From assembly GCA_947632195.1 (NCBI GenBank), contig CANROE010000009.1, forward strand, positions 1 through 60,564: a DNA stretch of 60,564 nt. The letters are read 5' to 3'. The position numbers and the translations under genes are program-made. Under the pieces are notes generated by a model that was not told where the DNA came from, searched no databases, and saw nothing but the letters and a program-made list of their open reading frames with translations. Of this stretch, positions 1 to 60,564 are shown piece by piece. The stretch's first letter is position 1. Every line of letters begins with the position of its first letter. This stretch comes from an uncultured Clostridia bacterium. GTDB lineage: Bacteria; Bacillota; Clostridia; Christensenellales; Borkfalkiaceae.

Positions 1-439
1 CCCAGGGAATATCGGAGATCGCAAGGGCGATGGAAGAGCCGATCATCGCAAGAGGTTCGGGCGCCACGTCGGGCTCCACCGAGAGGGCGGAGGCGGTGAC
101 GACGACGTCGTTGAAAAGTCCCTTGGGGAAGAGAGGACGAAGCGGACGGTCGATAAGGCGAGCGGTGAGGATCGCCTTATCGGAAGCTCTCCCCTCTCTG
201 CGCTTGAAGCCGCCCGGGATCTTGCCGACGGCGTACATCTTCTCTTCGTAGTCCACTTGAAGGGGGAAGAAGTCCATGCCTTCGCGGGGTGCGGGGGACA
301 TGCAGACGTTGACCATGACGGCCGTTTCGCCGCAGCGGACGACGCAGGAGCCGTTTGTCTGCTCGGCGTACTTGCCCGTCTCCACGGTGACTTCTCTGCC
401 GCCGACCATAAACTTGAATTCTTTGTAATTGGGTGTCAT
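1..439 (-). CDS. pnp: Polynucleotide phosphorylase, N-terminal part (cut by window edge)
   Basis: This is the phosphate-dependent 3'-5' exoribonuclease of RNA turnover. Only about the first 146 codons are present; the gene runs off the left edge. The protein begins MTPNYKEFKFMVGGREV and continues with the first RNase PH-like core: VETGKYAEQ, FFPLQVDYEE, GKIPGGFKRREGR and DRPLRPLFP are all recognisable PNPase stretches. The ATG at 437-439 has the SD AAGGAG a few bases upstream. It lies downstream of rpsO on the same strand, the classic rpsO-pnp order, with an imperfect terminator between them. The identification is firm; the catalytic second core is outside the window. Confidence 0.95.
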   Translation of the reverse strand, partial: MTPNYKEFKFMVGGREVTVETGKYAEQTNGSCVVRCGETAVMVNVCMSPAPREGMDFFPLQVDYEEKMYAVGKIPGGFKRREGRASDKAILTARLIDRPLRPLFPKGLFNDVVVTASALSVEPDVAPEPLAMIGSSIALAISDIPW

Positions 440-509
440 AATATTTTTCTACTCCTTATTCTTTTCTGTTCTTGTGCCCAGACGCCGCCGACCGGCGCGG
501 AGCGATAAA

Positions 510-545
510 AAAAGAGGGCGCGGAATGACCCGCCGCCCTTTTTTC
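510..545 (-). terminator. Imperfect hairpin with T-run between rpsO and pnp
   Basis: Read leftward, a GC-rich arm, a short loop and a GCGCCC arm (one bulged base) are followed by a run of T. It directly follows the rpsO stop codon, so it probably attenuates read-through into pnp. An A/T run on the other side makes it roughly symmetric. Confidence 0.6.
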
Positions 546-800
546 TTACTTTCTGAGTTCCAAAGCCGCCACGATCGCACGGTAACGCTCGATGTCTTTT
601 GCTTTGAGGTAGTCCAAAAGACCGCGACGTTTCCCGACCATCTTCAAAAGACCGCGACGGGAGTGGTTGTCGTGCTTGTGAATTTGCAGGTGCTCGTTGA
701 GGTGGTTGATGCGTTCGGTGAGGAGCGCGATCTGAACCTCGGGAGAACCGGTATCACCCTCGTGCTGCGCATACTTTTTGATGATTTCGTTCTTTTCCAT
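546..800 (-). CDS. rpsO: 30S ribosomal protein S15
   Basis: Primary binder of the central domain of 16S rRNA. The 84 residues are close to the usual 88-89. The S15 signatures [34 protein letters not shown] and LLDYLK are all present in order. The start ATG is preceded by a purine-rich SD (GGAGG) at normal spacing. A consensus sigma-A promoter lies about 85 bp upstream, leaving a 5' leader that could hold an S15 autoregulatory fold, although no specific fold was recognised. It heads the rpsO-pnp unit. Confidence 0.97.
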
Positions 801-881
801 TTGCGTTTATCCTCCTATGGAAGTATTCGCGTTCCGCCAAGAGTAACGTGGAGAGCGTAATTCCTCGCGGACGTCTTTTAT

Positions 882-910
882 AGAATAGCACATTCGGAAA
901 AGAATGTCAA
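882..910 (-). promoter_or_regulatory. Sigma-A promoter of rpsO
   Basis: On the minus strand, TTGACA (905-910) is followed by 17 bp and TATTCT (882-887). It is the only strong promoter pointing at rpsO. Confidence 0.8.
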
Positions 911-999
911 AGCATTTTCGGGGTGTTTGCAGAAATTCTTTTGTGAGGGGTGTCGCCAAAGGGAGAGCAAGGGAGCATGCGCAAAGCCTTTCCAAATGT

Positions 1000-1192
1000 C
1001 ATGTCGACCGAAGTGGAGACATCTCTACCTCGTCGCCGCACGCCCGCTTTATACGTTTTTCTTGCGAAAAGCTCCGTTTGCGTGCGGCGGCTCCTCTTCC
1101 CAAAAAATCTTGCTCTGCAATCTTTTTCGGGAGCCCTAATATTGTAAGATTTCTCCACTCCGCTCGCGTTGCTCGCTTCGGTCGAAATGACA
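1000..1192. repeat. Family A palindromic repeat, split by an insert
   Basis: The left half (TGTCATGTCGACCGAAG... at about 1000-1032) and the right half (...CTTCGGTCGAAATGACA at about 1147-1192) are the two ends of the family A element seen about ten times in this window. They are separated by about 115 bp of unrelated DNA that has its own inverted repeat, GCCGCACGC/GCGTGCGGC. No gene was seen in 911-1278. Confidence 0.65.
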
Positions 1193-1278
1193 AATGAAAG
1201 AATGCGTGGTCGAATCGATAATTAAAGCGCTCGGCATGACGCTTTGAGTAGGCAAAACAAGATGTCCTCCTGCCACGG

Positions 1279-1845
1279 TCAGCTCTCTGTCACTGTGCCG
1301 TCCGCTCCCATGCCTCCGTCTTGGCAGAGAATGAAAAGCCCGTCTGCCGACGCATTCCAATTCTCCCTTTTTTCGACCGCATTCCATTGTTCGACCGTCC
1401 CCGCATACCGCACCGTGAGCGCGCTGCAACGGTAAAACGCATACGCGCCGATGGTTTTGACGCTTGTTGGGATCTCGATCTCCGCAAGGTGGACGCAGTT
1501 TGAAAACGCGTTTGTGCCGATACTGAAAACGCTCTGCGGCAGGACAACGGTCGTCATATCGACGCGCCCCGTAAACGCCTCTTCCCCGATCGCAGTCACC
1601 GCCTTCCCATCATGCCCGTAAGGAATGACGACACGGCTCTCCTCCCGCTCGGGACCGATTCCCGAGACCGAGTAGGTACCGTTGCCGTTTTCCGCATAAT
1701 AGAGCCCCTCGGTGTATTCCCATTCCGCGCCGCATTCGCTGCATTTATTTTCGGCGGTAAACGTATGTCCCGTCTTGCACGGCGAGCATGCGGCAAGCCC
1801 GCACGCAAGGAGCAAGCAAACAACTGCAATCAAAAATTTCCTCAT
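1279..1845 (-). CDS. Surface lipoprotein with BspA-type leucine-rich repeats
   Basis: 188 residues. A type II signal peptide (MRKFLIAVVCLLLACGLAAC) ends in a lipobox with Cys at about residue 20. A short Cys-x2-Cys segment follows (HTFTAENKCSECGAEW). The second half carries LRR_5/BspA-like units: VVIPYGHDGKAVTAIGEEAF, VVLPQSVFSIGTNAFSNC and IEIPTSVKTIGAYAFYRC. Such proteins are exposed at the cell surface and often bind host or matrix ligands (family knowledge; ligand unknown here). A perfect consensus promoter with two repeated GTCCCCATTTT boxes lies upstream, next to a divergent XRE regulator gene. Confidence 0.85.
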   Translation of the reverse strand: MRKFLIAVVCLLLACGLAACSPCKTGHTFTAENKCSECGAEWEYTEGLYYAENGNGTYSVSGIGPEREESRVVIPYGHDGKAVTAIGEEAFTGRVDMTTVVLPQSVFSIGTNAFSNCVHLAEIEIPTSVKTIGAYAFYRCSALTVRYAGTVEQWNAVEKRENWNASADGLFILCQDGGMGADGTVTES

Positions 1846-1874
1846 TCTCTTTCTCCTGTGTTTTTGATAGCATA

Positions 1875-1921
1875 ATTATAGTCCCCATTTTAGAAACTGT
1901 CAAGTGAATGGTCCCCATTTT
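1875..1921 (-). promoter_or_regulatory. Consensus promoter with a direct-repeat operator candidate
   Basis: On the minus strand, TTGACA (1898-1903), 17 bp and TATAAT (1875-1880) drive the BspA-type lipoprotein gene. The box GTCCCCATTTT occurs at 1881-1891 (inside the spacer) and again at 1911-1921 (upstream of the -35). The period is exactly 30 bp, about three helical turns. A protein bound to both boxes would bracket the -35. The neighbouring XRE protein is the obvious candidate. Confidence 0.75.
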
Positions 1922-1939
1922 TGATATTTTTTGCTTGTC

Positions 1940-2191
1940 ATGACCAATCAATTTGCTACAAGATTAAAAGAGGTGATCGAAGAAAGCGGAAAAATGCAAA
2001 AGGACATTTGTGCCGACCTGCATATTTCCAAGCAGAAACTTTCCAAATGGAAAACACGTTACAATGAGCCGAGTATGGATGAACTTATCATGCTTGCCCT
2101 TTACTTTGACGTTTCGGTAGATTATCTGTTGGGGCTCGTGGATGAAACGGGCGCGCGGATAAAAGGAGATATTTCGGCAAGCACGAAATGA
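1940..2191 (+). CDS. XRE-family helix-turn-helix regulator
   Basis: An 83-residue single-domain cI/Cro-like repressor type. The HTH covers about residues 5-62: FATRLKEVIEESGKMQKDIC, DLHISKQKLSKWKT, and YFDVSVDYLLGLVDE, the usual XRE ending. A TTG three codons upstream could also serve as start; ATG 1940 is preferred. Neither has an SD, so the message may be leaderless or weakly translated. It is divergent from the BspA-type lipoprotein gene and shares a 95-bp intergenic region with the two GTCCCCATTTT boxes, so it probably controls that gene and itself (inference). Confidence 0.85.
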   Translation: MTNQFATRLKEVIEESGKMQKDICADLHISKQKLSKWKTRYNEPSMDELIMLALYFDVSVDYLLGLVDETGARIKGDISASTK

Positions 2192-2254
2192 CGCTTTTAA
2201 GTAACTTTTCCCCGCCCTCAGTCACCCGCGCGCTGTTCTGTTTCTCTAAGCGCA

Positions 2255-2377
2255 GCACGAGGAGCCTGCGACGAAGTAGACATCTCTACCGCATTATCAA
2301 ATCACGTCATGTTGAGCTTGTCGAAACATGTCCTTGTTTATATTGCGGACACCCTTCGACAAGCTCAGGGTGACGTA
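2255..2377. repeat. Chimeric repeat: half of family A joined to family B
   Basis: The segment GCCTGCGACGAAGTAGACAT through CTCTACCGCATTA is a family A half. It runs directly into a family B palindrome (2303-2377) whose ends read CACGTCATGTTGAGC and GCTCAGGGTGACGT, with inner arms GAGCTTGTCGAA / TTCGACAAGCTC. No gene was seen in 2192-2428. Confidence 0.6.
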
Positions 2378-2428
2378 ATTAAACCACACCTTACCGCTAT
2401 TCGTCCGAATAACTTACTCTGAGGCATG

Positions 2429-2458
2429 AAAAAAGCCGCTCGGGTGAGCGGCTTTTTT
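2429..2458. terminator. Bidirectional intrinsic terminator after rplL
   Basis: Perfect stem GCCGCTC/GAGCGGC with a 4-nt loop, flanked by A and T runs on both sides. It lies about 10 bp past the rplL stop codon. Confidence 0.9.
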
Positions 2459-2470
2459 GATAGAATAAAC

Positions 2471-2848
2471 TTATTTGAGTTCTGCGGTAGCGCCGGCCTC
2501 TTTGAGCTTTGCAAGCGCTGCCTCTGCATCTGCCTTGGGAACAGCTTCCTTCAAGACGCCGAGCGCCTCGACAGCCTTCTTCGCTTCCGCAAGGCCGAGA
2601 CCCGTGAATTCGCGCACAGCCTTGATGACCGCGATCTTGTTCGCACCGATCTCTTTGAGAACGATATCGAACTCCGTCTTTTCCTCTTCCTGGGGAGCCG
2701 CTTCCGCCGCACCCGCGCCTGCGCCGCCGCCGACTGCAACAGCTGCCGCCGCGCTCACGCCGAATTCCTCTTCAAGCGCCTTTACAAAGTCGTTGAGCTC
2801 GACAACCGTCATACCCTTGACTTCTTCGATAAATTTCTGAACATCCAT
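2471..2848 (-). CDS. rplL: 50S ribosomal protein L7/L12
   Basis: 125 residues, the usual length. An N-terminal dimerisation helix ([20 protein letters not shown]) is followed by an Ala/Gly-rich hinge (about residues 35-55) and a C-terminal factor-binding domain: [36 protein letters not shown]. It forms the stalk that recruits translation GTPases. The SD GGAGGG lies upstream. It is the last gene of the rplJ-rplL unit, followed by a strong terminator. Confidence 0.98.
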
Positions 2849-2869
2849 TTTTGATTCCCTCCGAATAAA

Positions 2870-3367
2870 TTATGATTTTTGGTCTGCGATTGCCTTTAAC
2901 ACAAACGCAAGGTTCACGATCGGCGACTGCAAGCAGCCGAGCATCTTTGCGATCAATACCTCTCTCGAAGGAATTGCCGCGAGTTTCTTTACCCCTTCCG
3001 CATCCACATAGGCGCCACTGACATAGGCGCACTTGGGCACGATCTTGTCCGCCAGCGCGGGGGTCTCCTTTACCGCCTTGGCGAGAGCGGAGCATGCGCT
3101 CGTCTCGTCCGGACAGAAAATGAATGCCGTCGCGCCGTTGAGGTCGTTATCGAAGTCCTTGACGTCAAGTTCGTCGAACGCCTTGCGCACCAACGTGTTT
3201 TTGTACACCTTGTATTCGCAGGAAATTTCGCGGAACTTGTTTCTCAGGTCGGTAACTTCCTTGACGGTGAGTCTGTCGTAATGGGCGATGAGAACCGATT
3301 TGCTCGCGCTGATCTTCTCTTTGATCTCCTCTACGACGACTTTTTTTGCTTCAAAATTAGCCGACAT
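2870..3367 (-). CDS. rplJ: 50S ribosomal protein L10
   Basis: 165 residues. It anchors L7/L12 dimers to the 23S rRNA. Family stretches are VVEEIKEKISASKSVLIAHY, LTVKEVTDLRNKFRE and YKVYKNTLVRKAF; the C-terminal helix that binds L12 is present. The SD GGAGG lies 6 nt before the ATG. It sits 21 bp upstream of rplL and behind an L10 leader with its own promoter, so rplJ-rplL can be made independently of rplK-rplA. Confidence 0.97.
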   Translation of the reverse strand: MSANFEAKKVVVEEIKEKISASKSVLIAHYDRLTVKEVTDLRNKFREISCEYKVYKNTLVRKAFDELDVKDFDNDLNGATAFIFCPDETSACSALAKAVKETPALADKIVPKCAYVSGAYVDAEGVKKLAAIPSREVLIAKMLGCLQSPIVNLAFVLKAIADQKS

Positions 3368-3394
3368 TGAAATCCTCCATTAGGCTATAAGCCC

Positions 3395-3538
3395 GATTTT
3401 GCGTTTCCCCTTGCGGGAAAACAAAAGCTCCGTACCGCAGACGGGCACGGAGCAGCTTTTCGCATTTGAAAAACTTTCCTTACCTCGACGGGATATTGAG
3501 CAAAAACGCACCCGTTGTCTGCGGCATAGAATGTTTAC
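3395..3538 (-). promoter_or_regulatory. L10 ribosomal-protein leader (autoregulatory RNA)
   Basis: Read leftward, the leader contains CCGCAGACAACGGGTGC, then ATATCCCGTCGAGGTA, then a hairpin CTCCGTGCCCGTCTGCGG / CGGTACGGAG followed by CTTTTGTTTT. These match the order and core sequences of the Bacillota L10 leader, in which L10-L12 binding favours premature termination (family knowledge). It lies between the rplJ promoter and the rplJ SD. Confidence 0.85.
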
Positions 3539-3544
3539 TGTTAC

Positions 3545-3573
3545 AGTTTACCAAATCAAAAGAAATTCGTCAA
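3545..3573 (-). promoter_or_regulatory. Sigma-A promoter of rplJ-rplL
   Basis: Minus-strand TTGACG (3568-3573), 17-bp spacer, TAAACT (3545-3550). It lies just before the rplA stop codon as read leftward, ahead of the L10 leader. Confidence 0.75.
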
Positions 3574-3583
3574 GCGATTTTCC

Positions 3584-4267
3584 TTACATTTTGGTATAAT
3601 TTACCTTGACGCCGGGGCCCATCGTGCTCGTGAGCGCAATGCTCTTCAAGTACTGACCCTTCGCAGCGGCGGGTTTTGCCTTTACGATCGCGTCCATGAG
3701 GGCGGTGAAGTTTTCGAGAAGTTTCTCCTTGCCGAAGGACTTCTTGCCGATCGGGCAGTGGATGATCGCCGTCTTATCGAGACGGTACTCGACCTTACCT
3801 GCTTTCACTTCGGCGACGGCTCTCTGAACGTCCATCGTGACGGTCCCCGACTTGGGGTTGGGCATCAAGCCCTTGGGGCCGAGCAATCTACCAATACGGC
3901 CGACAACGCCCATCATATCGGGAGTGGTGATCATGACGTCGAACCCGAACCAGTTCTCGGTCTGGATCTTCTGGATCATCTCTTCCGCGCCGACGAAATC
4001 CGCGCCCGCAGCCTGCGCTGCGTCTGCTCTCTCGCCCTTGGCGATGACAAGCACTTTCTTGGTTTTACCGGTACCGTTGGGAAGGACCAACACGCCGCGG
4101 ACCTGCTGGTCTGCCTGGCGGGGGTCGATGCCGAGCTTTACATGGATCTCGATGGTCTCGTCGAACTTCGCCTTTGCGTTGTCGATGACGATTTCGAGCG
4201 CCTTGTCGGGCGTGTACTGTTCGGCGCGGTTATAGGATTTGAGGCTGTCTACATATTTCTTACCCAT
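3584..4267 (-). CDS. rplA: 50S ribosomal protein L1
   Basis: 227 residues, normal length. It forms the L1 stalk and typically represses its own operon by binding mRNA. Family stretches are [73 protein letters not shown] and the C-terminal [11 protein letters not shown]. The SD AGGAGG lies 6 nt upstream. It follows rplK by 12 bp in the same operon. Confidence 0.98.
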
Positions 4268-4279
4268 GATAAAACCTCC

Positions 4280-4705
4280 TTACTCCTCTACCGTGACGCC
4301 CATACTGCGCGCCGTGCCCTTGATCATGCTCATCGCGCTTTCGAGCGTAGAGCAGTTGAGGTCGGGCATCTTGGTTTTCGCGATCTCCTCGACCTGCGCC
4401 TTGGTGAGCTTGCCGACTTTCACCTTGTTGGGGGTGGAAGAGGCAGTTTCGAGCCCGAGCGCCTTTTTGATGAGGACGGGTGCGGGCGGCGTTTTGAGGA
4501 CGAACGTGAAGGAACGGTCTGCATAGATCGTCATGACGACGGGGATGATGAGACCTTCCTGTCCCGCTGTTTTTGCGTTAAATTCTTTGGTAAAGCCGGG
4601 GATGTTGATCCCGTGCGGGCCCAGCGTAGAACCGACGGGGGGACCGGGGGTGGCTTTACCTGCGGGAAGCTGGAGCTTCACGACTGCGGTAATTTTCTTT
4701 GCCAT
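4280..4705 (-). CDS. rplK: 50S ribosomal protein L11
   Basis: 141 residues from the ATG at 4705, which has the SD GAAGGAG 6 nt upstream. The open frame extends 18 codons further but without support. Signatures are [35 protein letters not shown] and the C-terminal [20 protein letters not shown]. It is part of the GTPase-associated centre. The leader has a small hairpin (GGCGGC/GCCGCC at about 4730-4757); no clear promoter was seen, and the 360-bp gap up to nusG is filled with repeats. Confidence 0.97.
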
Positions 4706-4847
4706 TTTTACTCCTTCTGTGGTTTCTGCGGCGGCGATTGGGTTTTTGCCGCCTCCCACTCTATCGAAAACGCGTTAATGCGTTATCGCTGAATTGATAA
4801 TTAGGTTGTGAGGTGAGCTGTCATTTGAGAGGACAAATGTTCTCAAT

Positions 4848-5062
4848 CTGTCACCCTGAGCGGAACGAAGTGGAGTCGAACGGGTCTCTACCGCATTAAA
4901 TAGGATGAGATTTCTCGACTTCGCCTGCGGCTCCGCTCGAAATGATAAATGAAGAAACGCGGAGCGAAATGACAATTCAGAACTGCGCACAGGGCGCCGG
5001 AAGGGTTTCTGAACCCCCTCAGTCGCGCAGGCGCGACAGCTCCCCCACAGGGGGCGCCGAGA
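4848..5062. repeat. Family A and family E repeats between nusG and rplK
   Basis: 4848-4953 is a degenerate family A element (GAGCGGAACGAAGTGGAGTC ... CTCCGCTCGAAATGATAAAT). 4996-5062 is a family E element: GGGTTTCTGAACCCCCTCAG, then TCGCGCAGGCGCGACAGCTC, then CCCCACAGGGGGCGCC, i.e. two nested hairpins. Together they separate genes that are normally contiguous. No gene was seen in 4706-5065. Confidence 0.65.
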
Positions 5063-5065
5063 GAA

Positions 5066-5632
5066 TTACTCTTCTGCTTTAGGAATTTCCACGGCGGTGT
5101 CGGAGATCTTCGTCATCTGGATGTACTCGACTTCGACCTCCTGATTTCTGCCGAACATGACGATCTCCACTTTTGCGCGCTGCGCCTCGTCGTTGACGGA
5201 GGCGATGGTGCCGATAAAGCCCTCCAAGGGGCCGCTGTCAATGGAGACCCTGTCGCCCTCTTTGAAGTCCGCATTTACGACGAACTCTTCGAGGCGCATT
5301 TTGCGGATCTCCTCTTCCTTCATGGGAATGGGCCGTCCTTGCGGGCCAACAAAGCCCGTGACCCCTCTCGTGTTGGTGATGAGGTACCAAAGCTGGTTGG
5401 AATAGATCATCTTGATAAAGACATAGCAAGGCAGAAGTTTGCGTTCCACAACCTTCTTTTTGCCGTTGGCCTTTTCTTCGATTGTCTGTTCGGTGGGAAT
5501 TTTGACGTCTACAATGCTGTCGCTGAGGTTATTGTTCTCGATGAGGCGCAAAAGAGAGTCTTTCACCATCGATTCGTACCCCGAGTAGGTATGCAAAATA
5601 TACCATTGGGGGACGGTATCTGTGATCGCCAT
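5066..5632 (-). CDS. nusG: Transcription termination/antitermination factor NusG
   Basis: 188 residues. The NGN domain starts QWYILHTYSGYESMVKDSL and includes LLPCYVFIKM and TRGVTGFVGPQGRPIPM. The C-terminal KOW motif is FKEGDRVSIDSGPLEGFIGT. It binds RNA polymerase and couples it to Rho, NusE or the ribosome. The SD GGAG lies upstream. It starts 4 bp after the secE stop codon, in the rpmG-secE-nusG unit. Confidence 0.97.
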   Translation of the reverse strand: MAITDTVPQWYILHTYSGYESMVKDSLLRLIENNNLSDSIVDVKIPTEQTIEEKANGKKKVVERKLLPCYVFIKMIYSNQLWYLITNTRGVTGFVGPQGRPIPMKEEEIRKMRLEEFVVNADFKEGDRVSIDSGPLEGFIGTIASVNDEAQRAKVEIVMFGRNQEVEVEYIQMTKISDTAVEIPKAEE

Positions 5633-5636
5633 AGAT

Positions 5637-5924
5637 TTAAGCTCCTGTTTTGGTCAAGAGGTCTAAGAGGGCGGAGAAACCGTAGTTCACGCCGGTAGTG
5701 ACAACGAGGAAGATGAGCACGATGACGATGACGACGCCCGTGGCTTTAAGGGCCTGCGGGAGCGTGGGCCAGGTAACGCGTTTAAGTTCGGAGAACGTTT
5801 CTTTAAACTTTCTGCCGATACGGACGAAGAAATTGGGTTTCTTGTTTTTATCCTGTTTTTTGGACTTTTTCTGTTCGACAGGCTTTTGGTTCTTCTCGGT
5901 TTCGGGATCTTTGGATTTGGCCAT
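5637..5924 (-). CDS. secE: Preprotein translocase subunit SecE
   Basis: 95 residues. A Lys-rich cytoplasmic N-terminus (about residues 1-30) is followed by the amphipathic helix FKETFSELKRVTWPT, with the conserved WP motif, and a single membrane segment (VVIVIVLIFLVVTTGVNYGF). It clamps SecY in the translocon. The SD GGAGAA lies upstream. Confidence 0.95.
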   Translation of the reverse strand: MAKSKDPETEKNQKPVEQKKSKKQDKNKKPNFFVRIGRKFKETFSELKRVTWPTLPQALKATGVVIVIVLIFLVVTTGVNYGFSALLDLLTKTGA

Positions 5925-5941
5925 GATGATTCTCCGTGGAA

Positions 5942-6106
5942 TTACTTGGATTCCTTATGGACGGTATGTTTTTTGCAGGTAGGGCAGTACTTCTTGAGTT
6001 CGAGGCGATCGGGATCGTTTCTCTTATTCTTGAAGCTGTCGTAATTGCGGTTCTTGCATTCGGTGCACTCGAAGGTGACTTTAAGACGCGTGGATTTAAC
6101 AGCCAT
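5942..6106 (-). CDS. rpmG: 50S ribosomal protein L33
   Basis: 54 residues from the ATG at 6106; the open frame extends further upstream but overlaps the promoter. The sequence carries the zinc-binding type (two Cys pairs): [11 protein letters not shown] and [11 protein letters not shown]. Zn-containing L33 is the zinc-replete paralogue in many Bacillota (family knowledge). It is the first gene of rpmG-secE-nusG, driven by a strong promoter about 50 bp upstream. Confidence 0.95.
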
Positions 6107-6158
6107 GGTGAGAAAACTCCATACAAAAAAATTACACCCCTTTTTGGTGCGTAAGGAA

Positions 6159-6187
6159 AGTATAACAGAAAAGCAAGGGCTTGTCAA
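6159..6187 (-). promoter_or_regulatory. Sigma-A promoter of rpmG-secE-nusG
   Basis: Minus-strand TTGACA (6182-6187), 17-bp spacer, TATACT (6159-6164). A near-perfect consensus. Confidence 0.85.
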
Positions 6188-6239
6188 CGATTTTTGCGTG
6201 GAAATTATGATTTTTTACGAAGAAAATGAGGTGGCAGAA

Positions 6240-6830
6240 AGCATAAAAGAGCGCTTGGCTACCCCTTGAGGGGGAGCTGTCATGAGCCAGCGAATGACTG
6301 AGGGGGTGTATTTGTTACGAATAAGCAGGACACCCCTTCCGCCTCCTTCGTCGGCACCCACCCCTCAAGGGGTGGGCGAGAGGGCGGGCGCGGGGGAGGG
6401 CAAATAAAAGCTGCCCCCCGCAGACATTCCAAATTGTCATGTCGACCGAAGTGGAGACATCTCTACCGCATTATAATAAGGCGAGATTTCTCCACGCGGT
6501 CGCTTTGTTCCCTTGGTCGAAATGACAAAATAAAAAGAACGGCTCGGAATGACGCGCAACGCGCGGGGGCAGGTCATCATAAGGTGCCCCCTCTCCCTAC
6601 CCTCCCCCCCCAACAAGTTGAGGGGAGGCGAGAAAGCGGTGCTCCCCGAAAAAGGCGGAGGCAGAGAGCTGCCCCCCGAACGCATTCCAAATTGTCATGT
6701 CGACCGAAGTGGAGACATCTCTACCGCTTCAATAAGGCGGGATTTCTCGACTCCACTTCGTTCCGCTCGAAATGACAATAAAAAATGCGCGGGTCGAAAT
6801 GACAAAATAAGAGAGCGGCTCGGAATGACG
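6240..6830. repeat. Cluster of dispersed repeats (families A, D, E)
   Basis: The order is: family E remnant (6262-6312), family D (6331-6382, containing ACCCACCCCTCAAGGGGTGG), family A (6437-6526, with ends TGTCATGTCGACC and GGTCGAAATGACA), a C/G-rich stem (6588-6630), and a second family A copy (6692-6779). The two A copies share the left end and the central CTCTACCGC but differ in the right arm. No gene was seen in 6188-6866. Confidence 0.7.
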
Positions 6831-6866
6831 CCTGCAATGCGCGGGGGCAGGTCATGCGAGGGCGAG

Positions 6867-6896
6867 AAAAAAGAACCCCGAGTGGGGTTCTTTTTT
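6867..6896. terminator. Strong bidirectional intrinsic terminator
   Basis: Perfect stem GAACCCC/GGGGTTC with loop GAGT, flanked by six A and six T. It lies 27 bp past the stop codon of the giant lipoprotein gene. Confidence 0.92.
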
Positions 6897-6922
6897 CGGT
6901 TCGCTCGTGAGAGCGGGGTTTG

Positions 6923-9900
6923 TTACTTCGTTACGGACATTTCGTTAACAACGTAGTATGCATGGTCTGTACCAAGGCCGAGTTCAAGGTTCACAGGAAG
7001 TTTTCCACTAATCGACTTAATGGTGTAGTTCATGTGGAACACAGCCGGCGCACCATCAACCGTACCTACTAACGTGTAAGCAACAACGATTTGCCGCGAA
7101 ATCGTCCAATCCCAAGTAATCGTCAAGTCAAGGTCTTTGCCAACGTAGAGTTTCTTATAGCTACCAAACCAATCGGCGCCCTGACCTGCGTCGTCAAACC
7201 AAACGCTCTTGGTAATTGCGAAGTTGTAAGCAGCGACGCTACCTTCCGTCGTCTGCTTGTCTGCCTCGTCGGCTCCGTTGATCCAGTGATCCAGACGGAA
7301 GTTCAAACCGACGCCTGCGCGTTTTCCTTCGTCATTCAAACCGTAGAGGTATGCCAACGCAGTCATATAGACATCTCCGCCCTTGGAGTTGTGCTTGCCT
7401 TTCACGGTAACCTTCATGCCTTCTGTAAAGGCCATAGTCCAAAGAGGAGTGTCACCGGTATAAGCAGCTTCACAATCCTGTGTACCTATCACGATATCCT
7501 TGATACCGGTCGTGGTGGTAGTGAGCTGACCGACTGCCGTCTTGATGTTATCGCACCACCAAGGGTTACCGACAAGCTGAACAGTGGATTTTTCTTCCGC
7601 GATCTCGTCTGCAATGGTAACGACGTTCTTAACGATATACGTTTCGGGGGTTGCAGCCTTGTTTACGATCTTCTGAATGATCGTGAAGGTATTGCCAACA
7701 CGATAGATCGTAAGGGTGTAAGCACCCTTCCAACGTTCTTCGGTTCCAAGCCCGGTTGTGACAAGCTTGCCGGCATCGTCCTTTTGATCGTCAGCACCTT
7801 GCTTGAAGGTTTCGACAAAGCTACTTGTGACATCTTGGCCGTCTTTCCATGCAGTCATGGTGTTAGAGCCGTTCTTGCCGTCGCCGAATGCGCCATCTGC
7901 CCAACTGCCGCCCCAAGGGTTGTTGGCTGCGAAGTTGATATCGAGATACTTATCGGTTCCGTTGATGACTTCAACAACAGCATCCTGATGCCAGAACGGG
8001 TCACGCTCGTTATCCCAAGTGTACTGAACTACGAAGTTACCCTCGAAGGTCTGAGGACCGACAGCGGAGCCGCCCTCGCCGTTGTTCCACCAAGCATCGC
8101 TAAGGTCGGTATTGGGAACGGCCTTATCTGCGGGAAGTGCAACAACTTCTGCGGAGAAACCTTCGCCGAAAGCGCTGTATTTCGCCGCGCCGCAAACCGT
8201 GCAGAGCGTACCGCCGTCCACTTCCGCAGTGGCTTTCCAAGTGTGATTGCCGGTGGCAGCCTTTTTAAGCGCGCCATAGTAGAATTTGTTACCGTTGAGC
8301 GTTGTCTCGTAAGCGCTCCAACCGTCGCGCAAGCAAGTGAAACCAACAAATTCCACACGTTCTGCTGTGCCGGGGGTGGTCGTGTTCGGGGTAATCACAT
8401 TGTTATCCTTTTCCGTACCGACCGTGTAAACCGTGTACGTCTCCTGGCCAGCGTCAACATCCTCGTTTGCCGTGAAGTGATAGATGTCACTTCTGTGCTC
8501 GCTGCCCTCTCTCACACCAAGTGCGGGAAGATGAAGGTTTGCAACAAGGATATAACCCTTATCATAGTCGGTAGCGTCGTTGACGGTGCCGAGCGCAATG
8601 AGTTTCGCAGCAGAAGAGGTGTTACCCGTTGTGAGCACATTTTCGTCTGCCCACGCCGCAGCACCTTTCACGATGGACATACCAACGTTGTAAAGCATTT
8701 GATAAGTTTCGCCCGCCACCTCAGGATGTTCAATGTTGACGGTTGCAGAGAACGCAAGACCATCCTTTACATCTGCTGTGGTTCCGAAGGTGTAAACCTG
8801 CAACTTGTTGCCGTTCGCCTTGACATAAACGCCGTCGCCGATTTCGATCGCCTTGTCGGACACTTCAAGCTTGTAGGTGAGGTTTGCGGTCGCAAGGGTA
8901 GTTTCGCCGTCACGCAGGCTGACTTCGGTGGTGCAAGCCGCTGCGGTGAGGTTGCCGAGTTCGGGAGCCGCAAGCCAATAGGTTACGGTGAGTTTGCCCT
9001 CTGCGACATCGACCTTGGTGATATAGAGGCTGTTGGACGCCTTGTAGGAATTGTCTTCGGTAGGCGTACCCGTGGTATAGGTGCCCTTTGCCGCCGCTTT
9101 GACGGTTTCCACGGTGTCGCGCTTTGCAACAACGGGAAGGATGAGCTTGTTGATATCGGCAGCGGAGCCGAGACCGGTGTATTCCACAGTGTAGGTGCCG
9201 CCCGCGTCAAGCGTGAAGTTGCTCGTCTTGATTTCTGCGCCGTACTTGGAGAGCGCCGCAAGGCCGTTGAGGTCGATGAGGACCTTGGTTGTCTCGTTCA
9301 AAGAGAGGTCAAAGGTCTTTGCGAACCCGTCTTTGAGACCGACAACAACATCTACGGTGTTGCCCGCCTTCGCAGCCTTGACAACAACGCCCGTTGCGGA
9401 AGTAGCGGTAATTTCGTCCTTGACATCTTCCGCTTTCAGGGTGGTGACAAGTTTGAATGCGATGAAGTGCGTTGCGTCGCCAAGCGCGGCTTTCTGCGCG
9501 TCAGTCGCTTTCACAGCAGAACCTTCTGCCACGAGCTTGATATAAGCGCTCGTATCGGTGGTGCTGGTAACGGTGTAATCGTAAGTGACGTCGGGCGCCT
9601 CAAACGCGGTTTCGCCTACCGTGATCACAGAGGTGTTCGCACCCGTAACGGGGGTTGCAACGACCTTAATCTTCTGGTTGATTTCCTTGTTCTCTGCGGT
9701 GGATTCCTTGCCGTCTTTGGTGAGCCAAGCCTGTTTGCCGTTGAACTCGACCATGAAGTCGTACATATCGGCGGTAAGAGGCGTGGTGCCGAGGGAAACT
9801 CTCGTCTTGACGGGGGTGGGATTCGGTACTTCGTCCGTCGCGGCGGGCGTTACATCGTGGAATGCATACGCATTGTAGGAATTGGTAAGTTCGCCCTTGT

Positions 9901-11089
9901 CGGAGAACACTGCCTTGGTGCCAAGTCCCGTCGTGTCGAAGAGTTTGCCTTCGGGCTGTACGGTGTTGGTGGGATCCTTGGTGACCTCGAACGTCTCGAT
10001 CGCACGGCCTGCGACGAAGTCGGCAGCGGTGATCGTGAAGTTGCAGTATTCGCCGTAAACCACTACTTCATAAGCGTTATCGGGCACTTTGGTGGTGACG
10101 GTGTAAACCGAATCTGTGCCGTCAAATTTATGAAGGGTATGACGGATCATGAAGATATCGTCAGCTTGATAGATATACTCAACGTCGACTTTCGACCAAT
10201 CGGTCGCGAGATTTTCGCCGTTCTTGGCGCCGTCCTTGGGGAATGCGCTACCCGCACTCCAAGTGGTGCCCTGTCCGTACACGGTCCATTCCGCGTCGGC
10301 TGCGGTCGCAAGGCCGCTTACGGGGTTTCCGCCAGCGGCAACATTGGAAGTTTCGGGAAGAGAGAAACCTGCCGCTACACCGATGACCCAACCGTCTTCA
10401 CGGGGGAGCATACCGACAGTTGCATTGCGGATACCCATCAAAGGAGTATCCCATGCGCTTGCGGTCGCGGGATTTTCCGTTCCCGTAAGGCCGGTGATCT
10501 GAATGCTGAGTTTAAGGCTCTGACCCTTGACAAGGCTGCCGTAGGAAACATGGTTTTCACCCGGGATAGGAGCCTTCGCATCGGGATAAGTCTCGCCTGC
10601 GGCGCCCGGCGTGAACACTGCCTGCTGACCCCAAGCAACCGTCGTGATCTGGTCGTTGAGTTTGGCGTAATTGTTACGCTTTGCACCGCAAGAGCATTCG
10701 TATTGGCCGTTGCCTTTGTCTTGCCAATCGTGCTCGACGGTAACGGAATAATAATATTTCCAGCGATTGTCTTTGCCGCCCTCTGTCAATTCCTTGGGCT
10801 GATTCTTCGGGATAATATAAATTGCATATTCCCCTGCAAGATCTTTGTTGTAAGCGCTGGAATCGACGTCGTATTCTTCCGGTTTGAGTTCGTGACCGTT
10901 GTCATCGCCCTGATAGTACACGACGACTTTAATGTCGGGACCCACGGAGAATTCTTCGCCCTCTTTGAAGCTGAGTTTCTGCCCGGTAATGTCAGAACCG
11001 GAAATGTTCTTCGCACCGCCGCACGCGAACATGCACAGCGAACAACAAAGAGCAAGCAGAAGCGTGAGTACCACTTTGAGCTTCTTCAT
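6923..11089 (-). CDS. Giant secreted lipoprotein of unknown function
   Basis: 1388 residues. The start ATG at 11089 follows the SD GGGGG; an upstream in-frame start at 11131 lies only about 15 bp past the -10 element and is unlikely. A signal peptide (MKKLKVVLTLLLALCCSLC) is followed by a lipobox-like Cys at about residue 23. Residues about 30-110 resemble a bacterial Ig-like domain (LSFKEGEEF ... YDVDSSAYNKDLAGEYAIYI). Two similar short cysteine units appear far apart: HDWQDKGNGQYECSCGAK near the N-terminus and HTWKATAEVDGGTLCTVCGA near residue 1000. The region after each is rich in Trp, Asp and Gly with beta-strand patterns, so carbohydrate-binding-type modules are possible (inference). No enzyme motif was seen. 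It is monocistronic, with its own promoter and terminator. Confidence 0.85.
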   Translation of the reverse strand: MKKLKVVLTLLLALCCSLCMFACGGAKNISGSDITGQKLSFKEGEEFSVGPDIKVVVYYQGDDNGHELKPEEYDVDSSAYNKDLAGEYAIYIIPKNQPKELTEGGKDNRWKYYYSVTVEHDWQDKGNGQYECSCGAKRNNYAKLNDQITTVAWGQQAVFTPGAAGETYPDAKAPIPGENHVSYGSLVKGQSLKLSIQITGLTGTENPATASAWDTPLMGIRNATVGMLPREDGWVIGVAAGFSLPETSNVAAGGNPVSGLATAADAEWTVYGQGTTWSAGSAFPKDGAKNGENLATDWSKVDVEYIYQADDIFMIRHTLHKFDGTDSVYTVTTKVPDNAYEVVVYGEYCNFTITAADFVAGRAIETFEVTKDPTNTVQPEGKLFDTTGLGTKAVFSDKGELTNSYNAYAFHDVTPAATDEVPNPTPVKTRVSLGTTPLTADMYDFMVEFNGKQAWLTKDGKESTAENKEINQKIKVVATPVTGANTSVITVGETAFEAPDVTYDYTVTSTTDTSAYIKLVAEGSAVKATDAQKAALGDATHFIAFKLVTTLKAEDVKDEITATSATGVVVKAAKAGNTVDVVVGLKDGFAKTFDLSLNETTKVLIDLNGLAALSKYGAEIKTSNFTLDAGGTYTVEYTGLGSAADINKLILPVVAKRDTVETVKAAAKGTYTTGTPTEDNSYKASNSLYITKVDVAEGKLTVTYWLAAPELGNLTAAACTTEVSLRDGETTLATANLTYKLEVSDKAIEIGDGVYVKANGNKLQVYTFGTTADVKDGLAFSATVNIEHPEVAGETYQMLYNVGMSIVKGAAAWADENVLTTGNTSSAAKLIALGTVNDATDYDKGYILVANLHLPALGVREGSEHRSDIYHFTANEDVDAGQETYTVYTVGTEKDNNVITPNTTTPGTAERVEFVGFTCLRDGWSAYETTLNGNKFYYGALKKAATGNHTWKATAEVDGGTLCTVCGAAKYSAFGEGFSAEVVALPADKAVPNTDLSDAWWNNGEGGSAVGPQTFEGNFVVQYTWDNERDPFWHQDAVVEVINGTDKYLDINFAANNPWGGSWADGAFGDGKNGSNTMTAWKDGQDVTSSFVETFKQGADDQKDDAGKLVTTGLGTEERWKGAYTLTIYRVGNTFTIIQKIVNKAATPETYIVKNVVTIADEIAEEKSTVQLVGNPWWCDNIKTAVGQLTTTTTGIKDIVIGTQDCEAAYTGDTPLWTMAFTEGMKVTVKGKHNSKGGDVYMTALAYLYGLNDEGKRAGVGLNFRLDHWINGADEADKQTTEGSVAAYNFAITKSVWFDDAGQGADWFGSYKKLYVGKDLDLTITWDWTISRQIVVAYTLVGTVDGAPAVFHMNYTIKSISGKLPVNLELGLGTDHAYYVVNEMSVTK

Positions 11090-11146
11090 AGTTACTTTCC
11101 CCCTAAAAAAGTTATTTTTTGCCACTTTCATTTTATGGCAAGCAAC

Positions 11147-11175
11147 ATTTTACAACAATTTTTTTGTGATGTCAA
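11147..11175 (-). promoter_or_regulatory. Sigma-A promoter of the giant lipoprotein gene
   Basis: Minus-strand TTGACA (11170-11175), 17-bp spacer, TAAAAT (11147-11152). The predicted transcript start near 11140 supports the downstream ATG at 11089. Confidence 0.82.
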
Positions 11176-11279
11176 TACTTTTTCGGAAAAATTTGCACGT
11201 TTTTTGTTTTTGAGCCTTTGGGCGGATACCTATTATATTGTGCACGCGCGTGGAAGGGCGTGAAGGACGAGACGCCGTT

Positions 11280-11540
11280 CCCTAATGTCATTTCGAGTGG
11301 AGCGGTAGCGAAATCGAGAAATCTCTACCGCAGCTTTAATAAGGCGAGATTTCTCGACTGCGCTCGAAATGACATATTGTGGGGGCAAAGGACACCACCC
11401 CCCTACCCCCCCCTCCAATGAAGAGGCGAGATTTCTCGACTGCGCTCGAAATGACATATTGTGGGGACAAAGGACACCACCCCCTACCCCCCCCAATGAA
11501 GAGGCGAGATTTCTCGACTGCGCTCGAAATGACAAATTCA
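11280..11540. repeat. Family A element followed by two tandem partial copies
   Basis: A full family A element (about 11285-11375) is followed by two extra copies of its right half, GGCGAGATTTCTCGACTGCG then CTCGAAATGACA, starting near 11423 and 11504. The linkers (TTGTGGGGACAAAGGACACC plus a C-run) are also repeated, giving a tandem array with a period of about 80 bp. No gene was seen in 11180-11570. Confidence 0.75.
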
Positions 11541-11571
11541 GAATGAGGAGCGAGAGCAAGCCACCGCGTGC

Positions 11572-11597
11572 AAAAAAATTCCTCCCGAAGGAGGAAG
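11572..11597 (-). terminator. Intrinsic terminator of upp
   Basis: Read leftward, TTCCTCC, loop TTCG, GGAGGAA and seven T. It lies 5 bp past the upp stop codon. Confidence 0.9.
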
Positions 11598-11601
11598 AAA
11601 A

Positions 11602-12240
11602 TTACTTCGTGCCGTAAAGACGGTCGCCTGCGTCACCGAGGCCGGGTAAAATGTACCCATGCTCATTCAGACATCTGTCGAGCGTGGAGGCGTAAATGGG
11701 CACATCGGGATGTGCCGTCGCCACCGCCTCGATCCCCTCGGGCGCCGCAATGATGCACATGAACTTGATCTTCTTGCACCCACGCTTTTTGAGCGCCGTG
11801 AGCGCGTCGCACGCCGAACCGCCCGTCGCAAGCATGGGATCGACCAACAAAACCGCGTCGTTTTCGATCCCCTCGGGAAGTTTACAGTAGTATTCGCGCG
11901 GCTCCAACGTCTCTTCGTCGCGGTACATGCCGATGTGCCCCACCCGCGCCGTGGGAAAAACCTTGTGCACGCCGTTCACCATGCCGAGCCCCGCCCGCAA
12001 TATAGGAACGACGGCGACGCTGTCCTCGGGTACGCGGTATTGCACCGTCCGTTCGAGCGGCGTATCCACCTCCACGGGCACGAGGGGGAGGTCCTTCATG
12101 CTCTCGTAAGTCATCACCGTGGTGATCTCCTCGATGAGTTCGCGGAACTCCTTCATGCCCGTGCTCTTGTCCCGCAGAAAGCTCACTTTGTGCCTGATGA
12201 GCGGATGATCGAAGATGAATACGTTGTCGAAATGTTTCAT
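11602..12240 (-). CDS. upp: Uracil phosphoribosyltransferase
   Basis: 212 residues from the ATG at 12240 with the SD GGGAGA; the frame is open further upstream but across the promoter. It converts uracil and PRPP to UMP (pyrimidine salvage). Family stretches are [48 protein letters not shown], the PRPP loop [14 protein letters not shown], and the C-terminal [14 protein letters not shown]. It has its own promoter and terminator. Confidence 0.97.
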
Positions 12241-12271
12241 ATGCGTTCTCCCGATTTGTTGTTCGTCCTCT

Positions 12272-12300
12272 ATGATAGCATACCCGAACGCAAAATGCAA
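12272..12300 (-). promoter_or_regulatory. Sigma-A promoter of upp
   Basis: Minus-strand TTGCAT (12295-12300), 17-bp spacer, TATCAT (12272-12277), about 32 bp before the upp start. Confidence 0.7.
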
Positions 12301-12356
12301 GATATGAAAGAAATTTCCCTCAAAAGTTTTGCACGGCGGGAATTTTCGTTAAACTC

Positions 12357-12385
12357 TTGACAAAACGAAAGCGTTCTGTTACAAT
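12357..12385 (+). promoter_or_regulatory. Sigma-A promoter of the TerB-like gene
   Basis: TTGACA (12357-12362), 17-bp spacer, TACAAT (12380-12385). It is divergent from upp. Confidence 0.8.
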
Positions 12386-12417
12386 ATCCGTCGAATTTCA
12401 AAAGGAGAAAACCACAT

Positions 12418-12870
12418 ATGAAAGAATTCAACGAACTTTGCAAAGAATTTGAACAACTCGACGCGGCGACCTACACGGCGCTGCTGGCGGAAAAATCGCT
12501 CAAACTTCTGCCCGCTCTCCATGCGGTGACGGGCGACGGTGTAGACGGCGTGGCGCTGTTCGCCTCCTTCGTGCTCGGCGCGATCGCGGCGGACGGAAAA
12601 CTCTCCGAGGAAGAATATCTCCTCTGCTATCCCCTGCTCCACGCCTTCTTCGGCGACGACGTCAACTACGACGACTGCAAGGCCGCCGCAAAGCAGCTCC
12701 GCTCCGAGAGCCGCGCGTTCAAAAACTCTCTCGATGAGATCGTGGACTTTTTGGGAGAGCTCTCCGAAGATCTCAAAAACGACATCGTGATCGTCTGCCT
12801 CATGATCTGCGCGCTCGACGGAAAGATCTCCGTCAAAGAAAAGAATTGGATCAAAAAATTGGTAAAGTAA
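12418..12870 (+). CDS. TerB-like cytosolic helical protein
   Basis: 150 residues with the SD AAGGAG before the ATG. It is all-helical in appearance. Two acidic loops, AADGKLSEEEYLL (about residue 60) and ALDGKISVKEKNW (near the C-terminus), fit the pseudo-twofold metal-binding acidic loops of the TerB/TerD-associated tellurite-resistance fold. No transmembrane segment or enzyme motif was seen. TerB-like proteins sense stress or cations at the membrane in some systems (family knowledge); the role here is unknown. It is monocistronic and faces yraN across a strong hairpin. Confidence 0.7.
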   Translation: MKEFNELCKEFEQLDAATYTALLAEKSLKLLPALHAVTGDGVDGVALFASFVLGAIAADGKLSEEEYLLCYPLLHAFFGDDVNYDDCKAAAKQLRSESRAFKNSLDEIVDFLGELSEDLKNDIVIVCLMICALDGKISVKEKNWIKKLVK

Positions 12871-12885
12871 GCTGATTGGGAAAGG

Positions 12886-12917
12886 GCGGCGCCTGCGGAA
12901 TTCTCCGCAGGCGCCGC
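12886..12917. terminator. 14-bp GC-rich hairpin between convergent genes
   Basis: Perfect stem GCGGCGCCTGCGGA / TCCGCAGGCGCCGC with loop ATTC. There is no real T-run on either side. Its position between the TerB-like gene and yraN, which converge, suggests it ends both transcripts. Confidence 0.7.
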
Positions 12918-12935
12918 ACTTATTCTATCGTCATT

Positions 12936-13295
12936 TCAGATAAATGCGCCTTCAAAGTATTCCACCTCGCCGTTCATGACGGAGGAGACGTCGAACCGGC
13001 AGGGCGCCTCTTTGCGCAGAAGGTTGCAATAGCTCCACGCGATCTTGCGGTAGCGCTCCCGCTTTTTGTAGTCCACTGCCTCGGAGGGTAGCCCATGCTC
13101 GTCGTCCGTGCGCGTCTTGACTTCCACAAAGCAGTAAGTCCCTTCTTTGAAAGCGATAATGTCCGCCTCGCCGAAGGGGGTCGTATAATTGCGTTCGAGA
13201 ATTTTATATCCGCGCTTTTTGAGATATTTTACGGTGAGTTCTTCTCCGGTTCTTCCAAGAAGTTTTTTACGAAAGTCTTTCTGTGGATCTTGCAT
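12936..13295 (-). CDS. yraN: YraN family (UPF0102) endonuclease-like protein
   Basis: 119 residues. Family core: LGRTGEELTVKYLKKRGYKI, LERNYTTPFGEADIIA, CFVEVKTR. The GE...EVK arrangement matches a PD-(D/E)XK-like nuclease fold; the cellular role is poorly defined. Its first 67 bp overlap the 3' end of rnhB, an unusually long overlap. rbgA-rnhB-yraN read as one operon. Confidence 0.93.
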   Translation of the reverse strand: MQDPQKDFRKKLLGRTGEELTVKYLKKRGYKILERNYTTPFGEADIIAFKEGTYCFVEVKTRTDDEHGLPSEAVDYKKRERYRKIAWSYCNLLRKEAPCRFDVSSVMNGEVEYFEGAFI

Positions 13296-13855
13296 ATCCC
13301 CCTCTCCCTGATCACCTTGATGTGCTCGGCGGTGCCGTAGCCGACGTTGCGCTCGAACCCGTAACCGGGATATTCCCGCGCGTACTCCTCCATGAGCCTG
13401 TCGCGATACACCTTGGCGAGAATGCTCGCCGCGCCGATGGAGCAGACGAGGGCGTCTCCCTTGACAATGCTCCTTTGGGGCTGGGCGATGTCGAGGGTCA
13501 TGTTGCCGTCCGTAAGCACGAAATCGGGGGAAAGCCCCAGCCCTTCCACCGCCTTCTTCATGCAGAGGCGGGTCGCCTGTAAGATATTGATCTCGTCAAT
13601 GGTCTCTTCGTCCACTTCGGAGACGGAATAGGCGAGCGCGACCTCTTTGATCTGCTCGGCGAGCGCCTCTCTCTTCTTCTTGGAGAGCTTTTTGCTGTCG
13701 TCCACACCCAACACCCGCTTTTCCTCGTCGAGGGGAAGAATGACGGCGGCGCAGACGACGGGTCCCGCCAGAGGGCCTCTCCCCACTTCGTCCACCCCCG
13801 CCACAGCGGTGTAGCCCTGCGCAAAATATTCTCTTTCGTAAGTCAGTTCGTCCAT
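13229..13855 (-). CDS. rnhB: Ribonuclease HII
   Basis: 208 residues. It removes ribonucleotides from DNA and RNA from RNA-DNA hybrids. The motif VAGVDEVGRGPLAGPVV holds the first acidic residues (D22, E23). LGVDDSKKLSKKKRE, DFVLTDGNM and SIGAASILAKVYRDRLM follow. The stop codon of rbgA lies 3 bp upstream. Confidence 0.97.
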   Translation of the reverse strand: MDELTYEREYFAQGYTAVAGVDEVGRGPLAGPVVCAAVILPLDEEKRVLGVDDSKKLSKKKREALAEQIKEVALAYSVSEVDEETIDEINILQATRLCMKKAVEGLGLSPDFVLTDGNMTLDIAQPQRSIVKGDALVCSIGAASILAKVYRDRLMEEYAREYPGYGFERNVGYGTAEHIKVIRERGICKIHRKTFVKNFLEEPEKNSP

Positions 13856-13858
13856 GGT

Positions 13859-14713
13859 TCAAATCAATCCCGCGTTTTTCATATCCTCCGCGCTGTCGAG
13901 ACAGACCCTCCCGAGCCTGCCCTTGCGGAAGTCGTCGATGAGGGCGCGCTCTCCGCGCTCGTAGTCGAATTCCCCGCCGCGCAGAAGGAATCCCCTCTTT
14001 TTACACAATTCTTCGAGCATTTCAAGAGGAGTTCCTCCCGAAATCCCGAAACGCTCTTTGAGTCCCTGCGGATATTTTTCGCTCAGCTCCTCTAAGAGGC
14101 AGAGGGCGATCTCGTCCATTTCAAGGATGTCGTCGTTGACGCTGCCGATGTACGCAAGGCGGCGGGCAAGGGTCTGGTCGGAGAAGGAGGGCGGCATGGT
14201 GCCGGGGGTATCCATGAGCTCGAAACTGCCGCACTTTACCCACTGTTTGCCGCGCGTGACCCCCGCTTTATCCCCCACCTGAGCCTTTTTACTGCCCGAG
14301 AGTGCGTTGATGACGGTGCTCTTGCCCGTATTCGGCACTCCTGCAATGAGAAAGCGCAACGGTTTTTTGGAGCCCTTTTCTTTGAGGCGCGCGGCCTTTT
14401 CCGCGACGAGCTCCTCCATGGCGGTCTGCAAGGGGCGGACGTTCGGCGCGGTCGCGTTGAGTTTGACGGCGTTCTTTCCACTCTCTTTTATGAGAGCAAG
14501 TAGCTCGTCGGCTTTGCCGTCGGCGAGGTCGCATTTGTTGAGGAGAAAGAGCACGGGTTTTTGCCCCACGAGCTCTTTAAGCTTAGGGTTATAGGTCGAG
14601 GCGGGGGCGCGCGCGTCGAGCACGAACACCACTGCGTCGCAGAGTTTTAAGTTGTCCTCCATGAGCCGCATGGCCTTTGCCATGTGCCCCGGGAACCAGT
14701 GGATGAGTTTCAC
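13859..14713 (-). CDS. rbgA: Ribosome biogenesis GTPase RbgA (YlqF)
   Basis: 284 residues from GTG 14713, chosen because GAGGAG lies 7 nt upstream and the family starts (I/L)xWFPGHMAKA; the frame is open further upstream without support. Circularly permuted GTPase: the G4 NKCD comes first, then the G1 AGVPNTGKS, then G3 DTPG. It acts in late 50S assembly. In many Bacillota the order is rimM-trmD-rplS-rbgA-rnhB; here rplS is absent and a repeat-filled gap replaces it. Confidence 0.96.
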   Translation of the reverse strand: MKLIHWFPGHMAKAMRLMEDNLKLCDAVVFVLDARAPASTYNPKLKELVGQKPVLFLLNKCDLADGKADELLALIKESGKNAVKLNATAPNVRPLQTAMEELVAEKAARLKEKGSKKPLRFLIAGVPNTGKSTVINALSGSKKAQVGDKAGVTRGKQWVKCGSFELMDTPGTMPPSFSDQTLARRLAYIGSVNDDILEMDEIALCLLEELSEKYPQGLKERFGISGGTPLEMLEELCKKRGFLLRGGEFDYERGERALIDDFRKGRLGRVCLDSAEDMKNAGLI

Positions 14714-15008
14714 AAATTTACTCCTCACGCATTTCTTTTTCTTGCCGCTTGTCTCGCCCGCGCGACGCGCGGGCTCGAATGCGTTTGTCGCTCCACGAGC
14801 TCCGCTCCAAACGTGAAGCGGCAATCGTAGCAAAAATAAATGCCGTGATTGATATAGTCGTTCGCCGTTTCACGCGCGAAGTGAATTCGCGCTACGGCTC
14901 TCGGCATATTCATAAAAAATTTTGCGCGGTTTTGCTTGCGCACATATTTTTACTCACGCATTTCTTTTTCTCGCCGCTTGTCTCGCCATTGTCGTCCGCG
15001 AAAAAGCC
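14714..15008. repeat. Gap with a direct repeat of about 36 bp; no convincing gene
   Basis: The segment CTCACGCATTTCTTTTTC plus GCCGCTTGTCTCGCC occurs at about 14721-14757 and again at about 14953-14988, differing by a base or two. It brackets a 230-bp stretch. A 72-codon frame (14725-14943, minus) lies inside but has no SD and no recognisable motif. Confidence 0.5.
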
Positions 15009-15014
15009 TAATAA

Positions 15015-15180
15015 GCGTCATGCTGAGCCGTAATGTTGGGACGCAGTCTGCGGAAGAATGTCCGCGAAGGCATCTTGGTACGTTTGGATTTGGTTTTAAT
15101 CGTACTTGGACGTAGCAAGATTCCCTCGGAAACTCGCCATGTCGAACTTCGTTATTGCTTATGCGGCTCGGAATGACGCT
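15015..15180. repeat. MITE-like element, copy 1 (166 bp)
   Basis: The ends GCGTCATGCTGAGCCG and CGGCTCGGAATGACGC are inverted repeats (14 of 16 match). The interior contains GCATCTTGGTACGTTTGG and GACGTAGCAAGATTCCCTCG. A second copy in the opposite orientation lies at 21053-21216. No coding capacity. Confidence 0.75.
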
Positions 15181-15208
15181 CAAGGGCACCAAGAAATGTG
15201 TTCCATTT

Positions 15209-15280
15209 ACGTCACCCTGAGCCTGTCGAAGGGTATCCGCATTAATAAGGACATGTTTCGACTCCGCTCAACATGACGTG
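15209..15280. repeat. Family B repeat
   Basis: ACGTCACCCTGAGCCTGTCG ... CTCCGCTCAACATGACGT is a 72-bp imperfect palindrome with a central CCGCATTAATAAGGACATG. It is the inverse of the copy at 2303-2377. Confidence 0.65.
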
Positions 15281-15373
15281 GTTTAGAATGGTGTTTCGCG
15301 CTCCCCAATCACTGCGCGGAGCAGGGTGCCCCTGCGGCAGCGCACCCAATTTGCCGTATACCTGCGGCTTAGT

Positions 15374-15470
15374 GTCCGATGAAACGAACGAGAGGACAAA
15401 CAAGTTAAGGCATAAAAGCCCGTTTCCTCACGGAAAAAGATTTTGCGCCAGCAAAAGATTTTTCGTGAAT
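15374..15470. repeat. Family C repeat abutting the trmD stop codon
   Basis: It reads GATGAAACGAACGAGAGGAC ... GTTTCCTCACGGAAAAAGAT ... GCAAAAGATTTTTCGTGAA. The last part can fold back (GAAAAAGATTTTGC against GCAAAAGATTTTTC). It ends within 3 bp of the trmD stop codon, as other C copies do at purL, purH and purF. Confidence 0.7.
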
Positions 15471-15471
15471 T

Positions 15472-16137
15472 CTACTTCAACAAATCGGGCCTGTTTTTCT
15501 TGGTGATCGCGATCGATTGCTCACGGCGCCACTTGTCGATCTCCGCATGGTTGCCGCTGCGGAGCACTTCGGGCACCGTCAGGCCGCGATATTCCACGGG
15601 GCGTGTATAGTGCGGATATTCGAGCAAGTTCTCCGAAAAACTCTCCTGCACCAAACTCTCGGGCGAAAGCACGCCGTCCACATAGCGCGCCACACAGTCA
15701 GCCACCACCATGGCGGGGAGTTCCCCTCCCGTCAGAACATAGTCGCCGATGGAGAGTTCTTCGTCGATAAAGAGGTCGATGGCGCGCTGGTCGATCCCCT
15801 CATAGTGCCCGCAAAGAAGGACGATGTGCTCCCGTTCGACGAGGGAGTACACCATCTCCTGCCTGAACACCTTGCCCTTTGGCGACAGATAGATACGGAG
15901 CGCCTTGTGCTCGGGGTCGACGGCTTCGATGGCGCTGCCGATGGGCTGAGCGGTCATGACAAGCCCCGCGCCGCCGCCGAAGGGATAATCGTCGCACTTT
16001 TTCTGCTTGTTTTCGGTGTAGTCGCGGATGTTGACCGTTTCGATGGTCAGTTTCCCCTCTTTCACCCCTCTGCCGACAATGCTTCCGAAGAGGGGCGCGA
16101 ACATTTCGGGAAATAGCGTTAATATGGTAATTTTCAT
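15472..16137 (-). CDS. trmD: tRNA (guanine-N1)-methyltransferase
   Basis: 221 residues. It methylates G37 of tRNAs to prevent frameshifting; SPOUT knot fold. Family stretches are MKITILTLFPEMFAP, IRDYTENKQKKCDDYPFGGG, LLCGHYEGIDQRAID, EELSIGDYVLTGGELPAM and YPHYTRPVEYRGLTVPEVL. No clear SD precedes the ATG. It follows rimM by 65 bp. Confidence 0.97.
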   Translation of the reverse strand: MKITILTLFPEMFAPLFGSIVGRGVKEGKLTIETVNIRDYTENKQKKCDDYPFGGGAGLVMTAQPIGSAIEAVDPEHKALRIYLSPKGKVFRQEMVYSLVEREHIVLLCGHYEGIDQRAIDLFIDEELSIGDYVLTGGELPAMVVADCVARYVDGVLSPESLVQESFSENLLEYPHYTRPVEYRGLTVPEVLRSGNHAEIDKWRREQSIAITKKNRPDLLK

Positions 16138-16202
16138 GATTTATTCGTTTGAATATGGCGCGTTTATTTTCGAGCAAAGAGAGAAAAAATTGTGCGAATT
16201 GT

Positions 16203-16703
16203 TTACTCCACTACCACCTCATCGAATCGCTTTTTGCAAACGGTGATGCGCTTTGCGGCGAGGTCGATGTCCGTAATGACCCCTTTCACTGCGGGAAAGA
16301 GCAATTCTTTCCCCTCGCGGTCCAAAAAATAAACATCGGTAGCGGCGTTTCTGATCTCTTTCAATACGCCCAGACGCTCGCCCTCTTCGGAGAAAACTTC
16401 GAGCTCCAAAAGGTCGGCGATGTAATACCGCCCCTCGCCGGGGTCGGGAGCCTCTTCGCGGGGAACGGTGAGCTCCTTGCCGCGCAGAAGTTCGGCCGCG
16501 TTGCGGTCGGGCACGCCTTTGAGCCCCAAAAACACCGCGTCCGCGCCGAACCGCACGGAGAGAATTTTTACTTCTTCGCCGTCGATGAACACCCGCTTTA
16601 AGCCCTGAAAGTTCTCCGCGCCGTCTGTATAAGGTTTTACTTTTACTTCGCCGCGAATGCCCTGCGGCTTTACGATGAGACCGATCGTGAGATTCTTTTC
16701 CAT
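16203..16703 (-). CDS. rimM: Ribosome maturation factor RimM
   Basis: 166 residues from the ATG at 16703. It assists 30S head assembly by binding S19. N-terminal RimM domain: LTIGLIVKPQGIRGEVKVKP; PRC-barrel C-terminus: YYIADLLELEVFSEEGERLG. The tmk stop codon lies only 2 bp upstream, so translation is probably coupled; no good SD is visible. A TTG two codons earlier is possible. Confidence 0.94.
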   Translation of the reverse strand: MEKNLTIGLIVKPQGIRGEVKVKPYTDGAENFQGLKRVFIDGEEVKILSVRFGADAVFLGLKGVPDRNAAELLRGKELTVPREEAPDPGEGRYYIADLLELEVFSEEGERLGVLKEIRNAATDVYFLDREGKELLFPAVKGVITDIDLAAKRITVCKKRFDEVVVE

Positions 16704-16705
16704 AG

Positions 16706-17332
16706 TCAAAACCCAAACGTTTCGTCGACGATCTTGCGGATATTCGCCTGCGTCGTCTCCTTATCTTTCTCGCTGAGGACGACGGCGACCTTTTCGCGCG
16801 CCTTGAACCGCTCAAAGAGGGCGAAATAGTTTTCCCGTATCAGCTTTTGTTTTTCGAGCGTCTCATAGCGCTCCTTGTCTCCCCTGCGGGCGATCCGCTG
16901 CATCCCCTCCTCGGGGGGAAGGTCGATGAACACTGTAAGATCGGGAGTGACCGCCTCCATGGCGGGCGCGTTGAGCGAGATCACCCATTCGAGAGGCACA
17001 AACCCGCCGTTGTAGGCAAAGGAGGAGAGATAGAACCTGTCGCAAAGCACGGTGACACCCTCTTCCAATTTTTTGAGAATACCGTTGAGACCATTGTGGA
17101 TATGGTCGAGCCTGTCCGCCGCAAACATGGCGGCGACGGTATGCTCGTCTGCGGCGATCCTGCCCGTGAGACAGGTGTGGATGAGGGAACCGAAGGGCGA
17201 GTCGGTGGGCTCGCGGGTGAGGTAGACTTCCTCTCCCTTGCTTTCCAAATAATTTGCGAGGAGTTTGAGCTGCGTGCTCTTGCCGCTGCCGTCACACCCC
17301 TCGAACACGATAAATTTTCCTTTCGTAGCCAT
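16706..17332 (-). CDS. tmk: Thymidylate kinase, likely on a leaderless mRNA
   Basis: 208 residues. It phosphorylates dTMP to dTDP. P-loop FEGCDGSGKST; DR(F/Y) motif CDRFYLSSFAYNG; LID-type RRGDKERYE. The ATG at 17332 is the first of MATKGKFIVFEG; the longer frame would start upstream of the -10 element. Only 8 bp separate the -10 (TATACT) from this ATG and no SD exists, so transcription should start at or within a base or two of the start codon. Downstream are rimM and trmD. Confidence 0.95.
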   Translation of the reverse strand: MATKGKFIVFEGCDGSGKSTQLKLLANYLESKGEEVYLTREPTDSPFGSLIHTCLTGRIAADEHTVAAMFAADRLDHIHNGLNGILKKLEEGVTVLCDRFYLSSFAYNGGFVPLEWVISLNAPAMEAVTPDLTVFIDLPPEEGMQRIARRGDKERYETLEKQKLIRENYFALFERFKAREKVAVVLSEKDKETTQANIRKIVDETFGF

Positions 17333-17340
17333 ACAGGGAC

Positions 17341-17369
17341 AGTATAACAGATTGAAATGCAAATGTCAA
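17341..17369 (-). promoter_or_regulatory. Sigma-A promoter placed directly before the tmk start codon
   Basis: Minus-strand TTGACA (17364-17369), 17-bp spacer, TATACT (17341-17346). The A of the tmk ATG is 9 bp downstream of the last -10 base. Confidence 0.85.
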
Positions 17370-17381
17370 TCGGAAATTTAA

Positions 17382-17417
17382 GGCGGCGGGCGGTTTCGCA
17401 CGAAACCGCCCGCCGCC
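17382..17417. terminator. 17-bp perfect GC-rich hairpin without a T-run
   Basis: Stem GGCGGCGGGCGGTTTCG / CGAAACCGCCCGCCGCC with only CA between the arms. It lies downstream of the XRE gene at 17502 and just upstream of the tmk promoter, so it may insulate tmk. Confidence 0.65.
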
Positions 17418-17452
17418 ATTTCCCCTCGGCATTCGGGAAAAATATTATAACA

Positions 17453-17489
17453 TTATATTACTCCTTATATTTATATTACTCCTTATATT
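17453..17489. repeat. Tandem duplication of an AT-rich 19-bp unit
   Basis: The unit TTATATTACTCCTTATAT occurs twice in a row, just downstream of the XRE gene stop codon. Confidence 0.6.
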
Positions 17490-17501
17490 CCTCCGCCGCG
17501 T

Positions 17502-17792
17502 TTATTCCGCACCGCGCGCACTTTTCAGATCGGCGACGAGCAATTTGATATGATCGACTTCCGTTGCGGTGAGCCCGTCCACGCAGACCGAGTTATGCGT
17601 TTCGAGCCCGAGGAGCGCGTCGGTGGAAACGCCGAAAAATTTTGCGATCTTCACCAGCATTTCGACGGACGGCAAAATGTTGTCGTTCTCCCAATTTGAA
17701 ACGCACTGTTTACTGACATGCAGACATTCGGCAAGCTCCACCTGGCTCAGATGCCGCAACTTCCGCAGTGCCCTGATGTTTTCGTTCAGCAT
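17502..17792 (-). CDS. XRE-family helix-turn-helix regulator of the surface cassette
   Basis: 96 residues from the ATG at 17792 (SD GGGGG). HTH: IRALRKLRHLSQVELAECLH, VSKQCVSNWENDNILPSVEM, then KIAKFFGVSTDALLG. A C-terminal tail of about 30 residues contains LTATEVDHIKLLVADLK. It is divergent from the surface cassette at 17920-19687. A perfect palindrome, TTTAGTT-GACA-AACTAAA, sits over the promoters of both, so it probably represses the cassette and itself (inference). Confidence 0.88.
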   Translation of the reverse strand: MLNENIRALRKLRHLSQVELAECLHVSKQCVSNWENDNILPSVEMLVKIAKFFGVSTDALLGLETHNSVCVDGLTATEVDHIKLLVADLKSARGAE

Positions 17793-17832
17793 AGCTACCC
17801 CCAAAAAATTTTTAACATTTTGGTCAAATATT

Positions 17833-17884
17833 ACTATACTATCGTAAAAATTTAGTTGACAAACTAAAAATACTTTGGTTTAGT
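17833..17884. promoter_or_regulatory. Divergent promoters sharing a palindromic operator
   Basis: Rightward: TTGACA (17856-17861), 17 bp, TTTAGT (17879-17884). Leftward: TTGTCA (17857-17862), 18 bp, TATAGT (17833-17838). The palindrome TTTAGTT-GACA-AACTAAA (17851-17868) covers both -35 elements. Confidence 0.65.
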
Positions 17885-17919
17885 AATCGTGGACTTTTCC
17901 CAAAGAGGAGGGTGCGGCG

Positions 17920-18362
17920 ATGAGAATCAAGAGAAAAACGGCGGCATTATTTTTTGCGTGCGTATGGGCGATATTCGCCTTAGCGGCTTCTGCTGCCTTC
18001 CGCGCCGTAACGGCAAACGCCTTTTCGATGGACGATGTAATCACGGTAAAGGTATATTCCGCGCTCGGAAGTTGAACTTGGAATGCGAAAATGGTGCGCT
18101 CACAGCGGAAGACGGCACAACCATTCCCTATACCATAGAAGTCGGCATTACGGGCGATGGTGACATAGATTCGCCGTCCGGCTTTGGTACGGAACCGCAG
18201 CCGATTTGGTGGTACGAAGTGCCGACGGAGTACGAGGACCCCGACAACTTAATGACAGTCATAACCGCCGCGATCACCATCACCCTGACTGTGGAACCTC
18301 CCTATGCGGGCACATTTACCGATACGTTGACCTTTTCGGTGACGCTTGAAACGGAGGAGTAG
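17920..18362 (+). pseudogene. Secreted protein gene interrupted by a frameshift
   Basis: The ATG at 17920 has the SD GAGGAGG and encodes a signal peptide: MRIKRKTAALFFACVWAIFA, LAASAAFRAVTANAF. This frame stops at TGA 18073-18075. In the neighbouring frame, from about 18069, a clear secreted-domain sequence continues: KLNLECENGALTAEDGTTIP ... GTFTDTLTFSVTLETEE, ending at 18362. A one-base loss near 18066-18075 joins both parts into a protein of about 147 residues. The ending resembles that of the protein at 18925 (YSDTLTFSVEVE). It may be a decayed gene, a sequencing error or a phase-variable gene; no slippery heptamer is present. Confidence 0.6.
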
Positions 18363-18365
18363 CGC

Positions 18366-18872
18366 ATGAAGAAAAAACGTGTTTTGTTTGTTGTTTCCTA
18401 TATTGCCCTTGCGCTTCTTTTCGTGTTCGACCTCATTATGCTCTTTTGCATTTTGGGCATGAAGGAGGAAGCGCGTTTTACGGGCGGCGTTGTGCTCGAC
18501 CCGAGCGCGCAGGACGAGCGGCCGACCGAGACCCCGACGACCATGCCCGGCGTGACGGTTGCGGGGTTCTCCTCGCTTACGATCCCGCCCGATGTGGACA
18601 CCATTGCCATCGATCTCTACAACCCCGCCGAAAACAACGGCTACTACTATATGACCTTTGAACTTCGCCTCCTCGATGAGAGCGAGCAGGGCTATGAGGT
18701 GCTCTTCAAAACGGGATATGTGGCGCCCGGGAAGCACATCTATCAGGTGACCCTCTCGCATAGCCTTCCAGCAGGAGAATACGATGCGCAACTGCTGATT
18801 CAACCCTACCGCATGAGGGATCTCTCCCCCACCAACAACGTTTCGGCGGCGGTAAAGCTGACGGTGAAATAA
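18366..18872 (+). CDS. Membrane-anchored extracellular protein of unknown function
   Basis: 168 residues. The SD GGAGGAG overlaps the end of the previous gene. One membrane segment near the N-terminus (about residues 5-31, VLFVVSYIALALLFVFDLIM) is followed by an outer linker rich in Pro/Thr (ERPTETPTTMPG) and a beta-rich domain (VDTIAIDLYNPAENNGYYYM, TFELRLLDESEQGYEV, APGKHIYQVTLSHSLPAGEY) resembling an Ig-like fold. The family was not recognised. It is in the middle of the surface cassette. Confidence 0.8.
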   Translation: MKKKRVLFVVSYIALALLFVFDLIMLFCILGMKEEARFTGGVVLDPSAQDERPTETPTTMPGVTVAGFSSLTIPPDVDTIAIDLYNPAENNGYYYMTFELRLLDESEQGYEVLFKTGYVAPGKHIYQVTLSHSLPAGEYDAQLLIQPYRMRDLSPTNNVSAAVKLTVK

Positions 18873-18924
18873 GGTGACAACGGGCAGAGCCCGCGTCATA
18901 ATAAAATTTTTTAGAGGTGTTTTT

Positions 18925-19461
18925 ATGAAAAAGAGAAACTTGGTACTTTTCGGCTCTGCCGCCATGCTCTCGCTGGCGCTTGCCGGCTCGATCGGCGCCG
19001 TTACGGCTTTTGCCGATCAAACGCTCAGTCCCGGCGGCTCCACAAGCGGAGAAGTTCAGATCACTTACCACCAAGACAACACATGGACAGTCACGATCCC
19101 CGATTCTATGGTCATCGGAACAGCCGCAAAAGTTTCGGCAAGCGATGTAAGCATTAAAAACGGCACGACGCTCAAGGTCACGGTTTCGAGCGACAACTAC
19201 TCCGGCGGCTGGAAATTGAAGAGTGATAACGGTAGCGGCGACAAGAGCATCGACTATACGTTGAAAGCCGCAACAACCGAAGGGGAACTCGAATCAGCGT
19301 CACCTCTTGAAGACAACGGAACAGTCCTCGAAGTAAAGGTGGGTGAAACAGAGGGCAATGCGAGCATTATAGGCGAAGTTTCGGGTACTCCTGCCACAGG
19401 CGAGGACACTTACAGCGATACGCTCACTTTCTCCGTCGAAGTAGAGGATGATGCCGGCTAA
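18925..19461 (+). CDS. Secreted WxL-like or adhesin-like beta protein
   Basis: 178 residues from the ATG at 18925 (SD AGAGG). Signal peptide: MKKRNLVLFGSAAMLSLALA, GSIGAVTAFA. The mature part is beta-rich: YHQDNTWTVTIPDSMVIG, KVSASDVSIKNGTTLKVTVS, SGGWKLKSDNG, ending DTYSDTLTFSVEVEDDAG. The W-T-V and W-K-L spots recall WxL surface proteins, but the match is weak. Proteins with this layout are common in gut Clostridia surface clusters (impression, not checked). Confidence 0.75.
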   Translation: MKKRNLVLFGSAAMLSLALAGSIGAVTAFADQTLSPGGSTSGEVQITYHQDNTWTVTIPDSMVIGTAAKVSASDVSIKNGTTLKVTVSSDNYSGGWKLKSDNGSGDKSIDYTLKAATTEGELESASPLEDNGTVLEVKVGETEGNASIIGEVSGTPATGEDTYSDTLTFSVEVEDDAG

Positions 19462-19477
19462 GCCTTAGACAAGAACG

Positions 19478-19687
19478 ATGTTTACTCTGATTGCAGTGAC
19501 ATTTTCGGCATTAAAGGGGACGGCGCTCGCCGTTGCGATCGTAAACGCAGTCGTGCTTGCGGCCGTGCTCGTCTGCCTTTTCCTCGCGGTGAGGTGCAAA
19601 AAAGAGCCCGAGAAACAGCCGCGCTCCTTCTTCGACAAGGCCGAAAAACCGGACATTTCGCCCGACAAACCGGCTCAAACCAAATAA
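19478..19687 (+). CDS. Small single-pass membrane protein
   Basis: 69 residues. A hydrophobic segment at about residues 13-38 (GTALAVAIVNAVVLAAVLVC, LFLAV) is followed by a Lys/Pro-rich cytoplasmic tail (KKEPEKQPRSFFDKAEKPDI). No SD was found. It lies 16 bp after the secreted protein gene and right before a terminator, so it is probably the last gene of the cassette. Function unknown. Confidence 0.6.
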   Translation: MFTLIAVTFSALKGTALAVAIVNAVVLAAVLVCLFLAVRCKKEPEKQPRSFFDKAEKPDISPDKPAQTK

Positions 19688-19704
19688 TGCTTAACAAACG
19701 AGCA

Positions 19705-19736
19705 GCGCGCAAGACGATCTTGCGCGCCGCTTTTTT
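19705..19736 (+). terminator. Intrinsic terminator of the surface cassette
   Basis: Stem GCGCGCAAG / CTTGCGCGC with loop ACGAT, then CGC and TTTTTT. Confidence 0.88.
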
Positions 19737-19744
19737 GTATAGAG

Positions 19745-19967
19745 AGACACCCCATGGAGGGAACAAACAGAACCCCATCAATTGGAGGGGGATTAAGGGG
19801 GTGGGCGACATTCTCAAATGTCATTTCGAGCGAAGTCGCCCCGCCCGCACGTTCTATGTTGTCTAAGGGCGGCACTAGGAGCCTGCGACGAAGTTGAAAT
19901 CTCTACCGCATTATAATAAGGCGAGATTTCTCCACGCGCCGCATAGCGGCTTGGTCGAAATGACAGA
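19745..19967. repeat. Family A repeat with an insert, plus a C/G stem
   Basis: 19757-19803 holds CCCCATCAATTGGAGGGGGA, a stem seen in variant form at 51010 and 32147. 19816-19967 is a family A element: TGTCATTTCGAGCGAAGTCG left end, GGTCGAAATGACA right end, with the TAAGGGCGGCACTAGGAGCC module inserted. No gene was seen in 19737-20008. Confidence 0.65.
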
Positions 19968-20008
19968 TTCTTTCCCCCGCTCCGCGAGGGACAGCAAAGG
20001 GTTCTTTA

Positions 20009-21010
20009 TTACTTTACCCACTCCTTAAAGGCTTTGAATGCCGAGGGAAGGGCGTAACTTTGTTTCATCTCCTCGGGCGTGACCCAGAGAAATTGCGGAA
20101 AGAATTCCTCCGCCTCGATAAGATACCCCATCATGTGCCACTCCACATGGGTGAAGATGTGTTTGGCGGTTTTTTCGGAGAGGACTTGCCCATAGTTCGC
20201 GCGCTCCTTTTCGGATGTGTTGGGGAATTCCCAAAGCCCCGCGAGAAGTCCCCTTTTCTCCCGCTTGCGGAGGGCGAATTTCCCCTCTTTTTTGAGAACG
20301 TACACAAAAATCCGCTCGATCTTGCGCGCCTTTTTCTCGCTGCGGACGGGGAACTTTTCCTCTTCCCCCGCAAGGTGGGCAAGGCACATGTTTTGCCACG
20401 GGCAGAGCGGACACATCGGCTCGCCGTTGGGCACGCACATGATCGCCCCGAGCTCCATGAGCGATTGGCAAAACTCTCCCGCCTCTTTGGGGTAAACTTC
20501 CCGCAAAAGCTGAGAAAATGCAATACGGGTGGACATTTCGTCGATATTTCTCCCGTCGGCGGTGAGGCGGGTGAGCACGCGCAGGACGTTGCCGTCCACA
20601 GCGGGACAGGGCAGATCGTAGGCAATGGAACAGATCGCACCCGCCGTGTAGTCCCCCACCCCGGGAAGTGAACGCACCCCCTCAAAGTCGCGCGGAAAGC
20701 CCTTCTCGGCGATGAGTTTCGCCGCCCTGTGCAGATTGCGCGCACGGGAATAATAGCCGAGCCCCTCCCACGCCTTTAAAACTTCCTCTTCGGAGGCGTT
20801 CGCCAAGGCCTCTGCGGTGGGAAATTTTTCCAAGAAAGCGGCATAATACCCCTTCACCGCCTCCACACGGGTCTGTTGGAGCATGATCTCGGAGACCCAT
20901 ATTTTGTATGGATCGCGCGTGCCCCGCCAGGGGAGCTCCCGATGATTTTCGCCGTACCACTTTAAGAGCGGCTCGACGGCGTTTTTTAATACCTGTATCG
21001 CGTTTTGCAT
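20009..21010 (-). CDS. mutY: A/G-specific adenine glycosylase
   Basis: 333 residues. It removes adenine mispaired with 8-oxoguanine. HhH-GPD domain: ELPWRGTRDPYKIWVSEIML with Glu41, LPGVGDYTAGAICSIAYD, and VDGNVLRVL with Asp139 as the catalytic aspartate. The [4Fe-4S] Cys are C192, C200, C203 and C209. The C-terminal NUDIX-like domain (about 230-333) reads the 8-oxoG. No SD is visible before the ATG. It is downstream of fhs. Confidence 0.96.
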   Translation of the reverse strand: MQNAIQVLKNAVEPLLKWYGENHRELPWRGTRDPYKIWVSEIMLQQTRVEAVKGYYAAFLEKFPTAEALANASEEEVLKAWEGLGYYSRARNLHRAAKLIAEKGFPRDFEGVRSLPGVGDYTAGAICSIAYDLPCPAVDGNVLRVLTRLTADGRNIDEMSTRIAFSQLLREVYPKEAGEFCQSLMELGAIMCVPNGEPMCPLCPWQNMCLAHLAGEEEKFPVRSEKKARKIERIFVYVLKKEGKFALRKREKRGLLAGLWEFPNTSEKERANYGQVLSEKTAKHIFTHVEWHMMGYLIEAEEFFPQFLWVTPEEMKQSYALPSAFKAFKEWVK

Positions 21011-21052
21011 GATGGAAAGTGTTTGCGATGGGTTGGGGGACGTTCTAAAATC

Positions 21053-21216
21053 ACGTCATTCCGAGCCGTAAAGGAAATAACGGAGTCCGAAATGGACAGT
21101 CACCGAGGGAATCTTGCTACGTCCAAGTACGCTTAAAACCAAACCCAAACGCAACAAGATGCCTTCGCGGACTCGCTATCGGGACTATGTATTCACATTT
21201 CGGCTCAGCATGACGC
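21053..21216. repeat. MITE-like element, copy 2 (inverted relative to copy 1)
   Basis: The ends ACGTCATTCCGAGCCG and CGGCTCAGCATGACGC match those of the element at 15015-15180. The inner blocks GAGGGAATCTTGCTACGTCC and CAAGATGCCTTCGCGGAC are the reverse complement of that copy. No gene was seen in 21011-21285. Confidence 0.75.
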
Positions 21217-21285
21217 TTTGGAAAAGCCTTTTTGCCGCCCACTCCTGATTCCCTCACACGGAGGGGGCAAGCAAGGTGCGTTTTC

Positions 21286-22950
21286 TTAAAACAGTCCCGA
21301 AATGACGCCGTTTTCGTCTACGTCGATCTTCTCTGCGGCGGGAACTTTGGGCAGCCCCGGCATGGTCAAAATATTCCCCGTGAGCGCAACCACAAACCCT
21401 GCGCCCGCCGAAATTTTTACCTGCCGCACCGTCACCGTAAAGCCGCGCGGCGCGCCGAGCTTTGTCGCGTCGTCCGAAAACGAATATTGCGTCTTTGCCA
21501 TGCAGACGGGGGTATTGCCGAACCCGAGCGATTGCAGCCGTGCGATCTCCGCCTCCGCCTCGGGCGTGTAGGCAACGCCGCTGCCGCCGTAAATTTTGGT
21601 GACGATCGCCTCGATTTTCTCCTTGATGGGGAGCGTTTCGTCGTAGCAGAACTTGAAATCGCTCCTCTCCTTGCAGAGGCGCACGACCTCGCGGGCGAGC
21701 TCTTCGCCCCCCTTGCCGCCCTCCGCCCAGACGGTGGACAGACAGACGTTTACGCCCAACTCTTTGCAGCGTTCGATGACGAGCGCGATTTCCTCGTCTG
21801 TATCGGTGGGGAAACGGTTGACCGCAACGACTGCGGGCAGTCCATACACGTTTTTGATGTTGGAGACATGGCGCAAAAGATTGGGAAGTCCCTCTTCAAG
21901 CGCCTGCAAATTTTCTGAGGAGAGCTCCGTTTTCGGGACCCCGCCGTGCATTTTGAGGGCGCGCACGGTGGCGACAACGACGACCGCGCTCGGTTTGAGC
22001 CCCGCAAAACGGCACTTGATATCGAGAAATTTTTCCGCACCGAGATCTGCGCCGAATCCCGCCTCGGTGACGACGTAATCGCCGAGCTTTAACGCCGTCT
22101 TGGTCGCGACGACGGAGTTACAACCGTGGGCGATGTTGGCGAACGGCCCGCCGTGAACAAATGCTGGTGTGCCTTCGAGGGTCTGCACGAGGTTGGGTTT
22201 TAATGCGTCTTTGAGGAGAGCGCACATCGCGCCCGCCGCTTTGAGATCGCCCGCCGTGACGGGTTTCCCCTCTTTCGTATAGCCCACGATAATGCGGGAA
22301 AGACGGGTTTTGAGGTCGGAAAGAGAGGTCGAAAGGCACAAGACCGCCATCACTTCGGAGGCGACGGTGATGTCGAAACCGTCCTTCCTCGGCACGCCGT
22401 TCTTGCCGCCGCCGAGACCGTCTTCGAGAAAGCGGAGCTGCCGGTCGTTCATGTCCACGCAGCGGTGAAAGGTAATGCTCTCGGGGTCGATCCCGAGCTC
22501 GTTTCCCTGGAAAATATGATTGTCGAGCATGGCGCAGAGGAGATTGTTTGCCGCGCCGATCGCGTGAAAGTCGCCCGTGAAATGGAGATTGATGTCCTCC
22601 ATCGGCACGACCTGCGCATAGCCGCCGCCCGCAGCTCCCCCCTTGATCCCGAACACGGGGCCGAGCGAGGGCTCGCGAAGTGCGACGACGACCCTTTTGC
22701 CGATTCTGGAAAGCCCGTCGGCAAGGCCGATGGTAGTAGTCGTCTTGCCCTCGCCTGCGGGGGTGGGGGTGATCGCCGTCACAAGGATGAGTTTGCCCTC
22801 TTTGCCGCTGCGGTCCATGACGCTTAAAGAGACTTTGGCTTTATTTTTGCCGTAGTACTCGATGTCGTCCTCCGAGAGCCCGACTTTTTCCGCCACGTCG
22901 CGGATATGGAGCAGTTTTGCTTCCTGTGCGATTTCGATATCGGTTTTCAT
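21286..22950 (-). CDS. fhs: Formate--tetrahydrofolate ligase
   Basis: 554 residues. It makes 10-formyl-THF from formate, THF and ATP. The P-loop is [20 protein letters not shown]. Other family stretches are [57 protein letters not shown] and [20 protein letters not shown]. The SD GGAGA lies upstream. It sits downstream of purL on the same strand; its product feeds both formyl transfers of purine synthesis (PurN and PurH), which makes a functional link to the operon likely. Confidence 0.98.
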
Positions 22951-22984
22951 ATTTTGTCTCCTGTTTTGGTTTTTTATTGAAGGG

Positions 22985-23215
22985 GGTGCGTTCGCCCTTG
23001 CTGTCCCTTTTCGGGAAAGTGGCGCGTAAGCGTCGAAAGGGTTTCCGGAAACCCCTCAGTCTCGGCTACGCCTCGCCAGCTCCCCTATGAGGGGCGCCAA
23101 GGGGGTCTTTTAACTTATTGTGCGATGAAACGAACGAGAGGTTGAGCAGGTTAAAGCGCACACGTCCGTTTCCTCACAGAAAAAGCTTTTGCCTAAGCAA
23201 AAGATTTTTCGTGAA
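22985..23215. repeat. Family E then family C repeats between purL and fhs
   Basis: 23028-23106: GGGTTTCCGGAAACCCCTCA and CAGCTCCCCTATGAGGGGCG, a family E element. 23116-23215: family C, ending GCAAAAGATTTTTCGTGAA immediately before the purL stop codon (TAA, 23216-23218) with no gap. Confidence 0.7.
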
Positions 23216-26200
23216 TTATTTAAAATACTTCACTGCGCTTTCAAACAATTTCATATCGTAATTCCCGGGGACGTTTTGATAGAGCCATCTGCCCTTTCGC
23301 TCGGCGTGCCCCATCTTCCCGAATACGCGGCCGTCCGGCGAGAGCAGCCCCTCCACTGCAAACGCGCTGCCGTTGGGATTGAACCGCACGTCCATGGTGG
23401 GGTTTCCCTTGAAATCGACGTACTGCGTCATGATCTGCCCCTTTGCGGCGAGCTTTTTGATCAGCGCCTCGTCCGCAACGAGCTTTCCCTCGCCGTGGGA
23501 AATGGGCACGGAATACACTTCGCCCGGGTTTACTCCCGAAAGCCACGGGGAATTGACCGAACTCACCCGCACTTGTACGATACGCGATTGGTGACGTCCG
23601 ATCGTGTTATAGGTGAGGGTGGGACAGCTCTCGTCCGTATCGATGATCTTCCCATAGGGCACGAGCCCGAGTTTGATGAGCGCCTGGAATCCGTTGCAGA
23701 TCCCGCCCATCAGTCCCGAACGCTGTCCGAGCAACGTCTCCACCTCAAACTTCACTTCGGGGTTGCGGAAAAACGCCGTGATAAACTTGCCGGAGCCGTC
23801 CGGTTCGTCTCCGCCCGAAAAACCGCCCGGGATAAAGACGATCTCGGTATATTTGCAAAGCTTTGCAAACTCCTCCACCGAGCGCGCCACTTCGTCCGCC
23901 GTATTGTTCCGCACGACGAATACCGTCGCCTTTGCGCCCGCCTCTTCAAACGCCTTGGCGGTATCGTATTCGCAGTTGGTGCCGGGGAATACCGGAATGA
24001 GCACGCGCGGGCGGGTATAGCGCACATCGGGCACGAGGAGGGACGGGCGGGCATAGGTGAATTTTTCCACCCCGCCTGCGGGCGTTCCGACGTTGCAGGG
24101 ATATACCCCTTCCAGCCTGTCCTCGTAGATCTTTTGCAGCTCTTCGAGGGAAAGTTTTTCCCCGCCACGCGAAATGGCGGACTCTTCCGTCGTCTCGCCG
24201 AGGGAGATCCCCACACGGCAGGGCGCGCAAAGTTCGAGCACGAACGAACCGTACTGATAGCCGAAAATGCGACCCATGTCCGTTTTTGCGCCGTAAGCAA
24301 AGCCGATTTTATTGCCGAGCGCCGCTTTGAGCACCCCCTCCGCAACGCCGCCGTAGACGGGCGTGAACGCCGAGACGACCTTGCCCTCCCGCATGAGGCG
24401 GGTGACGGCAGCGAAATTTTCGAGCAGGGAGGAGGGTACGGGCAGACCGTTTTCATCATATTCGGGCGCAAGCAGAACGACTTTATGCCCCGCCGTCTTG
24501 AATTCGGGGGAAACGATCTCGCCCGCCTTTCCCGTCGTCACCGCAAAGGAGACGAACGTGGGCGGGACGTCGATATGCTCGAACGTGCCGCTCATGGAAT
24601 CTTTCCCGCCGATCGCGGCGACGCCCAGATCAAGCTGTGCTTTGAACGCGCCGAGAAGGGCGGCAAGGGGCTGTCCCCAACGCTTGGGATCTTTTTGAGG
24701 CTTTAAAAAATATTCCTGAAAACTCAGATAGACGTCCTCGAAACTTGCGCCCGTCGCAACGAGCTTACATAGACTCTCCACCACCGCAAGGTACGCGCCG
24801 TGATAGGGGCTCTTTTCGAGGACGTAGGGGTTTCCGCCCCACGCCATAAAGGAGACGGTATCCGTTTCCCCCTTTTCCACGGGTATGAGGTGCACCATCG
24901 CCTGCGGGGGCGTCATCTGGTATTTCCCGCCGAAGGGCATGAGCACGGTGCCCGCGCCGATCGTCGAATCGAACCGCTCCGAAAGCCCGCGCTTTGAGCA
25001 GACGTTGAGATCGCCCGCAAGCGAAATGTAACCCTGTGTAAAGTTTTGCGGCAGCTCCCGCTGATAATTCTGATATTTTTCGGGGGCGACGGAGATGTGT
25101 TTCTCCGCGCCGTTGGAGTTCAAGAATTCGCGCGAGACGTCGACGACCGTCTTCCCCTTCCACCGCATTCTGAGGCGGGGCTCCTCGGTGACGGTCGCAA
25201 CCACCGTCGCTTCGAGGTTTTCGGCATTTGCAAGGGCGATAAACTTTTGGGCGTCCTTTTCCTCCACGACGACCGCCATACGTTCCTGCGATTCGGAGAT
25301 CGCAAGCTCGGTGCCGTCGAGTCCTTCGTACTTTTTGGGAACGCGGTCGAGATCGACGTCGAGCCCGTCTGCAAGTTCGCCGATCGCAACGGACACCCCG
25401 CCCGCGCCGAAGTCGTTACAGCGCTTGATCAGGAGAGTCGCCTCACTGTTGCGGAAAAGGCGTTGGAGCTTTCTCTCCTCGGGGGCGTTCCCCTTCTGCA
25501 CCTCCGCGCCGCAGCGGGAGAGAGATTGGAGAGTGTGGGACTTGGAGGAGCCCGTCGCTCCCCCGCAACCGTCTCTGCCCGTTCTGCCGCCGAGAAGGAT
25601 CACTTTATCGCCGGGGACGGGCGCCTGCCGCCGTACGTTCTCTTCGGGCGTTGCCGCGAGAACGGCGCCGATTTCGAGCCGTTTTGCGGTATAGCCCTCG
25701 TGATAAATTTCGTCCACCTGTCCCGTGGTGAGCCCGATCTGGTTGCCGTAGGAGGAATAGCCCGCCGCAGCCGTCGTGACGAGTTTGCGCTGCGGAAGTT
25801 TGCCCGCCATTGTCTCCGAAACGGGCTTTGTGGGATCGCCCGCGCCCGTCACGCGCATGGCGGCATAGACATAGCTCCTCCCCGAGAGCGGGTCGCGGAT
25901 CGCCCCGCCGATGCAGGTTGCGGCGCCGCCGAACGGCTCGATCTCGGTGGGATGGTTGTGCGTTTCGTTCTTGAAAAGGAGCAGATAATCTTCCGCTTTG
26001 CCGTCCACATCGACCTTGATCTTGACAGTGCAGGCGTTGATCTCCTCGCTCTCGTCGAGTTTTTCGAGCAATCCCCGCTTTTTGAGAACCTTTGCGGCGA
26101 TCGTGCCGATATCCATCAGATTGATGGGTTTGGTGCGGCCGATCTCCTCCCGCGCAGCGAGATATTCTTCATACGTTTGCTGTAAAAGCGGGTCGGCGAA

Positions 26201-26902
26201 GGAAACTTTGTCGATGGTGGTGAGAAAGGTGGTGTGGCGGCAATGGTCGGACCAATAGGTGTCGATCATGCGGATCTCGGTCAGGGTGGGATCGCGCCGC
26301 TCGCTTCTGAAATATTTTTGGCAGAAGGCGACGTCATCGCCGTCCATTGCGAGGGCGTATTTTTCGGAAAAGGTTTCGAGCTCTTCGCGGCTTGCCTGCA
26401 AAAAACCGTACAAGGTCTCCACTTCGGTGGGAACGGGGTGGGAAATTTTGAGCGTTTCGGGCTTTTCAAACCCCGTCTCGCGGCTCTCCACGGGGTTGAT
26501 GACGTAGCGCTTGACCGTTTCGAGTTCTTCTTCCGACAGACCGCCGTACACGGCGTATATTTTTGCGGTGCGCACGAGGGGGCGGTCCCCCTTCGAGAGG
26601 AGCTGGATGCACTGCGCCGCGCTGTCCGCACGTTGGTCGAATTGCCCGGGCAGATACTCCACGCAAAACGCCTGTGCGCCGCTCAAATCGATCTCTTCCG
26701 TAGCCGTGTCCATCTGCGGCTCGGAAAAGACCCGCTTTACCGCCCGTTCAAAGAGTTCGGACGAGATGTCCTCGGCGTCGTAACGGTTGATAACGCGGAC
26801 GCGCACGGCGTTCACGCCCAAAAACGCCCGCATATCCGCAAGCAGTTTTTGCGCCTCATTGTCGAACCCGTTCTTTTTCTCAACGTAAATTCTGTAAACC
26901 AT
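23216..26902 (-). CDS. purL: Phosphoribosylformylglycinamidine synthase, single chain
   Basis: 1228 residues; fourth step of purine synthesis (FGAR plus glutamine to FGAM). It is the long one-chain form that includes the glutaminase. Synthetase domains: DTYWSDHCRHTTFLT, NETHNHPTEIEPFGGAATCI, GGRTGRDGCGGATGSSKS. The C-terminal class I glutaminase begins VLIPVFPGTNCEYDTAKAFE, and the nucleophile is in GGICNGFQ. The SD GGAGCAAG precedes the ATG. Last pur gene of the operon; its stop codon touches a family C repeat. Confidence 0.98.
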   Translation of the reverse strand: MVYRIYVEKKNGFDNEAQKLLADMRAFLGVNAVRVRVINRYDAEDISSELFERAVKRVFSEPQMDTATEEIDLSGAQAFCVEYLPGQFDQRADSAAQCIQLLSKGDRPLVRTAKIYAVYGGLSEEELETVKRYVINPVESRETGFEKPETLKISHPVPTEVETLYGFLQASREELETFSEKYALAMDGDDVAFCQKYFRSERRDPTLTEIRMIDTYWSDHCRHTTFLTTIDKVSFADPLLQQTYEEYLAAREEIGRTKPINLMDIGTIAAKVLKKRGLLEKLDESEEINACTVKIKVDVDGKAEDYLLLFKNETHNHPTEIEPFGGAATCIGGAIRDPLSGRSYVYAAMRVTGAGDPTKPVSETMAGKLPQRKLVTTAAAGYSSYGNQIGLTTGQVDEIYHEGYTAKRLEIGAVLAATPEENVRRQAPVPGDKVILLGGRTGRDGCGGATGSSKSHTLQSLSRCGAEVQKGNAPEERKLQRLFRNSEATLLIKRCNDFGAGGVSVAIGELADGLDVDLDRVPKKYEGLDGTELAISESQERMAVVVEEKDAQKFIALANAENLEATVVATVTEEPRLRMRWKGKTVVDVSREFLNSNGAEKHISVAPEKYQNYQRELPQNFTQGYISLAGDLNVCSKRGLSERFDSTIGAGTVLMPFGGKYQMTPPQAMVHLIPVEKGETDTVSFMAWGGNPYVLEKSPYHGAYLAVVESLCKLVATGASFEDVYLSFQEYFLKPQKDPKRWGQPLAALLGAFKAQLDLGVAAIGGKDSMSGTFEHIDVPPTFVSFAVTTGKAGEIVSPEFKTAGHKVVLLAPEYDENGLPVPSSLLENFAAVTRLMREGKVVSAFTPVYGGVAEGVLKAALGNKIGFAYGAKTDMGRIFGYQYGSFVLELCAPCRVGISLGETTEESAISRGGEKLSLEELQKIYEDRLEGVYPCNVGTPAGGVEKFTYARPSLLVPDVRYTRPRVLIPVFPGTNCEYDTAKAFEEAGAKATVFVVRNNTADEVARSVEEFAKLCKYTEIVFIPGGFSGGDEPDGSGKFITAFFRNPEVKFEVETLLGQRSGLMGGICNGFQALIKLGLVPYGKIIDTDESCPTLTYNTIGRHQSRIVQVRVSSVNSPWLSGVNPGEVYSVPISHGEGKLVADEALIKKLAAKGQIMTQYVDFKGNPTMDVRFNPNGSAFAVEGLLSPDGRVFGKMGHAERKGRWLYQNVPGNYDMKLFESAVKYFK

Positions 26903-26942
26903 TTTCTTGCTCCGCTGTGAGTGTAATCGTGTACCGTCTTAT

Positions 26943-28211
26943 CTATTTCTGCGCTTCGAGGGCGCGTTTGCCGATGTCGCGGCGCAGGTAGGCATTTTCA
27001 AAGTGAATGCGCTCCGCAAGCGCATAGGCGCGGCCGATCGCTTTTTCGAGCGTCTCCGCCTTCCCCACCGCGCCGAGCACCCTGCCACCCGCCGTGAGAA
27101 GTTTCCCTTCGGAAAGTTTTGCGCCCGCAATGTAAATTTCCTCTCCCTCCGCCGTCTCGGGAAGGGTGATTTCATAACCCGTTTCGTATTTTTGGGGATA
27201 GCCGTCGCTTGCAAGCACCACGCAGCAGGCGGCTCCGTTTTCAAATTCCACCTCTTCCTCTTTGAGCGTCCCCTCTCTGCACGCCTGCATGACGGTGAGA
27301 AGATCGCTTTTCAGAAGGGGCAGTACGACCTGCGTTTCGGGATCGCCGAAACGGCAGTTGTACTCGATGACTTTGGGGCCTTGCGGCGTGAGCATGAGCC
27401 CGAAATAGAGGCACCCTTTGAACGTTCTCCCCTCCTCTCTCATCGCGCGGATCGTCGGCAAAAAGATGGTTTTCATGCACACGTCTGCGATTTCGGGCGT
27501 GTAATAGGGGTTGGGCGCGACCGTGCCCATGCCGCCCGTGTTGAGCCCTTTATCGCCGTCCTTTGCGCGCTTGTGATCCATCGAGGAGACCATGGGGACA
27601 ACGATGTTGCCGTCCGTAAAGGAGAGAACGGAGACCTCGGGTCCCGTTAAAAATTCCTCGATGAGGACGCGGCTGCCGCTGCCGCCGAAAACTTTTTTGA
27701 CCATCATGTCCTCGACCGCGCCCTTGGCCTCTTCAAAGGAATTCACGATGACCGCCCCCTTGCCAAGCGCAAGTCCGTCCGCCTTGACGACGGTGGGGTA
27801 TTGGCAGGTTTCGAGATAGGAAAGCGCCGTGGCGGGCGCGGTAAAGACGCGCGCCTTTGCGGTGGGAATGCTGTATTTTTCCATGAGCTGCTTGGAAAAG
27901 ACCTTGCTGCCTTCGAGGATGGCGGCGTTCTTGTTCGGACCGAAACAGGGAACGCCGATCTCTTCGAGCCTGTCCACAAGTCCCAAACAGAGCGGATCGT
28001 CGGGCGTGACGACGGCAAAATCGGGCCTGTGCTCCTTTGCAAAGGCGACAATGCCCTCGATGTCGGTCGCCTTTATCGGGAAACACTCCGCGTCGCGCGC
28101 GATACCGCCGTTGCCGGGCAGACACCAGATCTTTTCGACCGTTTTGTTCTTTTTCAAGGCTTTGATGACGGCATGTTCTCTCCCGCCGCCCCCGATCACG
28201 AGAATATTCAT
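26943..28211 (-). CDS. purD: Phosphoribosylamine--glycine ligase
   Basis: 422 residues; second step of purine synthesis. ATP-grasp enzyme with MNILVIGGGGREHAVIKALK, PDDPLCLGLVDRLEEIG, FGPNKNAAILEGSKVFSKQL, VVKADGLALGKGAVIV, and ALLS-like EFLTGPEVSVLSFTDG and EYNCRFGDPETQVVLP. SD AAGGAG. It is upstream of purL by 40 bp. Confidence 0.98.
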   Translation of the reverse strand: MNILVIGGGGREHAVIKALKKNKTVEKIWCLPGNGGIARDAECFPIKATDIEGIVAFAKEHRPDFAVVTPDDPLCLGLVDRLEEIGVPCFGPNKNAAILEGSKVFSKQLMEKYSIPTAKARVFTAPATALSYLETCQYPTVVKADGLALGKGAVIVNSFEEAKGAVEDMMVKKVFGGSGSRVLIEEFLTGPEVSVLSFTDGNIVVPMVSSMDHKRAKDGDKGLNTGGMGTVAPNPYYTPEIADVCMKTIFLPTIRAMREEGRTFKGCLYFGLMLTPQGPKVIEYNCRFGDPETQVVLPLLKSDLLTVMQACREGTLKEEEVEFENGAACCVVLASDGYPQKYETGYEITLPETAEGEEIYIAGAKLSEGKLLTAGGRVLGAVGKAETLEKAIGRAYALAERIHFENAYLRRDIGKRALEAQK

Positions 28212-28235
28212 TCTTCGCTCCTTTTTCGTGTGTTA

Positions 28236-28527
28236 TTATCACGCGGACACCCTTCGACAGGCTCAGGGTGACGTGATTTAGAATGACTTCAAAGGCTTCC
28301 CAAATGACTGCGCGTTGGAAAACCACGCTTTTCCATAAGCGCCCAAAATTTGTTGCACTCTTACGGCTTAATGTAAAAGCCGAGCGAATGAGAGAGCAAA
28401 TCGGTTGATGCACAAAGAAGGTTTCCTCGCACAATTATTTTCGTAGTGACACCCCTTCCGTCACGTTTCGCGTGACACCCACCCCTCAAGGGGTGGGCAA
28501 GGGTGGCGCGAGAAAAAAACGCGTGAA
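28236..28527. repeat. Nested repeats between purH and purD
   Basis: 28243-28279 is a half copy of family B. 28310-28350 is a hairpin element (GCGTTGGAAAACCACGC / TTTTCCATAAGCG) also seen inverted near 35255. 28363-28527 is a family C element whose terminal hairpin is replaced by a family D stem (28449-28503: CACCCACCCCTCAAGGGGTG). It ends 3 bp before the purH stop codon. Confidence 0.65.
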
Positions 28528-28530
28528 TTT

Positions 28531-29715
28531 TCAATGGTGGAACAGTCTCATGCCCGTAAAGCACATGACCATGTTCCGCCGGTCCGCCGCCTCGATGACA
28601 AGGTCGTCTCTGACCGAGCCGCCCGGCTCCGCCACATAGGAAACTCCGCTCCTGTACGCCCGCTCGATGTTATCAGAAAACGGGAAAAAGGCGTCGCTCC
28701 CTAACGAAACTCCCGTAATACCTGCGAGATACTCCTCTTTTTCCTCTTTGGAAAAAGGCGCGGGGCGCACGGCGAAGTTCTGCCGCCAAACCCCCTCCCC
28801 GGTCACTTCCTCAGGGTTGTCCGAAAGATATAAGTCGATGATGTTGTTCTTCTCGGGCCGTCCGACTCCCTCCGCAAATTGCAGGGAGAGCACCTTTTCA
28901 TGGCGGCGCAAATGCCAAAGGTCCGCCTTCTGCGCGGCAAGACGGGTGCAATGGATGCGCGACTGCTGCCCCGCGCCCACGCCGATCGCCTGACCGTCCG
29001 CCGCGAAACAGACCGAATTGCTCTGCGTGTATTTGAGGGTGATGAGGGCGATGATGAGGTCGATCGCCTTCTCCTTGGGCAGATTTTTGTTTGCCGTGAC
29101 GATATTGGAAAAGAGCGCCCTGTCGATCTTGAAATTGTTGCGCCCCTGTTCAAAGGTAACGCCGAACACCTGCTTGCGCTCGATGGGCTCGGGGGTATAG
29201 GAGGGGTCGATCTTGATGATGTTATATCCCCCCTTCCGTTTCCCCTTTAAAATTTCGAGCGCCTTGGGGGAATAGGCGGGCGCGATGATACCGTCCGACA
29301 CCTCGCGCGCGATGATTTTCGCCGTCACCTCGTCGCACTCATCCGAAAGGGCGATAAAATCGCCGAAGGAGGACATTCTGTCCGTTCCCCGCGCCCGTGC
29401 GTAGGCGCAGGCGAGCGGGCTGTCGTCTAAGCCCTCGACGTCCTCGACAAAGCAGCTCTTTTTGAGATCGGGAGGAAGAGGTTTCCCAATCGCCGCCGAC
29501 GTGGGCGAGACGTGCTTAAAACTCGTCGCCGCGACCTGCCCCGTGCTCTCTTTGAGCTCTTTGACGAGCTGCCATGCGTTGAACGCGTCGAGAAAGTTGA
29601 TATACCCCGGTCTGCCGTTGAGAATTTCCACGGGGAGATCGCTGCCGTCCGCCATAAAAATTCTCGCGGGCGTTTGGTTGGGATTGCAGCCGTATTTGAG
29701 TGCGAATTCTTTCAT
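28531..29715 (-). CDS. purH: Standalone AICAR transformylase (PurH C-terminal domain only)
   Basis: 394 residues, against about 510 for bifunctional PurH; the N-terminal IMP cyclohydrolase domain is missing by design, not truncated, since a normal start (SD GAGGTAA) exists. Family stretches are KYGCNPNQTPARIF, EILNGRPGYINFLDAFNAWQ, FKHVSPTSAAIG, TDRMSSFGDFIALS and the C-terminal EPGGSVRDDLVIEAADRRNM. It transfers a formyl group from 10-formyl-THF to AICAR. The cyclohydrolase step is supplied by the adjacent purO. Confidence 0.95.
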   Translation of the reverse strand: MKEFALKYGCNPNQTPARIFMADGSDLPVEILNGRPGYINFLDAFNAWQLVKELKESTGQVAATSFKHVSPTSAAIGKPLPPDLKKSCFVEDVEGLDDSPLACAYARARGTDRMSSFGDFIALSDECDEVTAKIIAREVSDGIIAPAYSPKALEILKGKRKGGYNIIKIDPSYTPEPIERKQVFGVTFEQGRNNFKIDRALFSNIVTANKNLPKEKAIDLIIALITLKYTQSNSVCFAADGQAIGVGAGQQSRIHCTRLAAQKADLWHLRRHEKVLSLQFAEGVGRPEKNNIIDLYLSDNPEEVTGEGVWRQNFAVRPAPFSKEEKEEYLAGITGVSLGSDAFFPFSDNIERAYRSGVSYVAEPGGSVRDDLVIEAADRRNMVMCFTGMRLFHH

Positions 29716-29718
29716 GCT

Positions 29719-30444
29719 TTACCTCGAATATTTGTTGAAGATCAGTTGCTCGCTCTCCCCCGTTTTGAGGTCGTAGGCGCGGCAGACGAGGGAAATTTTG
29801 TTCTCTTCGTTGAGGTTCTCCCAAATTTCTCCGGCGAACTCGTTGAGGTCGTTCGGAATCATTACCGCCTCGGGCTCCCCCTGGAAGGAGGGCAGCGGGT
29901 CGCCGTTTTTTTGATAGGTATGTAAAAAATGTCCCGTTCCGTTTACGCCTTCGTACACAAAGAAGAAACGGTTGCACTTTTTGCCCGCCTTTTCGGCGCT
30001 CTTTAACACGGACATCTCATAGACGAATCTAGACGCCTTTTGGGGAAGGTGCAAAAGGGCGCTGATACGGGGGGTGAAGTTGGGTGCGTCGGGTTCAAAG
30101 GAACGTCCCATCAACCCGTGGCGGAAACAGTGTCCCGCTTTTAACGACTGCTCGATGGTATCCGTCTGGTCGCCGTTCGTAACGATGACGTTCTTCCCCA
30201 CCACTTTTACGGGCGAATAGAGAATGAGGGAGGGATCGGTGACCTTGGAAGGGTCGCAGGGCTCCGCCTTGATCTCGTTGCCGTAAGCGGTAAACACGCG
30301 GTTGCGGGAATTTTCGCTCCTGCCCATGATGAAATAGGCCAACATCGCCCTCTTCCCGTTACTCGACTTTCCCACAACGATCCCGCGCCCGGGATATGCG
30401 TTGTTTGCGAGAATACGTCCGATGTTCTTTCTGATATAACTCAT
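29719..30444 (-). CDS. purO: PurO-type (archaeal-type) IMP cyclohydrolase
   Basis: 241 residues from the ATG at 30444 (SD GGAGG). The frame stays open well upstream inside purN, which is a shadow. N-terminus RKNIGRILANNAYPGRGIVV and GKSSNGKRAMLAYFIMGRS fit the YxGRIxxVGxxxNG start of PurO. KNVIVTNGDQTDTIEQSL matches the conserved V(S/T)NGxxTDTI; TPRISALLHL also fits. It closes FAICAR to IMP, the last step of the pathway. Its ATG overlaps the purN stop codon (ATGA), and purH starts 3 bp after its stop, so PurO and the formyltransferase are tightly coupled. Confidence 0.9.
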   Translation of the reverse strand: MSYIRKNIGRILANNAYPGRGIVVGKSSNGKRAMLAYFIMGRSENSRNRVFTAYGNEIKAEPCDPSKVTDPSLILYSPVKVVGKNVIVTNGDQTDTIEQSLKAGHCFRHGLMGRSFEPDAPNFTPRISALLHLPQKASRFVYEMSVLKSAEKAGKKCNRFFFVYEGVNGTGHFLHTYQKNGDPLPSFQGEPEAVMIPNDLNEFAGEIWENLNEENKISLVCRAYDLKTGESEQLIFNKYSR

Positions 30445-31052
30445 TTCCTTCCTCCGGATAATTTTTGGCATACTTCTTCGATCGCTTGGGGGTAGATCAC
30501 CCACTCCGCCTCGCGCATGACCCGTTTTTGCAAGGTCTCGGGGGTGTCCCTCTCCCTGACTTCCACCGCCTTCTGCGCAAGGATGGGCCCCCCGTCGCAC
30601 TCCGCCGTGACGATGTGCACTGTGGCGCCCGTCACCTTGACGCCCGCTTTGAGCGCCGCCTCGTGGACATGCAACCCGTAAAAGCCCTCGCCGCCGAAAC
30701 TCGGCAAAAGGGCGGGATGGATGTTGAGAATGCGGTTTTCGTAACGCTCCACAAACGCGGGACTCAACACGGACAGAAAGCCCGCGAGCACGATAAGCTC
30801 TATCCCCCGCTCTTCGAGCGCGGCAATCATCTTTTTTTCGCGCTCGGCGCGGTCGGGGATCTCTTTGCGGTCGACCACGACGAAGGGGATCTCCACTCTC
30901 TCTGCGCGCGAAAGGGCATACGCCCCCGCACGGTCGGAGAGGAGAAAGACGATCTCGCCGTGGGGGATGAGCCCCGCCTCCCATGCGTTATAGATCGCCT
31001 GAAAGTTCGTGCCGCCGCCCGAACACAGTACCGCGATTTTGATCTTTTTCAT
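30441..31052 (-). CDS. purN: Phosphoribosylglycinamide formyltransferase
   Basis: 203 residues; third step of purine synthesis. Motifs: KIAVLCSGGGTNFQAIYNAW, VLAGFLSVLSPAFVERYENR, ILNIHPALLPSFGGEGFYGL (catalytic N and H region) and VTGATVHIVTAECDGGPIL (with the conserved Asp). It uses 10-formyl-THF, as PurH does. It starts 3 bp after purM. Confidence 0.97.
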   Translation of the reverse strand: MKKIKIAVLCSGGGTNFQAIYNAWEAGLIPHGEIVFLLSDRAGAYALSRAERVEIPFVVVDRKEIPDRAEREKKMIAALEERGIELIVLAGFLSVLSPAFVERYENRILNIHPALLPSFGGEGFYGLHVHEAALKAGVKVTGATVHIVTAECDGGPILAQKAVEVRERDTPETLQKRVMREAEWVIYPQAIEEVCQKLSGGRK

Positions 31053-31055
31053 TTT

Positions 31056-32093
31056 TTACACCATCTCTACGCCGCCGCCCGAAACGATCTCGCCCAAAAT
31101 ATAGGCGTTTTCGCCGTGCGCGCGCAAAATTTCCAGCGACCGATCAACGTCCTCTTGTGCCACCGTTACGCACATGCCCACCCCCATGTTGAAGGTGTTG
31201 AACATGTCGTGCGAAGAGATCTTCCCCCGCTCTTGGATGAGAGAGAAGATGGCGGGCGTCTGTATGTTGCGCTTTTCGATCTTTACGCCCAACCCGTCGG
31301 GCAGAGAACGGGGAATGTTCTCGTAAAAACCACCGCCCGTGATGTGGGAAATGCCCTTTGCCTTGACTTTTTCAAGCAGGGCGAGCACGGGTCTCACATA
31401 AATTTTCGTGGGCGTGAGCAACACTTCGCCGAGCGGTTTCCCGCCGAGCTCTTTCACGGGAGAATGAAGGTCGCAATGCTCTGCGTCGAACACTTTCCGC
31501 ACGAGGGAAAAGCCGTTGGAGTGTACGCCGCTCGAAGGGAGCGCAAGCATGACGTCCCCCTCCTTCGTCGCGTTTTTATCGACCATGTTGCATTTATCGG
31601 CAATGCCTACGGCAAATCCCGCGAGATCATAGTCCTCCTCGGGCATCACGCCGGGGTGCTCGGCGGTCTCCCCGCCGATGAGGGCGCAACCCGCTTGCAC
31701 GCACCCCTCCGCTACGCCGCCCACGATTTGTGCGATCTTTTCGGGAAAGTTCTTCCCGCAGGCGATGTAGTCGAGGAAGAAGAGCGGCTTTGCGCCGCAG
31801 CAGACGATGTCGTTTACGCACATTGCAACGCAGTCCACGCCGATCGTATCATGCTTATCAAGGAGCACGGCGAGGCGGAGTTTTGTTCCGACGCCGTCTG
31901 TACCCGAGACGAGCACGGGCTCCTTCATGCCTGCTGTATGCAGAGGGAAGAGCCCCCCGAACCCGCCGATATTTTCGAGCCCTGCGGTGAGAGTGCGGCG
32001 GATGTGGCTCTTCATGAGCTCCACCGACCGGTATCCTGCGGTGATGTCCACCCCCGCCTCTTTGTAACTTTCGCTGTAACTGTCTTTTATCAT
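31056..32093 (-). CDS. purM: Phosphoribosylformylglycinamidine cyclo-ligase
   Basis: 345 residues from the ATG at 32093 (SD AAAGGAA). The frame stays open 47 codons upstream through a repeat, which gives a spurious N-terminus. Family stretches: SYKEAGVDITAGYRSVELMK, VSGTDGVGTKLRLAVLLDKH, DTIGVDCVAMCVNDIVCCGA, FFLDYIACGKNFPEKI and ISHITGGGFYENIPRSLPDG. It makes AIR, the fifth step. Confidence 0.97.
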   Translation of the reverse strand: MIKDSYSESYKEAGVDITAGYRSVELMKSHIRRTLTAGLENIGGFGGLFPLHTAGMKEPVLVSGTDGVGTKLRLAVLLDKHDTIGVDCVAMCVNDIVCCGAKPLFFLDYIACGKNFPEKIAQIVGGVAEGCVQAGCALIGGETAEHPGVMPEEDYDLAGFAVGIADKCNMVDKNATKEGDVMLALPSSGVHSNGFSLVRKVFDAEHCDLHSPVKELGGKPLGEVLLTPTKIYVRPVLALLEKVKAKGISHITGGGFYENIPRSLPDGLGVKIEKRNIQTPAIFSLIQERGKISSHDMFNTFNMGVGMCVTVAQEDVDRSLEILRAHGENAYILGEIVSGGGVEMV

Positions 32094-32139
32094 AGATGGT
32101 TCCTTTTCTGTGATGTTGGAGAAGAGCCCGCCCCCATTA

Positions 32140-32630
32140 GTCCCGCTCCTATGGAGGGGGTGCGCTTCCCGTCCCTTTAACTGCGGTAGAGATGTCTCCA
32201 CTTCGGTCGACATGACAATTTTATAATTTGTCATTTCGAGCGGAACGAAGTGGAGTCGAGAAATCTCGCCTTATTAAAACTGCGGTAGAGATGTCTCGAC
32301 TACGCTCGACATGACAATTTTAGGAAAGGTGCGTGGAGCGACATGACATTTTAGAATATGTGCCTTAGGCGGAATTCACTTCCGCCGCCCCGCGCGCTGT
32401 TCTGTTTCCCTAAGCGCGGCACGAGCCGTAGGCGAAGTAGGGCGACCCAATTTGGCAATTACTTTTGCCTTATTGTAAAACAAGGCGAACGAGAGGACGA
32501 GCAAGTTAAAGCACGAAAGTAGGTTTCCTCACGGCGTTTATTTTCGGACGACACCCCTTCCGTCACGCTCCGCGTGACACCCACCCCTCCAAGGGGTGGG
32601 CAAGGGGGAGGAAGAAAAGAAACGCGTGAA
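32140..32630. repeat. Repeat cluster between purF and purM
   Basis: 32185-32311 holds two family A elements back to back, sharing GCGGTAGAGATGTCTC blocks; the first has TTCGGTCGACATGACA, the second ACGCTCGACATGACA. 32468-32630 is family C with a family D stem nested inside (32550-32606), ending AACGCGTGAA one base before the purF stop codon. Confidence 0.7.
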
Positions 32631-32631
32631 C

Positions 32632-34077
32632 TTATTTCCTGTATTTCGGGTTCTCCGAAATGGGACGCTCCCAGCGCTCAAAACGGCTCTTCGCGGAGAC
32701 AGCAGGCTCTTCGGTGGGATAGTTGCCGTCGAAACATGCCGTGCAAAATCCCGTGCCGTCGCCCCCCGTTAAATAGGCGACTTCGGATAGATCGAGATAC
32801 CCCACGCTGTCGGCGCCGATGATGGCGGCGATCTCCTCCACGCTGTGGTGGCAGGCGATGAGATTCTCCCGCGAGTCGATGTCCGTCCCGTAGTAACAGG
32901 GGTTGAGAAAGGCGGGCGCGGACGAGAGCATGTGCACTTCCTTTGCCCCGGCGCTGCGGAGCATCTTCACAATGCGTGCACAGGTCGTGCCGCGCACGAT
33001 GGAATCGTCGACGAGAACGACCCGCTTGCCCGCGATCGCGGACTTCAAAACATTGAGCTTAATGCGCACCCTGTCCTCGCGGGCAGCCTGTCCCGGGGCG
33101 ATGAACGTTCTGCCGATGTACTTGTTTTTGATGAATCCGATCCCGTACGGAATGCCAGACGCCTCGGCATAGCCGTAAGCAGCGTCAAGCCCCGAATCGG
33201 GCACGCCGACCACGATGTCCGCGTCGATGGGATACCGTCCCGCAAGAAAGCGCCCCGCCTGCTTCCGTGCCTCGTGCACCGAGCAACCCTCAATGACAGA
33301 ATCGGGGCGGGCAATGTACAAATATTCAAATACGCAAAGATGTTTTCCCCTGCCGCAATGGGAGCGGTCGGAGAAAACGCCCTCCTTTGTGAACGTGAGC
33401 ATTTCTCCCGCTTCGAGTTCTCTGACGAGGGTGGCGCCCACGCTGTCGAGCGCGCAACTCTCGGAGGCGACGATATAAGCTCCGTCCTCCCGCTGCCCAT
33501 AGCAAAGGGGGTGAAAGCCGAAGGGGTCGCGCACGGCGATCAGTTTACTCGGAGACATTACAAGAAGGGAATACGCCCCTCTGAGCCTGTCCATGGCGGC
33601 GAGCACCGCCTCTTCGATGGAGCCGCGCTTTACCCGCTCTTTGGTGATGATGTAGGAGATGACCTCGCTGTCCGACGTGGTATGAAAAATGCTGCCCTCG
33701 CTTTCGAGCTCGTCGCGCAATTCAAAAGCATTGACGAGGTTGCCGTTGTGAGCGAGCGCCATGTTCCCCTTTAAGTGGTTGACGACGATGGGCTGGGCGT
33801 TCTCCCTGCCCCCGCTGCCCGTGGTGGAATAGCGCACATGTCCGACCGCCATGTTCCCAAGGCCGAGGTTTTTGAGCGCGTCCGCCGTGAACACGTCATT
33901 GACGAGCCCCGCGTCCTTGTGGGTGTGAAAGACGCCGTCGTCGTTGACGACGATCCCCGCCGATTCCTGTCCCCTGTGTTGCAGGGCAAAGAGGGCGTAA
34001 TATGCAGTGGACGCAACGTCCTGCTTTTGGGGTGCGAAAATGCCGAACACCCCGCATTCTTCGTGAATTTGCGACAT
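32632..34077 (-). CDS. purF: Amidophosphoribosyltransferase
   Basis: 481 residues; first committed step of purine synthesis. The seven-residue propeptide MSQIHEE precedes the catalytic Cys8 (CGVFGIFAP). The PRPP loop is VVLVDDSIVRGTTCARIV. Four Cys positions of the Bacillus-type [4Fe-4S] cluster are present: HLCVFEYLYIARPDS, NPCYYGTDI and FCTACFDGNYPTE. So this is the oxygen-sensitive Fe-S form. SD AGGAG before the ATG. Confidence 0.98.
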   Translation of the reverse strand: MSQIHEECGVFGIFAPQKQDVASTAYYALFALQHRGQESAGIVVNDDGVFHTHKDAGLVNDVFTADALKNLGLGNMAVGHVRYSTTGSGGRENAQPIVVNHLKGNMALAHNGNLVNAFELRDELESEGSIFHTTSDSEVISYIITKERVKRGSIEEAVLAAMDRLRGAYSLLVMSPSKLIAVRDPFGFHPLCYGQREDGAYIVASESCALDSVGATLVRELEAGEMLTFTKEGVFSDRSHCGRGKHLCVFEYLYIARPDSVIEGCSVHEARKQAGRFLAGRYPIDADIVVGVPDSGLDAAYGYAEASGIPYGIGFIKNKYIGRTFIAPGQAAREDRVRIKLNVLKSAIAGKRVVLVDDSIVRGTTCARIVKMLRSAGAKEVHMLSSAPAFLNPCYYGTDIDSRENLIACHHSVEEIAAIIGADSVGYLDLSEVAYLTGGDGTGFCTACFDGNYPTEEPAVSAKSRFERWERPISENPKYRK

Positions 34078-34123
34078 AAAATTCTGCTCCTGTGGTACTC
34101 CGTCATGCCGCTGCCGGCGAAAT

Positions 34124-34834
34124 TTATTCTCCCGTCACCCGTTTGAAAATTTCGCGGTAGGCCTCCTCCACGCCACCCATGTCGCGGCGGAAACGGTCTT
34201 TGTCGAGCTTTTCTCCCGTCTGCGCGTCCCAAAAACGGCAGGTGTCGGGGGAAATTTCATCGGCGAGCACGATTTTTCCGTCCGGCAGACGCCCGAATTC
34301 GAGCTTGAAATCGATGAGCCGCACGCCCAAATGCAAGAAGTATTCCTTCAACACTTCGTTGACCTTAAAGGCGTACGTCTTGACGGTTTCGATCTCCTCT
34401 TTTGTGGCAAGTTTCAATGCGAGCGCGTGATAGCTGTTGAGGAGCGGATCGTCGAGCGCGTCGCACTTATAGGAAAATTCAATGGTGGGTTTTTCAAACA
34501 CGATCCCCTCGGGGACACCGTAGCGCTTTGAGAAAGAGCCTGCGGACACGTTGCGGATGATGACTTCGAGCGGAACGATTTTTACCTTCTTGACGAGAGT
34601 GTCGCGCTCGGAAAGCTCTTTCACAAAGTGGGTGGGCACTCCCTTTTGTTCGAGGAGCTGCATGAGCATGTTGGACATGCGGTTGTTGACAACGCCTTTG
34701 CCCGCGACGGTGCCCTTTTTGAGCCCGTTGAAAGCGGTGGCGTCGTCCTTGTAGGAGACGATGCAAAGAGTTTCGTCCTCGGTGGCGAAAACCTTCTTCG
34801 CCTTGCCTTCATAGAGCTGTTCTTTCTTTTCCAT
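34124..34834 (-). CDS. purC: SAICAR synthase
   Basis: 236 residues, the usual bacterial length. [82 protein letters not shown] and [14 protein letters not shown] are diagnostic. It joins CAIR and aspartate. SD AAGGAG. An inverted family C copy starts about 20 bp upstream of the start codon. Confidence 0.98.
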
Positions 34835-34852
34835 GGTTTATTCTCCTTTTGT

Positions 34853-35690
34853 GTTCACGAAAAATCTTTTGCTGTGCAAAATCTTTTTCCGTGAGGAAAT
34901 TTTCTTTGACCGTTTAACTTGATTGGTCCTCTCGTACGTTTCATCGGACAAGAAGTTGCAAGTATGCAACAAATGTGGTCGCGCAGCGCAAAAGCGTGGT
35001 TTTGCTCGCGCAAATAATTGTATTCACGAAAAATCTTTTGCTTTGCAAAATCTTTTTCCGTGAGGAAATTTTCTTTGATGGTTTAACTTGCTTGACCTCT
35101 CATTCGCCTTGCCGGACATTAAGCCGTAAGAATGCGGCAAATTGGGTGGAGCGGCGCAATTCTGCTCAACAGCCCAGTGGGCTGTGAGCTGCGCCGCGAC
35201 AGGAGCGTTGGCAAACGCGACGGGCTTTGCGGCGGTACCTGCCGCCCAAAGCGCTTATGGAAAATTGTGATTTTCCAACGCGCAGTGATTGGGAAACCAT
35301 CGGAGCCATTCTCAAATGTCATGTCGAGCGTAGTCGAGACATCTCTACCGCATTATAACCGCATTATAATAAGGTTGAGATTTCTCGACTCCACTTCGTT
35401 TCGCTCGAAATGACAAATTAGAATTCTCCTTGGGCGCCCCATTGGGGGAGCTGGCGAGGCGCTGGCCGAGACTGAGGGTGGAGTGGCGCAATCCTGCTCA
35501 ACAGCCCAGCGGGCTGTGAGCGCGCCGCGACAGGAGCGTTGGCAAACGCGACGGGGTTTTGGCGGTACCTGCCGCCAAAACTATCAAAAACCCTTTCCCC
35601 CTCGCGTTGCTCGGGTACTTTCCCTTTCAGGGACAGCAAGACCACCTTTCGGCTCACTACGTTCGCCACTTTCCCCGCTACACGGGGGAC
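34853..35690. repeat. Large repeat cluster between purE and purC (families A, C, E, F)
   Basis: 34853-34952 and 35025-35125 are two inverted family C copies. 35141-35247 and 35477-35573 are two family F copies of about 100 bp (CAGCCCAGTGGGCTGTGAGC, GACAGGAGCGTTGGCAAACG, GGCGGTACCTGCCGCC). 35255-35292 is the TGGAAAATTGTGATTTTCCA hairpin. 35316-35413 is a family A copy with an internal duplication (CCGCATTATAA twice). 35428-35478 is an inverted family E copy. No gene was seen in this 866-bp gap, which splits the pur operon. Confidence 0.7.
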
Positions 35691-35701
35691 AGCAAACAAT
35701 A

Positions 35702-36196
35702 TTACTTCGTATATTTCCCGAATACAGCTTTGTCTTTTTCGAGGACTTCGGCGGCGGCGTTTTTGCGGAATGCTATCAGTTTTTCGGCAAGCGTCTCGTC
35801 CCCCACCGCTAAAATTTCCGCCGCAAGATAGGCGGCGTTCTTCGCACCGTCGACGGCGACCGTTGCAACGGGCACCCCCGAGGGCATCATGACGGTGGAC
35901 AGAAGGGCGTCCATGCCGCCGAACGCACCCCCGCCTACCGGAACCCCGATCACGGGCAATACGCAGTTCGCCGCGAACGCTCCCGCAAGATGCGCCGCCA
36001 TGCCCGCCACGCAGATGATGACGCCGACGCCGTTCTCCGCCGCCCCCTCCGCAAACGTCCGTGCCGCCTCGGGCGTGCGGTGCGCGGAATACACATGCAC
36101 CACATAGGGAATGCCCAATTCCCCGAGAACGCCGAGCGCCTTTTCCGCAACGGGAAGATCGGAATCGCTCCCCATAATGACCGCAACTTTTTTCAT
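35702..36196 (-). CDS. purE: N5-carboxyaminoimidazole ribonucleotide mutase
   Basis: 164 residues, class I PurE. MKKVAVIMGSDSDLPVAEKA, VYSAHRTPEAARTFAEGA, IICVAGMAAHLAGAFA and VIGVPVGGGAFGGMDALLST are diagnostic. It converts N5-CAIR to CAIR and would need a PurK partner, which is not in this window (nor is PurB). SD AAGGGG. It is the first gene of the purine operon, behind a leader of about 115 nt. Confidence 0.97.
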   Translation of the reverse strand: MKKVAVIMGSDSDLPVAEKALGVLGELGIPYVVHVYSAHRTPEAARTFAEGAAENGVGVIICVAGMAAHLAGAFAANCVLPVIGVPVGGGAFGGMDALLSTVMMPSGVPVATVAVDGAKNAAYLAAEILAVGDETLAEKLIAFRKNAAAEVLEKDKAVFGKYTK

Positions 36197-36199
36197 AAC

Positions 36200-36312
36200 T
36201 ATCCCCTTGAAAAAGAAAAGAGCAGTTTTTCTCTGCGCGAAAAAAACTGCCTATCCACAAACAAACCGATTGATTTTTTCTCCCCGCTTTGCGCGGGCTC
36301 CCGCTCTGTTCA
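36200..36312 (-). promoter_or_regulatory. purE leader with a terminator-like hairpin (possible attenuator)
   Basis: Read leftward, GCAGTTTTT ... AAAAACTGC forms a stem followed by TCTTTTCTTTTT, ending just before the purE SD. A second GC stem lies nearer the transcript start (GAGCCCGCGCAAAGCGGG region). No purine riboswitch core was recognised. A terminator this close to the SD suggests regulated read-through. Confidence 0.5.
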
Positions 36313-36319
36313 TGCCACC

Positions 36320-36349
36320 ATTATAGTACAAGGCGGCGAAATAAGTCAA
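36320..36349 (-). promoter_or_regulatory. Sigma-A promoter of the purine operon
   Basis: Minus-strand TTGACT (36344-36349), 18-bp spacer, TATAAT (36320-36325). Confidence 0.8.
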
Positions 36350-36450
36350 GCGTTCGGCGCGTGAAAAAATTGTTCTCATTTTGTGACATTGGACGCTCCT
36401 TTTTTGTGATTTCTGTAAAGGCACCGCACGCTACGCAGCCCCGCGCCCGT

Positions 36451-37332
36451 CTACTTTTGGTTGAACTTTTTGCGCACGAACCAATCGGTGACGCGCTCGG
36501 GGAGCATTCGGCCCGCCAACCGCAAAAAATTGTTCTTTCCGCCCGCCGCCGTCACCGTGGGCGGATTGCGCTTTTGCACGAGCTTGATTATGCTGTCCGC
36601 GACGAGCGAGGGAGACATTCCCCCTTGCTCCATGTTCGCAAGCGCGGCGGAGGCCTTTTTCACCGAGGCGGTGTAGCCCTTGCTCTCCTCCGCGTTGTAC
36701 ACCTTGCGGCTGTATGTGAAATCGGTGGACGTTCCTCCGGGCAGAAGCGCGCAGACCCGCACCCCCTGGCGGCGGAGTTCCATATCCGCCTCCCGCGCCA
36801 GCATGCAGAGCGCGGCTTTTGATGAAGAATAAAACCCGTCGTAGGGAATGGGGAAATCTCCCCCCATCGACCCCACGAGGATCGCCCTCCCCTCCCGTTT
36901 TTTGAGGTAGGGCGCAGCTGCGCGGATCGCCTCGATCGCGCCGAAATAGTTCACCTCGAAGAGATAGCGATAATCTCCGCTCTTGGCATGTTCGAGGGGG
37001 GCGGCCATGGAAAAGCCCGCCGAATAGACGAGAAGGTCGATCCCGCCGTATTCTTCGCCGATCTCCCCGATCGCCTTTTCGAGTTCCCCCTCCTGCGCCG
37101 CGTCCGCCGTGCGGGAGAGAATGCGCTCCCCGAGGAAGGGCGTGCGCGAAAGATTGAACACCGTATAGCTCCCCGCATGCAATTTTAAGGCCGTCTCCCT
37201 GCCGATCCCAGACGATCCGCCCACGATCACGGCGACCTTTCTGTTCCTGCGCAGCGGCCGCTCTTCGGGCGTTTTTTCTTCCGTCTTGTCTTCCGTCTTG
37301 TCTTCCGTCTGCTCTTTGATTTCCCGTTTCAT
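36451..37332 (-). CDS. Short-chain dehydrogenase/reductase
   Basis: 293 residues from the ATG at 37332; no SD is visible. A charged N-terminal tail with a repeated TEDKTEDKTEEK precedes the Rossmann fold: VAVIVGGSSGIGRETALKLH (TGxxxGxG-type, here GGSSGIG), LLVYSAGFS (NNAG-like), catalytic Ser in AILVGSMGG and YxxxK in FYSSSKAAL, where the usual Tyr is part of GFYSSSKAA. Cofactor NAD(P); substrate unknown. It starts 34 bp downstream of the ZIP gene stop. Confidence 0.88.
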   Translation of the reverse strand: MKREIKEQTEDKTEDKTEEKTPEERPLRRNRKVAVIVGGSSGIGRETALKLHAGSYTVFNLSRTPFLGERILSRTADAAQEGELEKAIGEIGEEYGGIDLLVYSAGFSMAAPLEHAKSGDYRYLFEVNYFGAIEAIRAAAPYLKKREGRAILVGSMGGDFPIPYDGFYSSSKAALCMLAREADMELRRQGVRVCALLPGGTSTDFTYSRKVYNAEESKGYTASVKKASAALANMEQGGMSPSLVADSIIKLVQKRNPPTVTAAGGKNNFLRLAGRMLPERVTDWFVRKKFNQK

Positions 37333-37365
37333 ACAATCAATTATGGGCAAGGAAAAATTTTCTAT

Positions 37366-38136
37366 TCAGCCGAGCGCGACGTCGAGGAACATCATCAGAC
37401 AAAAACCGAGCACGACCCCCACGGAAGCGAGAAGTTTACTCTTTTCAAAGCACTCGGGAATGAGCTCGGAGCAGACGACGGCGATCATCGCGCCCGCCGA
37501 AAAGGAGAGCGCCCACGGCATGAGCCCCGTTATAAACGATGCGGCGAGCGCGCCCAAGACGCAGGCGGGGATCTCCACCGCACCCGAGCCCTGCGAAAAG
37601 AGAAAACTTTTGAAACGGCTCATTCCCTTTGCGCGGAGGGGAAAGGCGACGCACATGCCTTCGGGGAAGTTCTGCACGGCGATCCCCACGCCGAAAAGAA
37701 GGGCCGTGAGCACCCCCGCTCCGCCCGCCGCCTGCGCAAACGCCACGCCCACCGCCATGCCCTCCGGAATGTTGTGCAGCGTAACGGCAAAGTAGAGCAG
37801 CGCGCACTTTCTGTCTCCCGCACGGCGGAAGAGGATATGGGAACGGGAGAGTGCGAGATCGGACAGAACGATGAACGCGCCGCCGAGCAGAAACCCGAGC
37901 GTGACGGTGACGGAGGAAGGGAGCGCGGCGGAATACCCGATGGCGGGCAGGAGCAGGGAAAAGAAACTTGCCGCGATCATGATCCCCGCTGCCGCGCCCG
38001 TCAGAAGGATAAAAATTTTTCCTCCCCCCTTGCGGGAAACAAATACCGCCGCAGCGCCGAGCGCCGTCATGAAATACATAAAAAGAGAGACCAGCAGGGC
38101 CTGTAATACAGGTCCGAGCGATGAAAACCATTGCAT
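37366..38136 (-). CDS. ZIP-family metal transporter
   Basis: 256 residues, about eight membrane segments. The metal-binding helices carry HNIPEGMAVGVAF and VQNFPEGMCVAF, the ZIP signature pair; GVVLGFCLMMFLDVALG ends the protein. It moves Zn2+ or related divalent cations into the cytoplasm (family knowledge). Probably co-transcribed with the SDR gene downstream. Confidence 0.93.
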   Translation of the reverse strand: MQWFSSLGPVLQALLVSLFMYFMTALGAAAVFVSRKGGGKIFILLTGAAAGIMIAASFFSLLLPAIGYSAALPSSVTVTLGFLLGGAFIVLSDLALSRSHILFRRAGDRKCALLYFAVTLHNIPEGMAVGVAFAQAAGGAGVLTALLFGVGIAVQNFPEGMCVAFPLRAKGMSRFKSFLFSQGSGAVEIPACVLGALAASFITGLMPWALSFSAGAMIAVVCSELIPECFEKSKLLASVGVVLGFCLMMFLDVALG

Positions 38137-38319
38137 TCGTAAGAACCTCCCGCCGCTTTTGTTTGCGGCGCAGTCACTTCATGCTATGCAAAAAGGGGGC
38201 AACTGAGTGCCCGCAGCGGGAGGGCGGGAAGAGGCGCAGCTATGCGGGAACAGACAAAAATATAACAACCTGCACAAATTTCAGCGGTGAAATTTTTCAC
38301 AAAAAATTCATCTATGATA

Positions 38320-38348
38320 TTGACATTTTAAAAAATGTGTTCTATAAT
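38320..38348 (+). promoter_or_regulatory. Perfect consensus sigma-A promoter
   Basis: TTGACA (38320-38325), 17-bp spacer, TATAAT (38343-38348), 34 bp before the start codon of the membrane protein gene. Confidence 0.9.
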
Positions 38349-38381
38349 GAAATAAATCAAATCATTTTGGGGGAAAGTTTT

Positions 38382-38909
38382 ATGGTATTTTTGGTAATCG
38401 GCGTCATTACGCTGTTTTTGACGGGCTTTATGATCATCTACTACGGCTATCTTTTCAAAAACACCGATCATGACGTTTCTTTCTTTTTCAGCGTGGGGAT
38501 CATCTCCATGGTGATGAACCTCTTCACAAATATGAGCGCAAGCGCCGCCGTTCTGTCGATCCTCTATCTCATCATTGCGGTCGTATTCCTCGGCGTCGGA
38601 TTTGCGATCGACCTTCAAGGCAGCATCGCTTTCTACACCTCCATCGGCGGTTGGTTCCAAAAAGTATTCGGCGACACCGAAAACCTTCTTTGGACCCTGC
38701 TCTGCTTCATCCTCTCGCCCGTGGGACTTGTGCTCTTCTTCGTGTACTATAATTCCAATCACGAACGCGCTCTTCTCTGCGGAAAAGCGGGACTTTGGGG
38801 GCTGCTTGTGGAACTTCTTCTCCTGTGGGCCGTGCTCGGCCTTGTGAGCGGGATCGGCTCCATCGACGCTGCAAACGAAACAGCCTCGCTGCTCGGAAAT
38901 CTTCTGTAA
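38382..38909 (+). CDS. Four- or five-pass membrane protein of unknown function
   Basis: 175 residues from the ATG at 38382 (SD GGGGGAAAG). The open frame continues upstream across the promoter and is spurious there. Hydrophobic segments: VFLVIGVITLFLTGFMIIYY, FFFSVGIISMVMNLF, AVLSILYLIIAVVFLGVGFA, LLCFILSPVGLVLFFVYY and LWGLLVELLLLWAVLGLVSG. No family was recognised. The strong promoter suggests constitutive expression. Confidence 0.8.
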   Translation: MVFLVIGVITLFLTGFMIIYYGYLFKNTDHDVSFFFSVGIISMVMNLFTNMSASAAVLSILYLIIAVVFLGVGFAIDLQGSIAFYTSIGGWFQKVFGDTENLLWTLLCFILSPVGLVLFFVYYNSNHERALLCGKAGLWGLLVELLLLWAVLGLVSGIGSIDAANETASLLGNLL

Positions 38910-38925
38910 CTCATTGATAAAAATC

Positions 38926-38962
38926 GCGCCCGCACGGCTGTTGCCGTGCGGGCGCTCTTTTA
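38926..38962. terminator. Bidirectional terminator between convergent genes
   Basis: Stem GCGCCCGCACGG / CCGTGCGGGCGC with loop CTGTTG, followed by TCTTTT rightward and GATTTTTA leftward. It serves the membrane protein gene and galM. Confidence 0.9.
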
Positions 38963-38992
38963 TGTTCGCTGTTTTTTTCGGGAGCCCCTCGG

Positions 38993-40030
38993 TCACTCCG
39001 CTTGGAAACGGTAGGCGGTGACAGACTCGTATACCTCTCCCGCGTCGAGATAGGAAGAAAGGATCGCCGCATATTCGGGCACGTTCACGTTGTTGGGGAT
39101 CGCCTGCGTTTCGAGGCAGAACGCCGCGCGCTTGCCGTAATAGGCGGTCTTGCCCTGCTGATGTAGCCCGTTGCCCGTGTAGAGCTGTACGGCGGGAAGA
39201 TCGGTGTAACAGCTCATCGTAATGCCCGTCTTTTTGCTCTTTGCAACGGCGTACTTCACATATGCGCGGTCTGCGTTTTTGAGTACATGACAGTGGTCGT
39301 AGCCGTTGCCATGTTTCAAGTCGGGATCGTCCGCCTCGACGTCCTGCCCGATCTCCTTGGGCGTGTTGAAGTCAAAGGGAGTTCCCGCGACCTTGCGGAA
39401 CCCGCCCACGGGGATCATGGTGGGGTTGGTGGGCACGATCTCGTCGCAGTCGATCCAGAGAAGATGGTCGAGCACCGAGCCGTCCCCTTCGCCGTTCAGA
39501 TTGAAATAGGCGTGGTTGGTGAGGTTTACGACCGTTTTTTTGTCGCTCACGGCGCGGTAACGGATCTTGAATTCCCCGCCTTGGAAGGAATAGACGACCT
39601 TGACGGTGAGATTTCCGGGATAATTCTCCTCGCCGTCGGGAGAGAGATAGGTGAGGGCGAGCTCATCGCCGCAAATTTCGTGCGCCCAGATCTTTTTGTT
39701 GAACCCCTCTTTGCCGCCGTGAAGATGGTTTCCGCGATCGTTGCAGTAAAGCTGATAGAACTTGCCGTCTACGGTGAGTTTGCCCTCGCCGATGCGGTTG
39801 CCGAACCGCCCGATGAGCGCGCCGAGATAGCCGCCGTTGCGCTCATACTCTTCTACTGTGTTGTAGCCGAGAACGACGTCGGTGGGCGTCCCGTTCTTGT
39901 CGGGAACGACAAGGCTCTGCAAAATGCCGCCGAAGTTCAGAACGGTGGCATAGTTCGCGCCGTCGTGAAGGGTGAAAGCGAGTACCTCCCGCCCGTCTGC
40001 GGTTTTTCCGAATACTTTTGTTGTGATCAT
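38993..40030 (-). CDS. galM: Aldose 1-epimerase (galactose mutarotase)
   Basis: 345 residues. NFGGILQSLVVPDKNG, YLGALIGRFGNRIGEGKLTV, GNHLHGGKEGFNKKIW (catalytic His region), NLTNHAYFNLNGEGDGSVLD (second His), YTGNGLHQQGK and FCLETQAIPNNVN (catalytic Glu) are diagnostic. It interconverts beta- and alpha-galactose for GalK. SD AGGGG. It is downstream of galK; galT and galE are not in the window. Confidence 0.96.
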   Translation of the reverse strand: MITTKVFGKTADGREVLAFTLHDGANYATVLNFGGILQSLVVPDKNGTPTDVVLGYNTVEEYERNGGYLGALIGRFGNRIGEGKLTVDGKFYQLYCNDRGNHLHGGKEGFNKKIWAHEICGDELALTYLSPDGEENYPGNLTVKVVYSFQGGEFKIRYRAVSDKKTVVNLTNHAYFNLNGEGDGSVLDHLLWIDCDEIVPTNPTMIPVGGFRKVAGTPFDFNTPKEIGQDVEADDPDLKHGNGYDHCHVLKNADRAYVKYAVAKSKKTGITMSCYTDLPAVQLYTGNGLHQQGKTAYYGKRAAFCLETQAIPNNVNVPEYAAILSSYLDAGEVYESVTAYRFQAE

Positions 40031-40102
40031 ACTTTTATTCCCCTGTTTTTTGATTTTTTATATGACTGTTGTAAATTTTCCGCCGCAGCTGCGCCGTGCC
40101 GC

Positions 40103-41281
40103 TCACACTTCGCAAGCGCCCCTCTCGCGGATGGAGGTATAAAACACATTCTCGCGGCCGAATACGCGCGCCATCGCCCTGCCGTATTCCTCCGCGTCGC
40201 GCACAAAGGCGATCATCGCGCCCGCAAAGCCGCCGCCCATCATGCGGAACGCGCCGTCCTTTATCAGCTTTTCGCTGAGTTTCAAGGCGAGCACGAGGGG
40301 CTGAGCGATCTCTCCGGGCACATAGCAATTCTGCAAAAAGGCGAGACTGCTCTCCCCGCTCTGCCGCACCGCCACGAGAAAGCCCGCTACATCGCCCGCT
40401 TTGAGAGCGTCCGCCGCGCGGTCCACCCGTTCGTTTTCTTCAAAATAATGGAATGCACGCAGAATGGCGCGGTCGCTCGTCTTATTGCGCAGACGGGGAA
40501 GTTCGGACAAGAGCTCGGAGAGGGAACTCTCGCGCAGTACGCTCTTGCCGAGGGCGCTCGCCACCTCCCCCATCTCGCGGCGGATATCCGCATAGTGGGA
40601 AGTGAGCGCCGCATGGGAGCCTCCCGTGTTGGTGAGCACGATCGTATAGCCCGAAGGTGCGGGAACGGACTCCGCAACGGGGTTGGAAAGGTCGGCAAAG
40701 TCGATCTTATTCAGTCCGCCGAACGCGACGCCGCACTGGTCCAAAAGTCCGCACGGCTTGCCGAAATAGACGTTTTCGGCGTACTGCGCCGCCCGTGCGC
40801 GTTCGAGCGGGGAGATCTTTCCGCCGCAGTAGAGCGTGTTGAGGATCTCCGCAACGAGTACTTCAAACGCCGCCGAAGAGGAGACCCCCGCGCCGCGAAA
40901 GACGGTACTGTGGGTGACGGCGGAAAATCCGCCGATAGGATAGCCGCGCGTGGCAAAATAGTGGCATACGCCGCGCGCCAGGGAGACCGATTTGCCCTTC
41001 TCCCGCTCCCGCCCCGCAAGGTCATTCACCGAAAAATGCACGGGAGAAAACGCCTCGGCGCGGATGTCGATGACGCCGTCCGAACGGGGAGAGACGAAGG
41101 ATAAAATATCGCAGGAAATGGCGGAAACAAGCACCTTCCCGCGATTGTGGTCGGTGTGGTTGCCCACGATCTCCGCCCTGCCCGGCGAAGAAAAGAGACG
41201 CTGTGGCGCGCAGCCGAATTCCGAGCGGAAGTAGCTTTCCAGCGCGTCCGCGCGCTTTTTTTCTATGGTGATCTCCGACAT
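40103..41281 (-). CDS. galK: Galactokinase
   Basis: 392 residues, GHMP kinase. The galactokinase signature is SSPGRAEIVGNHTDHNRGKV; Asn replaces the Glu of the textbook GEHTDYN, as in other Clostridia-type GalK. The ATP loop is FRGAGVSSSAAFEVLVAEIL; the third motif is FRMMGGGFAGAMIAFV. SD GGAGG before the ATG. First gene of galK-galM. Confidence 0.95.
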   Translation of the reverse strand: MSEITIEKKRADALESYFRSEFGCAPQRLFSSPGRAEIVGNHTDHNRGKVLVSAISCDILSFVSPRSDGVIDIRAEAFSPVHFSVNDLAGREREKGKSVSLARGVCHYFATRGYPIGGFSAVTHSTVFRGAGVSSSAAFEVLVAEILNTLYCGGKISPLERARAAQYAENVYFGKPCGLLDQCGVAFGGLNKIDFADLSNPVAESVPAPSGYTIVLTNTGGSHAALTSHYADIRREMGEVASALGKSVLRESSLSELLSELPRLRNKTSDRAILRAFHYFEENERVDRAADALKAGDVAGFLVAVRQSGESSLAFLQNCYVPGEIAQPLVLALKLSEKLIKDGAFRMMGGGFAGAMIAFVRDAEEYGRAMARVFGRENVFYTSIRERGACEV

Positions 41282-41373
41282 ACGGACCTCCGAAACACGG
41301 ACGCCCCGTCCCGCCCTTTCCGCGCGCCCGAAAAAGAGACGTCACGGCGGGGAGAAAGGGATCCTCTGTCCCG

Positions 41374-41402
41374 ATTATATCACATTTCCGTGCAAAAGTA
41401 AA
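41374..41402 (-). promoter_or_regulatory. Extended -10 promoter of galK-galM
   Basis: Minus-strand TTTACT (41397-41402), 17-bp spacer ending TGA, TATAAT (41374-41379). The TG before the -10 compensates for a weak -35. Confidence 0.7.
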
Positions 41403-41419
41403 TAATCTCGCGCAAAAAC

Positions 41420-42121
41420 ATGCAAGCTGAAAATATGCACAAAAAATATCTGCCGATCACCCTCGTGCTCGCCGTGCTGCTCAGTCTCCTCGCCGCGATC
41501 GGGTACCGGGCAAGTTTGCGGGCTGCGCCTACCATCGGCCTTGCCGCAGAAAAACAAATTTATCTCACCTTCGACGACGGTCCCAGCACCAAAGTGACGG
41601 GAAAAGTGCTCGACGTGCTCAAAGAGGAGAACGTAAAGGCGACCTTTTTCATCGTCAGCGACCGCGTGGCGGGCAGAGAAAACATTCTCCGCCGCGCCGC
41701 CGAAGAGGGACACACCCTCGGCGTACATTCCGCAAGCCATGTTTATTCGCAAATATACGCTTCCCAAGAAGCTTTCTTGCGGGACGTGGAGACGTGCGCA
41801 AACGTCATCGAGCGGGTGACGGGCATAAAGCCGAGCGTCTACCGTTTCCCCGGCGGAGGAGACGCGCATCGCAGCGCGTATGCAAACTTGCTGCGGGAAA
41901 GAGGTTACCGCGTGGTCTCATGGAACGCCGTGTGCGGGGACGAGGAGATCCCCCATGCGAGCGCGGAGACTTTGCTCGGCGAGAGCGTGAAAACGGCGCA
42001 GGGCAAACAGCCTGCGGTGCTCCTCCTGCACGATTCCGCACCGCACCGCGAAACGGCCGACGCCCTGCCTGAGATCATCCGATATTTCAAAGAGCAGGGA
42101 TACGTTTTTTGCCAATACTGA
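41420..42121 (+). CDS. Polysaccharide (peptidoglycan-type) deacetylase
   Basis: 233 residues; ATG 41435 is an alternative start and neither has an SD. An N-terminal membrane anchor (PITLVLAVLLSLLAAIGY) is followed by the NodB domain: TFDDGPS (metal Asp), HSASH (metal His pair), RFPGGGDAH, and LLHDSAPH. It removes acetyl groups from extracellular polysaccharide, probably peptidoglycan (family knowledge); PdaA-like roles in spores are possible. Its last 35 bp overlap the 3' end of the convergent Ca2+-ATPase gene. Confidence 0.92.
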   Translation: MQAENMHKKYLPITLVLAVLLSLLAAIGYRASLRAAPTIGLAAEKQIYLTFDDGPSTKVTGKVLDVLKEENVKATFFIVSDRVAGRENILRRAAEEGHTLGVHSASHVYSQIYASQEAFLRDVETCANVIERVTGIKPSVYRFPGGGDAHRSAYANLLRERGYRVVSWNAVCGDEEIPHASAETLLGESVKTAQGKQPAVLLLHDSAPHRETADALPEIIRYFKEQGYVFCQY

Positions 42122-44717
42122 CCCGTTTTACCCGCTTTGTCACCCACGCCGCCGCTTTGTAGAGTTCGCCGAGGGGAATGACGGAGAGCGAACAGCCGAA
42201 CACGAGCGCCCACTGCGTAAGATCGAGGGGGACGAGATTGAACGCGCCCGCGAGGAAGGGCACGAAGATCAGAATTACATTGAGCGCAACCCCGAGCGCC
42301 GCCGTAACAAGGAGGGTGCGGTTTGAAAAAAATTCCCGCAGCGTGGTCCTGCCGCGCTCTTTTCGCACGTTGAAGGCGTGGAAGAGTTCGAGGAAGGAGA
42401 GGGTGAAAAAGGCGCAGGTGGAGGCGACTTCGTTTCCCCAACGCGAGAGGGTGAACAGAAACAGCCCCACCGTGATGGCCGCCTGCAATACGCCGAACGT
42501 GATCATAAACAGGAGGGAGCGTGCAGAAAAGAGCTCCCCTGCCGAGACGGGCGGGCGGTCCATGACCCCCTCCGTCTTTTCCACGCCGAGCGCGAGCACG
42601 GGCAAACTGTCGGTGATGAGATTGATCCACAGCAGCTGGGTGGAAGTGAGAAAGTCGTACTTCCAGAGGCACAGCGTGGCGATGAGCACGGCAAGCACCT
42701 CCGCAAAATTGGTGCTCAAAAAGAAGGAGACGGTGCGCTTGATCCCCGCAAAGACGTTGCGTCCCTCCTCCACCGCCTTTACGATGGTGGAAAAGTCGCC
42801 GTCTTCGAGCACCATGTCCGCCGCGTTTTTGGTGACGTCCGTCCCGCCGCCCATGGCGACCCCGATGTCCGCCGCCCGCACCGAGGGAGCGTCGTTCACC
42901 CCGTCCCCCGTCATGGCGACGACCTCTCCGTTCGCCTGCAATGCCTTTACGATCTGTTGTTTGTGTCCCGGGGACACGCGGGCATAGACGGAGATCTTCT
43001 CCGCGCGGGAGGAGAGTTTCTCCCCCATTTCGTCGAGTTCATCCCCGGTGACGACTTCGCTGCGGCTGCGCGCAATGCCGAGCTGCCGCGCGACCGCAAA
43101 GGCGGTCTCGGGGCTGTCTCCCGTGATCATCACCGTCCTGACCCCAGCCCGCCTGCATGCCGCGATCGCCTCTTTCGCTCCCTTCTTGGGGGGATCGTAC
43201 ATGGCGGCGACGCCTAAAAAGAGGAGCCCGTCCTCCCGTACCGTCCCCGAAAATTCCCCCTCCGCAAAGGCGAGAACGCGCTGTCCTTCCCGCGCGAAAC
43301 GGGACACGGCGCGCAGAATGTCCTCTTTTTCCCCCTCCGTGAGCGGGCGGCTCCCCGCTCCCGAGGCAATACGGGAACAACGGGCGAGCACCGTCTCCGC
43401 GCCCCCCTTTACATACAGCTTGGGACCGTCGCCGCAGTCCGCTGCGACGCTCATGCGTTTTCTCTCGGAGGAGAAGGGCATGCCGCCGAGCCGTTTCCCC
43501 GTGCAGGCGTAGCCCACGCGGTCGGCATATTCAAGCAAGGCGATCTCGGTAGGGTCGCCGAGATAGCCGCCCGCGTTCCCCTTGACGCTGTGACACATGC
43601 GCACGCAGGTCAAGAGCCGCCGTTGAAGGGGCGTGCCCGTGTATTCTTCCCGCCCGTCCTCCGAAAAAACGGTGGAGATCGCCGCCACCGTCATCTTGTT
43701 CTCGGTCAGCGTTCCCGTCTTATCCGAACAGACGCAGGTGCAGCTGCCGAGGGTCTCCACCGAGGAGAGCTTGCGCATGACGGCACGGGCGCGGCTCATT
43801 CGCTGCATGCCCATGGCGAGAATGACGGTGACCACCGCCCCCATACCCTCGGGGATCGCCGCTACCGCCACCGCAACGGCCGTCATGAGATTGTCGAGAA
43901 AACTCAGCCGCCGCGCCAGCAGGCCGCAGACAAAGAGCACTGCCGCCACCGAAAACACGGTGACCGTGATGATCTTGCCGAGCTTTGCGATCGCCTTGTC
44001 GAGGGGAGAAGGGGCGGGCGCGGAGGAATGCAAGAGACGGGCGATCTGTCCCATCTCGGTGTTCATGCCCGTCTCGGTGACCACGCAGCGCGCCGTTCCC
44101 CCCACGCAAAATGTGCCCATGTGCGCCGTGTTTCTGCGCTCCGCAAGGGCGGAAGAAGAGACGGTGCAATCCCGCTTTCCCACGGGTTTGCTCTCCCCCG
44201 TGAGGGAAGATTCGTCGGCGCGGAACCCCTCCGCCGTGAGAATGCGGCAATCGGCGGGAACGCGGTCCCCCTCCGAAAGTTCGATAATATCCCCCGGGAC
44301 GAGTTTGCTCGCCTCGATTTTTTGCACTTTGCCGTCCCGCACGGCCTTTGCGGTCTCGGCGGAAAGTTTTTTTAGCTTTTCGATGGCGGCGTCGGCGCGG
44401 TACTGCTGTACGAACCCCACCACCGCGTTGAGCAGAATGACGGCGAGCAGAATACCCATATCGGCGAGTTCGGAGGGACTGTGCGCAACGTATGCGATCA
44501 CCCCCGAAAGAAGGGCGGCGCCGAGGAGAATGATCGTCATGAGATCTTTGAACTGTGCAAAAAACAGACCCGCGAGGCTGGTTTTTTTGCCCTCGCCGAG
44601 CCTGTTTTCTCCGTATATCCCAAGCCGTTTTTCCGCCTCGGCGGAGCTGAGCCCGCCACTGCTTGCCGACAGCTTTTGCAACACTTCGCTCTTTTCGAGC
44701 TTGTACATTTCCTTCAT
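42087..44717 (-). CDS. SERCA-type calcium-transporting P-type ATPase
   Basis: 876 residues. Phosphorylation site CSDKTGTLTENKM; hinge MTGDGVNDAPSVRAADIGVA; actuator loop DESSLTGESKPVGKR. Calcium-site residues known from SERCA are matched: AAIPEG in M4, NFAE in M5, and NLITDS in M6. It pumps Ca2+ out of the cytoplasm. No regulatory domain was seen. A second ATG three codons in is possible; neither has a well-spaced SD. Confidence 0.94.
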   Translation of the reverse strand: MKEMYKLEKSEVLQKLSASSGGLSSAEAEKRLGIYGENRLGEGKKTSLAGLFFAQFKDLMTIILLGAALLSGVIAYVAHSPSELADMGILLAVILLNAVVGFVQQYRADAAIEKLKKLSAETAKAVRDGKVQKIEASKLVPGDIIELSEGDRVPADCRILTAEGFRADESSLTGESKPVGKRDCTVSSSALAERRNTAHMGTFCVGGTARCVVTETGMNTEMGQIARLLHSSAPAPSPLDKAIAKLGKIITVTVFSVAAVLFVCGLLARRLSFLDNLMTAVAVAVAAIPEGMGAVVTVILAMGMQRMSRARAVMRKLSSVETLGSCTCVCSDKTGTLTENKMTVAAISTVFSEDGREEYTGTPLQRRLLTCVRMCHSVKGNAGGYLGDPTEIALLEYADRVGYACTGKRLGGMPFSSERKRMSVAADCGDGPKLYVKGGAETVLARCSRIASGAGSRPLTEGEKEDILRAVSRFAREGQRVLAFAEGEFSGTVREDGLLFLGVAAMYDPPKKGAKEAIAACRRAGVRTVMITGDSPETAFAVARQLGIARSRSEVVTGDELDEMGEKLSSRAEKISVYARVSPGHKQQIVKALQANGEVVAMTGDGVNDAPSVRAADIGVAMGGGTDVTKNAADMVLEDGDFSTIVKAVEEGRNVFAGIKRTVSFFLSTNFAEVLAVLIATLCLWKYDFLTSTQLLWINLITDSLPVLALGVEKTEGVMDRPPVSAGELFSARSLLFMITFGVLQAAITVGLFLFTLSRWGNEVASTCAFFTLSFLELFHAFNVRKERGRTTLREFFSNRTLLVTAALGVALNVILIFVPFLAGAFNLVPLDLTQWALVFGCSLSVIPLGELYKAAAWVTKRVKRVSIGKKRIPAL

Positions 44718-44789
44718 GTTTCATGGTATGAAGGAAACCGTGCGGTTATGACTTGCGCGTTTGTCCCTTTCTCAAACGGACGTCCGCGC

Positions 44790-46721
44790 TCATCTCCCCT
44801 TCTTGCGCTTGTAGACAAGATAGCCGAGCACCGCCGCCGCACCGAGCAGGCACGCCACCACAAACACGATGGAGAGAATGAGGTAGACCTGCGACGCCGT
44901 CTCCACCGCGACGACATAGCGGGCGTAGGAGAGCGAATTCGCCGAAAAGATCATGACGTCCTCCTCCCGCGTTACCTCGACTTTGGAAAGACTGCCGTCC
45001 GCGCCGAGCAAAAAGAGGGTGACTTCCTTGTCGGTGAGCCCCTCGGGAAGGGACAGACGGACCGTGAGCTGCCCCGGTTGCTCCACCGCGACGCCATCCT
45101 GCGTAAGGGTGACTTCGTACACGGCGTAAGCCTCCAAACTTCCGTCGAGCTTTACGGTGACTGCGTCCGAAATATCCTCATTGTGCAAGCTCCACGCGGG
45201 AAGAAGTCCCTCCTTCTTTTCCACAATGCAGCCGCCCTCGCCGCTTGTAAGGGAACGGCGCAGCACCGTGAGGCGGGTGATGAACTCCGAGCCGATCTGT
45301 TCGTAATTTTCCTCGTCAGTGACGACAAAGGAGACCTTGACTTCATACTCGGCGGGCGATAAGGAGAGGGTATGATAGCTCGTCCCACCGACCGTAGCGA
45401 CGACGTCCACGCCCGCAGGAAGGGTGGGAACAAATCTGCGCGCGTCCAGCGACTCGCCTTCGAGCGCAGAGAGCTCCAAAATGTCCTCCTGCGAAAGGGA
45501 GACCGCATACTTGCTCACCGCCACCTCGAAGGTCGCAGACTTGCCGCCCGCGTGCACGGTGACCGTTGCCTTGCCGTCCGTCCGTTTTGTCAAATCGCCT
45601 TCGAGGGTGTAGCCGTCCTCCCCGTCCGCAGAGAGAAATCGGGGATAGCCGTCCTCGTACATTCCGCGAAAGCGATAGCCGCCATCTCCCGCAAGCGCGG
45701 AGAGCGGACTGTCAAAATAAATTTTGGGGGGATACTCGGGCGCGATGACTTCGATGGAGACGATCGAAGGCTTGGAAACGGTGACTTCTATCTCCGTAGT
45801 CGCCGTCTCTTCCCCCGCCCCCATCGCCGTGACCGTGAGGGTGGACGTGCCCACCGAAAGCGTGCCGGAAAGCGCGAACGAAAGCGTGCCCGTGTATGCG
45901 ATGCCGTTGACGTTGACCCCCGACACCGTGATAAATTGTTTCAAATCGTCGAGCGGGGTGAGGGGGAACACCTTCCCGTCGTTTTCGTAGACCGCCGTAA
46001 TGCTTTCAAGGGGAGCGGTTTTGAGTTTGCCGTTCTCGGTAACATACCGTTTATCGTCCGAAACGAACACGCCCGTATTCTCCTCGTTTATATCGGCGAA
46101 GGGTTCTTCTATGGAGATGACCATGACCCCCGCGCGGCCCGTGAAACCATTCAAGAGAATTTTATTGCGTGGGGAGAGAAAAATATTGCTCGCGTTGCCG
46201 TTTCCGTCGGTATTGCCCTCCACGACGGTATTCCCCGTAAGCGTGAGCGTGCCCGTGACAAACACGCCGCCTCCCTGCGGCGCCGTATTTCCCGAAACCG
46301 TGCAGTTTTCGAGGGTAAGATTACCGAGAACGTCTACATAAATTCCGCCGCCCCGCTTCGCGTTGCCGCCCGTGAGCGTGCCGTTCTTTACTGTGAGGGT
46401 ACCGTCGACTTTGAGAAGAGAGCCGCTCGTCTCAGCTTTGAGCGAAAGGGTGTGCTGGGCGAGGTCGAGCGTTTTGTTACCCGCAACTTCGATCGTCTCC
46501 GTCTCGGCGTCTTGCAACAATGTAAGGGTGGTACCCTCTCGCCAAGCCGTGAGCGCTTCTCCCAAAGTGGGATATTCGATTTCCTCTATTTTTGCGGCAT
46601 TCTGCGGCTCGTCCGCAGAGACGCTGCGAAATGCAAGCGGCGCGCCGAAGAGCGCTCCCGCAAACGCCAGCGCACATACCGCCGCCAAAGCGTATTTTAT
46701 CTTTGTGTGTTTCATAAGCAT
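44790..46721 (-). CDS. Surface protein with beta-helix repeats and a C-terminal membrane anchor
   Basis: 643 residues; ATG 46721 has the SD GGAG at 5 nt. Signal peptide: YALAAVCALAFAGALFGAPL. Residues about 70-180 form a right-handed beta-helix-like region (SLLKVDGTLTVKNGTLTGGN, AKRGGGIYVDVLGNLTLENC, TVSGNTAPQGGGVFV). Several beta-sandwich-like modules follow (about 230-570). A C-terminal membrane helix (LILSIVFVVACLLGAAAVLG) ends in YKRKKGR. It looks like a wall-spanning adhesin or scaffold; no enzyme motif was found. Confidence 0.85.
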   Translation of the reverse strand: MLMKHTKIKYALAAVCALAFAGALFGAPLAFRSVSADEPQNAAKIEEIEYPTLGEALTAWREGTTLTLLQDAETETIEVAGNKTLDLAQHTLSLKAETSGSLLKVDGTLTVKNGTLTGGNAKRGGGIYVDVLGNLTLENCTVSGNTAPQGGGVFVTGTLTLTGNTVVEGNTDGNGNASNIFLSPRNKILLNGFTGRAGVMVISIEEPFADINEENTGVFVSDDKRYVTENGKLKTAPLESITAVYENDGKVFPLTPLDDLKQFITVSGVNVNGIAYTGTLSFALSGTLSVGTSTLTVTAMGAGEETATTEIEVTVSKPSIVSIEVIAPEYPPKIYFDSPLSALAGDGGYRFRGMYEDGYPRFLSADGEDGYTLEGDLTKRTDGKATVTVHAGGKSATFEVAVSKYAVSLSQEDILELSALEGESLDARRFVPTLPAGVDVVATVGGTSYHTLSLSPAEYEVKVSFVVTDEENYEQIGSEFITRLTVLRRSLTSGEGGCIVEKKEGLLPAWSLHNEDISDAVTVKLDGSLEAYAVYEVTLTQDGVAVEQPGQLTVRLSLPEGLTDKEVTLFLLGADGSLSKVEVTREEDVMIFSANSLSYARYVVAVETASQVYLILSIVFVVACLLGAAAVLGYLVYKRKKGR

Positions 46722-46739
46722 TTTTTCTCCGTTTTCTCT

Positions 46740-46769
46740 ATTATATCACAGGCATTCCGAAAAAGGCAA
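46740..46769 (-). promoter_or_regulatory. Extended -10 promoter of the beta-helix surface gene
   Basis: Minus-strand TTGCCT (46764-46769), 18-bp spacer ending TGA, TATAAT (46740-46745). Confidence 0.7.
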
Positions 46770-46799
46770 GTAAAAAGGACGTATGTCCCCGATATGTCA

Positions 46800-47235
46800 T
46801 TTTGACCCGCGCTTCTATTATGTCATTTCGACCGAAGCGAGCCCCGCGAGCGAAGTGGAGAAATCTCGCCTTATTATAATGCAGTAGAGATTTCTACTTC
46901 GTCGCAGGCTCCTCGTGCCGCGCTTAGAGAATCAGAACCGCGCGCGGGGCGACAAGCTCGAAATGACATTTTAGAATAATGGTGTGCAGATGATCTGCCC
47001 CCTACTTGTGGGGCGGGTGGCGAACGCAGTTGAGGCAGGTGGGGGTGCACCATGTAAGAAAACAATGTCCCCCCTCCCCTACCCCTCCCCCAACAAAGTC
47101 GGGGGAGGGCAAGAATAGCTGCCCCCCCCCGCGCAGCGGGGGGAAGTGGCATGTAGTGCCGAAAGGGTTCTCGAAAACCCCTCAGTCGCGCAAGCGCGAC
47201 AGCTCCCCTACAGGGGCGCCAAGGGGGTGGGCGAA
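46800..47235. repeat. Repeat cluster upstream of gerAA
   Basis: 46823-46985 is an expanded family A element (TGTCATTTCGACCGAAGCGA left; AGCTCGAAATGACA right) containing the TCGTCGCAGGCTCCTCGTGC module. 47091-47112 is a C/G stem. 47160-47232 is a family E element (GGGTTCTCGAAAACCCCTCA, GTCGCGCAAGCGCGACAGCT). No gene was seen in 46770-47241. Confidence 0.7.
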
Positions 47236-47241
47236 AGACGC

Positions 47242-47270
47242 GCATAAAAATTTTTCCGATTCCCATACTT
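47242..47270 (+). promoter_or_regulatory. Sigma-G-like promoter of the gerA operon
   Basis: GCATA (47242-47246), 17-bp spacer, CATACTT (47264-47270). This fits the forespore sigma-G pattern (GNATR, 17-18 bp, CATNNTA) better than sigma-A, as expected for germination receptors. Only 5 bp separate it from the gerAA ATG. Confidence 0.65.
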
Positions 47271-47275
47271 TTCAT

Positions 47276-48712
47276 ATGAAAATTTCGGGCAATCTGCAAA
47301 AGGATACCGAGGCGCTGAAAAAACTTCTTCCCGCCGAGGACATTCTCTCCTTCGATTTCGTCTCTGAAAAGGGACTCGCCTTTACCGTGCTCTTCGCCGA
47401 TCCCATCACCGACAAAGAGCTCTTGGGCGAACAGGTGATCCGTCCCCTCCTCCGCTACGAGGGAACGCCAAAAGCGGAGGACGTGGGCCAAAAGATCACT
47501 TCCCCCGAAAAGCGCACCGAAAGCGACCTTAGTAAGCTCTCCGAAGAGGTGCTTGCGGGCAACCCCGTGCTCTTTTTCGAGGGCATGGATGAGGCGATCA
47601 TCGTCGGCACCAAAAAGGTGTTCGTGCGCGCCATTGCCGAGCCCTCCACTGATGTCGCCGTAAAGGGCCCCCGCGAAGGGTTCATCGAGGACATCAAGAT
47701 CAATACGTCTCTCGTCCGCCGCCGTCTCAAAACGCCCGAGCTGCGCATGGATTTCCTCAACGTGGGCCGCCGCTCCGATACCTTCGTGGCGGTGTGCTAT
47801 CTCGAAGGCACTTCCCCCCAAAAGACGGTGGACGAGATCAAACAAAAACTCAAAGAGATCGACATCGACATCGTGCCCGACAGCTCCTATCTCACCCACT
47901 TTCTCGCCTCGCGGCCCTTTTCCCTCTTAAAACAGATCGGCACGACCGAAAAGCCGGATATCTTCTGCGCGAAGATCGCCGAAGGACGGGTGGGGATCCT
48001 CGTGGACGGCTCTCCCATCGCGCTCACCGCCCCCTACCTTCTTGTAGAGGACTTCCAATCGAGCGAGGACTACTTCGTGCCCCCCTACCGCGCCACCTTT
48101 ACCCGTGTCTTGCGGCTGCTGGCACTGCTTGTCGCCATCTACCTTCCCGCCTTTTACATCGCGGCGCAGCTCTTTAAACTGCAACTCTTTCCCATCAAGC
48201 TGCTCATGACCATTTCGGGGAGCATCCGCGACATCCCCTTTTCCCCCTCCCTCGAAATGCTGCTCGTGCTCTTCGTGCTCGAAGTGCTGAACGAGGCGAG
48301 TATCCGCATGCCCAAGTATGTGGGCATGGCGCTCTCGGTGGTGGGCGCGCTCGTGCTCGGCGAGACGGCCGTCTCGGCGGGGTTTGTGTCCACACCCGCG
48401 ATCATCATCATCGCGTTCAGCGGGATCGGACTGTACGCCGTGCCCAACCTCATCGAACAGACGAGCGTGCTCCGCCTCATCATGCTCCTTGTGGCGGGCA
48501 GCGTGGGAACCTACGGCATCATCCTTGCGACCGCATTTCTCCTCTTCTATCTCGTGACGGCGGAAAACTTCGGCGTACCCGTGCTGGCGCCCTTCTCCCC
48601 CATGGTGGGAAGAGACCTGCGCGACAGCCTCGTAAAATACAACCTCGGCTCTCTCGAAACCCGCCCGCGCACCCTGAAAAGCAAGAATAAACGGAGGCTC
48701 AGACATGAATAA
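47276..48712 (+). CDS. gerAA: Spore germination protein GerAA
   Basis: 478 residues from the ATG at 47276; the open frame upstream runs through repeats. Start NLQKDTEALKKLLPAEDILS and core ILFFEGMDEAIIVGTKK-like region, PSTDVAVKGPREGFIEDIKI, NTSLVRRRLKTPELRM are GerA-family marks. The membrane domain includes LLALLVAIYLPAFYIAAQLF and RMPKYVGMALSVVGALVLGE. It is the germinant-receptor A subunit of the spore inner membrane. There is no SD and the promoter touches the start codon, so translation may be leaderless. Confidence 0.95.
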   Translation: MKISGNLQKDTEALKKLLPAEDILSFDFVSEKGLAFTVLFADPITDKELLGEQVIRPLLRYEGTPKAEDVGQKITSPEKRTESDLSKLSEEVLAGNPVLFFEGMDEAIIVGTKKVFVRAIAEPSTDVAVKGPREGFIEDIKINTSLVRRRLKTPELRMDFLNVGRRSDTFVAVCYLEGTSPQKTVDEIKQKLKEIDIDIVPDSSYLTHFLASRPFSLLKQIGTTEKPDIFCAKIAEGRVGILVDGSPIALTAPYLLVEDFQSSEDYFVPPYRATFTRVLRLLALLVAIYLPAFYIAAQLFKLQLFPIKLLMTISGSIRDIPFSPSLEMLLVLFVLEVLNEASIRMPKYVGMALSVVGALVLGETAVSAGFVSTPAIIIIAFSGIGLYAVPNLIEQTSVLRLIMLLVAGSVGTYGIILATAFLLFYLVTAENFGVPVLAPFSPMVGRDLRDSLVKYNLGSLETRPRTLKSKNKRRLRHE

Positions 48713-49781
48713 AATTTCCGAGCGGCAGATCTATTTCTTCCTCGCCTGCATTGCGCCCGTGGGGAAACTCATCGTCATGCCCGCACGGCTTGCGGGCTAT
48801 TGCGGCAACGACCTGTGGCTGCCCGCCCTCTTCCAATTTGCGGTGCAGGCGCTTGCGGTGTTCTGCGCACTGCTCCTCGCCAAGCGGAAAAAGAGTTTGT
48901 GCGCCCTCCTTTCCGACGTGTTCGGCAATGTGGTCGCTAAAATTCTCGTCCTTCTTTTGGGCGCGTTTCTGCTCTACGCGGGGTTTTTGCCCCTGCTCGA
49001 ACAAAAACTCTTTGTGCAGGGGGTGTTCTACGATACACTCCCCTCCATTCTCTCCTTCGCGCCCTTCTTCCTCTTTCTCGCCTACCTTTGCAGCAAACCG
49101 CTTGCAAGCTACGGGCGCATCTTCGACCTGCTCGCTCCCATCGCGCTTGTGGGACTTGCGGGCGTGCTCATCTTCTCGGTGGGGAACGCCGATTACGGCG
49201 CGATCCTCCCCATCGGCGCCTCGGGCGCAAGCGGACTCTTGAAGGGAACCGCTTACTCCTTTGCGTGGTTCTATGATTCCGCCCTGATCCTCATGATGCT
49301 CGGCAAGTTCGACTACAAAAAGGGCATGGCGTGGAAGGGCGCCGTGTGCTATCTCGCGGGCGGAGCGGCGGCCGTGTTCTTCCTCGTCGTCTTTTACGGC
49401 ATTTTCGGGGGCACCGCCATCAACCAGCTCTTTGCCTTTACCAAGACGAGCAAATATTTTTCGGGCTTCACCGTGCTCGGGCGGGTGGACTATCTGTTCA
49501 TCTTCCTGCTCTCCCTCGCCTCCTCGTTCTATACCGCACTGCCCGTTTCGGGAGCGATCGAGAGTATCATTCAGGCATTCGGGCAGAAACGCTATCTGCC
49601 CACCGTGCTCTCGGTGTTCCTCTCTGCGGGGTACTTCCTCTTGACCTACCTCTTCGATTACCGTTTTGGCGACGTGATCGGGGCGATCGCCGAACAGGCG
49701 TTTTACCTCTTCCCCGTCTTTACCCTGCTCGTGCCGCCGCTCTTGCTCCCCGTCAAAAGGAGGAACCATGAAAACGCGTAA
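48705..49781 (+). CDS. gerAB: Spore germination permease GerAB
   Basis: 358 residues, about ten membrane segments, in the amino-acid permease-like family that forms the germinant-binding B subunit. ISERQIYFFLACIAPVGKLI, MPARLAGYCGNDLWLPALFQ and FAWFYDSALILMMLGKF are characteristic. The start overlaps the end of gerAA by 8 bp, and the SD GGAGG lies inside gerAA. Confidence 0.93.
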   Translation: MNKISERQIYFFLACIAPVGKLIVMPARLAGYCGNDLWLPALFQFAVQALAVFCALLLAKRKKSLCALLSDVFGNVVAKILVLLLGAFLLYAGFLPLLEQKLFVQGVFYDTLPSILSFAPFFLFLAYLCSKPLASYGRIFDLLAPIALVGLAGVLIFSVGNADYGAILPIGASGASGLLKGTAYSFAWFYDSALILMMLGKFDYKKGMAWKGAVCYLAGGAAAVFFLVVFYGIFGGTAINQLFAFTKTSKYFSGFTVLGRVDYLFIFLLSLASSFYTALPVSGAIESIIQAFGQKRYLPTVLSVFLSAGYFLLTYLFDYRFGDVIGAIAEQAFYLFPVFTLLVPPLLLPVKRRNHENA

Positions 49782-50994
49782 ATTTCTCAAAACGATTCCC
49801 ATGAAACTCTATCTCATCCTGCTTGCGATCGTTCTCTTCTCCTTCTTTTCCAACGACTTCGGGCTTGTGGATATCCAAAAGACGGCGATCATTTTGGCGG
49901 CGGGGATCGACAAGACGGAGGAGGGATTTTCCCTCACTTCGCAGATCGCCGTGCCCAAGGGGAGCGACCGCGCGCAAGGCGGCACTTCGAGCGTGAACAT
50001 CACCACGCAGGGGGAGACCGTCTCCGACTGCGTCACCGCCCTCTTCGGCAAGACGGGCTGGGTGCCCAAGCTCGTGTTCTGCGACCTCATCGTCCTGGGC
50101 GAGGACGCCGCAAAAGAGGACGTGATCACCTATCTCAACTATTTCCTCCGCAACGAATACATGCCCGATAACTGCCTCCTTGCCGTGTGCGAGGGAAAGG
50201 CGGAAAAACTCATCACCTCCACAAGCGCCATCGACGACGCCTCCTCGCTCGCCATTGAAAAGCTCTTTTCGGATGCGGCGGAAAAGTCGGGCAAGGTGCT
50301 GACCAATACCCTGAAAGACTTTGCCATCGACTATTACGACGTGGGGAAGTCGAGCTATCTTCCCTATGTGAAAATGTCCCCGCAGAAGGGCGCGAGCCCG
50401 GGGGGAGACAGCGGCGGGAGCGGCTCTGCGGGCGGCTCGGGCGGCGCGGGCGGCTCGGGCGGCGCGGGCGGCTCGGGCGGCGCGGAAAGCGAGGAGCAAA
50501 TTTACACCGCCGAGGAGACGGCTCTCTTTCTCGAAGGCAAGATGGTAGGCAAGCTCCCCGCCGAGCAGACGCTGGCGCTCTCCCTTTTGGAGGGAAACGT
50601 GTTTGCGGGCACTTTTCCCGCAAAGGAACAGGGAAAGCCCGTCACCCTCACCGTGGTGCGCAACAGCGGCGGGGTCTCCCTCGACATGAAGAGCGGACCT
50701 GCTGCCAAGCTCACGGTGGACGTGACGTGCAGGCTCTGCTGCCGTGGGACGACCGCGCCCATCGAGGACATCTCCTCCGATGCCGTTTCTCCCGAAATCT
50801 TGGAAGATGCAAAAGGAGTGCTCGAAGGCTATATCGGCGGGCTTTGGGATACCTTTAAAGAGACGAAATGCGACGTTTTGGAGCTGAAACGCAAGCTGTA
50901 CCGCTCCTCTTTAAAGAAGTACGGCGAATGGGAGGATTTTTTGCTCTCCGCCGTGCGTCCCGAGATCTCCGCCGACGTGAAGTCGATGAAGTAA
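49768..50994 (+). CDS. gerAC: Ger(x)C family germination protein, atypical anchor
   Basis: 408 residues; overlaps gerAB by 14 bp (SD AGGAGG). FGLVDIQKTAIILAAGIDKT matches the usual domain start, and the C-terminal YIGGLWDTFKETKCDVLELK ending is typical. Family members are lipoproteins with a lipobox Cys; here the N-terminal hydrophobic stretch MKLYLILLAIVLFSFFSNDF has no Cys, so the protein is probably held by an uncleaved helix. Residues about 210-240 are a Gly/Ser/Ala linker made of tandem GGSGGA units, encoded by 18-bp DNA repeats. Confidence 0.9.
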   Translation: MKTRKFLKTIPMKLYLILLAIVLFSFFSNDFGLVDIQKTAIILAAGIDKTEEGFSLTSQIAVPKGSDRAQGGTSSVNITTQGETVSDCVTALFGKTGWVPKLVFCDLIVLGEDAAKEDVITYLNYFLRNEYMPDNCLLAVCEGKAEKLITSTSAIDDASSLAIEKLFSDAAEKSGKVLTNTLKDFAIDYYDVGKSSYLPYVKMSPQKGASPGGDSGGSGSAGGSGGAGGSGGAGGSGGAESEEQIYTAEETALFLEGKMVGKLPAEQTLALSLLEGNVFAGTFPAKEQGKPVTLTVVRNSGGVSLDMKSGPAAKLTVDVTCRLCCRGTTAPIEDISSDAVSPEILEDAKGVLEGYIGGLWDTFKETKCDVLELKRKLYRSSLKKYGEWEDFLLSAVRPEISADVKSMK

Positions 50995-51004
50995 TGGTGG
51001 CAAG

Positions 51005-51070
51005 CAAAACCCCCTCCATTGGAGGGGGACTAAGGGAGTGCGTGAAAATGTTGCCGCAAACAGTGACCGC
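51005..51070 (-). ncRNA. Possible short antisense-side RNA after gerAC
   Basis: On the minus strand TTGACA (51101-51106), 18 bp and TATAAT (51077-51082) point leftward, towards the 3' end of gerAC. About 60 bp later, CCCCCTCC-AAT-GGAGGGGG is followed by TTTTGCTT. This could give an RNA of about 65 nt. The stem also belongs to a dispersed repeat type, and the promoter overlaps the XRE operator region, so this is tentative. Confidence 0.35.
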
Positions 51071-51088
51071 AATTTTATTATATACGAC

Positions 51089-51132
51089 TTTCTCGTAGTT
51101 TGTCAACGAATTTCTCGTAGTTTTGTTATACT
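51089..51132 (+). promoter_or_regulatory. Direct-repeat operator over the XRE promoter
   Basis: TTTCTCGTAGTTT occurs at about 51089-51102 and again at 51111-51124, 22 bp apart (two helical turns). The second copy abuts the -10 TATACT (51127-51132). There is no good -35. The first copy overlaps a leftward consensus promoter. It is a likely binding site for the small XRE protein encoded right after it. Confidence 0.6.
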
Positions 51133-51138
51133 GTGCAT

Positions 51139-51345
51139 ATGGAGATCTTCGCAAAAAGATTACGGGAATTACGAAATAAAGAGCACCGCACACAAGCGGA
51201 AATCGCGGCGGAACTTGGGCTTTCGGTCACTTGTTATGCCGGCTACGAGCAGGGCGCACATCAACCTGACTTGAAAACGCTGGTAAAGATCGCAAAATAC
51301 TTTGAAATTTCCACGGACTATCTGCTTGGAATTTCCGACATATAG
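51139..51345 (+). CDS. Small XRE-family regulator, likely leaderless
   Basis: 68 residues, just one HTH domain: MEIFAKRLRELRNKEHRTQA, EIAAELGLSVTCYAGYEQGA, HQPDLKTLVKIAKYFEISTD, YLLGISDI. ATG 51139 is preceded by TATACT only 6 bp upstream and by no SD; a GTG two codons earlier overlaps the same site. Direct repeats over the promoter suggest autoregulation, and it may also act on the leftward promoter in the same region. Confidence 0.88.
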   Translation: MEIFAKRLRELRNKEHRTQAEIAAELGLSVTCYAGYEQGAHQPDLKTLVKIAKYFEISTDYLLGISDI

Positions 51346-51350
51346 AAAAC

Positions 51351-51382
51351 GCGGCGCGGGCAAGTTTGCCCGCGCCGCTTTA
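51351..51382. terminator. Terminator of the small XRE gene
   Basis: Stem GCGGCGCGGGCAA / TTGCCCGCGCCGC with GT between, then TTTATT, directly after the stop codon. Confidence 0.85.
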
Positions 51383-51399
51383 TTGGAGTAATTTAGAAC

Positions 51400-51492
51400 A
51401 TGCCCCACACCTCTACTCCCTCCCCTAAGGAGAGGGTAAAATAAGGTCCCCCTCCCCTACCCCTCCCCCAACAAATTGGGGGAGGGCGAGAA
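51400..51492. repeat. C/G-rich dispersed stems
   Basis: CTCCCTCCCCTAAGGAGAGG and then CCCCTCCCCCAACAAATTGG, GGGAGGG. Variants occur at 6588-6630 and 47091-47112. Confidence 0.5.
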
Positions 51493-51509
51493 AACCCTAC
51501 AAACATAAC

Positions 51510-51917
51510 GAAAAACCCTCCGTACTGCGTACAGAGGGCATTCGTCAATTCAGTTGTGTCGGGCGTCCGCATATGCGGGGTAAACTCGACTTTTTTCGGG
51601 ACTCGTTCCCGTCGCGGCGCTTACTTCCTCCGCAACACCTGTTCGTCGGGTTTATTTTTCCGCCCCTTTGAGTTGATAGTACATTGGTGTGTCCTCCTCC
51701 TACCTGATCTTCAAGTAAATGGGATTTTTCATAACGTTGTACCTCCGTTATGATGTTTTTTTTCGGCGACCTTACCTCCTTACCGGTCACCCTGCGATCT
51801 TGAACTTTTCCGTCCTTTTCTCTCGTAAGGTTTCCTCCGATTTTAGGCTTTCCTGTCCATTGGAGTGGTCTCCTTGTTGGAAACTAACATTTTTTGGTTG
51901 TTATTTTCCTTTTTCTG
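51510..51917 (-). ncRNA. Putative structured RNA of about 408 nt between gerA/XRE and spoIIE
   Basis: A consensus promoter (51923-51950) starts it and an intrinsic terminator ends it (stem CCCTCTGTAC / GTACGGAGGG, loop GCA, then TTTTT, 51511-51538). The transcript has many local helices: UAACA/UGUUA, GUUUCC/GGAAAC enclosing GGAG-ACCA-CUCC, GGUGACC/GGUCGCC, the 8-bp UCAUAACG/CGUUAUGA with loop GAGGUACAA, UACUUGA/UCAGGUA, CGGGA/UCCCG, and CCGCAUAUGCGG. GGAGG recurs five times (51838, 51779, 51746, 51700, 51631), several in loops. An 81-codon frame (51545-51790) and tiny SD-led frames such as MDRKA and MKNPIYLKIR exist but look incidental. Not rRNA, tRNA, tmRNA, RNase P, SRP or 6S RNA by eye. 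Confidence 0.6.
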
Positions 51918-51922
51918 GTTTC

Positions 51923-51950
51923 ATTATAACACACTTCCGAGATTTGTCAA
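51923..51950 (-). promoter_or_regulatory. Consensus sigma-A promoter of the putative structured RNA
   Basis: Minus-strand TTGACA (51945-51950), 16-bp spacer, TATAAT (51923-51928). Both hexamers are perfect. Confidence 0.85.
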
Positions 51951-52048
51951 GCGTTTTCGGAAAAAATTTTTTGGAAAATTTTTTAAGCCGACCGCCTATG
52001 CCCGCAGGGATGCCCGTCCGCGCAAGGGAGTTGCGGAATTTCCCACGC

Positions 52049-52103
52049 TTCGACAAACAAAGACGGAAATTCCGCCGCCTCGCCCGAACGGCGCTATTAT
52101 AAT
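52049..52103 (+). promoter_or_regulatory. Spo0A box and -10 element of spoIIE
   Basis: TTCGACAAA (52049-52057) is the exact reverse complement of the Spo0A box TTTGTCGAA. TATAAT (52098-52103) follows without a recognisable -35 at normal distance. This is the layout of Spo0A-activated sigma-A promoters such as spoIIE in Bacillus. The box centre would be near -57. Confidence 0.75.
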
Positions 52104-52130
52104 GGAACAAAAACCGCTTTGAGGTGACTT

Positions 52131-54416
52131 ATGAAAGCTCCCAAACTCAAACTCCCCCGCTTTTCCCTGAAATCGGCGGGGATCTACGCGGCGCTCCTTG
52201 CCGCCATGATCTTTATGAACTTCGCCCTCCCCCGCCGCGAGCTGCTCGCCTTCCCTCTCTACTACGCCGCGCTCTGCTGCGGGTTCGATCCGCTCTTGAT
52301 GAGCGCGGGCTACCTCATCGCCTCCGCCGCCGCCATGAACGCCTACGCCACCCTCGCCGCCGCCGTGCAGGCTGCCTTTCTGCTCCTCATATTTACCCTC
52401 TACCGCAGATTCGGGCGGACGTTGCGCCTCGAACGGCTGCTCTACATCGCGCTCGCGCAGCTTCCCTTTCTCTTTCTCTTCCCGCATACGGGATACGCGA
52501 TCTTCCCCTTCTCCCCTCTCCTGCAAAAGCTGGTGATCGCCGCCGCCGTCTTTTTCCTCTCCGCCTTTTTTGAAGGGGCGCTCACCTCTGTATTGCAGCG
52601 TATTTTCCGCTGCCGCCTCTCTGCGGGACAGCTCTCCGAACTTCTCCTGCTCTGGCTCGTATTCGGGCTCGGGCTCTGCGGCGCGCTCGGGCAGACGGCC
52701 TATTCCTGCGTCGCCCTCTGTGTGCTCCTCGTAGGCGCCGTCCTCTTGCGCAATGCCTCCGCCATTCCCTTCGCCATCGTGCTGGCGGTCCCCCTCTGCT
52801 TTGTCTCGGCAAGCTATCTTCCCCTCGCCCTCTACGCCGTGTACGCCTGCGCCGCCGTGCTCCTCTCCTCCTACGGAAAAATCCCCGCCGCGCTCGCCTT
52901 TTTCGCCGCCTACCTCGGCGCCGAATTCGTACGCGGAACGTTCTACCTCGGCGGCATGGAGATCTTCCTCGCTCTGCTGCCCTGCGCGGCCGCCGTTGCT
53001 CTCACCCTGTGCTTCCCCGAAAAATTGTATGCGCAGGCGAAAAAAAGCCTCCTTTTCTACCGCGAAAATGCGCTGCCCCGCGTTGCCATCAACCGCAACC
53101 GCCGCGCCGTGGGCGAACGGCTGTACGAGGTCTCCTCCCTCTTCCGCGAGATCGAGAGCGCCTTCCTCGGGAATTTGCCCGAGGACAACTCCACCCTGCT
53201 CATCCGCGAAAAACTGACGGCAACGCTCTGCCGCGACTGTCCCAACCGTTTCCGCTGCGAGACGGAGAACGTCTCCGAAGGGCTGGATAAGCTCATTGCC
53301 GTCGGCTGCGCCAAGGGGCAGGTGAGCCTCGTGGACCTGCCCGAGAGCGTGAGCGCCCACTGCGGCAATGCGGCGGGCTTGCTCTTTGCCTGCAACAAAC
53401 TGCTCGCAAGTTACCGTTCCGCCGCGCGGGAAATGCAGAGCGCCCGCGAAGGACGGCAACTGCTTGCCGAACAGGCGCACGGCGTGAGCGAGATCCTCAA
53501 AGACATCGCCCTCGAACAGAGCGAGGAATATTCCTTCTCCGAGGGGGAGAGCAAACTCGCCCGCGCCCTTGCCCAGAGCGGGATCATGAGCTCGGAGATC
53601 TTCGTCTACGGCGAAGGGGAGACACTAACCGTCTCCATGACTCTCTCCCCCGAGACGGACGGCAAGACCCTCTGCGCGGTGGCAGGACAGGTGCTCGGCG
53701 CTCCCCTCGCGCTCGCCGAAAAAATTCCCCTTGCCGCAGGCCGCGCCTGTTTCATCTTAAAGAGAAAACCCGCCTTTGACGCGGCGTTCGGGGTCGCCTA
53801 CCGTCCCAAGCAGGGAGAGACCGCCTGCGGGGACGCCTATTCCATTCTGCGCATCGACGAGAGACGCTTTCTCATCGCCCTCTCCGACGGCATGGGCAGC
53901 GGCGAGAACGCACGCGACATCTCCGACCGTACGCTCACCCTGTTGGAGAGCTTTTACAAGGCAAAAATGCCCTCCGACACCGTGCTTTCCACCGTCAACC
54001 GCCTCATCGCCTACCCGCCCGAGGAGAGTTTCTCCTGTCTCGACCTCGCCGCCGTCAACCTCGACACCGGAGAGGCGGACGTCGTCAAGATCGGCTCTCC
54101 CATCGGCTTTATCCTCTCGGGAGCGGAACTGCGGGTGCTGGAAGGACAATCTCTGCCTATGGGCATGCTCGACGCCGTCCACCCCGCCACCATGCGCGCT
54201 AAGATGGGCGAAAACGACTTTATGCTCTTCATGAGCGACGGCGTGACCGCAGCCTTCGGCTCTTCGGCAGAGCTCTTCGACTACCTGAGCGCCCTCCAAC
54301 CCGTCAATCCGCAGTCTCTCGCGGAAGAGATCCTGCAAAACGCTCTCTCCCGCTATCGCGGCGCCGCCGAGGACGACATGACCGTGCTCGCCGTAAAACT
54401 TCTGAAAACGGCGTAA
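52131..54416 (+). CDS. spoIIE: Stage II sporulation protein E (PP2C phosphatase)
   Basis: 761 residues. The N-terminal third is a membrane domain of about ten helices (residues about 15-300). A cytoplasmic linker follows (NRNRRAVGERLYEVSSLFRE, ATLCRDCPNRFRCETENVSE). The C-terminal PP2C domain (about 540-755) has LSDGMGSGENARDIS, CLDLAAVNLDTGEADVVKIG, MLFMSDGVTAAFG and AEDDMTVLAVKL. It dephosphorylates SpoIIAA-P to activate sigma-F in the forespore and helps the asymmetric septum (family knowledge). SD GAGGTGA. Controlled by the Spo0A box upstream. Confidence 0.97.
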   Translation: MKAPKLKLPRFSLKSAGIYAALLAAMIFMNFALPRRELLAFPLYYAALCCGFDPLLMSAGYLIASAAAMNAYATLAAAVQAAFLLLIFTLYRRFGRTLRLERLLYIALAQLPFLFLFPHTGYAIFPFSPLLQKLVIAAAVFFLSAFFEGALTSVLQRIFRCRLSAGQLSELLLLWLVFGLGLCGALGQTAYSCVALCVLLVGAVLLRNASAIPFAIVLAVPLCFVSASYLPLALYAVYACAAVLLSSYGKIPAALAFFAAYLGAEFVRGTFYLGGMEIFLALLPCAAAVALTLCFPEKLYAQAKKSLLFYRENALPRVAINRNRRAVGERLYEVSSLFREIESAFLGNLPEDNSTLLIREKLTATLCRDCPNRFRCETENVSEGLDKLIAVGCAKGQVSLVDLPESVSAHCGNAAGLLFACNKLLASYRSAAREMQSAREGRQLLAEQAHGVSEILKDIALEQSEEYSFSEGESKLARALAQSGIMSSEIFVYGEGETLTVSMTLSPETDGKTLCAVAGQVLGAPLALAEKIPLAAGRACFILKRKPAFDAAFGVAYRPKQGETACGDAYSILRIDERRFLIALSDGMGSGENARDISDRTLTLLESFYKAKMPSDTVLSTVNRLIAYPPEESFSCLDLAAVNLDTGEADVVKIGSPIGFILSGAELRVLEGQSLPMGMLDAVHPATMRAKMGENDFMLFMSDGVTAAFGSSAELFDYLSALQPVNPQSLAEEILQNALSRYRGAAEDDMTVLAVKLLKTA

Positions 54417-54436
54417 TGCAAATTGCCGCAGGGCAC

Positions 54437-54494
54437 AAAAAAAGCCGCACGCCCCTAAGGACGTACGGCCACCCACAGTGAGGATGAGCGAATT
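54437..54494 (-). ncRNA. Putative small RNA of about 58 nt
   Basis: A perfect promoter (TTGACA-N17-TATAAT, 54501-54529) reads leftward. The transcript would start near 54494 and end at a terminator: GCCGTACG / CGTGCGGC with a 10-nt loop (one C-A pair), followed by seven T (54437-54443). No start codon with SD fits in between. It converges on spoIIE, whose stop codon is 20 bp further. The 5' part is AGAGAAAATTCGCTCATCC. Confidence 0.6.
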
Positions 54495-54500
54495 TTCTCT

Positions 54501-54529
54501 ATTATACATCAGTCGCTCGCCCGTGTCAA
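54501..54529 (-). promoter_or_regulatory. Perfect consensus promoter of the putative small RNA
   Basis: Minus-strand TTGACA (54524-54529), 17-bp spacer, TATAAT (54501-54506). Confidence 0.88.
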
Positions 54530-54591
54530 CAAAATAAGTATAATTATTTATTATAATATGTATAAATTTATAACATCATCCTAAAAAGAGA

Positions 54592-54620
54592 GCGGGCGGG
54601 TACATTCCGTCCGCTTTTTT
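54592..54620 (+). terminator. Intrinsic terminator overlapping the next stop codon
   Basis: GCGGGCGG / CCGTCCGC with loop GTACATT (one G-T pair) and TTTTTT rightward. The T-run overlaps the stop codon of the leftward transglutaminase-like gene. It can end rightward transcripts from spoIIE and, more weakly, leftward ones (TCTCTTTTT). Confidence 0.75.
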
Positions 54621-55524
54621 ACCGAGGCTCGGCCCACAGGCTCTCCGAGCCGATGAGCGGCGCGCGCGCATTCATCTCCTCCGCCCAACGGGCGATGTTT
54701 TGGACCGCCGTCTCGTCCCACTCCCATTCCCGCGCCTTTTCGAGCAGAAATTCGGCGTTTTTGGCGTTGCGGGCGCGGCAGTCGAACCCCTTCGGAATGA
54801 CGTAGGCGTCACGCGCGTTGTCTGTCCCGAATCCCGAGACCGTCTCCACCGTGAAATAATAGCAATTCTTGGCGTAGTATAAGTTCCATTCGGCATTCTT
54901 TTCCCGAAGGACGGCAAGATTTTCCCGCTGGCGGCCGACTACCGCGCTCCCCGGCCGGCGCTCCGCAAACACACGGCGCATTTCGGGACAGGAGAGCGGT
55001 TTCTCCCCGTCTGTGAAGTATCCGCCCGTCGTGGGATCGAGCATGCACCACTTTTTGAGTTTTCGGTCGAAGATCTCTACCACCACATGGTTGTCGATGT
55101 CGTACGGAGAATTGGGATACAGCCCCACCCGCCGCGCGTGAATGCCGAGCGCGAGACAGCACTCTTGAAGGATCTTTGCCTTACAGACGCAGTTGAGCCC
55201 CCTGTCCCGCCGCCCGAACGCATATCCGAGCAGCGCGAGCGAGTTATGAGGGACACCGTCGCCGCCCGTGAGGGAAAAGTCGCCCGCATGCGATAGGTTG
55301 GGGGCGAGCCAGCGGCAGAGTTTGAGCGCCATAGAAAAATCGCCGCCCCTCCCCGCGATCCCCTCGATGCCGTATTCTTTCCGAAGGGTCGCGAATTCGG
55401 GACAGCCGAAGTGATAGAAGAGCGGGACGGGTTCCCCCTCCTCGAAATGCAGGCCGCTATACAGCATGCCGCAGTAAATTTCCCAAAGTCGGTGATTTTG
55501 TTCCAGCCGCTCCTTTTTGGTCAT
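54619..55524 (-). CDS. Transglutaminase-like cysteine protease-fold protein
   Basis: 301 residues, no signal peptide, so cytoplasmic. The core has the Cys motif GLNCVCKAKILQECCLALGI, the His motif DIDNHVVVEIFD and the Asp motif KKWCMLDPTTGGYF, the triad of the transglutaminase-like superfamily. The N-terminal half (YCGMLYSGLHFEEGEPVPLF and following) is not recognised. Substrate unknown; such proteins in bacteria are often peptidases or amidases. Last gene of the ppa group, 44 bp after the isochorismatase-type gene. Confidence 0.82.
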   Translation of the reverse strand: MTKKERLEQNHRLWEIYCGMLYSGLHFEEGEPVPLFYHFGCPEFATLRKEYGIEGIAGRGGDFSMALKLCRWLAPNLSHAGDFSLTGGDGVPHNSLALLGYAFGRRDRGLNCVCKAKILQECCLALGIHARRVGLYPNSPYDIDNHVVVEIFDRKLKKWCMLDPTTGGYFTDGEKPLSCPEMRRVFAERRPGSAVVGRQRENLAVLREKNAEWNLYYAKNCYYFTVETVSGFGTDNARDAYVIPKGFDCRARNAKNAEFLLEKAREWEWDETAVQNIARWAEEMNARAPLIGSESLWAEPR

Positions 55525-55568
55525 ACCTTCCCCCTCCGAAAAAAGAAACCGCTTTCTATGTTAAACTT

Positions 55569-56072
55569 TTACTCCTCGATCAAAATTTGACAGCTCTCCA
55601 TGGTCAAAAGCGCGGCGGCGTGCTTTTCGGGCGTGACCCCCGCGCACGCGGAAGAAACGACCCGCACTTCCGCCTCGGGCAGCGCAGCCTTCACGAGAAG
55701 GGCGTTGCTCACCACGCAAATGTCCGTGCAAACGCCGCACAGCGTGATGTCCGTATAGCCGCCCTCTTTGACATAGTTCATCAGATCGAGACTGCCGAAG
55801 GCGGGTTTTTCAAATACTTTCGCGCCCGCCTTGTAAACCTCGGGCAGGATACGGTGCCCTTCCGTGCCCGCGATACAGTGGGGAACGGGCAAAAAGCGCC
55901 CTTCGCGCGTCGTCAAATAGTCCGCAAGATGGGTGTCGGCGGTGTAGACGACCTCCTCTGCGCTCTCCGCAAGTTGTTTGACGCGGGGAACGATCGCGCG
56001 GGCCTCCGGAGTGCCCAGTGCGCCCGTGACAAAATCTTTCTGCATATCTACGACGATGAGCAGCTTTTTCAT
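55569..56072 (-). CDS. Isochorismatase-family cysteine hydrolase (nicotinamidase-like)
   Basis: 167 residues. Catalytic triad candidates: Asp9 in VVDMQKDFVTGALGTPEA, Lys in VFEKPAFGS, Cys in LCGVCTDICVVSNAL. The metal-site pattern DTH (YTADTHLADY) and the HCIAGTEGH segment resemble nicotinamidase PncA. So NAD salvage is the best guess, but other amides are possible. Its start overlaps the stop of the SGNH gene (ATGA). Confidence 0.9.
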   Translation of the reverse strand: MKKLLIVVDMQKDFVTGALGTPEARAIVPRVKQLAESAEEVVYTADTHLADYLTTREGRFLPVPHCIAGTEGHRILPEVYKAGAKVFEKPAFGSLDLMNYVKEGGYTDITLCGVCTDICVVSNALLVKAALPEAEVRVVSSACAGVTPEKHAAALLTMESCQILIEE

Positions 56073-56674
56073 AGATATTTTTTCAGCTCCTTGATGACGA
56101 GATCGGCGATGTAGCGGCAGCCGCGATGGGTGGGATGTACGCCGTCCACCGAGAACTGTTCGGGTTTGATATCCTGCGTGAGCCCCGTAAAGATCTCGTC
56201 GAGCGGAATGAGCGGGAGCTCTTCGCGCGCGGCGATGGAGGAGATGATCGCGTTGAACTTGTTGAGATAGGGTCTGAGGCGGGGTTTATCCTCCATATTG
56301 AGCACGAAGGGCTGTAACAGAAGGAGACTTGCGCCCGTTCCCTTGATGATCTCCACGAGTTTTTCGTAGTTCTCGGTGAATTGCTCGGGCGTGACTTCCT
56401 TGCCGAGGAGAAAACGGTGCCATACATCATTGACGCCGATGGCAAGTACGACGACGTCGGGGTGCTCGTCCACGACGTCCGTCTGGACGCGCGCCAAAAG
56501 CTCCTGCGTGCGGTCGCCCCCCACGCCGCGATTCAAAATGGTAAACTCCGTGTCCGGATAGAGCAGACGGAGCTTGCCTGCGGCGATCTTTACATAGCCA
56601 ACGCCGAGATCGTTGGGGTCGAGAATGTTGCGGTTGGACTCGGTGATGGAGTCCCCGAAGAATACGATTTTCAT
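56069..56674 (-). CDS. SGNH/GDSL hydrolase
   Basis: 201 residues, no signal peptide. Block I FFGDSITESN (Ser), block II LNRGVGGDRT (Gly), block III AIGVNDVWH (Asn), block V DGVHPTHRG (Asp, His) are all present. Esterase of unknown substrate, perhaps acetylated sugars. SD GGGGG before the ATG; 22 bp after ppa. Confidence 0.93.
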   Translation of the reverse strand: MKIVFFGDSITESNRNILDPNDLGVGYVKIAAGKLRLLYPDTEFTILNRGVGGDRTQELLARVQTDVVDEHPDVVVLAIGVNDVWHRFLLGKEVTPEQFTENYEKLVEIIKGTGASLLLLQPFVLNMEDKPRLRPYLNKFNAIISSIAAREELPLIPLDEIFTGLTQDIKPEQFSVDGVHPTHRGCRYIADLVIKELKKYL

Positions 56675-56695
56675 ATACTTCCCCCTGTAAGGCGG

Positions 56696-57229
56696 TTATT
56701 GCCCGAATTTTTCCCGATACATCTTAATGCACTTTTCGATGACTTCGATGGCGTCGTCACGGTGGGCGATCTCCTTGACCGTCGTCTTTTTGTGTTCGAG
56801 CGTCTTATAGACCTCGAAGAAGTGCATCATTTCATCAAAGATGTGCTTGGGCAGCTCTTTGATGTCGTAATAATCGTTGTATGTAGGATCTTTGTGTGGG
56901 ATCGCGATGATCTTTTCGTCGAGCGAGCCGCTGTCGATCATCTTGATGACGCCGATGGGATAGCAGGAGACGAGCGTCATGGGATAGATGGGCTCTCCCG
57001 AGAGGACGAGAACATCCAAAGGGTCGCCGTCCTCGGCGAGGGTGCGCGGAAGAAATCCGTAGTTGGAGGGGTAGACCGTGGAGGTGTAGAGCACGCGGTC
57101 GAGCCGCAAAAGCCCTGTTTCCTTGTCGAGCTCGTATTTTGCCTTGCAGCCCTTGGGGATCTCGATGAGCGCCTCAAACGACTTGGGCGTAATGCGCTCG
57201 GGGGCGATGTCGTGCCAGATGTTATTCAT
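56696..57229 (-). CDS. ppa: Inorganic pyrophosphatase (family I)
   Basis: 177 residues. It hydrolyses PPi. IEIPKGCKAKYELDKETGLL, VLYTSTVYPSNYGFLPRTLA, EDGDPLDVLVLSGEPIYP (the signature aspartates) and VIKMIDSGSLDEKIIAIPHK are diagnostic. SD AAGGAG at 6 nt. First gene of the leftward group ppa, SGNH, isochorismatase, transglutaminase-like. Confidence 0.97.
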   Translation of the reverse strand: MNNIWHDIAPERITPKSFEALIEIPKGCKAKYELDKETGLLRLDRVLYTSTVYPSNYGFLPRTLAEDGDPLDVLVLSGEPIYPMTLVSCYPIGVIKMIDSGSLDEKIIAIPHKDPTYNDYYDIKELPKHIFDEMMHFFEVYKTLEHKKTTVKEIAHRDDAIEVIEKCIKMYREKFGQ

Positions 57230-57250
57230 AAAAAACTCCTTTTCGGCAAT

Positions 57251-57279
57251 AGTTTACCATATTTTTTGAATGACTGCAA
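57251..57279 (-). promoter_or_regulatory. Promoter of the ppa group
   Basis: Minus-strand TTGCAG (57274-57279), 17-bp spacer, TAAACT (57251-57256). Confidence 0.65.
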
Positions 57280-57407
57280 CGTTTCCGCGAAAAATTTTTT
57301 GTTTTTTTTCCGTTTGAGGGGGAAATATACTTTGACAATCGCCGAATTTTATGATATGATGGGAAATGCGTAAAAGAGTTGAAGAGCGTTTGACTTCAAT
57401 TAAGATA

Positions 57408-57572
57408 TGTGCGCGAGCAAAACCGCGCTTTTGCGCTGCGCGACCCCATTTGTTGCACTCTTGCAACTTGTTGTAAGGCAAGGCGAATGAGAGAGCAAGA
57501 AGGTTAAAACATAGAGGAAAGTTTCCTCACGGCGTTTCTTTTCGAGCATAGCGAGCAAAGAAACGCGTGAAC
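57408..57572. repeat. Longest family C copy, just upstream of tRNA-Ser
   Basis: About 165 bp: GTGCGCGAGCAAAACCGCGC (hairpin with TTTTGCGCTGCGCGAC), TTGTTGCACTCTTGCAACTT, GGCGAATGAGAGAGCAAGAA, GTTTCCTCACGGCG, and AAACGCGTGAA. Its 5' half also occurs inverted at 34953-35025. It ends 7 bp before the tRNA. No gene was seen in 57280-57578. Confidence 0.7.
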
Positions 57573-57578
57573 ATATTT

Positions 57579-57670
57579 GCAGAAGTACCCAAGTGGCTCA
57601 AGGGGCTCCCCTGCTAAGGGAGTAGTATCAGAGAATGGTAGCGCGGGTTCGAATCCCGCCTTCTGCGCCA
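57579..57670 (+). tRNA. tRNA-Ser (anticodon GCT)
   Basis: Acceptor GCAGAAG pairs with CTTCTGC. The anticodon arm is CTCCC-CTGCTAA-GGGAG, a long variable arm follows, the T arm holds GGTTCGAATCC, and GCCA ends it. The 92 nt with a long variable arm are typical of a class II serine tRNA reading AGC/AGT. No strong promoter was seen; a family C repeat lies upstream. Confidence 0.97.
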
Positions 57671-57711
57671 CAAAAAGGCACCCGTTTGGGTGCCTTTTTG
57701 TGGCGCAGAAG
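57660..57711. terminator. tRNA-Ser terminator extended into a 24-bp palindrome
   Basis: The terminator is GGCACCC-GTTT-GGGTGCC followed by TTTTT. The symmetry extends outward: CTTCTGCGCCACAAAAAGGC on the left (57660-57679) is mirrored exactly to 57711, so each arm is 24 bp and the left arm contains the tRNA 3' end with its CCA. Confidence 0.85.
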
Positions 57712-57854
57712 TTGAGCCGCTCGAAAACGCGAGGTCGTCGCGGGTTCGCGCGAGGAGGTGGAAACGAAAAAATCCTTCCTTCCTCACAGTCTGCCGCCGA
57801 CGATGCTTTCAAGCGGAGCGCAGAAAATCCCGCCTTTTTCAATAATCCTAACTA

Positions 57855-57883
57855 TTGCAAAAAAATCATGTTTATGTTATAAT
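57855..57883 (+). promoter_or_regulatory. Promoter of the FtsK-like gene
   Basis: TTGCAA (57855-57860), 17-bp spacer, TATAAT (57878-57883), in an AT-rich stretch. Confidence 0.7.
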
Positions 57884-57923
57884 TATATTATAATATAGAA
57901 AACGCACTGTTGGGAAGTTAAAG

Positions 57924-58946
57924 ATGACAACACTTGAAGAAAACACGGCGATCTGCGTAAAAGATTTTGCGCTTTTCGGAATAAAAATTGAACCTATACG
58001 GCAATACTATTCCCCGCAAGCAGCGAATTACGAATTTGAAATCATTTCTTTGCCGTCGGTAGCCGCTTTTAACCGCGCCGTAGAGGCAATGAAACTCATG
58101 TGCGACGCGTCTTGTGAGATGATAGGGGCGGGGAAATTCCGTCTTTCTGCGCCTTGTAATAGGCAATATATCGGCGTTGGGAATTGTGAGCCGTCTCTGA
58201 CGAAGGCTGTATCTGCCGATGAAAACGGTCGGCAAAAAGGATATATCTGTTTTGGGAAAGGCAACTTTGACTATATCGTCACGAGCATGGAGAAAGCGGC
58301 GCACATTCTCGTCGCGGGAACTACGGGAAGCGGTAAATCTTGCTTGCTGAACTCTCTTATTATGGAATTGCTTTGTTTTTCAAATGCGCAACTCATTTTG
58401 ATAGACCCCAAGCAAGGCGTTGAATTTGGTATCTATGAGCAAGATGTTCATAAGCGTATTTGTTCTGTCGCAAAGAATGTTTCCGAAGCCGTAGAATGGC
58501 TTTCTGTCGCCGTTAACGAAATGGAAAGACGATATGCCCATATGAAAGAGAAGGGCTTGAAAGAGTATGACGGCGTTCGTCTTGTTGTTGTCATTGATGA
58601 GCTTGCCGATTTGATGATGACAAGCAAAAAGACGGTTGAGCAATCTATCGTAAGAATAGCGCAAATGGGACGTGCGGCGGGCGTTCATCTTATTGTTGCT
58701 ACGCAAGACCCCCGCGCAAGCGTTGTAACGGGCTTGATTAAGTACAATCTTCCGACGAAAGTGTGCTTAAAAACCGCAAACGCGCAACATTCTATGAATG
58801 TCATTGACGTCGGAAAAGGCGCGGAATTGCTTGGAAAAGGCGATGCTTATCTTCAACTTCCCACCTCGCCCGATTTATTGCGATGCCAATGCCCGAATAT
58901 CTCGACGGACAATATTTTGAAAATAATAACAAAACAAGGGGAATGA
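57924..58946 (+). CDS. Orphan FtsK/SpoIIIE-type DNA translocase, cytoplasmic
   Basis: 340 residues. Walker A: LVAGTTGSGKSCLLNSLIME; LILIDPKQGVEFGIYE; Walker B: RLVVVIDELADLMM; sensor region RAAGVHLIVATQDPRASVVT; LKTANAQHSMNVIDVGKGAE and LLGKGDAYLQL complete the motor. It lacks the membrane domain and the C-terminal winged-helix gamma domain of chromosomal FtsK/SpoIIIE (usually 700 or more residues). Only a weak SD is visible. Base composition is clearly more AT-rich than the neighbours, and it lies beside tRNA-Ser, so it is probably a transferred gene from an integrative element. No integrase or relaxase is nearby. Confidence 0.88.
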   Translation: MTTLEENTAICVKDFALFGIKIEPIRQYYSPQAANYEFEIISLPSVAAFNRAVEAMKLMCDASCEMIGAGKFRLSAPCNRQYIGVGNCEPSLTKAVSADENGRQKGYICFGKGNFDYIVTSMEKAAHILVAGTTGSGKSCLLNSLIMELLCFSNAQLILIDPKQGVEFGIYEQDVHKRICSVAKNVSEAVEWLSVAVNEMERRYAHMKEKGLKEYDGVRLVVVIDELADLMMTSKKTVEQSIVRIAQMGRAAGVHLIVATQDPRASVVTGLIKYNLPTKVCLKTANAQHSMNVIDVGKGAELLGKGDAYLQLPTSPDLLRCQCPNISTDNILKIITKQGE

Positions 58947-59015
58947 ATTTATACGGGAGAGCATTGCTCTCTCCACTTTATATTCTTGATTGTTCCTTAT
59001 AATTACAAATCATGA

Positions 59016-59048
59016 GGGGGCGCGCGCCGCTACGCGGCGCGCGCCCCC
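59016..59048. terminator. 15-bp GC-rich hairpin between convergent genes
   Basis: GGGGGCGCGCGCCGC / GCGGCGCGCGCCCCC with loop TAC, and no T-run. A smaller stem (GAGAGC-ATT-GCTCTC) lies at about 58955-58970. Between the FtsK-like gene and the NUDIX gene. Confidence 0.6.
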
Positions 59049-59075
59049 ACGCAAAATTCAAACCTCAAAACTCAA

Positions 59076-59465
59076 TCAAAGCCGCGAGAGCTTTTCCAAA
59101 ATCTCTTTGTCTGCGGGGCAAAACTCATAATGCGGAATTTCGGCAGGCGTGATCCAACGGATGTCGCTGTGCTCTAACTTCTGCGGCTCGCCCGCTGCGA
59201 TCGTACACTCAAACAGCGTGAGGTGCACCGTGACGTCGGAATATTCGTGCGTCACTTCGGCAAAGACCTTCTGCGGTGAAACGGTGATGTTCAGCTCCTC
59301 GCGGCATTCCCGCACGAGCGCCTCCTCCTTCGTCTCCCCTCTCTCCACCTTTCCGCCGACAAACTCCCACAAAAGTCCCCGCGCCTTATTTGCGGGACGC
59401 CTGCACGCGAGAAATTTTTCTCCCCGCCAAATGAGCGCCGCCACCACATCCAAAACTTGTTTCAT
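59076..59465 (-). CDS. MutT-type NUDIX hydrolase
   Basis: 129 residues, as in MutT/8-oxo-dGTP diphosphatases. The NUDIX box is complete: GGKVERGETKEEAL followed by VRECREELNI (G-x5-E-x7-REUxEExxU). WEFVGGK and the C-terminal IRWITPAEIPHYEFCPADKE are typical of the MutT/CTP-pyrophosphohydrolase group. It would clean oxidised nucleotides, complementing MutY in this window. It starts 3 bp after the lipoprotein gene. Confidence 0.93.
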   Translation of the reverse strand: MKQVLDVVAALIWRGEKFLACRRPANKARGLLWEFVGGKVERGETKEEALVRECREELNITVSPQKVFAEVTHEYSDVTVHLTLFECTIAAGEPQKLEHSDIRWITPAEIPHYEFCPADKEILEKLSRL

Positions 59466-59468
59466 CGT

Positions 59469-60248
59469 CTACTCCGTAACCGACACCGCAATGCTCGCTT
59501 CCGTGCGCTCGCCGTTTTCTTCCGCCACAACGTAAAAACGATAATTCCCCGCCTGCGAAAAACTTACTACGCCCGAAAAGGTTCCGTTCTCCGCCGTAAA
59601 TCGGATCGCCGACTGCGTCGCCCAGCCATTAGAATCGTCTACGGGAAACCGTTCGCCGTTCTTTTCGAGGAACAGCGTAAATTTCGCATCTCGCGAACCG
59701 TCGTATTCTCCCGTAAAGAGAAAGACATCTTCGCCGATTTTTACGGTCGTTTGCTCGCTTTTGAGTGTCAGCATGTGCAGCTTGCGCCACTTTGCCGTGA
59801 GAAGTACATCGCGGGCGAATACGGTAAGATCGCTCGCCTGCCCGCCGTTGGCGCCTTCCCCGTAAAACCAGCCGAGGAACTCATGGCCCGCGCGCGTGGG
59901 CACGGGAAGGGCAAAACTGTCCCCTTTCTCCAAAGTGTTTTCGCGAAGATAGCCCGCAGGCAGTTCTCCGCCGTTTGCGTCAAACGTGACCGTTACCGTT
60001 TCCGCCGCCTCCGTTTGCCTGAGATCGCCTCGGATGGTCCACCCCTCTGCGGTTTTTTCATAGACGGCGCTCGTATCGAAATCGAGGTAATAATCGCCCG
60101 TCTCGCCGACGTCCGCTGCGGGGATCCCCGAACCGCTCAGCCAGGCGGCTCCCCTCCCCGTCGCTGCGGGAGCGGTGGCGCAGCAGGAGAAAATCAAGCT
60201 GCAAAATACCGTGAAAATTATCGAAATTATCGGCAAAAATTTTTTCAT
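59469..60248 (-). CDS. Lipoprotein with an InlB-type repeat
   Basis: 259 residues from the ATG at 60248 (SD GAGG). A lipoprotein-type signal peptide (KKFLPIISIIFTVFCSLIFS) ends in a Cys pair. Next is a GSGIPAADVGETGDYYLDFD plus VYEKTAEGWTIRG module seen in many secreted proteins, then one Listeria-Bacteroides/InlB B-type repeat: TVTFDANGGELPAGYL, TRAGHEFLGWFY, LLTAKW. A C-terminal Ig-like region follows (IGEDVFLFTGEYDG ... YRFYVVAEENGER). Surface-exposed, function unknown. Confidence 0.85.
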   Translation of the reverse strand: MKKFLPIISIIFTVFCSLIFSCCATAPAATGRGAAWLSGSGIPAADVGETGDYYLDFDTSAVYEKTAEGWTIRGDLRQTEAAETVTVTFDANGGELPAGYLRENTLEKGDSFALPVPTRAGHEFLGWFYGEGANGGQASDLTVFARDVLLTAKWRKLHMLTLKSEQTTVKIGEDVFLFTGEYDGSRDAKFTLFLEKNGERFPVDDSNGWATQSAIRFTAENGTFSGVVSFSQAGNYRFYVVAEENGERTEASIAVSVTE

Positions 60249-60268
60249 TGGTAAAATCCTCTGCACCA

Positions 60269-60297
60269 TTTATAGCATATTTAACGAAAAATCGCAA
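60269..60297 (-). promoter_or_regulatory. Promoter of the InlB-type lipoprotein and NUDIX genes
   Basis: Minus-strand TTGCGA (60292-60297), 17-bp spacer, TATAAA (60269-60274). Confidence 0.7.
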
Positions 60298-60375
60298 GCA
60301 AATGGGCAAAATATTTTGAAAAAAAGCAAAAATGGAGTGCACGGGAAAAATTTTCGGAAAATGTGTCAAAAACGC

Positions 60376-60404
60376 TTGATAAATTCTGCGTTGTTTGCTA
60401 AAAT
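60376..60404 (+). promoter_or_regulatory. Promoter of tRNA-Gln
   Basis: TTGATA (60376-60381), 17-bp spacer, TAAAAT (60399-60404). It leaves about 80 nt of leader before the tRNA; nothing recognisable was seen there. Confidence 0.65.
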
Positions 60405-60489
60405 ATGTGATTGTAAGAGCACGACGGCCGTAGCAACGTGTGCTGATTGGCGGACGCTCGGCTCGGACGATCGGCATATGCCGTAAAAT

Positions 60490-60564
60490 TGGGGTGTCGC
60501 CAAGCGGTAAGGCAACGGACTCTGACTCCGTCATTCGTTGGTTCGAATCCAGCTACCCCAGCCA
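60490..60564 (+). tRNA. tRNA-Gln (anticodon CTG), at the window edge
   Basis: Acceptor TGGGGTG pairs with the 3' TACCCCA region. The anticodon arm is ACGGA-CTCTGAC-TCCGT with anticodon CTG; the T arm has GGTTCGAATCC; CCA is encoded and is the last base triplet of the window. Other tRNAs may follow outside. Confidence 0.95.

Follow-up and report, generated by a model that had tools for sequence, protein, structure and literature searches.

A structured RNA with a conserved chain of tiny open reading frames in uncultured gut Clostridia, and its possible gating by translation

What is encoded between the germination (ger) operon and spoIIE of an uncultured Clostridia bacterium, where a promoter and a terminator enclose about 400 nucleotides with no evident protein? 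The locus lies in a stretch of DNA of 60,564 nucleotides (to be referred to as the window), whose neighboring genes are identified by Pfam as encoding GerA, spore permease, GerAC and SpoIIE proteins. An earlier examination of the letters (the sequence-only reading) had proposed a structured RNA of about 400 nt here, with no convincing protein, perfect −35 and −10 hexamers at 16-bp spacing, and a terminator. These features are confirmed. The predicted RNA gene covers positions 51510–51916 on the minus strand (about 407 nt), based on the promoter, terminator, fold, shuffles and homologues, and holds no long protein. The sigma-A promoter (51923–51950, minus strand) matches the consensus at 12 of 12 hexamer bases, with TTGACA at 51950–51945, TATAAT at 51928–51923, 16 nt between them, and a TG ahead of the extended −10. 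The intrinsic terminator (51510–51539, minus strand) has its stem at 51539–51515, which is 96.6% paired among 15 aligned RNAs of the window's genus (g1), with double-sided changes in 6 of 10 pairs. The fold of the RNA has a z score of −4.4 relative to shuffles, 1 of 100 of which is equally stable.

An 81-codon frame runs through this region (51545–51790), and its conservation had been named as evidence against an RNA. The frame is unbroken in 0 of 14 aligned relatives and is rejected as a gene. The longest open run over the same stretch, in any frame of those relatives, is 72 codons (L006, in a different frame). Upstream of the terminator the RNA carries GGAGG six times (two of them overlapping), compared to a shuffle mean of 0.75, and none of 1000 dinucleotide shuffles reached six. 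The richness in Shine-Dalgarno (SD) motifs noted earlier therefore stands, with the count corrected from five. The hairpin TCATAACG-GAGGTACAA-CGTTATGA, also pointed out earlier, has its helix paired in each of the 15 aligned RNAs of the genus, with six of its seven pairs invariant and one changed on both sides.

The promoter is nearly invariant among relatives. Each of 92 distinct RNAs in which the 5′ element was found has TGn and a spacer of 16 nt, and TTGACA is present in 91 of them. The filter behind this count looked for a loose −35 at 14–19 nt from a loose −10 and demanded neither the 16-nt spacing nor the TG. It accepted only certain −10 forms, so the invariance of the −10 among these RNAs is partly built in. 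L069 was left out by this filter, as its −10 is of a non-allowed form, though it is member-like (ORFs MQKD, MYSYAKTIKEKGR and MYKFTGEI). The promoter fits a strong, constitutive type, from which the RNA is predicted to be abundant.

Other elements were observed in the window. Within 51077–51345, a small HTH gene (HTH_3 by Pfam; plus strand) is divergent from a second perfect promoter, TTGACA-18-TATAAT (51106–51077, minus strand), which is flanked by repeats of ACTACGAGAAA, possibly the HTH gene's own operator. A 12-bp G+C-rich terminator-like hairpin (51351–51378, scored on both strands) lies between this gene and the RNA. A ribosomal protein L10 leader is found at 3412–3542 (minus strand, 63.4 bits).

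The RNA recurs in related genomes. A blastn search, as had been suggested, finds matches in 41 of the 201 genomes of the family with completeness of at least 90% (we take the GTDB name of this family to be Borkfalkiaceae); some are short 5′ matches only, and that at L017 is apparently to the promoter only. A sequence model of the 5′ element matches 124 of the 201 genomes (54 of 61 in g1, 56 of 62 in g8, and 11 of 13 in g3), mostly once per genome, with two or three matches in a few genomes. Three weak matches to this model in g10, g14 and g7 were not taken as members. A pattern combining the last ORF (ORF3) with a conserved box (see below) occurs in 77 of the 201 genomes, some plainly by chance, compared to 7 for a reversed control pattern. 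Loci read from it added nine RNAs in g10, five in g5 and two in g2, and a third g2 RNA (L025) came from blastn. One genome of g11 (L029, by blastn) has the 5′ element and tiny ORFs without a recognized box. In total, copies of the RNA were identified in seven genera of the family to which the window belongs and in one genus of a second family (f13), where it is present in 2 of 5 genomes with the parts in the same order. The members, judged by their titles, are metagenome-assembled or uncultured. Candidatus Borkfalkia, which we take to be a cultured member of this family, is placed by NCBI under Christensenellaceae.

Beyond these families, an order-wide pattern search for f13-like members (386 genomes) returned G212, one of the two f13 genomes, again and nothing else, and an order-wide search with the 5′ model gave 6 weak matches outside the family (E values of 3e-5 to 9e-4). 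Four of these six (L132, L133, L135 and L136), as well as the weak in-family match L134, do not have a promoter plus the element, and a match in family f28 (L193) is a chance one whose layout does not fit. A scan of named genome contigs for the 5′ hairpin pattern gave 69 stretches, 65 of which are titled Clostridia, Clostridiales or Candidatus Coproplasma; five of the 69 (L055, L057, L061, L066 and L073) have no promoter and were dropped as chance. Six pattern matches in viral contigs, none with a promoter, were also taken as chance. Overall, the putative RNA gene persists throughout a bacterial family, as a rule in single copy.

No known RNA class was recognized at the locus. The proposed cmscan comparison with Rfam gives nothing at the gathering threshold there and two trivial matches at E ≤ 5. 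Over the whole window three matches reach gathering, none at the RNA locus, and 18 related loci searched up to E of 0.5 give nothing above gathering. The raiA motif RNA (RF03072), which the sequence-only reading had wished to see excluded, has no match at 51490–51970 (E up to 5) or at the 18 related loci (E up to 0.5). Elsewhere in the host genome G000 its model gives 0 matches, just as it does in all 14 control genomes. 6S RNA (RF00013) has no match at the locus, and the 6S RNA of the same genome is located at G000:C28:14663-14842. ARAGORN finds two tRNAs and no tmRNA in the window. In the open-access literature we found no title or abstract start on this RNA, which is not proof of its being unpublished. 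Given these comparisons, the window RNA is very probably a representative of an RNA class that is apparently undescribed.

Sequence comparison shows a common order of parts: a near-constant strong promoter, a 5′ hairpin, a series of at least two micro-ORFs led by an SD, the last pair of which (ORF2 then ORF3) is closely spaced, a 3′ domain closed by a covarying helix (to be referred to as P_A), the box, and a terminator. The tiny SD-led ORFs had earlier been offered as an alternative; they turn out to be the main feature and recur in fixed order in relatives. The first, ORF1 (MDRKA; 51843–51860, minus strand), follows an SD and CUCC element (AAGGAGACCACTCC; 51862–51875, minus strand). Among 85 distinct RNAs, 65 have an SD-led ATG ORF of 2–5 codons at the corresponding position, compared to 5 with the segment reversed. 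ORF2 (MKNPIYLKIR; 51700–51732, minus strand) starts in a hairpin (51730–51752, minus strand) with the SD in its loop and the AUG in its stem, which is 100% paired with one double-changed pair in the 15 g1 RNAs. The SD of ORF3 (51686–51700, minus strand) adjoins the ORF2 stop, and ORF3 (MYYQLKGAEK) occupies 51652–51684 on the minus strand.

Seventy-nine of the 85 distinct RNAs entered the ORF2, P_A and spacing counts. L029, L042, L083, L097 and L125 are outside the 79, having no recognized box or ORF3 or lying at a contig end; L094 is also outside, although both ORF3 and the box were assigned in it. An SD-led ORF2 of 8–23 codons stands beside ORF3 in 78 of the 79 RNAs, its stop located 4–26 nt before the ORF3 AUG or, in two RNAs, overlapping it. 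In its strict form, this arrangement is present in 75 of the 79, while 40 dinucleotide-shuffled sets have a mean of 1.2 and a maximum of 3; in a looser form, it is present in 77, with a mean of 9.7 and a maximum of 14 in shuffled sets. In the 79 RNAs the last ORF is 8–14 codons long (from a search window of 6–15), and its presence is partly circular since the motif used to pick them demands an SD-like site, a start and 6–15 codons. The ORF2 and P_A counts are free of this circularity. Three of the five g5 RNAs encode an ORF2 peptide M[KVF]RILARKIFRGGLFQ whose TGA stop codon overlaps the ORF3 ATG. Such a stop/start overlap is a usual sign of translational coupling.

Selection on a peptide is detected in one genus. 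The ORF2 peptide MY[K/R]SDLRKL of g10 is kept in nine RNAs while its codons change, with pairwise differences of 32, 28 and 138 at codon positions 1, 2 and 3. There are 125 synonymous and 36 nonsynonymous codon differences in this frame, compared to 6 and 151 in the +1 frame and 46 and 123 in the +2 frame; the pairs in these counts are non-independent, and an extra codon at position 7 was omitted from L161 and L165. As judged from these changes, the putative ORF2 of g10 is selected at the peptide level; of the ORFs compared in g10 and g3, amino-acid selection is seen in this ORF2 only. Two g3 ORFs, with synonymous/nonsynonymous counts of 121/422 and 115/199, have no excess of synonymous or third-position changes.

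Past its 5′ element, L022 has three near-identical tandem units, each with an SD, an ORF (MTFK or MTYT) and a CCGCGAAAGCGG hairpin, which suggests that such a unit may undergo duplication. In family f13, L192 has two micro-ORFs that consist of AUG-UAC-UAA (MY) alone, and L195 has one; in both of these RNAs the last ORF seems, by eye, able to pair with the box itself.

Covarying helices, which the sequence-only reading had named as support, were found, as a set of seven helices in the 15 g1 RNAs (alignment A5, from 17 listed g1 RNAs without L005 and L012) and as P_A in relatives. The 5′ hairpin, GGAAAATAAC...GTTAGTTTCC with an A-rich loop (51879–51909, minus strand), is recognized in an alignment of 65 RNAs, and 94.8% of its cells are paired in the 15 g1 RNAs. 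Helix P_A is formed by ORF3 codons 6–8 (5′ strand, 51661–51665, minus strand) and the bases just 5′ of the conserved ACAACUGAAU box (3′ strand, 51561–51565, minus strand). It encloses the structured 3′ domain (51579–51649, minus strand), with helices P_B (CGAC/GTCG), P_C (51614–51633) and P_D (51597–51611). The box itself (51548–51557, minus strand) was recognized by comparison and is present in family f13 too. The seven named helices have a covariation score of 0.207 in the 15 g1 RNAs, compared to 0.130 in shuffles (reached in 0 of 500) and at most 0.101 in slid controls, although a structure derived from the scored sequences themselves is favored over its slid versions.

Over the 79 RNAs the mean helix score of P_A is 16.6, compared to 12.9 (sd 0.28) after shuffling of the partners. 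In within-group shuffles (65 RNAs with an ORF3-to-box distance of at most 160), the score is reached in 0 of 500 for g8 (25 RNAs), 0 of 500 for g3 (19) and 11 of 500 for g1 (21). The helix starts +16 to +19 nt from the AUG in 69 of the 79 RNAs, compared to 24.2 (sd 3.5) after shuffling. A position about 16–19 nt past the A of the AUG is near the leading edge of an initiating ribosome.

Alignments A2–A4 cover 63 RNAs under the same distance limit, L027 and L081 being left out. In 25 aligned g8 RNAs, P_A is 96% paired, with 5 of 6 pairs changed on both sides. P_A and P_B together have 40 double-changed cells in these RNAs, compared to 15 in shuffles (0 of 500). The pairs changed on both sides are unexceptional (7 compared to 5.7 in shuffles, 112 of 500), and so are the pair types (14 compared to 12.9, 135 of 500; 16 in one slid control). 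Thus, two of the five measures in this test do not exceed the shuffles, and related sequences may exceed shuffles without structure. The best-helix score of P_B is beaten by shuffles in 202 of 500 for g8, 1 of 500 for g1 and 0 of 500 for g3. In the g1 RNAs, P_A, P_B, P_C and P_D are paired in 77%, 53%, 95% and 68% of cells, respectively, and P_A is mostly a conserved GGG with little covariation. The predicted P_A-closed 3′ domain is clearest in g8 and g3 and is weaker in the window's genus. RNAalifold finds no consensus pair across genera, and model R1 is therefore a sequence-only one.

These features suggest how the RNA might function. A ribosome finishing ORF2 would terminate beside the SD of ORF3 and could re-initiate there. 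While initiating at the ORF3 AUG, its leading edge would be located at P_A, and elongation through ORF3 to the stop would melt this helix and open the 3′ domain and the box. The folded or open state would then report on translation, as it is the progress of ribosomes that would melt P_A; the signal might be ribosome supply or, on the micro-ORFs themselves, charging or stalling. The state of the 3′ domain would in turn set what the box or the domain binds in trans. We consider it about an even prospect that this is a stand-alone, translation-gated RNA, in which ribosomes on ORF2 and ORF3 gate P_A.

In g8-type relatives, the RNA may additionally pair with itself. The 5′ element of these RNAs ends in AAUGUU-A-N6-AACAU, where N6 is a palindrome that varies. 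With a loose flank, N6 is palindromic in 30 of 58 RNAs, with eight different palindromes; in a larger set with other flanks, it is palindromic in 32 of 45, with seven different ones. The 13 non-palindromic RNAs of the 45 are ten g1-type RNAs, including that of the window, together with L045, whose N6 self-pairs with G-U, and L053 and L079, which carry AGCGCU one base earlier. The palindromic loop element is absent from the window RNA and its genus. The loop of the 5′ hairpin AAAAAGTTAATGCGCAACACTTTTT carries the palindrome TGCGCA in four of the five g5 RNAs read (L197–L200) and could be a second kissing loop. The changing hexamer suggests that g8-type RNAs may form dimers. An extended version, with a homodimeric or higher-order RNA machine in which coupled micro-ORFs, nascent peptide and re-initiation switch a 3′ effector domain to give a gene-free translation sensor, is conceivable, though we hold it to be doubtful.

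The setting of the RNA differs among genera. In the 29 g1-type loci, with neighbor calls limited to the stretch at hand, a ger gene and spoIIE are on the two sides in 18, one of the two is present in nine, and neither is present in two (L007 and L121). The RNA is co-oriented with spoIIE in 13 g1-type loci (L002–L005, L008, L009, L015, L021, L035, L058, L084, L099 and L125) and faces away from that gene in nine (the window, L006, L018, L047, L082, L089, L092, L098 and L124). The occurrence of both orientations in the same ger–spoIIE gap suggests inversion in place, perhaps repeated. Elsewhere, four of the nine g10 loci have the RNA after a GerAC-type gene, 13 g3-type loci have it a short distance behind a gene of mreB type, and in 21 g8-type loci it is divergent from a Na+/H+ exchanger gene (the mreB and exchanger identities are from one representative each by Pfam).

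A link to sporulation had been proposed from the position next to spoIIE and a Spo0A box. The position holds for most g1 loci; in other genera the neighbors include mreB and Na+/H+ exchanger genes. A TTCGACA box, which we take to be the Spo0A-box core, is present at 52049–52055, 99 bp from the −35. A match to the SpoIIE model (E ≤ 0.001, none above the curated cut-off) is found in 195 of the 201 family genomes regardless of the RNA, so that co-occurrence does not link the presence of the RNA to sporulation. The link of the RNA to sporulation is positional.

Could the RNA instead be a leader or attenuator of a neighboring gene such as spoIIE? The tiny ORFs and the terminator are attenuator-like, with ORF3 codons in the P_A helix, spoIIE is downstream on the same strand in the 13 co-oriented loci, and several g8-type loci have one gene family (cluster c7) in common downstream, on the strand of the RNA. 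However, the RNA faces away from spoIIE in the window and eight relatives, and no same-strand regulated gene is found downstream in the window. No downstream gene is common to the different genera, and the RNA is therefore not leader-like. Like the tandem attenuators of mgtCBR as outlined in PMC3641672, it has short ORFs, and their translation should change which helices form; unlike them, it has its own terminator, neighbors that differ between genera, and no downstream regulated gene. We regard a leader as extremely improbable. Descent from an established structured class (raiA, 6S or OLE/ROOL/GOLLD), with divergence, would agree with the length range and the Clostridia host, but it is very improbable given the Rfam results at this and the 18 related loci and the separate 6S RNA of the same genome. 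The raiA motif RNA, or ModT, is likewise a stand-alone structured RNA of Clostridia, and ModT affects sporulation, according to the portions of PMC11706538 used here. Unlike ModT, the present RNA has conserved micro-ORFs; the words 'open reading frame' are absent from the ModT main text, and Shine-Dalgarno is mentioned once (PMC11706538). For OLE RNA, covarying palindromes were taken as evidence for symmetric kissing loops, with GGCC, GAUC or AGCU in L9.3, as described in the relevant part of PMC12286853. The g8-type RNAs likewise switch between palindromes, here hexamers in one 5′ loop, but the present RNA has micro-ORFs and no covariance-model match, and the window's genus has no palindrome.

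Two further readings are based on translation itself. The RNA could be a micropeptide messenger, with the peptides (ORF2 foremost) as the product and the structure merely tuning translation, as in dual-function small RNAs. The synonymous changes in g10, the conserved g5 peptide in three RNAs, and the MIPSH-type and RYFNKE-type peptides of g3 favor such a messenger. On the other hand, the layout and P_A stay constant across genera but the peptide sequences do not, the peptides are short (2–5 codons for ORF1, 8–23 for ORF2 and 8–14 for ORF3), P_A and the box are outside ORF2, and in both g3 ORFs tested nonsynonymous differences outnumber synonymous ones. We consider this reading unlikely. Dual-function small RNAs combine structured RNA with coding (PMC5521070; VcdRP, PMC8672173), and the present RNA resembles them as a stand-alone transcript in which structure and coding coexist. 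It differs from them in having several ordered micro-ORFs, the last of which forms the closing helix of a domain, and in having no single small protein or known target. The sORF/uORF motifs of the GC-IGR pipeline are also short coding regions in intergenic regions; in that pipeline (PMC6429828), a motif is called sORF/uORF if a terminator is the only structure it could form, and ORF motifs that might form structures are retained. The present RNA, in comparison, joins coding with long-range structure.

Alternatively, the RNA may be a ribosome decoy or docking RNA, with strong SD starts and structure at a fixed distance holding ribosomes or 30S subunits, for example at growth stop. The 79 RNAs together have 205 GGAGG motifs, compared to 52 in shuffles, the P_A spacing is fixed, and two-codon ORFs such as MN and MY occur in relatives. 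However, the peptide-level selection of g10 implies roles for both elongation and the identity of the peptide there, and we consider a decoy rather improbable. The sequence-only reading had suggested that loops with GGAGG could contact 16S rRNA or ribosomes; the abundance of the motif is borne out, and several of its copies are conserved translation starts and not generic anti-SD loops. Overall, the RNA is partly attenuator-like or dual-function-like but lacks the defining feature of an attenuator, a regulated downstream gene, and its class may in the end be that of an elaborate dual-function RNA.

Returning to the translation-gated RNA, if this reading is true, the RNA would be of a kind that is neither plainly noncoding nor a protein messenger, with the translation of tiny ORFs built into its fold. 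It would make testable the idea that free-standing bacterial RNAs are sensors of ribosome activity. The findings also suggest that sorting intergenic candidates into coding or structured, and length cut-offs in gene finders, can miss such genes. For the related uncultured gut Clostridia that carry it, this looks like an undescribed kind of RNA, putatively wired for a response to ribosomes.
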